The translations under genes and the position numbers were made by a program. A DNA stretch of 64,000 nucleotides from Straminergon stramineum (taxonomy: Eukaryota; Streptophyta; Bryopsida; Hypnales; Calliergonaceae), in NCBI GenBank assembly GCA_963920665.1, contig OY987265.1:24619001-24683000 (forward strand). The letters are read 5' to 3'. Below are positions 1 through 64,000 of the stretch, one piece after another. Numbering within the stretch: the first letter of the stretch is position 1; every line of letters starts with the position of its first letter. The notes under the pieces are model-generated. The model was not told where the DNA came from, searched no databases, and saw only the letters and a program-made list of their open reading frames with translations.

Positions 1-241
1 TAGATTCCCTAACTATATGTGAGGTGCTGCTGAAGCCGGCATATTCTAACTCGTTCATTACGTGAATTACAGTTTTGATTACAGCATTGAAGATTCTTCC
101 ATAACTGGAACAAAACAATCGAAATGCCTTTCTGAGAAACATTTGGAAGATCTTTGCAGATCATCCCTGTGAAAAACATGTCTCTCAAGTCACGAATCTC
201 ATAACAAACAAGGTCAACAGCAATACTAGCTGGATACTTAC

Positions 242-392
242 GTAGTAAGAGAACAGGTCCAGAAGAAGGCAAACAGAAAGACCATTGCAAAGAAAATCAA
301 GAGTTCGGCAGCTCTCTTCTTCTTGGCAGTTTCCTTCTCCTCAGCAGCTATGTCCTGCCATAGCATATCAGAGTCCGGGGTAAATAACTCAA
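242..392 (-). CDS. Single exon of an unidentified membrane protein (partial)
   Basis: On the minus strand an open exon runs from an acceptor (ggttaatag) at 393 to a strong donor (AC|GTAAGTATCC) at 241. It encodes an acidic then basic stretch (DSDMLWQDIAAEEKETAKKK, residues about 6-25) followed directly by a hydrophobic segment (LLIFFAMVFLFAFFWTCSL) long enough to span a membrane. The exon starts in phase 1 and ends in phase 2. A cytosolic charged helix running into a membrane span is seen in OSCA/CSC1-type channels among others, but I cannot assign a family. It lies downstream of the kinase gene on the same strand. It could be that gene's 3' part, though the kinase exon ends in phase 0, so at least one further exon would be needed. 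I prefer a separate gene running off the window. Confidence 0.35.
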
Positions 393-836
393 CTATTAAC
401 CAAACAACTTTCATAAATGATGTACTTCAGAACTGCATATCGGACGTCGGAATTTAGAAAACAGGAGATTCAACAACTTTCGAAATATGACGGACAGGAA
501 GGAGTTTGCCAAATTCATTTGCGACTCTCGGCCTGCTTACGGTTTCAGCAAGGTGCACTTCGCTACTACTTTCCAAAAATATTCAAGAATGGGGTGCGTT
601 CACTCCAGTCCTTCTGCCACGACAACCTAAGGGTGCTCATTTCTCAAAATTAAACAGACGACGAGATTCCATCTCAATACTTGGCAAAAGAGACTCACCA
701 TGTCGAGCAGAAAAAAACCCCTCAAACGATAGACAGAATTGCTTGACCATCCTGTCATTTTTCGCACATCTTCAAGGCTTGATGGACACAAAGAAAAATC
801 ATACATAACGAGATAGTTTGATGAATGAATGCTCAC

Positions 837-2868
837 CAAAGAAGATTTGCACCTCTTGAGTACTTCACAGATACGGGAGAACGATGGTCTGTCCTCAGGA
901 CGCCGCTCCCAACACTGCTCCACGAGTTCGATCAACTCAACTGGAAATCGATTCTCCAGCCCTAAATTTTTCCATTTTTCAGATTCACTTGGTTTCAGTG
1001 TGCCTTCAATGACCTCTCCAGCTTTACATTTGCGTTTAAAATAGGTCGGATACCCTGTCAGCACCTCGTGAGCTACACCACCGAAACTATATACGTCAAT
1101 TTTCCCAGGGTGAGCTAACCTAACATTCTCACGATCCTGCCGCCACTTCAGAAGTTCAGGAGCCGCTGATGTGGTGGTACCATCTCCACCAGGTTTGAAG
1201 GGTCGCCCGTTGTCAAAGAACTCGGCATCACCAAAATCCGTGACTTTGGCAAGGAAATGTCGACCATTTCCTAGAATCTCGAAAGTGCTTAAGACAATAT
1301 TATCCGCCTTCAGATCCCCATGTACCCACCCCTTGAGATGCAAGTGCTCCACTGCACTTGAAATTTGCAGCAACACATCAAGGCTATCCTCGCGTGAAAA
1401 GGGTGGATTAACATCCACTCTACTTTTCTCGACCGCATACCGTGTCAGACTTTCATCAAGCATTTCCATGAGTAGACTCCATTTTCCATCCTTCTCGAAA
1501 TAGCCGAAACCCCGGGTTATGTGTGGGTGCAACACCCTCTCAGCAATGACTCGTTCTTTGAATGTCATTTCAGAGACAGACTTGTTGAACGCCTTCATGG
1601 CGTAAGTGCCTTTCCGCCATGAAACCTTGTAAACAGTCGCTGCACTACCTTTCCCAAGCTGGTCATTGGCTCCATATGCTACATCAATGGCTTCTATAGT
1701 CCGGAGGGATGCCCTTTGGGCCGTAGGTCGAACAACACTGCTTTGCAATTGTGCTGCAAGGTCACACATTCCACCGTTTTCTCTCCATTCATCTACCTTG
1801 AAGAACGAACCCTTCTGACGAGCTTGGTCGATGACGGTGATGGGAATGAACCCCCTTCTATTACTACAACAAGGGGTCCTCCACAGCAATGACGATTGCA
1901 CGCTTGTCCAGTTCGATTGACGTTGCACCTTCTGCAGCCTTTCCCAGTAAGCTCTACGAGGCAGAATATTCCATCGAATTTCGATTCGAGAGGTGAGCGT
2001 GGACTGATGTCTTTCCAGCTGTTCCCAAATTGATTGACACATTGGAGTATCCCTGAAGAGTTTAGCCATTAGCCTCATTTCAGAGCTGACAGAATGAAAG
2101 AAAACGTCGGCTTCTTGAAGGGAGTCAGCAGGTTCATCCACCTTCAAGGTGATCGTCGTTATCAACCACGGATCATCACATAAACCATCGTCAATTTCAG
2201 ACTTGGAAGCAACAAGGCAGAGGTACATCATGAGTCCCAGTCGCCTTCCAGGAAAATTAGGAAACTTCTTCTCAAGCTCGGGACACATTCTCATGGAAGA
2301 TGCCTGCGCCAGCTCGAAATAGTCCATCACGACCGAGATGAAGAGACTGTTGCAGAAAAGTAGTGGAGCCTGGGAAAGTCTCTGCAACCAGTGAATGCCC
2401 CAGTTAGTACATGAATCCACTTTGATCAAAATCTATAATTCCTCTCAACACCAGAAATTCAAGAAACTGATTACTGGAGCTCAACACCATGTCCACAGGG
2501 CCTCGAACGTTAATCGTCAATGCTACAGCTCTTCACAATCTCACGGCAGCGTGGAGATCACAAATAGAATGTTCAATGTCAGTACATAAAACGCATTAGA
2601 TATCAATAATTCATAAATAGCAATGATAGTGAAACCTTTGGGCTACCTCTGAGCTATGAGCTTTGCCTACAAGAGGACGTTCCAGGAGGTTCAACGCCTG
2701 CGACAGAATCCTCGCAGCCTGGTGAACACAATGTTGGTCAAGCAGCTCACCAACTGCTCGGCTTGCCCTCGGCAAACAAACTCCTGTAAACAGGTTCCAA
2801 GATCGCTCACCAATCGGTACGTGAACCAGCAGCAACCCCAGCTGTGAATTTTGTCCACCATCATCACA
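837..2868 (-). CDS. Non-RD protein kinase gene, two exons visible (5' end not resolved)
   Basis: Two minus-strand exons, 2868-2647 and 2381-837, join in phase 0 (donor GAG|GTAGCC, acceptor ttgcag|AGA). The large exon encodes about 210 residues of unassigned helical sequence, then a complete kinase domain: glycine loop LGKGSAATVYK, beta-3 lysine in YAMK (1593-1595), catalytic loop HGDLKADN (near 1310-1325), TDFGDAEF, SAAPELL, DVYSFGGVAHEVLTGYP and the final Arg in ERRPEDRPSF. The Arg of HRD is Gly, so this is a non-RD kinase, a class often found among immune kinases. All other catalytic residues are present, so activity is likely. The domain ends near LKRCKSSL at a good donor (TTG|GTGAGC, 836), so a short 3' exon probably follows. 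Exons upstream of 2868 are unclear. An ATG at 3382-3384 with a donor after 3300 reads well but is out of phase with the next exon. Other ORFs over these exons are shadows. Confidence 0.72.
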
Positions 2869-4647
2869 CTGATACAAACAGGTTAGAACATTGTTTGTGG
2901 GAAGTACTAAGAGCTATCCATAACGCAGACCAATTCTCTAACTAATGCGCAACCCTATAATTCAAATACAATTTGATCCCCGCCTGCTTTCGTGTGAAAG
3001 ATCTACATCCCAAATCAAGATAACCTGGTAAATGAATGTGCTCAGTTTCAGATTAAATTTCTGTAAGTAATGAGACCATTTACAAGCACGTTTCCAATGT
3101 AAAAGCACGCATAAGTAATGGCCACGAGATGCGCAGCTAGTCGTTCAGTGTCGGTGCACAACACCAACCATATATTCAGCATCAAACAGCTTCAGAAACG
3201 TGAGAAGATCCCGGATCAATCACGAAAGCGACGATGTCACGATCCTACAATACCACCAAGACTAGATACGCTAAACACGCAAGGTCAGAATTGCAGTACC
3301 TGCTACGCAGATTCGAAATTCCCCGGCAGAGTGCTCCAGCGGCTTTCTGTCACTTCCTGTTAGCACACAAGGGCGAGCCATCATCGGAGGGACACCGGTA
3401 TACCTTCAACGACATGACTCCGCTGCGGCTATGGCGCCCCCACTTCTATTGTGTCCCAGCAACGCTCTCCCCAAGAAGACTAAATGGCACCCTCGAACGA
3501 TAGAGCTGCACTGTCGGTACAAAACAACGCGACGAAATGATGAGGGGCACGCGGCAATGACATTCATCCATGGGACACGCGGTGTCAGGTGAACACTGAG
3601 CAGTGAGCAGTGACTGTCGGTAAGCGACTTGGTGGGGTCATAAATTCTAGCATCCCGGTGAGTTATAGTAACAGGTTCAGAAATCAACCATCTAAGGAGA
3701 AAAACAGATCTGTGGGTTAGGGTGCATGCTGAAACATTTGAAATTAATTTTGGGTAGATAGAGAAAAGAAAGATAGATGCAAGGCAATTTTTTTTCGTAA
3801 TTTTTGACTCTGATAGAAAAAGATACAATTTTTTTGAAGGCAAACTGATGTAGGTCGCTAGTAATGCACATAGACTATAGTTATCATCAATTGAAAAGTG
3901 TCTTAGAACAAAGCAAGACAGTACTAAAGCTGATTAGAAAGGAGTTGTGGGTGTTCATGAAAGCATGTGAATGCAAACAGAGAGTGTCAAAAATGGAGCA
4001 AGGTATGTAGTAAACAAAAAAAAGATTCAATCTTCATTTTCTTTTATTGCCTTCCCTACTTTTAATTATATTTTAGTGTTGTTGCTTATTATAATCTAAA
4101 ATTTTTGTCTTGTCAATTGAAGTTCATTAATGAGTCATGAATTACACATTATGCTACTCCCAATAAGCCCTTTTTTTTTTTTTTTTTCTAACGGAGCCAA
4201 ACTAGCTCTTGTGGTAGTTATTTTCAATGCCCACATGGTGAGTACTCGCCTTTCATTCAAGAATTTTGTTGGTGATATTGAGTTGCACAGCTTATGTAAC
4301 TGGCACTATTACCTTCAAAGCGGTGAAAAACTCTGGCATTTGGTGGAAATTAAAAAATGCAGAAATGGCGAAATTGTCTTAGACACATAAGGTCTTCTGG
4401 CACTTCTAAGATTTGCAATAAGGACAGGCAGGCACCTTCATTGTGTGCTAAGGATGAATTTAGGCTCCACATCCCAAAACAAGTATAGAAGGAAGGGCAA
4501 TGCACGAATTAAAATAAAATGAAATCATAAAAAGTCATTGGAAAATAGTGTGAATAGAAACAAGGGGCCACGCAAGGGCCCATCCACTCCATAGAGAGCC
4601 CTACAACAAGCTTGGATGTAAGTCTACACTAGCTAATACCACTAAGC
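2869..4647. other. Upstream region of the kinase gene, then non-coding DNA
   Basis: 2869-3700 is GC-richer and probably holds the 5' exon(s), leader and promoter of the minus-strand kinase gene, but no exon can be fixed by phase. From 3700 the DNA becomes AT-rich, with a T homopolymer near 4170. I see no gene or clear repeat between 3850 and 4647. Confidence 0.4.
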
Positions 4648-4995
4648 TCATAGTCCATATTGTCGATCACCTCTAGTTGCCCATTCGTTGTAAGCATTGT
4701 CATAGGGAAAGTTTTCCAAAGTGAAAATTTTTTGGGAGTACATTCCAACGACGCATTCCAAATGCGTGTCCAAGGAATTTCGGAGCTTGTTCTTCAAGAA
4801 GGAAAGAGAACTGAAGCAACGCTCGTCCTCTACAGACCCCAGAACATACACAATAGCAACCTCAGCCAATTTGTAAAACTCAAGAAAGGCTTTAATCTTC
4901 CAAACTGTGCATGTGTCCAAATAACGCCAAAGATGGGTCAATGGATTCAAGTCAAATAGGGGCTCCAAGTGCTTCTTGGAATTGTTGAGCATGGC
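4648..4995 (-). pseudogene. hAT-family transposase, C-terminal dimerisation region (fragment)
   Basis: A minus-strand open stretch encodes about 115 residues ending in a stop at 4648. It contains HLEPLFDLNPLTHLWRYLD and then VEDERCFSSLSFLKNKLRNS. The second matches the hAT C-terminal dimerisation motif (S/E-x-ER-x-FS-x-L-x-x-x-K-x-x-LR-x-x-L). The upstream catalytic part is absent: sequence homologous to hAT ends where the TGTCACGACC block begins at 4996. It is therefore a transposase tail cut off by another repeat. It could also be the tail of a domesticated hAT-derived gene, but there is no sign of a complete gene. Confidence 0.6.
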
Positions 4996-6710
4996 TGTCA
5001 CGACCCTCATCACAAGGCGTGCCCGTGCCACCTTGGTGAGCAAGGGGGACATTGGGGGTGACTCCCCAAGCCTTGCATGAGGTGAGGGGGACTGGGAGTC
5101 TCGAGCAATCAGAGCATGTTAGTGCTTTGATCCGGACGAATTTGGGGGCGTGTGATACATGCTTGAAAAGGTCTTGAGAAGACGCTTGTAGCCGTCCAAA
5201 GAACACGTGATTTGGACTTGCGAGTCAAAAGTTATGGGCGTTCAAAGTTGGGGGTGTCCCGGTCGTGCCGGGAGTGTCCTGGTCTTGCTGGGAGTGTCCC
5301 GAATCTTTGGAGGGTGATAACTTTGCGAGTACTTATCCAAATGGAGCAAGTGAGTATTCCATTGGCATCTACGTGTCGTGTAAATGTTGAAAATGGGGTC
5401 GCATGTGCGATTTGGATCCCGGACCGCAAAGTTATGCCGGGTGGAAGTTTGGGAGTCCCAAATTAGCACGAATCAGGAGAAACGGGGTGGTTTTCCAAAA
5501 CCAAAGGGTGTTTGGGAGTCCCCCTTGACATACAAAGGGGGGGTCTGCCGAATCCCACAGAAAGTACTATAGGAGGGGTTGGTCTCCCTCCTCACTCCCT
5601 CTTGGAGCCTTGGTGAGTCCCGGTGACTCAAGGTTGGTGGTGTGGGGTCACCACCACTCCAAGGCATCATGGGACACTTGGATGTGTCCTATGGCACCGG
5701 TTGGGTGGAATCCCACTCTTTGCTAGGCTATGTGAGGTGTCCCGAATGGTGAGTCCCGATTAGTGACGAAGTGGAAAGTAGAAAATACACAATGAGCCTA
5801 GTATGGAGTTGGGGTGACACTCAAGGGCGATTAGGACCATGGTGAGTAGTGCCACCATGGGTCCTTGCACAATAAGATGGAAGTCCCGCCCCATGTTACC
5901 AAGTAACATGCCCCGGTGTTATGATGTGTGTGTGTGTGTGCTAGTAGTCTCGGTGACTGGGACTTAGTACAAATAGTTGGAATTGGGGACTAACATTGGA
6001 TGTGCGTGGCATGTGCAGTGTTAGAGGAGCATGACCCTTGGTGCTACTAAAGTATCAAGTGCTTGATAAGCATTGAAAGGGAACTTAAGGTAGTAAGGGG
6101 CACTAAGGGGCACGACACACATAGGGGGGGTTGATGAATACCATAGAAAGTACTATTGGAGGGGTTGGTCTCACTCCTCACTTCCTTATGGAGCCTTGGT
6201 GAGTCCTAGTGACTTAAGGTTGATGATGCAAGTTCACCACCGGCTTCAAGGCACCATAGGACACTTGTGTAGATGTCCCAAAGCACTGGTTGGATGGAGT
6301 TCTGCTCCTTGTTAGGCCATTTGCGATGTGTCCCAAGTTGTGAGTCCCGAGTAGTTTGGTATGAAATTAACAAATGTACAATGGGCCTAGTATGGAGTGG
6401 GGTGACAACCAAGGGCGTCTAGAACTATTGTGAGTAGTGTCACCATGAATCCTAGCATAGTAAGATGGAAGTTCCGCCCCAAGTCACCAAGTGATGTGCT
6501 AGGTGTCACATGTGGAGTGCATGCTAGTAGTTCCAAGGATTGGGATTTAGCAATGTAAGTTAGAAATGAAAACTAATGTTGTGGGTGCATAGCATGTGCA
6601 GTGTTAGTTTGGACCTAAGCAATAGTAGAATTGAAGCGTGGTAAATTCTATAAGCTGTAAACGGCTTCTAAAGGCTACTTGGAGTTGTAAGGTGTTACTA
6701 GGCCACGACA
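4996..6710. repeat. LTR-like block with internal tandem duplication of about 590 bp
   Basis: The block starts TGTCACGACC and ends GGCCACGACA, so it has TG...CA ends that form a short inverted repeat, as in an LTR. No clear 5-bp target duplication is seen (atggc against agtgt). Inside, two diverged copies lie head to tail: the motif AAAGTACTAT is at 5561 and again at 6147 (offset 586), and each copy ends in CACGACA (near 6112 and 6710). 5245-5300 also has short repeats of the type GGGAGTGTCC, and a (TG)n run lies near 5925-5940. No coding capacity is credible. A solo LTR with an internal duplication is my reading; a plain tandem repeat is the alternative. Confidence 0.45.
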
Positions 6711-7355
6711 AGTGTTAACATTATATTTGGTAGCCTTCATATTATTTGCCTTTCCTTCATGCACCATGCTCATTACATTAAGCCTTCACCTTTCCACTTA
6801 GCTATTGATGAAGTATTGTTGGATGGGGAATATTTCACACCAACAATTGTAAAACAAAGGCAATGACAATGCATGCTAGTGAATGTTATAGATCAATCAC
6901 TCTTTGCACTATGATTAATAGCAAGTGCATTCACATAGAAAAAAGTTGGCAAAATTTCAACTATTCCATTCTTGAAAATACTATGTAAGAACTATTGTGT
7001 AGATGAAAGATGATATGAAACAAATTTGCAGTACCCCAAATTTTTCCTTGCATTAGGAAATGGGTCCAAAATGCTTCTTTGCAACTCCTGCCAAGAGTGT
7101 TATAAAAAACTAACAAAAGCATGAAAAAATTTCAAATACTTGGCAAAATTGAAAATATTTCATTGTTTTCATGGAGATCAACCAACTTGGATTCTAAAAT
7201 TAATCACTCAACCCTGAAGCCACATTATCTGGGAAGCTCATAAAATGCTGAGAAATGAGCAAACTATCAAAGACACTAGCATTGCTCAAAGAAGTAGCAA
7301 TTGGGGAAGCCAAAGACACAAAAGAGGATAATTATTACCAATTGGTAAAATGGAG
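6711..7355. other. AT-rich intergenic DNA
   Basis: No ORF with recognisable protein features and no clear repeat structure were seen in this stretch. Confidence 0.4.
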
Positions 7356-7652
7356 TATCCATACCTTTAAGTTGGGTTGTTTGTTTTGTTTGTTTGTTAC
7401 GTTGAGATCTCTCAAACCATGCATCCCCTCACTACATGCTCAGTAGTGTCATGAAGCCCTCAGCGAGAAGGGGTGCACAAGTTTTATTTAGTGGCGTTTC
7501 AACCTATGGTGTGAAAGGTATTGAATTTCAAAGTTTTTTTGAATCAAAAAAATTAGAATATTACGTTTATTTTTATTTGAGGAGTTTAAGGAAGACTTAG
7601 CCATCACTTTTGACATCCCAATGATTATGGCGACGGCACAAGGTACACTAGT
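7356..7652 (+). mobile_element. Short non-autonomous Helitron-like element, copy 1 (diverged)
   Basis: The element begins TCCATACCTTTAAG after a host A and ends GGTACACTAG before a host T. This is the Helitron signature: 5' TC, 3' CTRR, insertion between A and T, no target duplication. About 20 bases before the end, TATGGCGACGGCAC can form a short imperfect hairpin. It is homologous along its length to 45545-45797 and to both halves of 53977-54502, sharing GTTACGTTGAGATCT and a GCCCTC..CGAG..GGGGTGCA block. It has no coding capacity. This is the most diverged of the copies. Confidence 0.5.
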
Positions 7653-8613
7653 TATATAGTATTGATTAGTGGTGTTTTTTTTGGCGATTAATCGCCAAAT
7701 CTGTCAGAATCTAACCGTTGTGAATCTATCCCTCCAAAATTTGGCATGTGTAGTGAAGCCAACACAAGGGACACTAGTCCAAAAAACAACAACTGGTATT
7801 GACATTTCATAAACAACTACATACTTGGCTACTTACAATGAATATTAATATCTGTTCGTCGTATTAGTTAATATGGAGACATGATATTTAAAGAGATTGG
7901 CATTGTAAGAGATTCTGTCTTCTTTTGATCCAGATGTTATTACAAAATGAGATATTGAGAATAGTTGCATACCATGATTGTGCAATTCATAGAACTCATC
8001 TAAATTGCTATGATACTTGAATTTCCATTTGTCCAACTAACTTGATAGTATAGAAGTTGCATCAAAGTTGTAATTAAGAGTGATTTAACTTGAATCCTTG
8101 TCTCTAGTATTTCCTCTTTGCATTGTAGTAGAGGCTCATGACTATTATTTTCCTCCATCTCTTTGGATCCAAGCCACATATGAAACTCGAAAATTGTACC
8201 TTCTAATCGAAAATACCTTGATGCAATACAATAACCTCAACTACTTAAACATTTTTTTATTATCAGATGGCTCAAAGCCAGCATTAATGGAAATTTCATA
8301 TCCACTGCAAAAATCCACTTGACTGCTCCTCCATTTGTTCCTGCAAAGAATTCTTCAAATTTTATAATTATGTGCAAAATAAGACACTATGTTCCTTGAT
8401 TGTATAAAAGGAAACATTGAGACTTCTATGAACTAAAAAATACATATCTGTCTCTACATTTTCGCAGTTTTTAATTATCATACAAAATTGAAAGCTTGAG
8501 CACATTTAAGAACTGCTAAGGATTTGTAGTATGTGTGACCAACTTCATGTTTTATGACTTTGAATCAATAAGAGAGCAGTGATTGACACTCCGGTCTTCA
8601 CTTTCTCCAATCT
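7653..8613. other. AT-rich intergenic DNA
   Basis: No gene seen. The motif ACACAAGGGACACTAGT near 7752-7768 resembles a second, isolated Helitron-like 3' end of the family described at 7356-7652. Confidence 0.3.
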
Positions 8614-10617
8614 AAGGCCCGGTTTATATTAGGCCTAGGGCCGAATGGAAGGCCAACTGGATTTGCCTTCAATCTGGCCCCAGTTTCGCCATCTGGCCCT
8701 AGGTAATGTAAAGCCCTTGAGCCAGATTCCAGAGCCTAATTATCGATTCATGTATTCTTCAATTTTTTCAATGCTCAATTAAAAAAAATGTAAAAATACA
8801 CATCTTTTCCTTTATCTTCCTTTCTTTCCTTTAAAATTTTCTTTTTTTCTTTTTTTCTTTTAATCTTTTTCCCTTATTAATTCCATTCCAAAAATAGAGA
8901 GAGAGTTTTTTTACTTTCTTTTGATCTTTTCCTTTCTATTCCTATTTATCCTATTTCAAGATGAAAAAAATGGAAGAGAGAATTTTTTCCTTTTTTTGAA
9001 ACTTTTCATTTCTCTTCCTATTTTTCTATTTGAAAAAAATATTTTTTTTAATTTAATTGAACCTTTTCCATTCTCTTTCTACTTTTGTATTTAAAAAAAA
9101 AGTCTTTTATATTCTTTTTTGGAACTTTCCCCTTTTTCTTCCTATTTTTTTTCTTCTTTTTATTTTTCAAAATCATACTTAAATGAAAGCAAACTTCATT
9201 TTTATATACATTTTTGGATTATTTGTTTATTGAATATACATTGAGCCACATTCTCTATTCTCCTATTTTTTCAACATGGTGACTGCTCAAAGGCATAATG
9301 TAAATCAATAAATGCATAAGTTAGTTTGCTCTAAAGTTGATAATGACACAAAGGTACATTTTGCTTTCTTTTGTGTACTAGGAATGTTCATTGAATGAGG
9401 TGATTACTTTTAGTGACCATTGTGTTTTCAACTTCAAAATTTAGGAACTCCTTACGCAAAGGTCCAAAAAATATGAAATGACTTGGATTAAATGCCAAAT
9501 TCAATTTTATTCCTACTACAATCTGTTGAATTTTTTTTGAAAGAGTCCAACTTCCTTGTAAAGGCAATCAAATCTTAAATAGTTGCTTGAAGAGTTGACT
9601 ACATTATTTTGGAAAAACTATTTTGGAACATAGAAATATAATATGGTATCTAAATATCATATTCTTTGGTATACATGAATTTTCTTTCAAAAGCCAACAA
9701 TAAAATAGAAAATTATGAACAATCCACTAATGGTAACTTCTTGCAAATTGGCAATTTAATTTATTTCAAATAGTTAAACAATATAAAATCTTTTTTTCAT
9801 TTAACTACTTGAAGTTAATTTCATTTCTTAAGAAATTATTAAGAAATTTAATTGGTAAGCCCACCAAGCCTTTCTTAATCATGACTTTTTTGAACTAATT
9901 AATTATTGTATCAAGAAAGATTAACAAATTACCAGAGCACCAAATTAAGAAATGCTTGGTAATTAATTTAATTTTTTAAGAAATTACCAACCCATACAAA
10001 AATTAAATTAATTACGAATCCTTATCGAGAAATCAAGAAACACTTGGTATTTAATTGAATTGAATTTGGCTGGATGAAACAACCTGAAGGCTTCTTTTTG
10101 ACTAGCCTTTTGGCTTGGCTGTTGTACCGGTTCTTTTTAATGACAGTGGGTCCTCCCATTTGTTTCAACAAAAACAAAAACAAACAAAAACTAAAAACTA
10201 AAAAAACTAAACTGAAGGCCAGACTTGCAAGGCTAAATAGGCAACCAAACACGCGGACAGGGAAGTAAGACGCACGATGGAAGTGTTTGTAAGAAAAATA
10301 TAAAAGTAAAAATAAATTTCTCAAAATCAATGGTAGAGATTTGTATGATCTAGCGGGGGAGCCCATTTCGGCCCCAATCCGGCCCTAGATGGGAGTTCGG
10401 GCCACCCAAAACCTTGTCCCAATTGCTCCCTTGGGGCCAGAAGGTTTGGTGCCAAAACCATGCCACCTAAGGTGACACATAGGATGAGTTGTAGTTCAAT
10501 CTAGCCTCAAGTATAAAGGCCTTGGGCTGGATTTGGAGAAATTGAGTGATCCTATTGGTTCAAACTTGGAGAGTTCCGGCCGGCCTTCAATCCTGCCCAA
10601 AGTAATAACCGGCCCTA
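8614..10617. mobile_element. Non-autonomous DNA element with GGCC-rich inverted ends, about 2 kb
   Basis: The left end (CTAAGGCCCGGTTTATATTA, then AGGCCTAGGGCCGAATGGAAG) and the right end read inverted (TTAGGGCCGGTTATTACTTT, then GGGCAGGATTGAAGGCC) match imperfectly over about 40 bp. GGGCC-type ends are common in plant hAT and PIF/Harbinger MITEs. The interior is pyrimidine-rich low complexity (8800-9180) and AT-rich DNA without a transposase. The last 260 bp are GC-richer with repeated GGCCC motifs. I could not identify a convincing target-site duplication, so the family is uncertain. Confidence 0.45.
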
Positions 10618-13305
10618 AGACTCACAAAAGTTTTGTTACAAGATGTGGGGTATTGAACTTTAGATTGAAGCATTAACCCCTAATTGCCTCATCGACCATA
10701 TTTGTTTGACCTGAAATTTTAGGATGATTTTGGGGTGGGCAGTTAATTTCCTGTGGGCGCTTTGAAATTTTTCACGGACAATCTTCAGAGGTTAACTATT
10801 GAAATTTTTTATTTTTCATAGAAAAACGTAAATGCTAGATTTTTGAGAGGTCCTCAAAGGCATATATGTATCTTAGAAGAAGAGTAAAGCTTGCAAATTT
10901 ACTTGATTTCTTGGCTTTAAGCAAAGCTTGCCAATTTCACTTGATTTGAGAACTAAAAAATGGTTCTTATCCATTTGCTTTGAAAATGGTCCCACTGGAA
11001 AGAGTAAAGTGTTTTCATGATATTCACCATTGAAAATTTAAACATGCAAATGTTGATTTGGAGTTAATTGTGATTTCTACTTATTAAAAAAAAATTGTAT
11101 TTCAACAATTGCAAGGTGGATTGTATAATGAGTTTGATAACTCTTCATTTGAGCTCAAGGTTTTTGGAATTGCATTTTAGTGTGCCAACACAATTTTTAG
11201 TTGGTCAAGTCACCTCCAATCCCCAAAAAATCTTATATGCAAATTTTTGAAACATTGTGGGGGAGGGGTGTCACACTAAAAATAGAAAATGTGTATTTTT
11301 CTTGTTATAATCTCACAACTTCCATACAATTTTGCTCTCTAAATTGGTACACACACTAATAAGCAAGCTCTTTAGACATCCATACACTTAGATTTTGAAA
11401 AAATATATATTTTCTTGGGTTGGGGATAACTATAAGCCTATGCTCTTTTTTCATAGTCAAAACACACTTGGAAAGGCTTAGGCACTTAGGGGTTAACAAT
11501 CCAAGAGCAGCTACTTACCTGCAATAAATATTAACCTTGTGACTGCTGCTAGCGCTTGTGGCGTTTGGATGATTGTCCAGGGTCCTCAAAAGAGATTAAA
11601 AGCATTTTTTTCATCCTCTTTTAGTTATTGACCTTTGATGTTGAATTACAAAGAGTATTCAATTGAATTTTTTGTTTAACCAGTGTTTGCTATCATGTCG
11701 TTGAGAAGTAAGTTAAAAAGATGGATGTCAAAATTTGCTATTTTAGTGTATTTTGAGGAGTTGTTGCTCTTTGCTCTAAATCTGAAATTTCTCAAAAAAA
11801 ATGATATTTTTTGAGTTTGAGACCAACTAACGAAATGAAGGTCATCTACTCTAGTTTCTACTCCAATTCGAATTTTGGAAAAATTCGTAATATTGAATAT
11901 TTTATTGTAGTTTGAACTTTAGATGTATTTTCAATATCCATTGTATTCTAATTATAGAATGACATGGAAATTGAGTTTACACCATGATGTTTGTCACTGT
12001 AATTTACACACATGGTGAAATTTTCAGATTTTTTGAAATAATTTTCTATTTAATATGATTTTTTCTTCATTTTTTTTCAAAAAATCTCACAAAAATCAAT
12101 TTTCCTCAAAAAAATTAGATTTTTTTGTGAACTAGAGAAGACATGTGATAATCTCTGAAAAATAAACATAAATTTTTTCATACATATCTATTCCAAAATG
12201 GCAACAAACTTAGTCATAAGCAACGAGGCTCTGAATCAGTGGTTGTAGGTCTGTCCTTTAGGGGATAATAACTTATTTATGCATTCGGGGAGCTCACTTG
12301 TAGCTTCTGAAGAAGATGGGATTATGGCTTAACATTAACCCCTAATCGTCACAGCGGACGTTTTCCAGACCCTGAATAGCCAACTTTTCTGAAATTCAGG
12401 GTTCATCAAATGTTATATTCTGAAAATCCTAACGGTAGATTCTTTCAAAACTTGCATAGTAGTAGTGACTAGATAGTTGGCTCCCCAAATCAGTGGTGAA
12501 GTCTTCAATAAATGAGGCAACTTCAAACTATTTTGGGTTGTTTAACCCATAAATGCCGATGCGGACGTTTTTCGTCCGATGAATAACAAGAAAGTAATTT
12601 GTAGGAAGTAGGAATGCAGTTTTTCAACCTTTTTTTTTTTAACACAATTGTGGAGACATGCTGCATCTTGGAGGGCCAAAAATACTGTCATTCGGATGCA
12701 TTCATAATTTTAGGGAGCATAGACATGGAGGACAGAACACGGAAATACCTGTGCACGGTGTTAGGTTGTAGGCTGCCCTCCTACAATTTTCATGAGGGCA
12801 ACGAGAGTTCCCCTTTCTTTGGTACTGTTCATGAATGTGTTTCTCTCCCACGGTCAGTGCACAATGAACAGTACTCAGCCCGCCTTTCCCCCGCGGGGAC
12901 CAGTCCGTCGGTTAGGGGTTAAAAGGGTTGTTCAGATTCCCAATTTTTGGTCATCAGCCTGTGACGTTGAGGGGTTAAGTTAGTCCTCCCAGACGCAAGA
13001 CTTTATGTACCCCCCATTGACCAATTCAGTTGGGAAGGTCCACGAGCCGGAAATGAGCAGAGCGCCGTGAAGGGCAGCTTGGCAAGCCTTTGCCCAGGCG
13101 GGGATGAAGCTGGGATGAGGTGGGGCAAAGGTTGCGTGAATTGCTTGATGGGGGTAAATACCATCTCGTGTCAAATTATTATTCATGTACTGGAGTTGTG
13201 ATGAGGGATCAGTTGCCAAGGCTTGTGAAATAAAAAATGACTCACTACAATTTCTTGACCACAGCTGAATCTCAGCTAAATAGCGGCAACCCTACATGTA
13301 CTGTA
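10618..13305. other. Intergenic DNA with recurring AACCCCTAA motifs
   Basis: No gene is supported. The motif TTAACCCCTAA or its complement recurs near 10673, 11488, 12335, 12914 and 12970, which suggests remnants of an old repeat family (see the finding on this motif). 12640-13240 is GC-richer and contains short ORFs on both strands, but none shows a domain, signal sequence or splice pattern I can support. Confidence 0.35.
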
Positions 13306-14175
13306 CAGTACCTGGCAACTCTCAATCGTCCACCCCATTCTGCCATTCAAATTTTTTTTGAATAATATATAATATGATTGACATTTTTTGTCTTGTACAA
13401 TCAATATTCAATTCTTACTCAATTCCAATTAAGCATACCAAATTTGGGTTTCTAAAAAAGTAAAATTTCATTTTTGGAGAATTATTTCATTGAAAATTCA
13501 TAGTTCTACACGATAATTTATTGAAAAACATTGGTGATGAATTTTTTTAATTTGATTGTGGTGATATGTAGGAAATATCCATATGCACATCTTTCCTTCA
13601 ATAAACATCTCCAAAAAGTTTTAGAATTTCCTCACAAAGGTTTCAAAAATTGAGGTGACAATGTCCAAATTTTGAAAAATAGATATTTCTTTACTGTAAT
13701 TAGATTTTACTATTTGACCTTTGCACTATTACTAATTTTGTTTAGTTGAACATGAAGATATAGTTGCTTTCTCATAATCAAATTACAATGAAGAAATATC
13801 TATTTTTAAAAAATTTGAACATTATCACCCCAACTTTTCAAACAATTGCAAAGAGATTTTAAAACTTTTCGGAGATGCTTATAAAGGAAAGATGTGGGTG
13901 TAGATGTTTCCTACATATAGCTGCAATTGAATTAAAAAAAATTCATCATCAATGTTTTCCAATGAATTATTGTGTAAAATCATTAAAATTTAATGAAACA
14001 ATTCACCCAAAATGAAGTTTTGATTTTCTGAACCCCAATTTGGTATGCTTGATCTGAATTGCGTAAGAATTGAATGGTAATTATGGAAGACCAAAAATGT
14101 TAATAATATGATACATTCTCCAATTTTCTTTTGAATGGCAGAATGAGGTGGACGGTTGAGAGTTGCCGGGTACTG
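13306..14175. mobile_element. 870-bp fold-back element with TA target duplication (Tc1/mariner-type ends)
   Basis: The left end (TA|CAGTACCTGGCAACTC) and right end (GAGTTGCCGGGTACTG|TA) are inverted copies, and almost the whole element is two arms of about 430 bp folding back on each other, with the centre near 13735. Arm matches include AAATATCTATTT(T), CCTCAAT/CCCCAACTTTT and TTCCAATTAAGCATACC against its complement near 14040. TA duplication and CAGT ends are typical of the Tc1/mariner superfamily. There is no transposase. The arms have diverged, so the insertion is old. The end sequence CAGTACC resembles, but is not the same as, the CAGTGGGGTACC end of the Tc1 element at 49083. Confidence 0.6.
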
Positions 14176-15032
14176 TAGAGGCCTAGAGATTCCACTCCTA
14201 GGTTAGCTGGAACGAGGGCGAGAACAGGAAACACGTTTTGCTGACGCACTACTGTAGCACTGGTGGTGGCGTTCTTTCCACGCCTAGCTGCCCGAGTGGA
14301 CCAGGAGGACTCTATCCTTGTTCTCCGACGTCGCCACACCACGCACTTGGCCGGTGCATTCTTGAGGAACCCAGTGGGTGCTGCCCCTGCTCGCGAAGGC
14401 CGGATTTGGACTCCCCTGCGAATTTCGACTGGTGGGTCGTGCGGATGCTTGTCGATCGAGGTGAAGTCTCCGCTCCTTGGGCTTACCGACAATTTGAAGT
14501 CCTCTCCGAGATGCATGCACGAGAGCAGTTTGTATACTGAGTTGTTGTCGCAGTACTTGCCCCAGGTTTCCTCGTCTGGCGTTACGCATCACGCTCTGGG
14601 CACTAGGTCTTGGTGGTCTGGGAGTTGTAAGTTAGGGTTTCGGTTTTGGTATGCGGTAGTGGTCTGCTTGATCTTGGATACTAATGTGTGGCGATATTCT
14701 CTCTTGCAGAGCCGTGAAGCCATTGAGGGAAAAAAAGCCTGCAAGCTCCGTGCGAATTCTCACCTCAAGGTACGAGTGGCTGCATTTGTATCTTTTACGA
14801 TATGGTTGGGATTGAGATGTCTGTCTTGATTATGTACTAGTAGAAGCTCCGATCCTTTCAAAGGGCATCAAGTCCTTTCAACTTGTGGTGTATGTGGCGG
14901 CACTCTAGAGTTGCTTGCCTGATGCAGTTCTAGCAAATTTGGTGACAGGGTGATGCAAGGGACTACTCCATGAAGATTTTTCAGCTACATAAACAACTTG
15001 CTCTGGACGATGAGGAAGCCCAGCGCATGAAG
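14176..15032 (+). pseudogene. Gene fragment with DUF1771/Smr-like exons, copy 1
   Basis: Two good phase-0 exons are visible. Exon 14710-14769 (ctcttgcag|AGC..AAG|gtacgag) encodes SREAIEGKKACKLRANSHLK. Exon 14949-15032 (gtgacag|GGT..AAG|gttatc) encodes GDARDYSMKIFQLHKQ followed by an acidic stretch ending EEAQRMK. Together they resemble the DUF1771 helical pair (R-E-x-A...K-x-x...A...GD...A/S...L...H) that precedes Smr nuclease domains. GC-rich sequence upstream (14176-14626, donor GTT|GTAAGTTAGGG) looks like a 5' exon or leader. No Smr domain or further exon is found downstream, so the gene is truncated, or its 3' part is beyond recognition. The family assignment is moderate to weak; the exon structure is convincing. 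Confidence 0.45.
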
Positions 15033-16122
15033 GTTATCTCTTGCTCAACGTTCAATTTTGACACTGTTACTACTTGCACGCATACTACTGTGCCTTGTTG
15101 TCATTCAAAACAAATAACAAGTTGAACAAAAAATTCAATTGCAATCAAAAATAGGAATGGAAAGTGGAAGGAAAGGAAGTGCGTTATTTCAGTAATTGAA
15201 AGAATAACTCAAAGTATGTTGAGAAATATATAGAATTCAACAATTTATAGAGGATATTAGAGATTCATGTCATTGCAATTCAAACTCGAATAGCGTGGGT
15301 GTTCTTGAGGGTTAATGATTTCTGCGTTTTGGAGGAGGGAATCATTGATTAGGCAAGTTAACCATTAGCTTACGAGCCAGACTTACAATGCCCTACCCAA
15401 CCCCAGCTTAGAAAAGACCCGCACCCAGACATTGGATAAGTCAGTGTAACTTCCATACAGCATTTGGGGTCAATCTAGAATATTGCATGCGCAGTGTGGA
15501 ATTGCACTAGCACAACGGCGAGTGTTTCAGAATCTCCGGCTGGTTTCCCGTTGGAGCGGATTTCCTTCATGGAGCAAGTTCGCAGTACGGAATTGTTTTA
15601 TTGAAATACACTAGCGCAATGTAGATGAAGATTTGATGCATCTTCAGGCATTCAGTCCGGCAAAATTAATTAAAGAAGTGTACGATGAGAGTGCGTTATG
15701 TGGATTCTACAAACCCTGCTCGTGAGTGGAGTCCTCTTTCTCATTGATTTAGCTCATGCATGTCCTACCTTGACGTACATGGAAGACTCTGTGTCGGGGG
15801 AGAAGGGTTTTTTTATTGCCCTTCTTGAGGTCACTAGCAACGATCATTATAGTTTCGTGTCTGTCGTTAATGCCTCGCACTGGCTGCAACCGCACATGTA
15901 CTGTACTGTAGAGGCCTAGAGATTCCACTCCCAGGTTACCGTTGAAAAATCTCAGACGCTTAGAGAATACTGTGAAATGAAAAACGAGGACCAAATGAAG
16001 CTTACAATATCTGAAACCATGTGCAGTTTCCAACGTCAGCGGGGAGTGGCCGTGAAACTTTTTTCTCTCGAAAATTGCTGTGACCAAATCAGTTCCAGAA
16101 CTGTAGCAGTGATGGTGTACAG
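15033..16122. other. Spacer between the two gene-fragment copies
   Basis: It contains a third copy of the repeat head (TACTGTAGAGGCCTAGAG, 15905-15922). A 73-codon plus-strand ORF at 15698-15919 begins with a signal-peptide-like stretch (MWILQTLLVSGVLFLIDLAHA) but ends in the repeat head and has no other support. I do not call it a gene. Confidence 0.3.
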
Positions 16123-16706
16123 TACTGTAGAGGCCTAGAGACTCCAGGTTAGCTGGACCGAGGTCGAGAACACTGCACTTTTTGCTGACGCACTCCTGTA
16201 GCAGTGGTGGCGGCGTCCTTTGCACGCCGAGCTGCCCGAGAAGGCCAAGGGAACCCTATCCTTGTTCTCCGACGTTGCTACACCACGCACTTGGCCGGTG
16301 CATTCTTGAGGAACGCAGTGGATGCTTGTCGATCGAGGTGAAGTCTCCGCTCTCTTGGGCTTACCGACAATTTGAAGTCCTCTCCGAGATGCATGCACGA
16401 GAGCAGTTTGTATACTGAGTTATTGTTGCAGTACTTGCCCCAGGTTTCCTCGTCTGGCGTTACCCATCACGCTCTGGGCACTAGGTCTTGGTGGTCTGGG
16501 AGTTGTAAGTTAGGGTTTCGGTTTTGGTGTGCGGTAGTGGTCTGCTCGATCTTGGATACTAATGTGTGGCGATATTCTTTCTTGCAGAGCCGTGAAGCCA
16601 TTGAGGGAAAAAAAGCCTGCAAGCTCCGTGCGAATTCTCACCTCAAGGTACGAGTGGCTGCATTTGTATCTTTTACGATATGGTTGGGATTGAGATGTCT
16701 GTCTTG
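16123..16706 (+). pseudogene. DUF1771-like gene fragment, copy 2 (duplication of 14171-14828)
   Basis: This is a direct duplicate of 14171-14828, with a deletion of about 70 bp where copy 1 has the GCCCCTGCTCGCGAAGGCCG stretch. The splice signals (GTT|GTAAGTTAGGG, cttgcag|AGC, AAG|GTACGAG) and the 20-codon exon are preserved exactly. The second exon (GDARDYS...) is missing: the sequence diverges from copy 1 soon after 16706. The copy therefore cannot encode the same protein. Confidence 0.55.
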
Positions 16707-18420
16707 ATCAATTGATTCTTGCTGAGAATTGAGTCTGCCTGACATTGGGGCAAGCAAGTTCTGATTGGTTGTTATGCAACTTTGTTGATCTCTGCTTTCG
16801 TCATTAGTTGGGTACTAGATTCTGCAAGGTAGGACTTAGCCAGTTTGCGATTTAAGATTGCCTTATCATGGGCAAGTGATTTAGATGTAATGCACCACAA
16901 CAACGGCTTGGGTTCTTATAATTATTGCTTTATTGTGACAAAGCGTCATGTGAATCATTTTCTCAGTTTTCTCAGGGTCTAGACCAGCTTTGTCAGAGCA
17001 GAATACTCATATGGACAGGGGAGTGATACTTCAATTATGAAGGTTTCACCCCGGATGACACCAACTGGCATTGTTTGTGAAACACACCATCGGTTAAGTG
17101 TGTCGGTTCAGGCCTTGAGCCTCATGTTTTCTTCCTTTCTTTCTAAATGTATGGAAAGTTTAGAATATGAGATGTGTCGCTTTGGTTTGCAGGCATACTT
17201 TGACATTACCTACCCACTGAACTCTCTTGGGGAAGGGGAACTGTCTTGACTTACACTCTTTCCGTCCAGAGCATTTGTTTCAGGAACTACGAACGGTGCT
17301 CTAACAGGTGTGGTGCTTTGAGAGGAGAATTGTTGTTGGTCTGCACTATTTGTCATGATGTTCTAATGTGCTGATCTATGAAAGCATAAAGGGAATGATG
17401 TGCATATTGCAAGTCTTCAAGTTTTGGTACCTGTTGCAACATTTTGGGGCACATTTTGAGTTGTTTTTGCACTATTTGCACATTTCTTCTTGGTTGTTGT
17501 TACTGACCATGCTCCCTAGGTCTTTGTGGTTTGGGATTTCAATTTTGAATTGCAAAGGTGATTATGCTTGATTTGTAGTTTCCCATGTGTGATTATGTTC
17601 TGTCTTGCAAATCTATGAAGCTATTGAGGTAATAGAGAAATAAAACCTCAATGCAAATTCTCACTTGTAGGTGTGGGTTACACCATGTGCATCTTTCTCT
17701 ATATTGTGAGGAGTAGAATGTCTGTCTTGATTGTTTATGGGATGGGTTCACCTAAAATTTATTTAGGCTAATTTGTATCCCATCTTTTGCAGCATGTCCA
17801 TTTAGTTTGTCTTAATTAGCTAGGATTTTTCATGTAGTCTTCTTGGGCAGATTGTGATTAAAGATAGCCTTGTCATGGCCAAGTGGTTCAGTTGTAAATC
17901 TCCATAACTAAGAGCTTGGGCTGATAATTATCTTCTCTTTAATTGTAAGAGCAAAAGGTCTAAAGAACATTGTGTTTATCACTTCCTCAACTTATGGACC
18001 AAGCTTGTGTGGTTGAAGCTTTACTATTTGTCTTGGGTGACATTGTAATGTGTAGAGTTGTGAAGGCATTGAGGGAATCAAGTTGTGCATTGTGTGAGTC
18101 CTCAAGTTCAGGTATTGGTTGCAATGTTGTTGGCATTTTTGTGGATTATGCTTGTAGTTAGTTGAAATTAATTTTGATTGCATTTGGTGTGTTCCTATCT
18201 TTTTGCAAACTCTCGATATAGGTTGTTTGGCTTTATAGGAGTTCTCTTTCAACTTTGTTTTGGGAATTGTGCACGGTGAGCATAGAAGTATGTGGTTTGT
18301 GATTACATGTGACCTTGTCATGTCATAATTCAATACAACTAAGTGATTACAGTTTAAACCCTTTGTAATCCCACCTGTGGCATCCAAACTTAATAGGAAT
18401 CCTAACACGTGCGTGTGATA
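16707..18420 (+). repeat. Decayed tandem copies of the upstream unit
   Basis: 17440-17700 aligns with the 3' part of copies 1 and 2 (ctaggtctttgtggtttggga; ttgcaaatctatgaagctattgag; cctcaatgcaaattctcac), with most C's replaced by T. 17780-18150 in turn resembles 16770-17490 (attgccttatcatgggcaag against atagccttgtcatggccaag; tgcaagtcttcaagttttgg against gtgagtcctcaagttcaggt). So units about 1 kb long are repeated head to tail and become more degenerate away from copy 1. There is no coding capacity. Confidence 0.5.
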
Positions 18421-21400
18421 GTATCATACTAACAAAAGAAATTGACATTGTACTTTCTAAGATTCAATAATCTACAATAGCATGTTGATTAATGAATTAT
18501 AATATTATAATAATATTTTATTATTAAATTATGTCATAATTGACTATTGCATATAAATCATTGTTAGTATTTGATGTCTTTCCATACCTTCATTATTATT
18601 GAATTTATTAGTTTTGTTGGATGGTATGTTTTCATATATATTGAAAGGTAAAAGTAACTAATTGCAATACCTTTTGTTTTCATCAAAACATTGTGGTCAT
18701 TCAACCTTTCAGATAGTTAGAGTAGAAGAAGTATAGTGTATAGGTGTTGTGACTTTAATTCATTTTATTTTATTTGTATAGAATAGAATTTGTTTACCTC
18801 CAAATAACCTTATCTACTACAAAATGGTCAATCATCACATTTGATGTAAATTTAACCTTTTGAATTGTGTTCATCTATCAATTTTAAATTTAGAAGGCAT
18901 GTGATATTATGAATTGTCTATTACTATAGAGAAATTCAATTTTTTCCAAGTAAAGTTTCCATTGCTATAATTTTTGTAGAAAAAAGAAAAGATATTAGTA
19001 AGTAGAGCAAAAACAATCCAACTTGAATTTTCTCTAGAGGTACAAGTAACAAAAGAGATTGGTGTGAAGATTTATCAATTAATTATTTTATATTTTATCT
19101 AAAATACCTTTGCCAATGACCTTTAGATCATATGACATTGTCAAGTTAAATTTCTCTTTTTACATAATTGATTTATTTTCTATTGCTATTGATTTTTTCA
19201 GAATTTTTGATGGAACAAAACAATTATTGTTATTTTCTTAAGTAAAAAGTGAAAGTAATCCTTCATCAACTAGAATACATATTAGAATAAATTGGGATTT
19301 TTTACAATAGATGAGGCTTATAATGAGAAACATAATTTTGTATTAATAATTTATCAAATGTTTTAAAAGTAGAAAATATGAATGAAATACACAATGTTAT
19401 ATATTCTAGATTCTATCATATAAAGTGTGCAATTGTAATAATTCTTATAGTACTAGGATTCTCTAAAATTTCAAAATAGAGTATAAAAAATTGGCCAAGC
19501 TTTACTTTTACTTTAAATCCAATATCTAAAAATGGTTGGTTAGAATAGTTACAATCAAGGTTGATGAAGGTGTATTCCCTTTTGGGATGCACAAACCTTT
19601 ACTAGTTAAGGCAAGGCATGGAATTTTGATTCTTTTTCCTTCAATCATGGAAGCTAAGGATATAAAAATTTTGCATGTCAATTTTTTGTCTTATTTATTA
19701 TCCTACTTAAGTTGAATTGGTTTGAGCAAGAAATCCATTTAGGCAATAGAGTGGGGCATTGGCTACATGGGTTTTATTGCTAATGATGCCCACTAGTCCA
19801 TGAAATACACTTTTATCAAGTTTGTTGGTTTCTTTCTTCTAAACACTTTTGAAAAGATTAGATGTATTTTGTATGCAATTTGTGTTGCAAGCATTAATTG
19901 CTTGTTGATTGTCATGTCTATTTGACATTGTTAATACCCACAAGATTTGCTTAGGAAAGGTGTCTTCATGTCTTGGACTTTTAGTCTTATTTTGAAGGTA
20001 ACACACCTAAAAGGATGTTACAAGCTCTCAATTGAAATTACACTTCGTTTGAAAACCTACAGATAATTCTTTGAGAAGCATGATGTGATCAATGATCTTC
20101 CGTAAACTTTTGATTTAGGCCATTTAGAGAGGGGATTGTAATATCCACTACAATCTCTCTTTGAAACTTGTACAAATTGAAGTCTAACTTGTATTAAGTG
20201 AGATTACACCTTGATGTAGGCAACTTTGATGAATATTACTTGGAATGTCACATACTCACATGTATCAAATGGTGAACTATATTGTAACATTGTAATGATA
20301 GTATGTACTTGTATCAATTCCTTCAATTCCTAAGCTTTAATAGTGTTACAAAGTCTAAGCAAGGAATGCATTGGGTGGTGCCTATCCTTTGCATATTTTC
20401 TATGTCACCATTATTAGTGTTAGTAGTAGAACTTGCCACTCAATTGCTTTGAAGTTATGGTTGTTCAACTTCTCCGAATTTCTAGAGGTCTTTAATTTAT
20501 ATATTTCTTCACTAAGTCATAATGCCAAGTTTCTCCATTGAAATTATATAATATTAAATGTGAAATAATGCTCAATGACCATTTTATCCAAGTAGTTCAA
20601 AGTCTAATGTTGATTTTGAAGTATGGTAGGTTATTGGGTTTTTTGAGTTTGATTTTAGATTTTAGATCTAGATTGAGAAGTTAATTCAACTACTTAGGAG
20701 TTAAGTTTTAGTGGTGTATTTTAGCATCTTTAGACTAAAGGGATATAGTAGAAGTTTGGAAGCTTGAGTACTATTTATTGAAATTCGTTGTTTTCATTAG
20801 AGATCCATCATCATGAATTTAGTCAATATTGTGTGTATCTAGGAATTGCCATTGATTCTACTATTGTTATTATTTTGAGGCATGCATGCAATTAGAAATG
20901 AACTTTATAAGTTTTAGTATATAATATTGTTTATAGTAAACTTGCCAATCATCGCATGGATGAAATTCAAATCCTTCTCCATATAAATATAGAGACTTGC
21001 ATGTTTTGAAATTTGGCATGATCATTAAATGTCATGTTAAGATTCACTTTCAAAAAATAGAATGCAAAAAGATTTCTTCTTATAAATTTTATTGCAATTT
21101 ATAGGCAATGTAGCTAAAATCTAGTTAAAAATTCCTTGCAACCCTTCACCACACAGTGGGCGGTCATTGGGTGGTGATACAAAATTTTGTTCCCATAGCA
21201 ATTGAATTGCTTGTTGCATCGTGCGGTTAGTATATGGTAAACGGCAATGGTTGTTGTGTGGTTTTTGGATATGTGCTGTAAATGGCAAGTTTACTCTACA
21301 TGTATAGTGTTGAACAGTGCTTGGTTATGAAGGTTCCTTAAGGATTGTAGGGTTTTTTACAATGAGGGAATTATTGCTTGTAGGAGATTCTAGGTCAAAA

Positions 21401-22182
21401 TTCACCTTTCTCTTGCTAGCATTATTACCTTGTGAAGGTCTTAGGTTGTTGTTGACTTGATTTGGCTAGGATTGTTTTCATCATAGTGTACTCTCATGAA
21501 TGCTTTTCTATGATTGGATTTCCTCTATATTCAATGATATGTATGACATGCAATGTTGGTGTAGATGGGTATTTTCTAAGCTATGTTGTTTTTATTCAAT
21601 ATGAATAGTAGTGGAAGTTTGATTTGATGAGCAATAATGTGGTTGATTTAATGTATATACATCTCATTGATATTGTCATTGAGAATTAGTAATCCTTTTT
21701 GATAGCATATGCAATAGAACATTGAATCTAGGACTCACATTAGCAAATCAAATTGGGACATATTATCTTTGGCATCAATATGACGCATTGGAAAATTGTT
21801 GTATACTTTTAAGTATTTAGGTTAGAATTTAAGTAGGAAAGGTTTGTTCTTAAGATTATTGTTTCATCAATCTTGTTTAGTGTCTAAATGTGGGATTTCA
21901 TTCAAGTAATGTTTGAAATCTATAGCTCTATTGTTTATGACAATTTCTAAGAATTTGCTCTTTATGTATGGAGGTGTTTCATTTTTGATTGAATTTGGGT
22001 TGCTTTCTTATATGCTTTTGTGTATGTACTAAATTATTTAATTTCATGTTTGTGCATAGTTCACCATCATTTTATTTGCAAACAATTGTAGATATGTTAT
22101 ATTATTTTAGGCACTAAGACCAAATGGTTGTGGTAGTTTGAATACAACTTTTGACAGGACTACATCTTGAGCATTTCAAATT
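18421..22182. other. AT-rich intergenic DNA upstream of the large kinase gene
   Basis: Nothing gene-like or clearly repetitive was seen in 3.7 kb. The promoter of the plus-strand gene starting at 22183 must lie at the right end, but no motif can be singled out. Confidence 0.4.
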
Positions 22183-24000
22183 ATGGAAGAATTGGAGTCT
22201 ACAGATAGCCAACCTTCTTCTTCATTGACAAGGCTCTATGAAGGTAATTCTCCTATCATTTTAAGCCATCTTTCTACTTTCCACTACTATTTCTACTTTC
22301 ACAGAGATATAGTTGTATGTACTCACATTCTTAAGGAATATATGATGATCATCTAATGTCAAAGAGTAGAGATGATTGTTAGTAAATAAATGCTACTACC
22401 TACCGATATGTTCAAATGTTGATTTTATCTTCTTGGTAGTTGAAGAATATTGACAACATGTAATGAATTTGTACAGAAGATGTTACAATTCCTGAGAGGG
22501 ACTTGGATACACACTCAAAACTTGTGGTAGCTTCTTACGAACGTGTGCAAATGATGCATTCACTATCATTCAACAATGAACAATGTCAATATCTTGTTGA
22601 TAAACTCAAAGAAGTCATTGAAAGTTCAAGTGCGTTTTTAAAGACATCACATGGGGTATACATTGGATCATATGCACCTTTGGAATTGGAAAAACATCTT
22701 TTAAGCTTCAAGCTACTCCTTGTATTGGCTACTGAAATTGAAAGATTCATGGAAGGGTGTAGCAAAGATGCATGGGTATCCATCGCAATGACATTGACAA
22801 ATGTGTCTGAGTTTGTCTCATCCATTGGATTTCATTTGGAGTTGTGCCGGGTTGCCTTGTCTAAGGAATTTGGAGCATTTGGAGGTTTAAACTTAGACCA
22901 AGTAGAAGACATCAAAAAGGATGTCCATGAAATTGTTGAAACAAAGACTTCTATAGACAAAGAAGACCTCTTGAAGAAAATTTCATTGGCTTTGCCTTCA
23001 TTGCATGGAGATGAGAAGGATTCGGCAACTTATTTGCTTCAAAGACTTTTGAGGGTGGCCCCAATTCCAAGCATACCTTCATTAGAGTCGAAATGGGATT
23101 TATCTCAATATTTGACTTTTTTGGGAAGTATCTCTAAGAAGGTCAAAGAAAGGGTGTCCATTGGAAGAGGAGCTTCGACTACTATATTCAAAGCCATGTG
23201 GTTGGGATTAGAAGTTGCAGTAAAGGTTTGGCATGGGAAAATTAACCCAGAGTTCCAAAATGAAGTGGATATTCTTATGAGATTGTGCCATCCCAATATT
23301 ACCACTATGTTTTGTTACGCACAAGATGGACAAAAGTGTTCCATTTTCATGGAGTTGATGGATAAAGACCTCTTTACATTGATGCAACAAAGACAAGAAA
23401 ATCACGGCTCTCCTCCTTTCAATATCTGGGAAGCAATTGACCTGATGCACCAAATAGCAGAAGGGGGAAAGTACCTTCATGAGCAAGGAATTGTGCATAG
23501 GGATTTAAAATCGTCCAACATTCTTGTCAATAGTGTGAAGACACCAGGTTTAGATTTGGAATATATACAAGCCAAGGTGGCGGACTTTAATATATCCAAA
23601 ATCAAGAAAAACAACACTACAAATGTTGAATACACAATGAATATTGAAAGCAACAGATGGATGGCACCAGAGTTGATACAACTTCAAAGCTTAGGCATTC
23701 CAATGAATGTTGCAGTGAACAATCAATCAATACCAAAATATCCTCACAAATGTGATATTTACAGCTTTGCAATGGTGTGCTATGAAATATTGACTGGAGA
23801 ATTGCCTTTTGGGGATGTTGACGATCCAAAGAAGATGAAAGCAATGATATTGGAGGGTGATCGTCCAAAGCTTCCCACTCAATGTCCTTCTCAATTGATA
23901 GTTTTGATTGAAAAATGTTGGAATCCACAACCAAAAAGTCGTCCAACTTTCGATGACATTTGTTAAGAGTTGAAGTACATGAAGTTCATATTAATGACCG
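22183..24000 (+). CDS. N-terminal part: helical (MLKL/DUF1221-like) domain plus kinase 1
   Basis: The ATG at 22183 opens a 61-base exon (MEELESTDSQPSSSLTRLYE) that splices in frame to 22477. Residues about 40-230 are predicted all-helical; NNEQCQYLVDKLKEV and the Cys/Lys-Asp-Ala-Trp stretch (GCSKDAWVSIAMTL) recall the N-terminal bundle of plant MLKL-type kinases (DUF1221), a resemblance seen by eye only. The kinase domain has IGRGASTTIFKA, VAVK (lysine 23223-23225), HRDLKSSN (His 23496), RWMAPELI, CDIYSFAMVCYEILTGELPFG and KSRPTFDDIC. It is an RD kinase with an intact catalytic loop, but the Gly of DFG is Asn (ADFNIS, Asn codon 23589-23591), which may change metal binding or activity. The TAA at 23964 ends it 12 codons before the exon donor at 24001. 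On its own it would make a kinase of about 513 residues lacking only the last helix. Confidence 0.7.
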
Positions 24001-27000
24001 GTTAGTATCTTGACTTTCAAAACTTTGAATTTCTAAAGATTTTACTTTTGTTTTGTTCTTTAGTAAAAAAGTGTAGTACATGGATATATGATCATAGTTT
24101 CTAACTATTGTTGATATGAATGCATGCCAAATGTTATTAAAAATTTAATATTTCTTATTCAAATGTAGTGTATTGTAGTGTACAACATTAATATTTGTTG
24201 TTCAATGACAAATAAAACTAAAATATGAAGCATGAAACACATCACTTTTAAGTATAAACGGTTTAGTTTTAAAATACATTTGAGAGCTTTGTAGTATGCA
24301 ACCATTGTAAAATTTTGAAATTAACTTCAATACTTTGGAAATTGCAGGTACATCTTCTACATCCAAGGTATGCTTGTAACTTATTGGCAAAAAGAAATCT
24401 TGAAATTTTTGTATATCTCAGAACTCTTGTGATTTTCTTTCATACTTTGATTAAATAAATTTTGTACTCCAAATATACTATAGATTTGGATATAAATTTA
24501 TACTAAAAAAATCATAGATGTTGCATTGGGCTTAGTACCTCTACAGGGAAAATAATTATCATATATTATCTACACAAAATTGTAGATTCAAGACTCTTTT
24601 GAAAAAGGGCAAGTAGTAAAGGTTTTGATTTTACATTTAAGGTTAAAAATACTAGATTGTAGGATATTCTCAAGATTGATTATCATTTTTCAAATATTGT
24701 TACCACTTTGAGGATGTCTAGGTAACTCAAGGGAATGATGGCAAGTATGTACATGCATTGGAGGACTTCAGCAAGTTTACTCAACTTTAGCCTAATTGTG
24801 CTTGGACATTACAGATTCAAGAGAATGTTAAGCGATTGATGGATAAGCATGTAGATGCATTGGAGGACTTAAACAAGGCTAATGAACTTCAACCTAATAA
24901 TGCTTTGACGTTAAAGAGGCGTGGAGAAGTTAAGAGAATCATGGGCAATTATGCAGATGCATTAGAAGACTTGAACAAGGCTGATGAACTTCAACCTAAT
25001 GATGCTTGGACATTAAGAAATCGTGGGGACATTAAGAGAATTATGGGCAAGTATGCAGATGCATTGGAGGACTTAAATAGGGCTGATGAACTTCAACCTA
25101 ATGATGCTTGGACATTGTTGACTCGTGGAGAAGTTAAGAGAATCATGGGCAAGTTTGCAAACGCATTAAAGGACTTGAACAAGGCTGATGAACTTCAACC
25201 TAATGATGCTTGGACATTAAAGAGGCGTGGAGAAGTTAAACGAATGATGGACAAGTATGCAGATGCATTAGAAGACTTGAACAAGGCTGATGAACTTCAA
25301 CCTAATGATGCTTGGACATTAAGAAATCGTGGGGAAGTTAAACAAATGATGGACAAGTATGCAGAGGCATTAGAGGACTTGAACAAGGCTGATGAACTTC
25401 AACCTAATGATGTTTGGACATTGAGAAATCGTGGGGAGGTTAAGCAAATGATGGACAAGTATGCAGAGGCATTGGAAGACTTGAACAAAGTTGATGAACT
25501 TGAGCCTAATAATGCTTGGACATTGAGAAATCGTGGATATATAAAACGAATGATGCACAAGTATGTGGATGCATTGGAGGACTTGAACAAGGCTGATGAA
25601 CTTGAGCCTAATGATGCTTGGACGTTGAGAAATCGTGGGGAAGTTAAACAAATGATGGAAAAATATGCGGATGCATTGGAGGACTTGAACAAGGCTGATG
25701 AACTTGAGCCTAATGATACTTGGACATTGTTAACTCGTGGGGAAGTTAAGAAAATCATGGGCAAGTATGTAGAGGCATTGGAAGACTTGAACAAGGTAGA
25801 TGAACTTGAGCCTAATGATGCTTGGACGTTGAGAAATCGTGGAGAAGTTGAACAAATGATGGAAAAGTATGCAGATGCATTGGAGGACTTAAACAAGGCT
25901 GATGAACTTGAGCCTAATAATCCTTGGACATTGAGAAATCGTGCAGAAGTTAAGAAAATCATGGGCAAGTATGTAGATGCATTGGAGGACTTAAACAAGG
26001 CTAATGAACTTGAGCCCAATAATACTTGGACATTGCAAACTCGTGGAGAAGTTCAGAGAATGATGGGCAAGTATACAGACGCATTAGAGGACTTGAACAA
26101 GGTTGATGAACTTGTGCCTAATGATGCTTGGACAAAAGAAGTGGAGAACTTGTCGCATATGACTACTCTTAATTTGAAAGATTATTCAAGATTGGTGGGC
26201 TTGCCAATAGAAGTAGAAAACTTATCTTCCTTGAATACTTTAGATTTGAGTGGGTATTTAAGGTTGATGGCCTTGCCAAAAGAAGTGAGAAAATTATCTT
26301 CCTTGACTACTCTTAATTTAAAAGATTCTTCAAGGTTGGTGGCTTTGCCAAAGGAAGTAGGGAACTTGTCTTCCTTGACCACTTTAGATTTGAATGGGTG
26401 TTCAAGCTTGGTGGCCTTGCCAAAGGAAGTAGGGAACTTGTCTTCCTTGACTACTTTAGATTTGAATGGGTGTTCAAGCTTGGTGGCGTTGCCAAAGGAA
26501 GTAGGAAACTTGTCTTCCTTGACCATTTTAGATTTGAATGGGTGTTCAAGCTTGGTGGCCTTGCCAAAAGAAGTGGAGAATTGGTCTTCCTTGATCACTT
26601 TAGATTTGAGCGGGTGTTCAAGTTTGAAAGCCTTGCCAAAGGAAGTAGGAAACTTGTCTTCCTTGACCATTCTCAATTTAAAAGATTGTTCAAGTTTGGA
26701 GGCCTTACCAAAAGAAGTGAAGAAGTTATCTTCTTTGGACACTCTCAATTTGTCATGGTGTATAAGTTTGGAGGCCTTCCCAAAAGAAGTGGGGAACTTG
26801 TCTTCTTTAACTATTTTAGATTTAAGTGGGTGTTTAAGATTGGCCACCTTGCCAAAGGAAGTAGGGAACTTGTCTTTCTTGATCACTCTCAATTTGAGAC
26901 AATGTACAAACTTAGTGACCTTGCCAAAGGAAGTGGGGAATTTGTTGTCCTTGACCATGTTACATTTGAGTGGGTGTTCAAGATTGGCAGCCTTGCCAAA

Positions 27001-30000
27001 GGAAGTAGGGAACTTGTCTTCCTTGACTATATTACATTTAAGTGGGTGTTCAAGCTTGGTGGCTTTGCCAACGGAAGTAGAGAACTTATCTTCATTGACC
27101 ACTATAGATTTGAGTAGGTGTTCAAACTTGGTAGTCTTGGCAAAGGAAGTGTGGAACTTGTCATCTTTGACCACTTTCAATTCAAAAGATTGCTTAAGCT
27201 TGGTGGCATTACCAAAGGAAGTGGGAAATCTATCTCTTTTGACCACTTTAGACTTAAGTGGTTGTTCAAAGTTGGCAACCTTGCCAAAAGAAGTGGGAAA
27301 CTTGTCATCATTGACTACTCTTAATTCAAAAGATTGTTCAAGCTTGGTGGCCTTGCCGAAAGAAGTGGGGAACTTATTTCCCTTGACCACTTTAGATTTA
27401 AGTGGTTGTTCAAGGTTGACTACTTTACTAAAAGAAGTAGGAAACTTATTTTCTTTGACCACTCTTAATCTAAAAGATTGTTCAAGTTTGGTGGTTTTGC
27501 CAAAGGAAGTGGGGAACTTATCTTCATTGACCACTCTCGATTTGAGACGGTGTTCAAGTTTGGTGGCCTTGCCAAAGGAAGTGGGGAACTTGTCTCTCTT
27601 GACTACTTTAGATTTGAGTGGGTGTTTAAGTCTGGTGGATTTGCCAAAGGAAGTGGGGAATTTATCTTCCTTGACTATATTACATTTGAGTGGATGTTCA
27701 AGTCTGGTGGATTTGCCAAAGGAAGTGGGGAACTTATCTTCCTTGACTATATTACATTTAAGTGGGTGTTCAAGTCTGGTGGCCTTGCCAGAAGAAGTAG
27801 GGAACTTGTCTCTCTTAACCACTTTAGATTTAAGTGGGTGTTCAAGTTTGGTGGATTTGCCAAAGGAAGTGAGGAACTTATCTTCCTTGACTATATTACA
27901 TTTAAGTGGGTGTTCAAGTTTGGTGGCCTTGCCAAAGGAAGTGGGGAACTTGTCTCTCTTGACCATTTTAGATTTGAGTGGATGTTCAAGTTTGGTGGAT
28001 TTGCCAAAGGAAGTGGGGAACTTATCTTCTTTGACTATATTACATTTGAGTGGGTGTTCAAGTTTGGAGGCCTTGCCAAAGGAAGTGGGGAACTTGTCTC
28101 TCTTGACCCCTCTCAATTTAGAAAATTGTTCAAGGTTGGTGATCTTGCCAAAAGAAGTGGGGAACTTGTCTTCCTTGACCATGTTACATTTGAGTGGATG
28201 TTCAAGATTGGAGGCCTTGCCAAAAGAAGTGGGGAACTTATCATCCTTGACCAAGTTACATTTGAGTGGGTGTTCAAGGTTGGGAACCTTGCCTAAAGAA
28301 GTGGAGAACTTATCATCCTTGACTACTCTCAATATGTCATGGTGTTCTAGCTTAGTAGCTTTGCCAAATGAAGTAGGGAACTTGTCTCTTTTAGCCACTT
28401 TAGATTTGAGTAGGTGTTCAAGCTTGGTGGCATTGCCAAAAGAAGTGGAAAACTTGTCTCTCTTGACCACTTTAGATTTGAGTGGGTGTTCAAGGTTGGT
28501 GGATTTGCCAAAGGAAGTAGAAAACTTGTCCTCCTTAACTATATTACATTTGAGTGGGTGTTCAAGTTTGGCGACTTTGCCAAAGGAAGTGGGAAACTTG
28601 TCTTCCTTGACTATATTACATTTGAGTGGGTGTTCAAGGTTGGTGGCCTTGCCAAAGGAAGTTGAAAACTTGTCTTCCTTGACCACTTTAGATTTGAGTG
28701 GGTGTTCAAGTTTGGTGGCTTTGCCAAAGGAAGTGGGAAACTTGTCATCTTTGACCACTCTCAATTCAAAAGATTGTTCAAGATTGGAGGCATTACCAAA
28801 AGAAATAGGGAACTTGTCTTCCTTGACCACTCTCAATTTAGAAAATTGTTCAAGGTTGGCAATCTTGCCAAAAGAAGTGGGGAACTTGTCTTCCTTGACC
28901 ATGTTACATTTGAGTGGATGTTCAAAGTTGGAGGCCTTGCCAAAAGAAGTGGGGAACTTATCATCCTTGACCATATTACATTTGAGTGGGTGTTCAAGGT
29001 TGGCAACCTTGCCTAAAGAAGTGGGGAACTTGTCTTCCTTGACCATGTTACATTTGAGTGGATGTTCAAAGTTGGAGGCCTTGCCAAAAGAAGTGGGGAA
29101 CTTATCATCCTTGACCATATTACATTTGAGTGGGTGTTCAAGGTTGGCAACCTTGCCTAAAGAAGTGGGGGACTTATCATCCTTGACCATTCTCAATATG
29201 TCATGGTGTTCCAGCTTGGTAGCTTTGCCAAAGGAAGTGGGGAACCTATCTTCGTTGACTACTTTAAATTTGAGTTGGTGTTCAAACTTGGTGGCCTTGC
29301 CAAAGGAACTTGGGAACTTGTTTTCCTTGACCAATCTCAATTTGAGTGGATGTTTAAGGTTGTTGGCCTCATCAAAAGAAGTGGGGAAATCTTCTTTCTT
29401 GATGATGCTCAATTTGAAAGAGTATTCAAGCAAGGTAATAATTTAATAGTGTAATTGAACATCTAAATTTGAATGTAGTTTTTACGTGGGTTTCTTTTCT
29501 TTGGCCTAAGTTGATTAAGAATTTCATAATTTTTCTTGTGTATATTTTGTTCGGATGTAACTAAAGGTTACGTAAGTCTTTTGAATTGCATGAATTGGGA
29601 ATGAGGGATCCATATTAGTATATAAATTACACATCTATGAGTGAAGCAAAGGGATATTATTGACTAGCCATGCAACATTCATTTACCATTTTTTAGATAA
29701 GTTATATAATAATATCACTTTTGTCATTTCTAGGCTCAAGTGAAGACTACACAAGTGGACAAGCATGTATTTAAAAAGCAACAACAAGAAGCTGTTATGA
29801 CTCAATCCAAAGCCAAGAATGACTTATCTAAAAACTTCAACAACACTATCCAAGTAAAATTTCACTTTCTTCTCTCATTGTATTGTTTGTTAGCTATTTG
29901 GTTTGGAATTCTTGAACTAGATGTTTATTAATTAAACTTCTTTGCAAGATTTATGCCTTGTAAAGGCATTCATTTATTTGTGTTTTAAAGTTTTTGTAAC

Positions 30001-31324
30001 ATCTAATTACAATTGTCTTTAGAACTAGGCATTGTAGTTAACTCATGTACATTTGCCACTCATAAAGGAAAGTTAAAATCACTATGAATGATGGGGCATT
30101 GTATTGTTTTGAATTTTCAAGGGTTTATACTAAGAATGTGATCTTTATTTGTATCAGGAACCTGTTTTGAAGCTTTTGTCACTTTTGAAAATCAAAGGAC
30201 TTGATGCTCTTAGTTCCTTGTCACTATGGTTTCAAATTCGTATCGGTATGTCTAGTCAACAAGTACTATTTTCGAACAAGGGAAAAGTAGAATCCAAAGA
30301 TTTGCTAACCAAGCATTTTTTAGGCCAAGGTTGTTCAGGAATCTTCTATGAGACAACATGGTCTCACAAAAGTACAATCAGGCTCACAAGGAAAGACTTT
30401 CCTGGAGTAACAAGTGATACTTTTGTAAAGGAAGCTATTCAATTGTTTGAACTTAGAGACCATCCAAACCTAGTGAAGACCTTTTGTTGGACTATTGACA
30501 ATAGAAGTTGTTCCCTTGTGATGGAGTATATGAAAGATGATCTCTCTAGTTTCATACGAAAGAAAAAGGAGGCTATAATGAAGAAGGTTGACCAAGCAGT
30601 GATTGGAGTCAATCCATCTCCTTTCCAATTGCTTGAAGTTTTGGAAATTTTATCGCAAATTGCTATTGGTGTGGAATACATACATGCCAAAGGTATCTAC
30701 CATGGCGATCTCAAACCGAACAATGTTTTTCTTGATTGGAAAGAAGGTCAGATGTTGGTAAAGGTGGCTGACTTCGGTCTTCTCAAAACTAAGAGAAATA
30801 CAACATTACTTTCACAACAGGCTCTTTGCTTTCAAATGATAGAATGGAATGCACCAGAGTTGTTTGAAATGTTTTTTAGTTCCATGAGTGAAGACTCGGA
30901 TTTTTTGTGGACAACATCACTTACAAGAATGAATCCAAGTACTTCAAGTGCTCCATGCTCTGAGAACAAGCAAGAACTCATGCTAGAAAAGGCAGACAGC
31001 TACAGCTTTGGTTTAACAAGCGCATATATTCTTGGAGGTGAACAAATATGGCCTGCAAAATTGAGCCCCGAAGAGCTATGGAAGCAAATATCAAGTCATG
31101 GTTTAAGACCAAAACTTCCTTCAGAATGTCCCCCAAAGCTAGCATCTCTGATATATGCATGTTGGGATGTTAATCCCTCGTGTAGGCCTACATTCTTTGT
31201 CATTCAAAATAAGATTCAAGAGATTATCAAAGAACAACGAGAGCAAATGGAGGAATCAGGTATTGTTCTTGAACATGGAATGCATTCATTGTATAGAGTT
31301 TTGGACTACAATTTGAATTCCTAA
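22183..31324 (+). CDS. Kinase-TPR-LRR-kinase fusion gene, six exons, two in-frame stops
   Basis: Exons: 22183-22243, 22477-24000, 24348-24367, 24722-29434, 29734-29853 and 30158-31324, all with GT..AG borders and matching phases (1, 1, 0, 0, 0). Ignoring two stops, the coding length is 7,605 bases (2,534 residues). Order: N-terminal helical domain, kinase 1, a 20-base mini-exon (TSSTSK), about 14 TPRs, about 45 LRRs, a charged Gln/Lys-rich linker exon, kinase 2. The stops are TAA at 23964-23966, just inside the end of kinase 1, and TAG at 24788-24790 in the first TPR, where all other repeats have Gln (LQPN). Both are one C-to-T step from a Gln codon. Either the allele is a recent pseudogene, or the locus now makes two proteins. 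Kinase plus LRR suggests intracellular signalling or immune recognition (inference). No signal peptide or membrane span is seen. Confidence 0.75.
24722..26130 (+). repeat. TPR array, about 14 units of 34 residues (102 bp)
   Basis: Thirteen complete TPRs follow the pattern W-T-L-x-x-R-G-E-V-K-x-x-M-x-K-Y-A-D-A-L-E-D-L-N-K-A-D-E-L-x-P-N-D-A, one per 102 bases, with few differences between units. A fourteenth, more diverged unit at the start (24722-24825) carries the TAG at 24788-24790. The splice acceptor (gtctag|GTA) is at 24720-24721. TPRs of this kind bind partner proteins. Unit homogeneity points to recent expansion or conversion. The last unit runs straight into the LRRs (WTKEVENLSHMTTL) with no linker. 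Confidence 0.85.
26131..29434 (+). repeat. LRR array, about 45 units of 24 residues (72 bp)
   Basis: Units follow L-P-K-E-V-G-N-L-S-S-L-T-T-L-D-L-S-G-C-S-S-L-V-A, the plant cytoplasmic type known from TIR- and CC-NLR LRRs and from intracellular Ras-group LRRs. There is no transmembrane segment or signal peptide, so it is probably cytoplasmic. Units fall into DNA subtypes (ending in ttagatttgagtgggtgt, ctcaatttaaaagattgt or atattacatttgagtggg) that alternate in higher-order blocks. A two-unit block is duplicated exactly at 28871-29025 and 29015-29169. Forty-five units would give a very long solenoid. Long open frames on the other strand and in other frames here are consequences of the 72-base periodicity, not genes. 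Confidence 0.88.
29734..31324 (+). CDS. C-terminal linker exon and degenerate kinase 2
   Basis: Exon 29734-29853 (ttctag|GCT..CAA|gtaaaa) encodes a 40-residue Lys/Gln-rich linker. Exon 30158-31324 (tatcag|GAA, stop TAA 31322-31324) encodes a kinase-like domain: FLGQGCSGIFYE, catalytic loop HGDLKPNN (near 30703), VADFGLLK, WNAPELFE, DSYSFGLTSAYILGG and PSCRPTF. The beta-3 strand reads STIRLTRKDF (30369 on), so the usual VAIK lysine is replaced or displaced, and the HRD Arg is Gly. An inserted Ser/Thr-rich stretch (about 40 residues) follows APE. I judge it a pseudokinase or weak kinase. Both exons are in phase 0 with the LRR exon, which supports a single transcript. A separate gene starting inside exon 29734 is less likely, as no ATG with a leader is apparent. 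Confidence 0.7.
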
Positions 31325-33340
31325 TATCCATCACTACTACTTTAATTTATTACATTATCCTTGTGTCCAATCCAAAGTTAACTCTTTTGTTTGTAGGTTC
31401 ACTTTGCATCTATACTATCATAGACTCCTCCAATGTCTCTACCACTAGTACTTCTTGTGATGTCTTTGTTGCTAATGGTTTACATGGTCCCTCCTCTATT
31501 GTTGGTATGTACCGTCACTCAATTGTTGAGTTGTTTTGGAATTTGAGGTGCTTTATTTGTTATAGTTTTATAGGTATTATCCAATTACATTTATCCTTAG
31601 AGACCTAGCAATCTCCTCTCATCATGTGTATTAAAATTTTCTAAAATATTCATTGTAGACTTCAATTCAAGGTAATTGCAAGAAACACATGTCTTATTCT
31701 TTATCCCCTTAGCCTTAAATAGGTGCTTTTGGGTCATAACTTTTGCGTCTTATGTTATTTTTTATATAAAAATTGAAAGGAAGGTATATATAGTAGTTTT
31801 TGACATTGAGTAATTTTTTGTATTTAAAAAAAGTTACAATTTTTAAGTAACCCCTAGTTGGATGTTTACCTTCGCCATTTTGAAGGGTTTTAGTACTATT
31901 TTTTATCCAAAAATAAAAATTTGAAGCTATAAATTGGTATGGATGGACTTCTACTAAAGTTACACAAGCCCATGAAGCGATTTTTTTGAAATATTGAATC
32001 ATCCACCTTTTACATGTGGTCAAAGTGGTGAAAGTACACTCCATTTGCACAAGTGTAGAGCACACAATTTTTTTTCAAAGATGAAAATGGTTGAAAAGGA
32101 GCACTATGAATTTTATTTTTTTGAATTTTTTTACTATTTTATGAAAATCAAACATCAAAGTGTCCCAATTTTCTTGGCATTTTCCATTGTCTTTTTCTTG
32201 TGCATAACTTTTAGAGATAAATTTTTCTAGGTCTGAATTTTGAGAGGCACGCTATTCAATGCTTTATAAATTTTCCATATTTTATTTTATTTTAAAAAAA
32301 TCTATTTCGAAAGTCACAATACTCATTGAAATAGGCCATTTGGAGCCAAAAACGGCAAGGTGTTCTTGCAACAATCCTTCAACTAGAACCCCAAGGATTA
32401 GGGATACTTGAATCTCCCAATCATAGTCTTCAATTAGTTTAGTGATGTTTTACGTAGTTGTGGATAATTGTTGTGATTGTTGGTACTAATAATACCCTTG
32501 GTAGCATGGCCATTAGAGTTCTAGTGATTTTGCATATATTGAAATGTCAAAAATTCAACACAAGGGTATTCAAAAGGACCTCCCTGCCATGCTAACTAGC
32601 ATTCTATTTTATATGGAAGATACTAGAAGTATAGAGGATCTAAGTGCATTCATTAAATTATTAAAGGTGAAGAAGATCCTTTTTATATTGTTTATGTTTA
32701 GATCCCATACTAGATGTTGAAGAGACTATTCTAGCCTTAACACAAACCTTATGGTTTTTGCCTTGTAGAGTTTCTGTTTTGTAAAGATTGGTGTCTTTCA
32801 TTTGGTCTTCCAAAGCACTAGCCTTGCAAGGAGAAACCCTGAGTAAATGTTTCTTTCAGACAAATTGAACAGAGCCATATCTAAAGCCATATCGAATCCA
32901 CTTTTATCTGTATTTTCTTGAAGTCTTGTGAAGTTAGCATAGATTTTTTTAACGTTGAAAATTTACTCTACAGAAATGCTCTTAAAGCATCTCCACCTTA
33001 AAAATGTACACTATCAGTGTAACAAAAAATCCAATGTTCTACCATTTGATAAATGTGTCTAGAGGTCGGATACTTGTAGAGTTGGGACAGTTTTCCGCAC
33101 GCCTCCTTAGTATACGATAAAATCAACTATAATCCAATGTCAATTTCATTGGCGTATATTCACAACACTAGCAGTTTTCAAGGCGGGCATCTTGAAACCT
33201 AAATCAAAAACAGTCCTAATTCTTAGAGATTCCTGCGGTTGAGTGACACGATTTCGGCGCCCTGAATCGCCCATTTAACGAAATTGAACTTACATCCTCT
33301 AGCCACACAGTTTAAACAGAATCGTAAACTTAACTGTCCG
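31325..33340. other. Intergenic DNA
   Basis: AT-rich, with no supported gene. It includes the 3' flank of the large kinase gene. No polyadenylation signal stands out. Confidence 0.4.
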
Positions 33341-33341
33341 T

Positions 33342-34640
33342 TTGATGTCTCTGCTTGATCGGTGCCAGGACCCCGATGAGTGCGCGGGCAACAACTGGAT
33401 CCCAAGACTTCGAATGATGTCACATTCAAATCCGTGGGTGATAGTAGCCGTGGACTTGGTCACGACATACTCCGGGTTCACCTTCGCGCACATCACCGAC
33501 CTCGACAAAATCTACTGCTTCTACGATTCCCCATAATCCGCTGGGAGCAGCCGAATTGCAAGACCTTTACCGCCAGCTACTACAAACAAATGAACGGCGT
33601 TTGAGAGTTTCAGAACGAGGATTTCCCCGCCCGTGCGGAGTACGAACGCGATGTGTCCGCCCTGGAAAGGATACACGCCCTTCCCTTCCAACCAAGCGTT
33701 GGCTCTTGCTTCATGAAATTCAAGCTCCACCTCGCAGGCAACCACATGGTACCCTCGTCTGCTCCGCCCCTTCCACTAGGGCTCACCGTTAACGTGCTCA
33801 TCACCAATTATCTCCGCGCTACGGGGGAGCTCATTCTGAAAACGCTAAGGACGAGCTACGAACCGGAGTTGTCGACGAAGGATATTCAGAGGTGCGTCAT
33901 ATCACAGTGCCGTCCATTTGGGACAATGCAGCGAAGGAGACCATGAAGTCGTGCATTACGGCGGCGTGGTTGGTGAATGGCGTGGAAGGGAGATCGCATC
34001 CGCTCATTGTTGTGCTCGAACCCTAAGCGACATCCTTTCATTTTCACAAGGTGAGATATATTGGGAATCACGCGATCATGCACCACGCTTTAATTTCATT
34101 TCCTTGCTTTGTTGTAATACCTGAATTACTAACACAAGATTCCCAATGGTATAATCATCATGAGGGAGAAGATGACTAGTGCCAGGTTTCACCATAACTG
34201 ATATCAATGCCAAGAACGTCGTCAATATGATTACATTGGCGGTATTCCACTACTTTAGCAATTTTCAGGACGTCCGCCCGACCTGAAGAGTAAATTTATT
34301 TTCAGTCTTGGATTTTAGAGCTTTGTGCAGATGTATGTCGCCAAATCAAAACTTTGACACCCAACTGCTTGAAGCTCTAAAAACTGGGACTCGTATAGAT
34401 TTACGTTTCCTGGTGTCTGAATTTCTGCCAATGTTACGGAATTGACGTTATAGCTTGTGTACCTAGTAATGACTCTAATTCTTCCGTATAATTTATATAA
34501 ATGATGATTGTAGATTTATATGTAATTCAAGAATGAACGTTCTTGATGTAGGTAATGAGTGCGCAAGTGCTGGAGGTTGGGGATAAGCTCCTGGTCGCCG
34601 ACATTGGTGGTCGAAATGCGGACATCGTTTATTTCTTTAT
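33342..34640 (+). pseudogene. HSPA12-like Hsp70-family ATPase, broken
   Basis: GC-rich relic of a gene for an Hsp70-superfamily ATPase of the HSPA12 type. Frame 1 (from 33342) has WVIVAVDLVTTYSGFTFAH, the phosphate-1 motif with the first Gly of DLGTTYSG changed to Val. A frameshift near 33530 leads to EQPNCKTFTASYYKQ, a TGA at 33602-33604, and then SALERIHALPFQP and ATGELILKTLRTSYEPEL. A second shift (apparently a 5-base insertion near 33893) leads to HITVPSIWDNAAKETMKS and HPLIVVLEP, with TAA at 34027 where the family has Glu. The exon ends at a good donor (CACAAG|GTGAGA, 34050). A second exon from 34552 (gatgtag|GTA) has VGDKLLVADIGGRNADIV, the phosphate-2 motif with two changes, and is then cut off by an (AAATAAAG)n SINE tail. 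The family is known mainly from animals and fungi. The gene is certainly dead as written. Confidence 0.75.
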
Positions 34641-35098
34641 TTCTTTATTTCTTTATTTCTTTATTTCTTTATTTCTTTATTTCTTTATTTCTTTATTTCT
34701 TTATTTCTTTATTTCTTTATTTCTTTATTTCTTTATTTCTTTATTTCTTTATTTCTTTATTTCTTTATTTCTTTATTTCTTTATTTCTTTATTTCTTTAT
34801 TTCTTTATTTCTTTATTTCTTTATTTCTTTATTTCTTTATTTCTTTATTTCTTTATTTCTTTATTTCTTTATTTCTTTATTTCTTTATTTCTTTATTTCT
34901 TTATTTCTTTATTTCTTTATTTCTTTATTTCTTTATTTCTTTATTTCTTTATTTCTTTATTTCTTTATTTCTTTATTTCTTTATTTCTTTATTTCTTTAT
35001 TTCTTTATTTCTTTATTTCTTTATTTCTTTATTTCTTTATTTCTTTATTTCTTTATTTCTTTATTTCTTTATTTCTTTATTTCTTTATTTCTTTATTT
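34628..35098. repeat. Perfect (TTTATTTC)n microsatellite, 471 bp
   Basis: An 8-base unit TTTATTTC is repeated about 59 times without a single interruption. On the minus strand it reads (AAATAAAG)n and follows directly on the SINE-like body at 35099-35200, so it is best explained as an over-grown SINE 3' tail. The open frames through it (FISLFLYF repeats) are not genes. The exact length in the genome may differ, because such arrays collapse or expand in assembly. Confidence 0.95.
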
Positions 35099-35200
35099 GT
35101 GTCCCCATTGGGGTTTGAACCCTAATCTCCACCATTATAATGGGGAGTCTTTGCATTCTATGAACCTACTTCCCTTCAATGTCTATTGCCACCTTTTTAT
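35099..35200 (-). mobile_element. tRNA-derived SINE-like element (minus strand)
   Basis: On the minus strand the sequence has an A-box-like stretch (TAGGTTCATAGAATGC), an anticodon-arm-like segment (GCAAAGACTCCCC), a perfect Pol III B box GGTTCAAACCC (near 35112-35122) and GGGGACAC just before the (AAATAAAG)n tail. This order is that of tRNA-derived plant SINEs. The body is short (about 100 bp). No target duplication was found around body plus tail. It lies inside the second exon of the HSPA12-like pseudogene. Confidence 0.55.
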
Positions 35201-37159
35201 TCCATTTATATCCTTCATATTCCTTGTTTAATGATGAGAGCATGTGCTGTAAATATTTTTCCAAGGCCATTTTTGACTCCTTTCTCATGTTTTTTAACCT
35301 TTTGCTTGAAAAAATTGTCACATGGGTGACAATTTATTGAAAATTTCAGAAATTGGATGGATTAGAAGTCGAAAAAATGGAATAGGTTTGGACTTTGGGC
35401 TTGGACTTCAGGCTTGGACTTTGGACTTTGGCCTTTGGAGGCTTCACACTATGGCCGGCCGAAGGCTCCAATTCCTAGTTTTTTTGGCCTATTTATTGCT
35501 CATTTCCTTGGACTCTCACCAAAGTTTGGCCACTCAATCCCACGGCCTCTCGACTTGGACGGCCATAGTGTGAAGAGGCCCTAAACTTCGGGGGTTTAGT
35601 GATCTGAACTGTTCCAATTCCAATTCCAGACGATTGTGTGAACTGGTCCGGTTCTTTGTTGGGGGCTTTCTCCAGGTGGTCCAATTTTGTGAAGTTACGC
35701 CAATGTAACGAATATGACCCTCAGCATACAGAGAGATTTCATTTGTAGAGGCCATTTGTTTATCACAAGTAGTTCTGTGGCTGTAAAATTGCCAGGGGAG
35801 ATGTACATAATGATTCGTCTGGATCATAGTTAAAGGAGCTTTTATTTCCTGTTCTGCATGCCATCTTCAGTGCTATGAATTTGGGCTCTCAATGGTGAAT
35901 CCTTCAGACTGCGGTGGTATTCCTTCGTTCTGCTCTAGTCTTGTCATGCGATCATCCTGACAGTTTTGGTATCCTCTGCCATAGCATATTCCAATTTCGT
36001 AATTGCACTCCAAATCAAATCGTGGCACCAAAGTCTGCAAGTAGAGTAAGTGACCCATTCTCGACCATCACCCCATTTTCACAGTTTAGGCTAGTGTATT
36101 TCCAATCAGTTGTGGTTTACATTTCTGCTCACAACTGTCATGTATTAGTTGGAGCAACATAAATGTTCAAGAAGTGTACATTGAAAGCATAGAATGATCA
36201 CAATATGTACATTGAAAGCCACAATTATCACTCTCATTGATTTTGTAACAAGCCTATGATCAAAAATAGATTGACCTATATAACAAGAATAGGTTTCATA
36301 GAATCTTCATGAAAAAAATTCACAGTCATTTCATTTTTTATTAGAAAAATGAAAAAAAATTCAAATCCTTCTAAAATCTATTTCCCTGCATGCTGAAATT
36401 ATTTCCTTCACCAAACTCATCCTACAGCTATGTTCAATTCCTTAAGTGGTTGGAAATGGGTCATTTACTATATGTAAATATTAACTAGTCTATGTTCATA
36501 CATCTTAATGTCCGATCCTCTTCAGAGTGTTAGTCTTTCAGACTTCAAAGCATCTCCTACACAGTGATAAAAGAGCCTTGTCAATTGATTTTCAAGATGG
36601 AAGAAGCAACCAAGTGAAATTGAATCCCCAACAACACAGCAATGACAGCATTGCACTTGGAGATGTAGAGGAGCGGGGCCCCTAAAATTAGCCTCGACCC
36701 CAGTAGAATTTTCATTTGTAGAGGGGACCTTCATGGCCCCTTGTTGTCATTGGATTCCGTGTTTTGACAAGTCAAAGGCCATTTTGGTGATGACAACGCC
36801 AACTTGGAAGCCATAGTCATATTTGTGGATTGGTGTGAGTCACCCTTCTCAATTGTCTTCTTGAAGTCTACAAGTTTTTTCCCATGGTGCATATGAAAAC
36901 AAAACCCCCCTATATTGTGCTTTATTTTTATTTTTTTTACACCACTCCACCCTAATTTGGGCCTCTAATTGCTTGTAAGAATTCCAAAATTCCTAGATTT
37001 TATGACGGGTGACAAATAAGTAGCTCATGTGTTTTCCCTTAGGATACAATGAGGGATGAGTATTTCCTTGTGAATGAAGACGTTAGTGTTATGAATTAGA
37101 AAATTTTGTGAATCAAGAGGTAAATGATGTACAAGAATTAGCTACATGAGCTTGTAGGA
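35201..37159. other. Intergenic DNA with a small fold-back MITE at about 35433-35582
   Basis: GGAGGCTTCACACTATGGCC (35433 on) and GGCCATAGTGTGAAGAGGCC (35561 on) form inverted ends of a MITE of about 150 bp. A related end (AGTGTGAAGCCCTA) occurs near 55640. The flanking 35380-35430 has short CTTGGACTTTGG repeats. Several short ORFs on both strands (35.5-36.7 kb) show no domain and are not called. Confidence 0.4.
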
Positions 37160-38230
37160 CATTAGTCACATTAATAACAGTATATGAAATCTTCTATAAT
37201 TCTTAAATGAAGGAGGGGTAAATTCTTTTAGAATTTATATATATTTTATAGACAGTATAAGATATATGTGTACAAATTTGTAGGAGTATTAGGCACTTTT
37301 AGGAACTTCTGCAATTTTTTTATTGTTTTAATTTCTAATCCAAAATTAATAAAATTGGAGTAGTTGTACGTACATTCATTTGTTAATATGCTTGTTTAGG
37401 ATTTAATGCAACTATTGGGGAGTTATTGGACAATTTCTGAATACAAAAGGGAAGTATTTTAGGAGATTTGTTCAATTGTGATGAATGTGACTAATGCCCC
37501 TCATGGGTATTAGTCACATTGAGTAAATTTGCCACAATTTTTGCAAGGATGGGTGAAATTTATTTAGAATTTTTATATATGTTCTTCATTATGTAAGACA
37601 CCTATTCGCAAATTTTTGGAAGTATTGGACACTTTTAGAAATTTTTGCAATTTTTTTATTTTTTAACTCCCAATCCAAAAATTAATAGGAATTGGCATTG
37701 ACATGTCCAATTTTATATATTAGGATGCTTGTTTAGGATTCATTGCAACTATCAAGGGCATTAGTCACATTAGTCACAACTGAGTAAATTTGGGACAACT
37801 TTTGCATAGGTAGGTGAAAGTTTCTGAAATTTTTTATATATGTTCTACATTATGTAAGACACCTACTTGAAAATTTGTGGAAGCATTGGACACTTTTAGA
37901 ATTTTATAGAATTTTTTTATTTTTTTAACTCCCAATCCAAAAATAAATAAAATTGGAGTTGACATGTCCAATTTCATATGTTAATATGCTTGTTTAGGAT
38001 TTATTACAATTTTTGGAAAAGTCTTAAGTGATTTTTTGAATCAAGAGGTAGAATTGTGGAAGATTTCCTCAATTGTGACTAATGCCCTTTCCAAGCATTA
38101 GTCACATTGTATAGAATCTTCTGCAACTCTCTAGTGGAGGCTTGAAATTTTCTTTGAATTTGTAAATTTTTTTTATACTATGTAGTACTATGTGATTATG
38201 GGACATTCTTAGATTTTTAAGAATTTAGGG
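37160..38230. repeat. Diverged tandem repeat, about 3.5 units of 250-350 bp
   Basis: The phrase ATTAGTCACATT recurs near 37165, 37508, 37760 and 38097. Each is followed in the same order by ATATATGTTCT(A)CATTATGTAAGACACCTA, GGA(C)ACTTTTAGAA, TTTTTTAACTCCCAATCCAAAA and ATGCTTGTTTAGGATTTA. Units differ by indels. No coding capacity; an old satellite-like array. Confidence 0.6.
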
Positions 38231-41159
38231 GCAATGACTAGCTTGGGGTACCCGAAAAGGTTGTCTTGACTACAATGTTAGTCCACTTCCCTATGTCAAA
38301 CAACCTCATCTTTTAAATATAATAAAGTATGATTTCACAAAATGTAGTTTTAACTACCTAGATTGATAATGTATCAAGAAAAAAAATTCATTACAATCAA
38401 AGAATTTAAAGAATTTTTAATGAATTTTTAGTTGAAAAAGTAAGTTTTGTCCTATGTACATAAAATCCTCAATAACAAGCATTAATATCAAATAATTTTA
38501 TTTTTATATTATTTTTGGATATGACTTTTATTTAGTGGTCCCATACATAAAATAATTAGTTTTACCAATAAAAATTTAATAAATTGGGCATTATGATGCC
38601 TACAAATCCCTAAATTTTAGCATTTTTTCTCATGTCTATGAATAGATCCAAAAATTTCAAATTAAAAAAAAAACTCTTAAGGAATATACATTTTTTTCAT
38701 TTTAGGATCTTCTTAATTGATCAAAATGAACAAATTAGACAAACTTTGAAGGTTTTAAATCAAAATCACCTAATTAGTGTGTCCAAAAAGTGATACCCCA
38801 AGTTGAACATTGCCTTAGATTAAAAATTAAGATTGGGGAGGAGATTGCCAGCAACTTGTGAAGCACCCGTAAAAACAATCTTGAAAATATGTAGATATAG
38901 GAGGTTCACAATTTACAACTTGCACAAATCAATGCAAATAGTGGTTTGGATATACAATTAGTGTTTGAACTTAAAAATGTATCAATTTAGCATATATATA
39001 TCATCATTTTCAATAGCAAATGTATTGTAAATAATATCATGTGTTGATTTCACCTCAAAGTATGCGGAATTACTTAAAATATTAATTACACGTGCTTCTA
39101 CCTTAACCCCTAAGCACTCTGACATCCATTTTTTGAACAATGAACAAACTAAAACTCAAGTTTCATCCTCCGACTTGCAAGTAGATTCTAAGAGCACAAA
39201 AATTTCATAAAATCACCATGTGAAGAGAACCTCATTCCAAATCCATTCAAGAAAATTTTATTCAAAAAATAATAATATTTTGCTTTTAATCAAATTTAGA
39301 AGGAATTTTGAAATAAATAAATAAATTTTTATAAAAATATTGTTGATAGCATTGGTGAATCTACGTACAGATGGAATCTAAAACTCAAAATGCACAACTT
39401 TTATTTGAATACCAATTCCAAAATATGCTTCCGAATTGCACTTTAAAATGATTTTTCTCAAATCGTCAATTCTAAAGATGACTATAGGCATTCAAAGATT
39501 AAGCATAGAAAATGCATTTTACAAGGTGAAATGACCTCTAGTGCTTTAGATCACAAATAAGTTGGAATCTTGAAATATTACTTCAACTTCTATGTTTCTA
39601 GAAATTGAGAGGTTGCAAACAAGAACATTGCATCCATATCATACTAGTTGAAATCTAGAACATCTAATCTCATAACCGGTTGTTGACTTTTCAATGTTGA
39701 TATGGCACCACCCCATTGACAATCCGTTACCATTGTCATTACACATTGTAACTCATAACCTTCTTTCCTTTCAACTTCCTTCTTGCACTCGCGGCTCATC
39801 AATTATCTAATACATATTCATTTAATTGGTATGGTGGACTTTAGTGAATTTGGTGCAATTTCAATTGACTCGCTAAAACCTCAAACCTACATGTATCCTA
39901 GATTTAAGGGTTCTTGAACATTCTAGTTCTCAAAGGTCTTAGCATGTTGAGCATTGCAATTTTGGTGTTTGAACCCTTACAAATATATAGTCAATTCAAA
40001 AATTGAGTCTATGCTTTGTTCCATTTCACTTCGTATGCCATATATTGAAAATGAATAGACAAAATTCAAATGAGTAAATATGAATGTTGTAGTATCCTCC
40101 GTAAACTACAATTTTAAAAAAACTTGAAGCAAAAAGCAATTACAATTTGGAAGTAAATGAATTCCAAAGCTAACCACCCCATAGACTAAGTTGTTGAGGT
40201 AGATTCATAATCTCTCCAATAATCACCTATGCTTTTTTTTAGCCTTGATGACTTGAACAATTTAATTTCATGTTGTTATACACCATTTAAGACCCATTCC
40301 CATCGGTATTGTAAAATAATGACATACATGTGTTGTAAAAAAATTATATATAGAAAAAAATGTAGATAATAATAATTTGATTGGAAATTGAAGATTATTA
40401 ATGAATCAAAGACTTGAAGTTTCATTTACAGTCTTAGATGATCTATAGGTTTCAATTTGAACCATTGTTTACATCTCTTTTGAATAAATTTGAAGATATT
40501 TGCCCTAATATACAATTAATACAAATCATTTTAATTTGTATTTAGCAACCAAAACAATTATTTTCACTACGATCTTTTTAAATCCAACATATTAGTTTAC
40601 AAGGGGTGTATATAGTACATTTGTTTAGAATGTAGTTGATTTAATATGATATGACAACAAAGTGAAACCGAAATTTTGGCAATATGTCATAATTTTATTT
40701 ATATCAAATGCGTTTGCCAATATTTTGTCATATATGTTTTTCTTATTCTATAACATCCTAACTAGATATATTTAATACATTAGAAATAATTGGACTTCAA
40801 TTAAAATTAATTCTTCCAAATAAATAAAAAATGTGGTATCACTTTAATATTGTATAGGTTTTCAAAATACCAAGGAGATTGGTGACCTGGAAGGCTTACA
40901 ATATTTTTCTTGCATCCGAAAATGATCTTTTAGTTTCCCTAACTTTATTGCAATAAGCCTAATGCTACACTTTGAAAAGGGATCCAAAACTCAAAGTTTT
41001 AGGATAATAGGAGTGCACCAAACTCTACTTACAACTCAAAACAGGTTGAAATAACATTATTTTTAGCGAAAAATCCCAAGTATTATATCCAACCAAAAGA
41101 TCATTTTGGGACAAAGGGGGTACCATTTTAACTCATAAAAGCCCAAGTGTTTGTGTAAA
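38231..41159. other. AT-rich intergenic DNA
   Basis: No gene was seen in 2.9 kb. One AACCCCTAA motif is present near 39105. Confidence 0.4.
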
Positions 41160-41550
41160 GACCAATTGAAAATTTAGGTAGGTTAATACAAAGTTGATTT
41201 TAAATGAATATTTTTGAAACTTTGACACAAAGTGTGGACTTACACCGCTTTATTAGGAATATAATTATTTTGCAATTAGGTGTTGGGTGCCCAAATCAAA
41301 AGGTATGTTGCCTAATGATTTTCGGAAAGGCACAAGCAAAACTCTTCATCTACCTCTGAAATTTGGTAGGTACATAATTTACAACATTTTGGATCCAATT
41401 GCTAAAAAAGATATGTTTAGAGCAAAAAATTCTCTCTAAGATTTAAAGTTTCTTGATCGTGTCAAACAAGGCTAGAAAAAAATTCCAAATTCAAACACTA
41501 TGATCTTTCAATCCATATAATCATAGTTTATGAATTTTTTTCACTTATTC
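41160..41550. repeat. Dispersed repeat, copy A (pairs with 43440-43870)
   Basis: It aligns with 43440-43870, about 2.28 kb downstream in the same orientation. Shared phrases in order are: TCAATTGAAAAT..GGTAGGTT, ACAAAG(T/C)GTGGAC, TGTGCC(T)AGATCAAAA, TGGTAGGTA, TTCAAACACTAT and TCTTTCAATCCAT. It is an old direct duplication, and its last part also resembles 58770-58860. No coding capacity. Confidence 0.5.
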
Positions 41551-41559
41551 CCACAACAA

Positions 41560-41785
41560 CACTAGCATGCAAGCCTACAAGAGTACAAACCTTAATCATA
41601 GGTATAAGTAGGTATTCTACAACCATTGAAGGTTTCTATAATATACGTACTATGTAATCATGGAAGGTGCTTAAAACATAAATACTTATAACATAGATAT
41701 CCTATAACTATGGAAGGTGCCTATAATATAGGTATCCATAATTTAGGTGTCTAGGCTCCTAGTCTACATGCTAGCAACCCTCCTC
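41560..41785. repeat. Short dispersed element rich in CCTATAATATAGGTAT motifs (copy 1)
   Basis: It has repeated GGAAGGTGCCTATAATATAGG-type phrases and ends TGTCTAGGCTCCTAGTCTACATGCTAGCAACC. It is homologous to 62090-62275 in the same orientation. A related block at 42350-42600 has the same TATAGGTGTCTATGAT and GGCTCACATACTAGCA motifs, partly inverted. Probably a MITE-like family; no coding capacity. Confidence 0.5.
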
Positions 41786-42349
41786 CCACAATGATCTACT
41801 TATTCTACTATAAGTTTGTACAATTAAATTTTTTAAATCAATTTTAATTTCATTTTCTACATTACCCTAAAAAGTGATAGTTTACACAATGGATGCCAAA
41901 AATGTGCCCTAGTCATTTAGGAGTTAATGAACACAACTGTAAATCAGAGGTGTCTTAAATAGATTGTGATTTACCATAAGGTAATTAAGGTAGGGAGTTC
42001 AAAAAGTATGCCTTTAAGAGTTAGTTCATTTTTGGAGAAGCTAAAGTCCCGGACATATATAAATTTTCACTAAAAGAAAATGGAATGGGAGTTTAATCCA
42101 AATTGTTTCATTTTTTAGACCTTCACATAATTAGTTATGAATTTTGAGTTGAAACACTATAATCACTAAAAACATCCCCCTCCTACTCAAATATAAACCA
42201 CTAATACATTGGCAATGCATGGAAGAAAGCAAATTGTACCTTTGCATTAAAAGACACTTTTTGAGCCTTGATTTTTAGACCTCCTCCTTTGCACCTAATT
42301 GAGTATGAATAAACAATTGAGCAATGTTCCTACTATTAAATTGAGGGTT

Positions 42350-42600
42350 GCTATTATGTGAGCATAGGAGTGTGAGCCTATGAGCCTAGAATACTACACA
42401 CTTATGTAATTGGTGTATATATTATAGAAACTGTCTATGATTATAGGGTATATATATTACAAATATCTATATTATAGGTGTCTATGATACATACACCTTC
42501 TATAGTGTGGGGTATCTATATTATAGATACCTATAATGTAGGCTCAATGCTCACAAGCTCGCATTCTTGGGCTCACATACTAGCACCATTGCTATTAAAT
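42350..42600. repeat. Short dispersed element with TATAGGTGTC motifs (copy 2, rearranged)
   Basis: It begins GAGCATAGGAGTGTGAGCCTA and ends TGGGCTCACATACTAGCACC, so the ends are roughly inverted. The interior is near-palindromic (GGTATCTATATTATAGATACC). It shares motifs with 41560-41785 and 62090-62275. Confidence 0.45.
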
Positions 42601-43439
42601 TGTTGAATTTTTTGTACGATCTTGATGGAAATTCTAGATTATCTTCCTATGTATTTTTAAAATATTGTATATATAAATTATAAATTATCAAAATGTTGAC
42701 TAGGCATCTACCCTAAATCAACCAAAGGCTCTCATGAGTAGAGTTACTACATTGTAGGGAAGAATTTGTACATGTCAATTTTTAGAAAAGAGTGACAATT
42801 AGGCAAGTGCAATTGGCTTATGATGTTGATGTTTAACCCCTAAAGGAGTCAATGTTCAAATTTCAAAAAACAAATGAACACAAATACATTCCAAGTATAA
42901 AAAAATGTATTTTTCATCCATCAAGTTTTTGAAAGATTCTTCTATAAGTTCTTCAATATTTTTACAATATAGATTATGTAGATTTTTCTTTGTAAATATT
43001 CTATAATTCAAAGAGTATTGGTAGGTCCAACCTCAAAAAGAATTCTTCTCAGTTCAAAAAATGACCCTTCAAAAATGATTTTAATACAAAAATAAAACAA
43101 AAATATTCAAAAATCACTATGATCAAAAATTGACATTTTGAACTTGAAAGAAAAAATTTCTTTTAAAAATCACATATATTCAATCTACAATTGATTATAG
43201 AAGAAGGTATTGTCAATTTTTAACCTCAAAATAATATTATTGAAAAATATTGGTTTGTATACTAGTTAATCTAGCCATGTAGATATTAGCTATGGGTCAT
43301 AATTTACAACTATTGTTTGAGAGTCATCATTATATTCTTCTTCTAAGTTTCATTTTATAATACATCTTCATAATTTTGGAAATCTGGACTATTCCTTGGT
43401 CCTTTAGGGATTAAATGATGTTCTCCTAAAGGACCAAGA

Positions 43440-43870
43440 GGTTGTTCAACAATCAATTGAAAATTCGGGTAGGTTCTGACAAATTCAATTTTGAATGGAT
43501 CTTCTTAAAATTCTAATACAAAGCGTGGACATGTACCACTTTCATGGAAATTTTTTTTTTTTTTTCAATTGTGTGCCTAGATCAAAATTCATATTGTCCA
43601 AAGATTTGTGGGCAAGGCGTGCAACTTCAAGCAACAAGTACAAGATTCTTCTTCTACCTTAAAAATATGGTAGGTATATAACTAGCATAATTTAGGATGC
43701 AATTGTCAAAAAAAAATCCCATGAACACATGGCAAAAAAATTTCACTCTAGGAGGTGTTAAAGTTGACTGACTTTGTTCGGAAAAGGGTTGGGAAAAAAA
43801 TTCTAACTTCAAACACTATAAATAATCTTTCAATCCATCTAGTCAAAGTTACTAAAAAAATTTCCACTCA
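43440..43870. repeat. Dispersed repeat, copy B (pairs with 41160-41550)
   Basis: It has the same order of phrases as copy A (see there). Just upstream, 43390-43435 is a small hairpin made by CTTGGTCCTTTAGGGA and TCCTAAAGGACCAAG. Confidence 0.5.
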
Positions 43871-45544
43871 TTCCCATAGTAATCTACTAAAAGTTTGTAT
43901 GATGCAATATTTTCTGAAGTTTTTTTTCTTCCCTAAAAGTGACAAATTTTGACAATTTCAGCTCGAAATGTATCCCTATCCTTTAGGGGTTATGTGGTAG
44001 TGTGGTACTAATATAGGGGTTTCAATAAACTTTTTATTACTTTGTGAACCATTACTAATTTAGGTAGATTTCATTCCCAAATTGTAACATTCAAAGAAAA
44101 AATTTCACTTTAGAATCAAGAAATTTAGACATTTTTTCATCCATTTTGTCTCGTGACATCCCATGGAGGTCACTCCTTGTAATTTAGGGTATACACTTGA
44201 GTTAAGAGGGTATTTGATGTGGGTCTATTTACCTTCATTATTGCATTTAATATGACCATATTTTTACATAAAATCTATGAGAGTGTATTTCCAATAACCT
44301 ATGTATTTTTGTAAATTCATTCATTCAGTTTTTTAATGGGGCTATCTTACATATAATATTTAGGTGTCTAAAATTTTCCAACTACTGCCCTTCTTTAATC
44401 TTTACAAATTTTTCCTTACCTCTACTATGTGCATATATAGGCTAAGGATACACTATGAAACCAACAACAATCAATTCAATTCAAGTGTCATTGACCATGT
44501 GACAATTTTTAATCACAAATTTACGATTAAACACTTTAAAATATATACTCTATCTTCTTATTGTATAGTTTTTGGGGCATTGAATCTACCAACTTAAACC
44601 TCCCTATTTATGCAATGTGACAATTTTTGCCATTTGTGGTCAATGTTTTACATTTGCACTTTATTTTTTAGTTATATACACTATTAGTATTGTAGCACAA
44701 TTTTTGTCAACCACCCTTCATTGTGGATTTTCTTGATTGTTTTCATTTTATCATGCACATGAAATTATTTGTCCTTATCTATACTCATAGTATTATGAAA
44801 AATTTGCACAACCCCTATTTGTTCAAGCTAACTTGTTAATAAAAAATCCTACTACATGATGTTTTTATGTAGCTATATGTATTTATGTATTTTAGATTAT
44901 ATAGAATTTCATAGACCCTATAGTAGCCCTACATATTATATAAAATTCCCCTCCATTTGAATGAAATGGCTCTTATCTTTTAACTCATGTAGTTTTCTAA
45001 AACTCAAGAGTAATCTCTCCGGGCATGACATCTACTATATCATTGCCTACAAAGTGATATTACTAGTCTCTACTTTGTACATATTCCAAAATTTGTAGAA
45101 TAGGATCTTGGAGAAAATTTTATGTGCTATAAAATTCTTTTTGTAATTTTTTGAGTTTTCATCAATATAGATTTATTATGCATCATGAATAGAAATAATC
45201 TACATGGTCAAATTTGAAAAATTATTTACAAATATTTTTCAAATCAATTTCAAATTCATTTCAAAATTAGATCTTCTAGAATGCTTCTTAGGGGGGCTAT
45301 TTGGAGCATCTAAGATGCAAGTCCAAATTTTCTTTTGTTTACTTTGAGAGTTTTTAATATGCTTGTTATAAACCTCCCATGGCCTATAACTTCAAATTAC
45401 AAAGAACTCTTAAAACAAAAAAATATACTTATTAACAAAAATGCTTCAACAAAGAGCTCAAACCACCCAACCATAAAGAGAGATCCATCTCCAAAAGAGA
45501 GTCTCCTCACCCCCGAGCTCTATCTATATACTAGAGACTATCAA
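43871..45544. other. AT-rich intergenic DNA
   Basis: No supported gene. One TTTAGGGGTTA motif is present near 43982. Confidence 0.4.
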
Positions 45545-45797
45545 TAAACACTATCCATACCTTAAGATAGGTTGTTTGTTTATTTGTTACGTTGAGATCT
45601 CTTAGACCGTGTGTCCCCCAGTCAAGTTCTTGGTACCATTCAAAAGCCCTCGACGAGGAGGGGTGCACGGGCTTTGTTTCACAACATTTGGACTTATAGT
45701 GTGAAAGTTACGATTTTGAAGTTTTTATGAATAAATAAATTAGAAAAATACTTTTACTTTTATTTTGTGACTGTGGCAATGACACAGGGCACACTAG
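45545..45797 (+). mobile_element. Short non-autonomous Helitron-like element, copy 2
   Basis: It begins TCCATACCTTAAGATAGG after a host A and ends GGGCACACTAG before a host T, with no target duplication. It is close in sequence to the right half of 53977-54502: GTTACGTTGAGATCTC, CCCCCAGTCAAGTTCTTGG and GACGAGGAGGGGTGCACGGG are shared. GTGGCAATGACAC near the end is a poor hairpin. Confidence 0.55.
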
Positions 45798-45929
45798 TTA
45801 GTCTTTAAAATAGACCAAGATTTTTTTCTATTTTTAGCTTTCTATCCTTGGTTCTATTTAGAACCATCCACTAAAGTTAAAGTCTTAGTTGTACTTCTCT
45901 AAATCGTATCTTATTCAAATCATTTCTTA

Positions 45930-46180
45930 TCTACATCTTGATCTTCTACTTGGAGTTGTCTTACTCCAAGTTCCAACACACTTGTCTTCCTCTAGGAATT
46001 GTCTAACTCCAATGCACTAGTCATCCAAGTGGAGTTGTCTAAGTCCATTGCATATATCCATCATTTGGAGATATCTATCTCCAAGTACTCTAGTGCCCTT
46101 GTCATCCAACTAGAGTTATTTAACTCCAACATACAAATCCACCATCTGGAGAAATCTATCTCCAAGAAATCTTTACTTGT
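45930..46180. repeat. Minisatellite of GGAGTTGTCTAACTCCAA-type units
   Basis: At least six imperfect copies of a motif such as GGAGTTGTCTAACTCCAA, each itself nearly palindromic (GGAGTT..AACTCC), alternate with CACTAGTCATCCA spacers. A short ORF through it has no significance. Confidence 0.6.
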
Positions 46181-46799
46181 CCACTAGTGCACATTTCATC
46201 ATGGATTAGTTTATCCATCAATGCATTTATTCATGAAAAGCCATAACATGAAGGTTATGACACAATCATCAAAAATTATTTCATCTATCAATGCATTCAT
46301 CCATCAAAGGGTTGTGACAAAGGTCATGACAATGCTTCTAATAATAGTATTCTCAAGTTTTAATTTCACATCAATCATATGTCAATAATATATTTGGAAG
46401 GTAGTTTTGCCATTTGGATTGAAGATTCTCTCAGGATAAATAATATCTTTGTGGTTACCTAATAGATTCTTAGTAACAATGGTATTTGAACATGTTTTGA
46501 CATGATTTTTCCATGCCAAGTTTGCCTACTTACGAGTCAAAAGAAGTTTGGCTACCTCATTTTTTGATGGCCAATTCTTCTTTCATATGTCGTTTTTTTT
46601 AAGGTTGAATCTAAGTTTCTTGGTTAGGCTATGAATGTTGTGTAGTGAGTTACATTGATGATTAATGGTTTTATGCTAAAATGTACTCTATTTGGTTCAA
46701 GACATTTGATATGGAGTTGTTTGATGAAAAGTATAACAATGTATATTTATATGAAAGTAATTGTATTAATGGATTTTTTTTGAAAGAGGGTGTAGTTGA

Positions 46800-48570
46800 A
46801 CACTTTTAAATCCAAGTCCCTACTTGAGGAATTAGGTGATGGTCAATCATCAATAGGCTTGCATGACTTGTGGCGAGAATTTGTTATATGAGAAAGTGAA
46901 TATAGGGAAGTCCAAAAACAACATTGGGTGTATGAAGTCGTGGATGGGAAAGCTATAAATTTGATCTTATATGATAATGGATGGAAAGACTTTCAAAGAA
47001 TTCGTCTAATGAAAGGACTAAGTTCTTGGCGTGCATATGTGAAGTGCTTGAACTTCAACAACTTTAAGAATTTGACAATGTTGAAGTTGGTGGATGTCAT
47101 AGTAGAAGACAAAGTGCTTCATCTAAGACCCTTAATATGATTGAGAGTCTTGAAAATTATTTCACCATCCTATGAGGGTGAGCAAAATTGGAAACCTAAG
47201 TAATCTTAGAATTCCAGTGCAGCTAGAGATAGATTTTCAGTCTTTGGATACTATTGAACAAATAGCTTGCTTGCACAATCTTCAAGCCTTGCACTTTGTC
47301 ATGTAGGAAATATGACGTTTCAATAATGAGAGAACTAAAGTGGTTGGAGTATTTGAGAGTGGCCCTTATTGCTAATGTCATATTAGGGTTGGGATCAAGG
47401 ATGACCAACTTATGCATTGTAGATTTGAGTGAGAACATTAACCAAATACTACAAAGTTGCTTTAGTGTGGTTGATGTTAATAGCTTGGAAGTACTTACAT
47501 TATGCTTTTGTAAGGAATTGAAAGTATTTAGGGTTTCTTCAAGAGCTCTCAAAGTTGCGGCTATTGGCTATTTCCTATTGTAGGTCTTCGAAATCAATGG
47601 TGGGTTTAGGGAGCTTGGTTGCCTTCGAGAGCCTAATAAAGGTTCAAAATTGCAAGGACTAGGCATTGTGGAGTGTGAGAAGTTGTAGACTAAACCATGT
47701 CTAGAACCACTAGCTGCCTAGTTGGAGGAAGTTGTCAGGGTTCTTGAATTAAGTAGGCTTACAAACCTACAAACACTTGATTTGTTGGGTTGTAAGCACG
47801 TGAAGCATATTTTGGGCGCAAGCAATTCCATTGCTTCGTAAGATATTTGTGCAAGTAGTCAACTATTGCATAATTGGTTCAATCATCAAAAACTAATGAA
47901 GTTGAATTGTGTGGAGATTGATGATGAGGATATTCTACCATCATTCTTGCATTCTGGAGACAGAGACGATGAGCAATGCCTTTTAGAATTGCAACATCCC
48001 CTGAACTTGGTTGTATTGGAATCCATTTCTTCACTTCCTATATTAATAGTGCATTGTGAGCTAAGCAATGTGAGGAAGCTAACAAATTTGAAGGACCTGG
48101 GGATGTCATGTTGTAGCTTCAAGGTTTGCCAATTTGAGCAACTTGATTGCATTAACAAAGCTTGACCTATGGAAAAGTGCTTTACTAGAGTGCTTATTAA
48201 ATTGGAGTCACTTAAGATTTCTGGGTGCAACTTGTTGACAAGTTTTACTATCAATGGACCATCATCATCTTTGAAATTTTTTAGTCTTTCTAGATGTTAA
48301 AATTTGGTAGTGCTACCTGATTTTGGCCTCAATCCTATCTGACCTACAAGAGTTCATATTTGAGCACTGCAGAGTAAAGTTGATCATGATTGAGGTTGCA
48401 AATCTCTAGACAAGATGTCATCGTCTTCATGTGCATAAATCATCATTGGAATTTAGCTCCAAGATCATCATCAAATTTAGATGTCCAAGTTTTGAGGATG
48501 AATCTAAGTACGATTTAGACAAAATTTATCTCATAGCATCGGTGAGCTCTATTGATCTTCCCCGTTAGCA
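46800..48570 (+). pseudogene. NLR (NB-LRR) remnant: MHD-like motif and degenerate LRRs
   Basis: Near 46855 the sequence reads GLHDLWREFV, an MHD-type motif at the end of an NB-ARC domain, then a TGA, then ESEYREVQKQHWVYEVVDGK, as in post-NB-ARC linkers of plant NLRs. Further on come scattered LRR-like stretches: LTMLKLVDV (near 47080), LKWLEYLRVALIANV and NSLEVLTLCFCKELKVF (47330-47530), LTNLKDLGMSCCSF (48090) and LESLKISGCNLLTSF (48205). Many stops and frameshifts separate them. The P-loop and the rest of the NB-ARC upstream are not recognisable, so only the 3' half survives. Its C-to-T-rich decay resembles that of other relics in the window. Confidence 0.55.
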
Positions 48571-48612
48571 AAATGTAGCCCAAGTTTATAATATTGAATT
48601 TGTTATTTATTG

Positions 48613-48693
48613 CTCCCTCCATTTGGAAATAGTATATGCATTCTTAGTGCAATGACGACTAAGAATGGATACACGATTTCCAAATGGAGGGAG
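48613..48693. mobile_element. Stowaway-type MITE, 81 bp
   Basis: CTCCCTCCATTTGGAAAT at the left and its complement ATTTCCAAATGGAGGGAG at the right form perfect inverted ends of 18 bp. The right flank is TA and the left flank TG, so one side of the TA target site has mutated. Stowaway elements are moved by mariner-like transposases that are not encoded here. Confidence 0.8.
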
Positions 48694-49082
48694 TACAAAT
48701 CAATAGAATGCAACCCAAGTTTTGATATCAATTTTGTTTTTTATAACTAACTCAACTTAGAATTAGGGCTTCCTTTAGCTTCTCAAAAAAAGAGGAGATT
48801 GTCAATTATAACACTTCCACTAATAGGGCTGAAAAAAAGAGCTAGAGCATTACCCTAATAAACAGATGGGAACGACACAAACATTTCCACCAATAATAGA
48901 CTGGAATGAAGGAGGCATTGGCCCAATGATAGAGGGTCAAGGTCTTTCAATAACAGCACATCGACACATCGACACTGTTGTTACCAACTAAGTTAGTACT
49001 AGTTTAGAGTAAAAGGGTTTCTTGTCAATGATCTGTTTTTAAAAATAAAAATGAATGACATATTCCTAGTATGATCAATGTA

Positions 49083-52000
49083 CAGTGGGGTACCAATCAA
49101 AATGTCGTTTTCGAATTCGCAGTGAGAAAAATTTCAATATTGCCAACTTTGAAAGCCTCCCAAGAGCTCAAATATTGGTATTTTACCACGAAATTTTTAC
49201 CAAAGCATTATCTTTGAGTTAATTATAAGTATGCCAAATTTCAAGGCCAAAAAAATCACCGAAAAAAAGGTTATTCAAAATCTACCAACATTGGTAGCTG
49301 TGGAAATTTTTTCACTATTGCCAACTTTGACAGCCTCCCAAAGATTGAGTTAGTTTTTTTTTGCCATGAAATTCTTGGAACAAAAACATATTTATGTTAA
49401 TAACATATGATAAAAATTTCAAGGCCAAAAGATTAATACAAAAAAAAGATATAAACAATCTACCAACATGTGTCGTTTTGAGAAACAATTGTGAAAACCG
49501 TTTCACTACTTCAACTTTGACACCCTCCCAAGGGCTGAAAAATTGCTTATTTACTATGAAATTTTTTCCACAAAGTGATTTCTATGTTAATAACATTTGT
49601 GAAAAGTTTCAAAGCCAAAAAAGTCATACAAAAAAAAAATTCAAAATCTACCAACATGTGTAGCTGTGAAAAACCATTTCACTACTTCCAACTTTGACAC
49701 CCTCCTAAGGGCTGCAATTTTACTTATTTACCATGAATTTTTTTTCCACAAGATCCCCTCTATGCTAATAACATGTGTGCCAAATTTGAAGGTCAAAAGA
49801 TTTACACAAAAAAAGAAATCCACAATCTACCAACATGTGTAGTTGTGGGAAACAATGGGGGAAACCATTTCATTGCTACCAACTTTGACACCCTCCCAAC
49901 GGTTGAGAAATTGTTTATTTACCATGAAATTTTTGGCACAACATGCTCTTTATGATAACAACATTCATGCCAAATTTCCAGGTCAAAAAATTTATACAAA
50001 AAAAAATATTTACAATCTACCAACGTGTATGTCCTCCATTTGCTTCAATCACTGCTTGTAACCTAGAGGGCATAGAATGACATAGTTGAAGGAGCTTTGT
50101 ACCATTGATTAACCTCCACTCTCTTTCAATAACTACCTTCAAGTCATCTAAATTTTTTGGACATATTGGGCCATGTTGCACAGCATCTTTCAAAATCTTC
50201 CAAAGGTTCTCAATTGGATTAAGATCGAGAGAATTTGCAAGCCAATCGAGCTTCTCCAAAAGGTGTGTTTGTCTCCATTCTTCACATACTTCGCTACAAT
50301 GGACAGGTGCACCATCTTCCATGAGCAATCCCTGTGGCACTCTACTCATAAAATGAAGCAACTCGACATTGTAGACCACTTCAACAAAATCCTTAGCAGA
50401 ACGTCTATCTTTGGGCATAAAAACAAGTTGTGACTTTTGCCCTCCAGCAAATGCACCCCAAATCATCAAAGAAGTTCTGCCACTCTTAAAAGTTGGAACT
50501 ATACAACTTGATGAATAGCGCTCATATGCATTTCTCCAAACATGAACTTGTCAAGAATTTTTTCCAACTTCAAAGGTAGACTCATCTGTCCTAACAACTC
50601 TCTTCCATTCTTTTACAGTCCACCCACAATACTTTTGAGCAAATGCCAATCATTGAGACATGTGATGATGTGTCAAAAAAGGTTTTTTAATAGCAATTCG
50701 ACTGAAAATGCCACTCTCATGTAAGGCCCTTCGAATAGTCAATCTAGACACTTGAATAGAACATATATTAGTGATCTTAGAGAGTGTTGAGCGACGATGA
50801 GTTTTTGAGACACGTATAATAGCACAAACATCTCTATCACTATGCTTTTTAGCATGACTTCTACCACAAGGTTTGCACTTATAAGTTCCATCTTCTCGAA
50901 ATTTCTTCACTACCCTCTGAACTATTCTAACATGGACTCCAACAATAGCTGCAATATCAACTCCTGTCTTCCTTGCCTCATTGAAACCTACTATGTGAGC
51001 ACAAGTTTCATTTGAAATAGCCATCACTCAGTGACCATGATCTAGCCTTCACTTAATCACCATGATCCAACCTCACTCACTGAGCACATATATAACCTCA
51101 CTTAGTCATTAGAAAAAAATCTCACATACCCTCAATCACTCACCATCATCCTGCCTCACAACCTTCACTCATTCACTAGACCTCACCAGTCACCACATAT
51201 AAGTTGTAACCTCGCTCACTCTTAAAGAAAATCTCACATACCTCCATATATCCTCAGACACTCATCCCATGCCTCATCCACTCAGTTATTACATAGCCTA
51301 GACTTACTCAGTTAACTCATCTTTCAAGCACTCAATCACTAATGTTCACAAAGTTTCAATCTTGTGCTTAGAAAATAATCACCCATCACTTGCTTCTCTG
51401 ATCATCCCACATCCCACCTCCTATAATGCTCTATTGTAAATGCAAGCATTCTTATTGAGAGGAAAAAGTTTCTTCATGCATGTATGGTCTCCAATTTTTA
51501 AACAAGTGCAGTCTTTGAGATGTGACAAGTGCACACAACTAAATTTAGCTATCCTTGATATTTTTTAGAAGCATTTATGATTGGCGATTGCATCATGTGG
51601 AGAATTTCAATCTAGAAGCATGATTGTCTAACATACTTCAACAATTTCAATGTCTTTAATAAAAGGTATCTCACAACTACACACATTGGTAGATTGTAAA
51701 TATTTTTTTTTGTATAAATTTTTTGACCTGGAAATTTGGCATGAATGTTGTTATCATAAAGAGCATGTTGTGCCAAAAATTTCATGGTAAATAAACAATT
51801 TCTCAACCGTTGGGAGGGTGTCAAAGTTGGTAGCAATGAAATGGTTTCCCCCATTGTTTCCCACAACTACACATGTTGGTAGATTGTGGATTTCTTTTTT
51901 TGTGTAAATCTTTTGACCTTCAAATTTGGCACACATGTTATTAGCATAGAGGGGATCTTGTGGAAAAAAAATTCATGGTAAATAAGTAAAATTGCAGCCC

Positions 52001-52626
52001 TTAGGAGGGTGTCAAAGTTGGAAGTAGTGAAATGGTTTTTCACAGCTACACATGTTGGTAGATTTTGAATTTTTTTTTTGTATGACTTTTTTGGCTTTGA
52101 AACTTTTCACAAATGTTATTAACATAGAAATCACTTTGTGGAAAAAATTTCATAGTAAATAAGCAATTTTTCAGCCCTTGGGAGGGTGTCAAAGTTGAAG
52201 TAGTGAAACGGTTTTCACAATTGTTTCTCAAAACGACACATGTTGGTAGATTGTTTATATCTTTTTTTTGTATTAATCTTTTGGCCTTGAAATTTTTATC
52301 ATATGTTATTAACATAAATATGTTTTTGTTCCAAGAATTTCATGGCAAAAAAAAACTAACTCAATCTTTGGGAGGCTGTCAAAGTTGGCAATAGTGAAAA
52401 AATTTCCACAGCTACCAATGTTGGTAGATTTTGAATAACCTTTTTTTCGGTGATTTTTTTGGCCTTGAAATTTGGCATACTTATAATTAACTCAAAGATA
52501 ATGCTTTGGTAAAAATTTCGTGGTAAAATACCAATATTTGAGCTCTTGGGAGGCTTTCAAAGTTGGCAATATTGAAATTTTTCTCACTGCGAATTCGAAA
52601 ACGACATTTTGATTGGTACCCCACTG
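49083..52626 (-). mobile_element. Tc1-like (DD34E) transposon with 946-bp inverted repeats
   Basis: A 3,544-bp element is flanked by TA (49081-49082 and 52627-52628). It begins CAGTGGGGTACCAATC and ends with the complement. The inverted repeats, 49083-50028 and 51681-52626, are almost identical, so insertion or arm conversion is recent. Each is made of about five tandem subunits of 170-200 bp with recurring phrases (AATCTACCAACATGTGTAG, CCAACTTTGACACCCTCCCAA). The centre carries a minus-strand transposase with two stops. The flanks outside the TA are complementary too (ATGATCAATG / CATTGATCAT), so either the target was a perfect palindrome or the repeat is 11 bp longer. Confidence 0.88.
50017..51024 (-). 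pseudogene. Tc1-family DD34E transposase with two nonsense codons
   Basis: From ATG at 51024 the frame runs 336 codons to TAG at 50017-50019, interrupted only by TGA at 50650-50652 and TGA at 50551-50553. In both places a CGA Arg codon (a CpG C-to-T change) is the simplest ancestor. Residues 1-110 are a paired helix-turn-helix (TGVDIAAIVGVHVRIVQRVV; THRRSTLSKITNI; SRLTIRRALHESG). The catalytic triad is complete: Asp in RTDEST (50584-50586), Asp in MEDGAPVH (50314-50316) and Glu in NPIENLW (50209-50211), with 34 residues between the last two. The 3' end overlaps the left inverted repeat. Length matches active Tc1 transposases (about 340). The copy is inactive as read, but so little damaged that intact relatives probably exist elsewhere in the genome. 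Confidence 0.85.
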
Positions 52627-53976
52627 TACATTGATCATAGTTGTGTAGTCTTGCAACTATGATTATTTCTCATTGATGTCCCTTGTGAAATACTATTGGA
52701 AGTTTTTGAGATTTAGAAGGAAGACTTTATTGGTGGAATCCTTATTCATCCCTCAAAAATGAAAGTTAGTTTGTACCACCCTTCTCAAGTTATTAGTTCT
52801 TAGGAAGGGCTTGCCTAATGCACATGAACTATAGAATTACTAAACCATTCCACTGCATTGGCTCATTGAAGAAAAATTAGTAATGTACAATAAGTTTAAA
52901 GAATAGTATAGAATTATAGATGTTGACGGAATAATTTGAATGTTCAATCAAGGATTACAAACATGAGTTATGATAAGTTAACAACCAAAGGAGTGAATGA
53001 AACATATCAAGCAACATCGAAGATGTGTTGCGAAGAGCAACTCGGAGGAACAATATTCTCGGTGATGGCTTCCTAACAAAAGTTGTAAATAATGACTTCC
53101 TACTCATATTTGTATAATTGGATCTACAAGTGTATTAATCTAAACCACCCTTAAAAAAATTCATTAGACTTGAATGATGTACTAAGTTTGAAAGTCCTAA
53201 AAGGTGCGTGTCTATAGTATCATGGGAAGCATTGATCTAGATTTTCAAAGGGGTTGTATACATTTGACAAGAATTTAGTGAATTTTCTTTTAAAAGACAA
53301 ATTAAAGTTGCATCTATAGTGGCTTTCAAAATGTTTTGTATACTTACAAAAATTGTTGTAGTTAATTGAGGAATTAGAGATTTTAAACAAACTTTGGACA
53401 TGTTGAAGTACAAGTAAGACACTTGCATTAAATAATTTTTCAAAACCTTTTTAAAATTTTGAATTTTTAGAATTTAAGAAAATTTATTAGTGATTTTTTT
53501 TAATAGAAATAAAAAAATTTCAAGATTCTTCAAGAAGGGGACCAAAAATTCTTTTTGGATTTTTTGAAAGAATTTCATGAATTTTAAAATTTTATTGAGT
53601 GAATAAGAAGAACCATTAATATTTGGAGTGATATTTTAGTCAAGAAAATTTCATTCAAAATAATTTTCAAATTTGTGAAATTATTATTAGAAAATTCCCC
53701 AAAAAATTCTTGTTCCACTTACTAAAGAACTTTGGGAAAAAATTGCTTCTCTTGAAAGTTTTTTCTCTTGATTAAAATTAAATATTTATTTTAGAACTTT
53801 TAAAAAACCATTTGATACAAGTTTCTTACTTGTACTTCAACATGTCTTAAATTTGTTGAAAAAACCCACCAAAATCTCAATTACTTATGGCAATTTTTAT
53901 TTGTATGAATATTTATGAGAGCCTCTTTAATTCACTTTGATGCATCCTATTTGAATTCTTGTAGAAATAGTCATGA
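52627..53976. other. AT-rich intergenic DNA
   Basis: No supported gene. 53405-53425 and 53819-53850 share a phrase in inverted orientation (ACATGTTGAAGTACAAGTAAG and CTTACTTGTACTTCAACATGT), and the sequence between them is weakly self-complementary, so a further old fold-back element of about 450 bp is likely. Confidence 0.4.
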
Positions 53977-54502
53977 ACTAGTATGCCCTATGCCATTGCC
54001 ATAGTCAAAATCAAAGTAAAAGTATTTTTCTAATTTTTTGATTCATAAAAACTTCGAAATTCCATAACTTTCACACTGTAAGTCCAAATGTCATGAAACA
54101 AAGCCCTTGCACCCCTCCTTGCCAAGGGCTTTCCAATAGTACCAAAAATGCAACTGGGGACCACATGGACCATGAGATCTCAACGTAACAAACAAACAAA
54201 ACAAAACAAAACAAATAGACTAACTTAAGGTATGGAATCCATACCTTAAGATAAGTTGTTTGTTTTGTTTTGTTTTGTTTTGTTTGCTTGTTACGTTGAG
54301 ATCTCCTAGACCATGTGTCCCCCAGTCAAGTTCTTGGTACCTTTGGAAAGCCCTCGGCGAGGAGGGGTGCATGGGCTTTGTTTCATGACATTTGGACTTA
54401 CAATGTGAAAGTTATGGAATTTCGAAGTTTTTATGAATCAAAAAATTAGAAAAATACTTTTACTTTGATTTTGACTGTGGCAACAGCACAGGGCACACTA
54501 GT
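53977..54502. mobile_element. Head-to-head pair of Helitron-like elements forming a 526-bp palindrome
   Basis: Two copies of the family at 7356 and 45545 lie in opposite orientation, 5' ends together. The outer ends are ACTAGTATGCC (left, inverted) and GGGCACACTAGT (right); the centre is GGTATGGA-A-TCCATACC, i.e. the two TCCATACC starts separated by a single A. Each arm is about 260 bp and the arms match closely, including a (TTTTG)n run whose complement is the (CAAAA)n run in the left arm. Head-to-head arrays are known for Helitrons. The outer ends keep the CTAG|T rule on both sides. Confidence 0.6.
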
Positions 54503-55238
54503 AGATATTTGAAGTTGAACTATGGGAGCCTCTAAAAGCATCAATCTCCATTCAGAAATGCTCATTTTTGGCATATTAAAAACTCTATGAAGGTATATAG
54601 AGAGAGATAGTTCACATGTAGTCAGTGAGTGCTGGAGGAGTTTTCCTGAAGATTCTCTGAAAACCCAGACCCTTGAGTTGGGTTTGTCATGTAAGGGTTA
54701 ATATAATAGATAAGAATACCTTGCTTAATTTGGAAGTCATAGAATCCCACCAAATAAACATGTTTTCACACAGTCAAACACAGCCAGGGTGCATGCAGAG
54801 TGTGGTGTGCTCCACCTGACTGCCCCTTCAATGAAATCATGTTCACATCCCACAGCAGGGGATTCACTTGAATGTGGCAAAATGTTGAGCAAGCAACGGC
54901 AGCCATTGGAATTTGGAACTTCGGAGGGCACCTTCAGTGTGATCATTGTCATCATTTCGTAGCCAAGCTCCCAGCAATTGCCAGACGGCACCAAGTGTTG
55001 CGGAAAGGAATAAAAATCATGAATTTTTTTGTGTCGATCTATGCCTTCAAAATCTAAAGAGGGTTCTGCTCTACATGACAGTCAAGTCCAAACTTTCTCA
55101 GTCCTGTTTCAAGGCCAAATCTCAACTTTCTTGAGTTGTAGGACCGAGGTGAATAAAAAAAGTATAAATGCAGGACTTGGGATTCATAATGTGAATTAAA
55201 GTCCCAATTCTAAGTCCCAACTTGTTTCTTGTACAGTA
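54503..55238. other. Intergenic DNA with a possible minus-strand exon scrap
   Basis: 54737-54994 on the minus strand is open and moderately GC-rich (SGNCWELGYEMMTMITLKV near its start). A similar phrase (GNCWDRYDDILLDVYMKLC) occurs on the minus strand near 59340-59395, so both may be remnants of one gene family. No domain or splice pattern is firm enough to call a gene. Confidence 0.25.
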
Positions 55239-55320
55239 CTCCCTTTGTTTCTAAATAATACCAACGTTCCCTTTGTAAAACTCAAAGGAAACACCGGTAT
55301 TATTTTAAAAACAAAGGGAG
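55239..55320. mobile_element. Stowaway-type MITE, 82 bp
   Basis: CTCCCTTTGTTTCTAAATAATA and TATTATTTTAAAAACAAAGGGAG form inverted ends. TA duplications lie at 55237-55238 and 55321-55322, so the target site is intact. It is a different sub-family from the copy at 48613, as only CTCCCT and the general design are shared. It sits within a larger stretch (about 55170-55646) whose right end (AGTGTGAAGCCCTA) resembles the MITE at 35433. Confidence 0.88.
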
Positions 55321-57699
55321 TATGATAAAGCAATTATATGCCCAAAAAATTAGTCAAAAAATCATATACTAATTTTTGGGCACTTTTGGCATCAATTCTA
55401 CATTGGGCAAATTTGGAGAAAATTCCATCCTACTAGAATGCCTTATATAATGTTTTTTTCTTCATTTTATATTCTAAGAAACTTGTTGGGACTTGAAGTA
55501 TGAATTGGGTTTCTAGTTTGGCTAAACCAAATTCGGCCTCTAAATCCCACTTCTTTGGCTCCAAAACTTCCCAAAAATGTTGCCATTTAGGAATTTTGGA
55601 GTGACATAGAACTTGAGACTTAGGATGTAGTGTGAAGCCCTAAGTTCCAATTTGAGAATTCAATAGAATTTGGGACTTGGAATGTTGAACAAAGTGGTCC
55701 AAAGTATATCAATGAAATAATAGCCTCTAAATCTACAATGCTTTCAAGAGAAAATTTAAGATAATCAAAAATGAAAAAATCTTAAACACAATAGTTGTAA
55801 AGCATGACATGATGCATATCGTAAGAAATTTTGAAAAAAAGACTACTAGCAAAATGAGATTTTTACTCTAAAAGTAGTTGCTTTTGAAAAAAATTGAATA
55901 ATATGTCATGTTAGTTATATACATGCCCGATCTAAAAAGTAAATGAGGAATTTAGCAAAAGATGCCAAAACTACATAAATTGTTAGATTTTTTTGTCAAC
56001 ATAACTTTCACTCCAAGCTTCCAGTTAGAATCTTGTTTACATTCCCCCAAAGGAGTTGAATGCCTACATCTTTTGTCAAATTTTCAAAAACAGCTATTCA
56101 TTTTTTACTTCATCACTACCTATTTGAATTCTAATTGTCCCTTGAAAAGACACTAGGTCCTTTAGGATTTAAAAATTTATTATGTGGAAGGTGGATCTTG
56201 ATGGACAAAAAAAACAAAATTCTAATAACTTTATAAAAAATTTGAGAGTAGAAATCCTAAGGTGACCATGTTCTACTAAGTAACAAATAATTTTTCTTTT
56301 TATTTGGAAAGTTTAGAAATTGAGTTCAAAAATGACTTCATACATTTTTTCTACCTTCATTTCTATACTTTTAGAGCAGGGTCAGCACATTGATGCCAAA
56401 TAATTAATTGGACTTTCCAAAATAGGTTCAATGCATTATAATTTAATTTCTAAAAATTCATCATTATATTAAAAAGAATTTAACACTTTGGGCATATAAT
56501 TCGACACTTTGTAATTTAATTTCTAAAAATTCATCATTATATTAAAAAAAATTTAACACTTTGGGCATATAATTCTTTCTAAATTTGTCAATTTCTCTGT
56601 TTTATTTCATTTATTTTTTGGCTTTCTTAAAAATAATTATTTTTTGCCGACCCTTCTCCAAAGGTACAATACTTGCAAAATAAAAACCTTTCAACTTCCA
56701 TCTCCTTATTTGGAATTGAATGGTCTAAGTTATTTTGTGTAGATATCAACCTAATAAATAAATAAAAATCAATTAATCTTTTTTAGAATATATTTTTACT
56801 TGCCACTTTGACATTGAAAATAGAAGAACCCTAATTAATTTTGCAATATTCATTTGAATGGCATGACATAAAACCTTCAAATGTAAACTGATATGATTAG
56901 CATCCATCCTAAAAAGATTTATGCAAAAATTATAAATTATAAAGTTAGTAAAGCCCTACTAAGTTCTCAACAAACCCAAAGTAGGCTATTTGGACCTCTA
57001 GGAGTTAAAAATAATTCCTCATTGATGTGAATGAAATCTTTTGGGATAGTGAGACAATTGTGACATAAAGTCCAATTTTATTTTAAGAGATAATTTGCTC
57101 AAAAGATACAATTGTAATTTTGAGAGAATGTTTGACAAGAGATTTCTTAGTAGATGAAACAATTGAATTGCTACAAAATCTAAATAAAGATATTGCTTTT
57201 TCATGGATGAATGCTCACACTTTTAGAATAATAATCTTACATTTTTCATCCATGAACATACCTTTAAATATCTTCATCAATTCGAGGTAACCACACCTAA
57301 TTTAGACGGCTTTCTAAAACAAACCAATCTAGATTCTTGCTTGAAATGTACTCCCACTATTCATGAGAGTTTGTGGTTGGTTTTAAAAACATCTCTCTTC
57401 ATCACTTTGAAAATTTATAGTTTACTCTTATGGTGTCCAAATAAATGCATTCTAAGAGAATCTAGAATCCTCTTTTGATTACCAACAAGATCCTACAAAG
57501 AGTTTTCCAATATAATAATGGGAACTATATTGAATTGCTTATTTGTGTGATATTAGGTGTAGTTACTATAACAAAGATGTCTATGGTAGTCTGCTCTAAT
57601 TTTGCCCCTCTTCTTTAGACCGTCCCTAGCCAGGGTCTGAAAATGGACATTAATAGGTTGTAAAATGGATATGTGTAAAGCATTGAATGTTTTGTCAAT
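55321..57699. other. AT-rich intergenic DNA with a 73-bp direct duplication
   Basis: 56439-56502 and 56512-56575 are the same 64-base sequence (AATTTCTAAAAATTCATCAT ... TTTGGGCATATAATTC) with one difference, at a period of 73. TTTAGG-type motifs recur near 56160 and 56998. No gene. Confidence 0.5.
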
Positions 57700-60600
57700 G
57701 ATGTCAGAGTGGTTTAACCCCTAAAGGACCAAATGGTGTTTTTTGGCAACATAGCAATTTCAGGCAGCTCACTACAAATGGAATTTTTATTTTTTTTCTT
57801 TGAAATTTTCACACAACTTGTGCCCGAGGAGTAGCTTTAAGACCCAACAATTTTCATAACTTTTGAAAACATGGTTAAAAAGTTATTGTATGATATGTTG
57901 TTTTTATTGCTCGGCGGGCAGCCCGGGCAGAAAAAAAAACTTCTTTTAAAATCACTCTTTTTTAAAATAAAAATTTTAAATTGGTTTTGCTGATTTATAT
58001 ATACATGGAAAGCTTTGAATCATTCCCTTTTGATTTATGAGATGAAAGTTATGAAGAGTTTTAGTTGTGGGTAGTTTGTGGAGAGTTGTGGAATCTTTAC
58101 TCTAAAATAAACTTTGAAGACCTTTATTTAACTCAATTTTTTTATATTTTTGGAAAAATATAAAAAGGTGAGGTGTAGATTGTTTATTTCAACATTACAA
58201 CCATTGGGATTGGCATTTTTCAATTCCATAAATAAATTATTAACAATTTAGTATTTTGAATCATTCTCTACTTCTTTCAACTTACTAATTTTTTCCTATA
58301 TGTTGTACAATTCCAAATGATCTAAAATTTTTCAAGCATATATCCAATGTGACTTGGAGAATGAATCCAAAGAGTTACAACCATTTTGGACATTATTTCA
58401 TAATGATCTGACCTTGTGAAGTGTAGCTGCCCGGATTTTCGCAGGGCCAAAAAATGGCTTTTTGTCACTTCAAATGCTAATATCTTGCAATCTACATGGT
58501 GAAAATTTCTGAAATTTTTTCCGCATCTTCTCAAACCAGCGTACTACAAGATCCTACGGTTACATTTGTCCAAAAATGTATTTTTTCTAAAATTTGGTAC
58601 TTGTACTAGAGATGACAGTTTTGGAGCGTTTTTGGTGAAAACATAGTCAAATACCTTTCTGGGTTAACATTTGTCAAATGTTCCTTTGTACTTTGCTAGG
58701 GGATGGAGTAAGAGCCAAGGTGGGTTCATTTCTGAAATTTTTACCTATATTCAAAAAACTTTTCCCCCACAACTTTGAATGCTAATATTTTTCAATCTAT
58801 ATAGTCAAAGTTGATAAAAATTAAACCACATGATCTTATACAAGTATGCCTACAAGATCATATGGTTAGATATTTTCATTTTCATTTTTTTTTTCTTGAA
58901 TGAATGCAACAAAAATGGCAATTTTGAGTGATTTCTATCAAAAAATAGGCCTTGGCCCTTTAGGTGTTCAGTTTAGTAAAGGTCGCATTTTGGAACCTTG
59001 TGTATTACTTTCTAAATGTTGTAGTACTTGTTTTTGGTGAAGCCATATCTTTTTTCAGACTACGCATGTGTGGGGGTTGTAAGACCTACGATCAAGAGAT
59101 AGGTACCTATGGTAGAATTCTTTAGAAATTCATAAGTAATTCAAAGATGCCCAGAAAAATATGAAATCACTTTGGTTAGATTCCACATCAATTTTTCTTC
59201 AAGTGAACAATAAGGAAAAATAATTTCGTGCATCTAAGAATCATTGAAAAGGCCGACCAGTCCTTAAACGGGCGCTTTAAGAGCTCTGCTCCAAAATAAA
59301 TGAACAAAAAAACCTGAGTGAATCTTTGAGTGAATCTTTGGCACAATTTCATGTACACATCCAACAGGATGTCGTCATACCTATCCCAGCAGTTGCCCAA
59401 CAAAGAAACCGACCCACAAAGTGTGCACATTCTGCCCGGATGAGCACATCCTTTGTTAAGTTATCACAGTTACCCTGACCGCCATTAGAGCTTCTGCTCC
59501 TTGGGAGTCATCATCATGTTGTGCTGCTGAATAGGCAGTGGTTTCCAAGTTACTGAGGTAGTCTGCTCTTAAAAGCGACCTTTGAAGAGCTGATTGCATT
59601 TGAGGTGAAGCTGCCAGTGAACGACTTGAAACAATTTTCAGTAAATTTTGGTAGGAAGAAAAAATGGAATTGGCATTTAACGTAAGTCGTTGCATATTTT
59701 TTGGACATTTGTGGAATTAGTTTTGAATTTTTGAAGTTGAAATGCTATGGTCACTCTAAGTGATTGACCACCTTCTAAAATGTACATTGTTGATACATTG
59801 AAGAAAGCAAAATGTAACTCTATGTTAGTGGTGGATTTTAGAGTAGGGTTGTTTTAAGAACACACTGCCTTATTGATAATTCTTCCCTTAAAAAGAGATT
59901 ACAAGTGTGATATGATTTGAAAAGTTCAAAAATCAAATTGAAGGTAAGACATTTGTTTAAAAATGGATTTGGGGGACAAAATGGATTTTGGATAGGCCTA
60001 CAGTCTTGATTTTCTTCATGATATTTTGAAACTTTCTTTCATTGAAGATAGAAAAACACGTCAACTTTAAGGGAAAATAATATTTACTTTAATTGGTGCC
60101 CCAAAGCAAAGGTTATGATACCTTAAGCCCCAAATGGCAAACATTGGGCAACACAAAAAAAAAATTTAAGTCAAAATAAAATTTTGAAAATTTTGTTCCT
60201 CATCAAAAGTATTTTTGTATATATGGAAAGATTTGATTGATTCTATTTGGACTACTGATGAGAAATTTATTGGGCAATCTAATCATCTTCGTGAAAAAAT
60301 AACTTATGGGATTCATTTGTAAATGCAATTTTCACAATTTTTCAAAAAAAATTGTTTGATTAGATTAAGTTTGCTTGCTAAAACAATCTTACCATTGAGA
60401 TTACTATGTTTCAATTCCATCTTAGAGCTATTAACAATTTAGTTTTTTGTTCAATCTTGGACTTATTTCTATAGACTTAACAATTTTTTAAAGAACGAAA
60501 ATCAAGTGTGTTTTCCTTGAATTTTTTTCTAGACTTTCAACTCAATTCTTCAATATAATTTTTTTTTATTTGGCATTTGTTTAGCAAAAATTTAAGCTAA

Positions 60601-60800
60601 GAAGATTCAAAGCCTTAATGTGCAAAAAACAATTTTTTCACTTCAAATGCAAATATCCTGCAATCTACATGGATCAAAGTTTTTGAAATTTCTTTTGCAT
60701 ATTTTTATACTAATTCGATGTAAAATCCTATGGTTAGATATGTGGAAAAAAAATTCTAAAATTTTTTACACTTTAAAATAGAAATTGCAATTTTTAGTGG
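57700..60800. repeat. Region of diverged dispersed repeats with an exon-like scrap at 59188-59695
   Basis: The phrase CACTTCAAATGCTAATATCTTGCAATCTACATGG recurs in diverged form near 58466, 58774 and 60640, each followed by TGAAATTT and (A)TCCTACGGTTA or ATCATATGGTTAGATAT. TTAACCCCTAAAGGACCAAA is at 57715 and a TTTAGG form near 58958. Within it the minus strand at 59695-59456 is open (ANSIFSSYQNLLKIVSSRSL, ending near a CAGG|GTAACTG donor), and 59430-59290 has a duplicated AGATTCACTCA. These look like decayed exons of an unknown gene. Confidence 0.4.
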
Positions 60801-62079
60801 AATTGAGCAAAAAAAGGCCTTGGGACTTGAAAGTCTAAAATACTAAAATAATATTGATATTTAATGCTTATAACACTATTTATGAACTCTAACACTAAAT
60901 ATCAAAATTACTACTAGATTTACCAATACTAATAGTCAACATGAACATTATTTGTTGCTTGGTGTAATTTATAGTAGTGTTTATGCCATTGACATGTAGT
61001 GCATTGAATATCAAGAATACCACTATATAGTAGTATTCTTTCAGACATCAATACTGAATGTCAGCCTAAACACTACTTGTCAACTAAATGAGAATTAGTG
61101 TGAGTTAGGTAATAGGATAAGTAATCAAATGTACCATAACTCTAAATATTGCTAGGGCTGTGTTGTTGTATACAACCATCAATGATTGTGTTGCATCAAA
61201 GAGATATCAATTTTTCATTTAAATTTTTTTCATTGGTGCCTACGAAAGAAGAGACTTTGCAAATACATAAACAAACCCATTTCTTTCTTAATTTTTTTGT
61301 CCTTGAATGCCACTGCCACTGCCCAAAGTTTCATATTTCAACCTAGGTAAACCCTCTCTAATATAAATATGGTTGACAGAATTTTTATTAGTGTAATGGT
61401 ATGGTGGAAACCATTGATTCAAAAATATGCTTTTCATATTTAGTAACATTGTGAACATGTGATTATTTTCTACCAATCTTGATATAGAAAAAGATTGAAC
61501 CAATGTTTGAGATTCCTTTCAGTGTGTGACAATCTTGCTTTTGCTCAAAGAGACAATGCTTGAATTGTAGACAATCTACACACTCTTGTAGACCACATTA
61601 TTTATTTTATTTTATTTTGTTAAAGGCACTTTGTATGCTAGATTTCCACAGCGGATGATTTGGTTGCTTTTGTCACGTCTCCTCCACAACTTTACAATGG
61701 AAGAATTCAAAGGGAATAAAATTCAGGTTGAATCTTGCTGCTGCTTGGTCATCTTTCACGATAATTATGCACTCCACTAATCTTCTGGGCGCAGACCTGC
61801 TCTTGATTTTGTGATTCATGTGATCTTGTGCAAACTCACAAGAGTCTTGCAGCTGGCCACCGACTTTTGGCTTTTGTTTTGTTGGCTTTGCACTGAATGT
61901 CGGAGGAGGAGGAAGAGGAAGGAAGCTTTGAAGGAAGAAGCTTTGCATTGAGAGAAGCTAAGGAGTGTGCATATGCAATCATTGTTGTCCAGAATGTGAC
62001 TGGTATTGCTTTGAACTAAAAAGTAACACTAAAATTTAGATATAATTCATAACACAAGATGCAACAACACTATTGTGCA
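60801..62079. other. Intergenic DNA
   Basis: No supported gene. A moderately GC-rich patch at 61660-61960 is open on the minus strand (91 codons, Pro-rich start) but has no recognisable feature. Confidence 0.3.
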
Positions 62080-62275
62080 AGCCTAAAAAAATGCAAGCCT
62101 ATAGGTCTTGAGAGCCTTGGTATAAGTATGTAGGTCCCCTACAATCATTGAAGGTGCTTATAAAGTATGTGCATATAACATAGGTATCCTATAACCATGG
62201 ATTGGAAGGTGTTGATAATATAGGTACCTATAACATAGATGCCTAGGCTCACACATTAGCAACCTTAACACAAGA
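62080..62275. repeat. Short dispersed element with CATAGGTATCC motifs (copy 3)
   Basis: It matches 41560-41785 in the same order: GCAAGCCTA, GGTATAAGTA(T)GTAGG, ACAATCATTGAAGGTGCTTATAA, ATAACATAGGTATCCTATAAC, ATGCCTAGGCTCACACATTAGCAACC. Confidence 0.5.
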
Positions 62276-63890
62276 TGTGCGCAATTAGCATATTCATGAG
62301 AGTCTAGAGTCAATTTTTAGTTTATTTGTAGATAATACTTTAAATTTTCATATCCTATTTATATAGTGTCCAAACAATGCATGCAAAAGTGTGTTGGACT
62401 TCTCTTTCAACTACTTAGCCATTTAAGTCCAAGAAAATAATTTATATTTAATAAATTCAAGTAAGCTTAATTGTTACAAGTGTTAACTAGGACCTAAATT
62501 AAAATATGAAGAAGCTTGACTAGGATCTTACTCAAAAAGCAAGCCAATGGTATTGCAAGGACAAGCACTATTGTAGTTTAGCTTCTTGACATTTTTGATG
62601 TGGTGTCTCTAAGAATGTAGAAGAGGTTACCAAATTTAACAAACTACATACAAGGATTGGGTTTTTTTGCTAGATAAAATATAATATCTCATAATTTACA
62701 ACAAATATTCTTTACATTTTCTTCTAAAAAATTCTTATAATTTTGTTTAGTATAGAGCATTGTTGAATTTCTGAAAAAAATTCCAAAAAAATTGTTGAAA
62801 TTTTATTATAATTAGTCCCAAAAGAAAGGTTGCATACAACTTGATCTATTATCATAGGATTTACAATTACTAGTCTTTAGAACAAAATGTGCTATTGTTG
62901 TAGTTACTTGCAATCATGAAAAGAATCCTTTACATTTAAAAAAACCTTGTAATATAGAATGAATGTACAAAATCGAAAGAATTGAAAGATTTTGTAACTG
63001 ACAATATATTATAATTCAATCTTTTTGGACCAATGACAATCTTACAATTTGGTATGTGGTTATGGTTGTAGAATATACTTCCCAAAAGAGTCATTGATGG
63101 TAAAAAAATCTATTTGCTTGAGTTGCATAACATTGTAGATTTATCTCCAAAAGACTCTTCACTAATGTAGATAGGCTATAAATTTTCTTCTTCTTTTACT
63201 CTCTCCATTCAAAACAAAATTTTTTAAGAATATAATTGAGTTGTGAAATAATTTTAAATAGTTTGCATAACACAAGAAATATTTTTTTCCAATTTGATTT
63301 ATGTTTTGATGAGCACATACAATATTGAATACTGATGAAATCAAATTTGATTCTATGTGAATTTATAAAATTTTATAGTAGAGAAAAATTTGATATGAAT
63401 TGAAGAGTTTCAAACACAGTGAATTTGGTGAGTATACCCCCAACTAATAGTGCACCCAAAATCAACACCATATAATGTTGTTGTATATTTATTAAATGAC
63501 CCTAAATCCCTAAATTCTAGTAGAAAGTTATTTCTTTTTTATTTTTCGTTTTCTCCCCTTACACTTGCCTACATATTTTTGGACAGAGGGTGCATCATTT
63601 GTAAGAAAGTAAATAATTGAAATAGTTTTCCACAAATGTGTCGGCGTGAGATTTGAACCATTTTAGTTTAGACGAGATCCACTGAATGTAGTCGTAATTC
63701 GATAATAATTCATAAATTAGACTAGGTTCACTGTATGTGCATGAGGTGTACCAGAGCTGGCACTGACAAGCTCTCAGAATTAATTTTACAATTTTATCCC
63801 GGCATGAGAGTGGAAAAATCACGTTTTGAGTGGTTTCCATGTTCTTGCAAGTAAATGTTTTACAGAACCTGCATGAAGAGAAAAGACAAA
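62276..63890. other. AT-rich intergenic DNA
   Basis: No gene or clear repeat was seen. Confidence 0.4.
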
Positions 63891-64000
63891 GTCCAAGGAA
63901 AAGATAAAGTTAAATAAAGAGACAGAGTTCAGAAAACGATAAAGTTAAAGAAGAAGATAGAGTATAGAAAAAGGTAAAGTTAAAGAAAAAGGAGAAATCC
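63891..64000. repeat. Purine-rich minisatellite running off the window
   Basis: GATAAAGTTAAAGAA-type units (GATAAAGTTAAATAAAGAGA, CGATAAAGTTAAAGAAGAAG, GGTAAAGTTAAAGAAAAAGG) repeat about every 34-36 bases on one almost pure-purine strand. It continues past the window edge. Confidence 0.6.

What the first reader, a model, noticed from the sequence alone, without database searches (positions are those of the whole stretch)
22183..31324. A single gene joining kinase 1, TPRs, LRRs and kinase 2
Six exons agree in phase at every junction and encode, in order, a helical domain, a kinase with DFN, about 14 TPRs, about 45 LRRs, a linker and a degenerate kinase. Fused kinase-pseudokinase proteins are known plant immune receptors (tandem kinase proteins such as Rpg1 and WTK1), and LRRs are the usual recognition module, but I know of no described family with a TPR-LRR solenoid between two kinases. 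It could be a nucleotide-binding-domain-free intracellular receptor in which the solenoid senses and the two kinases signal.
Basis: partly seen in the sequence, partly recalled or inferred. Interest (0 to 1): 0.9.

Follow-up and report, generated by a model that had tools for sequence, protein, structure and literature searches.

The report
Moss MLKL-type kinase–TPR–LRR–kinase locus
A moss carries a set of genes that join an MLKL-like (cell-death type) domain and kinase to long repeat arrays with no NLR core; at this one locus such a gene runs on in frame into leucine-rich repeats and a second kinase, but a premature stop codon leaves open whether the whole chain is made as one protein.

Summary
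The domains are real and in the stated order. One (TAG 24788) probably lies in an intron: an acceptor at 24814/24815 is shared by 14 of 18 paralogues. The other (TAA 23964, end of kinase 1) stays; 17 of 18 paralogues have a sense codon there.

The "helical domain" looks like an MLKL-type HeLo domain: the family profile matches AtMLKL2 along its length, and the folded domain's three best solved matches are AtMLKL2, the MLKL executioner domain and AtMLKL3. All 18 paralogues examined have TPRs after kinase 1; 0 of 18 show LRRs or kinase 2 in the 7-8 kb downstream. The TPR–LRR junction was found only here among the candidates scored. Ceratodon has an annotated HeLo–kinase–TPR–kinase protein.

So the full order is not a family in this genome. 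It is one chimera built from a real, expanded, NB-ARC-free MLKL–TPR family. Both kinase exons show past purifying selection. Kinase 2 is not degenerate: its catalytic motifs are present, non-RD. Whether one protein is made needs RNA.

The parts
22183..22243 (+). exon 1, start codon at 22183
   Evidence: GT donor, phase 1 into exon 2
22477..24000 (+). exon 2: HeLo domain, brace and kinase 1
   Evidence: AG/GT borders; 84-80% identical copies elsewhere in the genome
22488..23054 (+). MLKL-type HeLo (helical) domain with brace helices
   Evidence: AF2 model pLDDT 92; VIA ranks 1-3 are AtMLKL2, MLKL executioner domain, AtMLKL3; family profile to 6lba over its whole length
23151..23960 (+). kinase 1 domain: VAVK, HRDLKS, DFN
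   Evidence: Pfam PF07714 4.9e-45; motifs
23964..23966 (+). premature TAA at the end of kinase 1, 37 bases before the conserved donor
   Evidence: sense codon in 17 of 18 paralogues
24348..24367 (+). 20-nt microexon 3
   Evidence: 20-nt microexon with AG/GT found by pattern in 15 of 18 paralogues
24788..24790 (+). TAG in the degenerate first TPR-like stretch; probably intronic
   Evidence: stop at the same place in 7 of 18 paralogues, read from the alignment
24815..29434 (+). exon 4 (revised start): TPR array then LRR array in one open frame
   Evidence: acceptor AG shared by 14 of 18 paralogues; open frame
24854..26134 (+). 13 TPRs of 34 aa
   Evidence: Pfam TPR_1 4.7e-53; spacing
26135..29434 (+). 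about 45 NLR-type LRRs of 24 aa, joined to the TPRs mid-repeat and in frame at 26134/26135
   Evidence: Pfam LRR_14 1e-134; spacing; junction
29734..29853 (+). exon 5, 40-aa linker
   Evidence: AG/GT borders, phase 0; no match in L031 or L032 better than chance
30158..31324 (+). exon 6: kinase 2 (domain about 30311-31204), non-RD, and stop codon
   Evidence: Pfam PF07714 4.3e-36; 60% identical paralogue at C5:6749706; motifs

Best explanation
The locus is a one-off chimera in a moss. Its 5' half belongs to an expanded family of MLKL-type genes (HeLo domain, kinase with DFN, microexon, TPR array, no NB-ARC). In this copy the TPR array is joined, mid-repeat and in frame, to an NLR-type LRR array, and that is spliced through a linker exon to a second, non-RD kinase from another moss kinase lineage. 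Proposed mechanism, inferred from MLKL biology: the repeat array binds a target or a guarded host protein and holds the HeLo–kinase module shut; binding, or phosphorylation by kinase 1 or 2, frees the HeLo bundle to oligomerise and act at membranes or microtubules, giving defence or cell death without an NB-ARC switch. In this assembly a TAA at the end of kinase 1 cuts the chain, so this copy most likely yields a HeLo–kinase protein alone and/or a separate TPR–LRR–kinase 2 product, or is an early null allele. Shown by sequence: domains, family, phase, junction, stop, past selection on both kinase exons. Inferred: sensing, execution, expression.
Confidence: 0.6

Rival explanations
1. One intact gene makes one protein, HeLo–kinase–TPR–LRR–kinase, a one-piece NB-ARC-free sensor-executioner; the TAA is an assembly error, a private allele, or is spliced out through a weak donor just before it.
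For: All other junctions are in phase and open. A GT at 23962 is in phase with the microexon and would remove the stop. Both kinase exons show purifying selection. Ceratodon P0246 is an annotated HeLo–kinase–TPR–kinase protein.
Against: TAA in the assembled sequence. The early donor is a poor match to the recalled consensus, and the normal donor 39 bases on is conserved in the paralogues. No locus with the full order was found elsewhere in the genome. No RNA.
Confidence: 0.22
2. Two neighbouring genes: a HeLo–kinase gene at 22183-24000 and a separate TPR–LRR–kinase 2 gene starting within 24000-24860.
For: TAA at 23964 and, in most paralogues, an in-frame stop just past the kinase if intron 2 is kept (ORFs ending MTG or similar). 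TPR-LRR-kinase 2 is open from 24815 on.
Against: The microexon and TPR acceptor are shared with paralogues (15 of 18; 14 of 18), which argues that kinase 1 and TPRs are normally one gene. No separate promoter or start was shown.
Confidence: 0.25
3. A pseudogene: a young, dying copy of the MLKL–TPR family into which LRR and kinase 2 DNA was moved.
For: The TAA; decayed copies exist in the same family, e.g. L009 and L020; the arrangement is unique.
Against: Kinase 1 dN/dS equals that of intact copies, 0 of about 7 expected nonsense changes before the TAA, no frameshift in exon 2, kinase 2 dN/dS about 0.26, coding-frame constraint within the arrays.
Confidence: 0.3

Closest known systems
Plant MLKLs (AtMLKL2 6lba, AtMLKL3 6ka4; wheat-relative Pm13)
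   Same: N-terminal HeLo-like helical bundle with brace, then a TKL-type kinase; profile match along the whole length, fold match. Pm13, like kinase 1 in most motifs, keeps kinase residues (PMC10951266, passages).
   Different: No TPR or LRR array and no second kinase in the described plant MLKLs (passages seen). Kinase 1 has DFN in place of DFG.
Ceratodon purpureus M758_1G286800 (P0246, 1,537 aa, hypothetical protein)
   Same: HeLo–kinase aligns to the window's over 522 columns at 30%; then TPRs; then a C-terminal kinase.
   Different: No LRRs; its second kinase is not of the kinase 2 subfamily (27% to kinase 2). It is a gene model; expression not checked here.
Moss kinase-NBS-LRR (PNL, PpC24 type) and TIR-NBS-LRR-TPR genes
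   Same: Same pool of modules: N-terminal kinase, LRRs, and C-terminal TPRs in three of four P. patens TIR-NLs (PMC3991678, first quarter of text and passages).
   Different: No NB-ARC was found in the scanned exons of the locus. That paper found no kinase next to LRRs without an NBS by its PpC24-based strategy.
Tandem kinase proteins (Rpg1, WTK1 and kin; recalled, and PMC10951266 passages)
   Same: Two kinase domains encoded in one frame series.
   Different: Kinases far apart with repeats between; kinase 2 is not a pseudokinase by motif; a stop separates the halves in this assembly.

Membership tests
plant MLKL | N-terminal HeLo / four-helix bundle with brace | tested here: met
   but Foldseek alone and Pfam MLKL_N gave no support for the window
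plant MLKL | kinase or pseudokinase domain directly after the HeLo–brace | tested here: met
plant MLKL | ends after the kinase, without repeat arrays | tested here: not met
   TPR array follows in 18 of 18 paralogues and the window; it is therefore filed as MLKL-like, not as a plain plant MLKL
plant MLKL | HeLo-driven cell death or disease resistance | not testable with these tools
   needs expression in plants
tandem kinase protein | two kinase domains in one polypeptide | tested here: inconclusive
   phase agrees but a TAA stands between them and there is no RNA
tandem kinase protein | one of the two is a pseudokinase (usual, not strict) | tested here: inconclusive
   kinase 1 has DFN, kinase 2 keeps its catalytic motifs; activity unknown
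NLR | NB-ARC domain | tested here: not met
   none in the three coding blocks scanned
LRR receptor-like kinase | signal peptide and transmembrane helix | not tested
   no predictor used

The most novel reading that the evidence does not exclude
Mosses evolved one-piece, NB-ARC-free sensor-executioners: an MLKL-type HeLo–kinase joined directly to TPR or LRR recognition arrays and, here, to a second kinase, all in one polypeptide. The window gene is the extreme case, HeLo–kinase–TPR–LRR–kinase, kept in at least some individuals or by splicing around the TAA.
Probability: 0.22. Interest if true: 0.85.

Novelty: new variant of a known kind. Interest (0 to 1): 0.6.

Why it matters
Plant MLKLs have been described as a family across seed plants that works beside NLRs (PMC9950082, passages). 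A moss genome with at least 18 copies in which an MLKL-type module is built onto TPR arrays suggests that sensing and execution were fused without the NB-ARC switch. That makes a testable question of whether the HeLo–kinase alone kills plant cells and whether the TPRs restrain it. The window locus shows how such receptors gain new modules, by in-frame joining of repeat arrays.

Tried and rejected
In 8 of the 14 the acceptor triplet is itself TAG, so the DNA before it cannot be coding in that frame.

Long open frames as proof of coding: set aside, since the antisense strand of the LRRs is also open for 1,086 aa; within-array pN/pS was used instead.

Shared TAA of the window and L009 as common ancestry: not supported, the tree does not join them (weak supports).

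Whole-model fold searches returned only kinases, so the helical domain was folded alone. Foldseek for it found nothing at E <= 0.001.

An LRR scrap before the kinase of P. patens P0018 was seen by eye, but Pfam found no LRR there, so it is not used. L030, L031, L032 and L037 showed no LRR or TPR before or after kinase 2-type exons in the DNA held. P0126 and P0003 lie on contigs of equal length; that contig could not be fetched.

Papers: searches listed no paper on MLKL–TPR or kinase–TPR–LRR–kinase genes in mosses; the library holds open-licence papers only.

Full report
What is in the window. The stated domains are present, in the stated order, on one strand.

The host and its copies. The window lies in a 326-Mb genome of 59 contigs. 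Both kinases' best named relatives are moss proteins (Ceratodon, Physcomitrium, Sphagnum, each a capped list of 120), so the host is taken to be a moss. Kinase 1 has many paralogues; I fetched the 18 that match most of the exon at 79-85% DNA identity, about 10 kb each. In 18 of 18 a TPR array follows; in 0 of 18 is there an LRR array or a separate kinase 2 match in the 7.0-8.0 kb held downstream of the kinase. The kinase 1 exon is uninterrupted in 14 of 18; L009, L011, L020 and L022 carry stops or frameshifts. In L015 and L022 the TPRs run to or near the end of the held DNA.

The stops. At the TAA codon 17 of 18 paralogues have a sense codon; L009, itself broken, has TAA. At the TAG, 7 of 18 paralogues also have a stop, and just downstream 14 of 18 share an AG at window 24813-24814, in phase with the microexon; 3 lack it and 1 has a gap (counted by eye). 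In 8 of those 14 the triplet is TAG, so the stretch before it is not coding. The 20-nt microexon is found by pattern in 15 of 18 paralogues, not in L014, L015 and L019. I therefore place exon 4 at 24815-29434. In that model one stop remains, the TAA. A GT two bases before it is in phase with the microexon and would splice it out, but it fits the recalled donor consensus poorly and is untested.

Selection. Kinase 1 of the window has mean dN/dS 0.36 against 16 paralogues (L009 and L020 left out as broken); the paralogues' own means are 0.30-0.37. On its branch of 0.107 substitutions per site (its position has support 0.275) about 159 substitutions would give 7.3 nonsense changes if free of constraint; none is seen in the 495 codons before the TAA. 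Window-only changes at conserved codons are 15 nonsynonymous and 11 synonymous, at the high end but matched by some paralogues. Kinase 2 has dN 0.30, dS 1.17 against L031 and 0.47, 1.46 against L032, dS near saturation. Within the LRR array pN/pS is 0.38 in frame against 0.52-1.30 in five other frames; within the TPR array 0.35 against 0.41-1.02 in three. So the coding parts were selected as protein until recently.

The LRRs and kinase 2. LRR arrays of this type are numerous in the genome; at L035 one lies behind winged-helix (2.9e-10) and NB-ARC (6.8e-5, just under the curated cut-off) sequence, so the array is of NLR type. Kinase 2's nearest paralogue is at C5:6749706, 60%. At that locus a short exon resembles the N-terminus of Ceratodon P0235/P0236 (E 2e-5 to 3e-5), and no such exon is found in the window (best E 0.2). 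Kinase 2 keeps its catalytic motifs with HGD for HRD, as do the relatives looked at (five of five for HGD).

Relatives elsewhere. Ceratodon P0246 (M758_1G286800) is HeLo–kinase–TPR–kinase. P0237 and P0238 put kinase 2-type domains after another kinase; P0243 and P0244 put LRRs after a kinase 2-type domain. In the own genome L040 has a kinase 1-like exon followed by an LRR exon, and L044 a kinase 2-type kinase, broken by one stop, followed by TPRs. Mosses thus shuffle the same modules; the window is the only place where I saw all four.

How it may work. By analogy with MLKL the HeLo bundle is the executioner and the kinase its latch; the arrays would be the sensor or clamp; kinase 2 could phosphorylate the latch. 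None of this was tested. Passages in PMC9950082 and PMC10951266 describe plant MLKLs acting in immunity, HeLo-driven cell death, and Pm13 as an MLKL resistance protein.

Verdict. The kinase–TPR half belongs to a real, expanded MLKL-like family; the full chain is a one-off chimera whose unity is unproven because of the TAA. Novelty: a new variant of a known kind.

Noticed in passing
L022 and beyond, G000:C7:14636039-14660000: The TPR array behind one kinase 1 paralogue lies in an open frame listed as 7,676 aa, one of the longest TPR frames I have seen.
   Followed up: no
L040 (G000:C7:6138200-6143000, minus strand): A kinase 1-like HeLo-kinase exon is followed about 170 bases on by an LRR exon with no NB-ARC between; a second such pair seems to lie at C7:5958704-5960056 by position only, its DNA was not obtained.
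   Followed up: partly
L044:1179-4894 (G000:C1:11246200-11253200): A kinase 2-type kinase with one in-frame stop is followed by a TPR frame of 659 aa; similar kinases lie nearby on C1.
   Followed up: partly
window 627-2432 (-) and L031:467-2047 (-): Another kinase gene with an N-terminal extension lies on the other strand near kinase 2 both here and at the C5 paralogue locus, 66-77% alike in pieces, as if a segment had been duplicated.
   Followed up: no
window 26182-29442 (-): The antisense strand of the LRR array is open for 1,086 aa; substitution patterns favour the sense frame, so it looks like a by-product of the repeat.
   Followed up: yes
window 34552-35231 (+): A simple repeat is open in all three forward frames (FISLFLYF repeats).
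   Followed up: no
window 50017-50550 (-): Piece of a transposase (Pfam DDE_3, 1.3e-7).
   Followed up: no
window 5031-6710 and L032: Repeated element about 72-76% alike at both places.
   Followed up: no
P0003 and P0126: A kinase 2 relative (61%) and a kinase 1 relative (48%) are each listed with a longest contig of 415,609 bases, so the two families may be linked in another moss.
   Followed up: no
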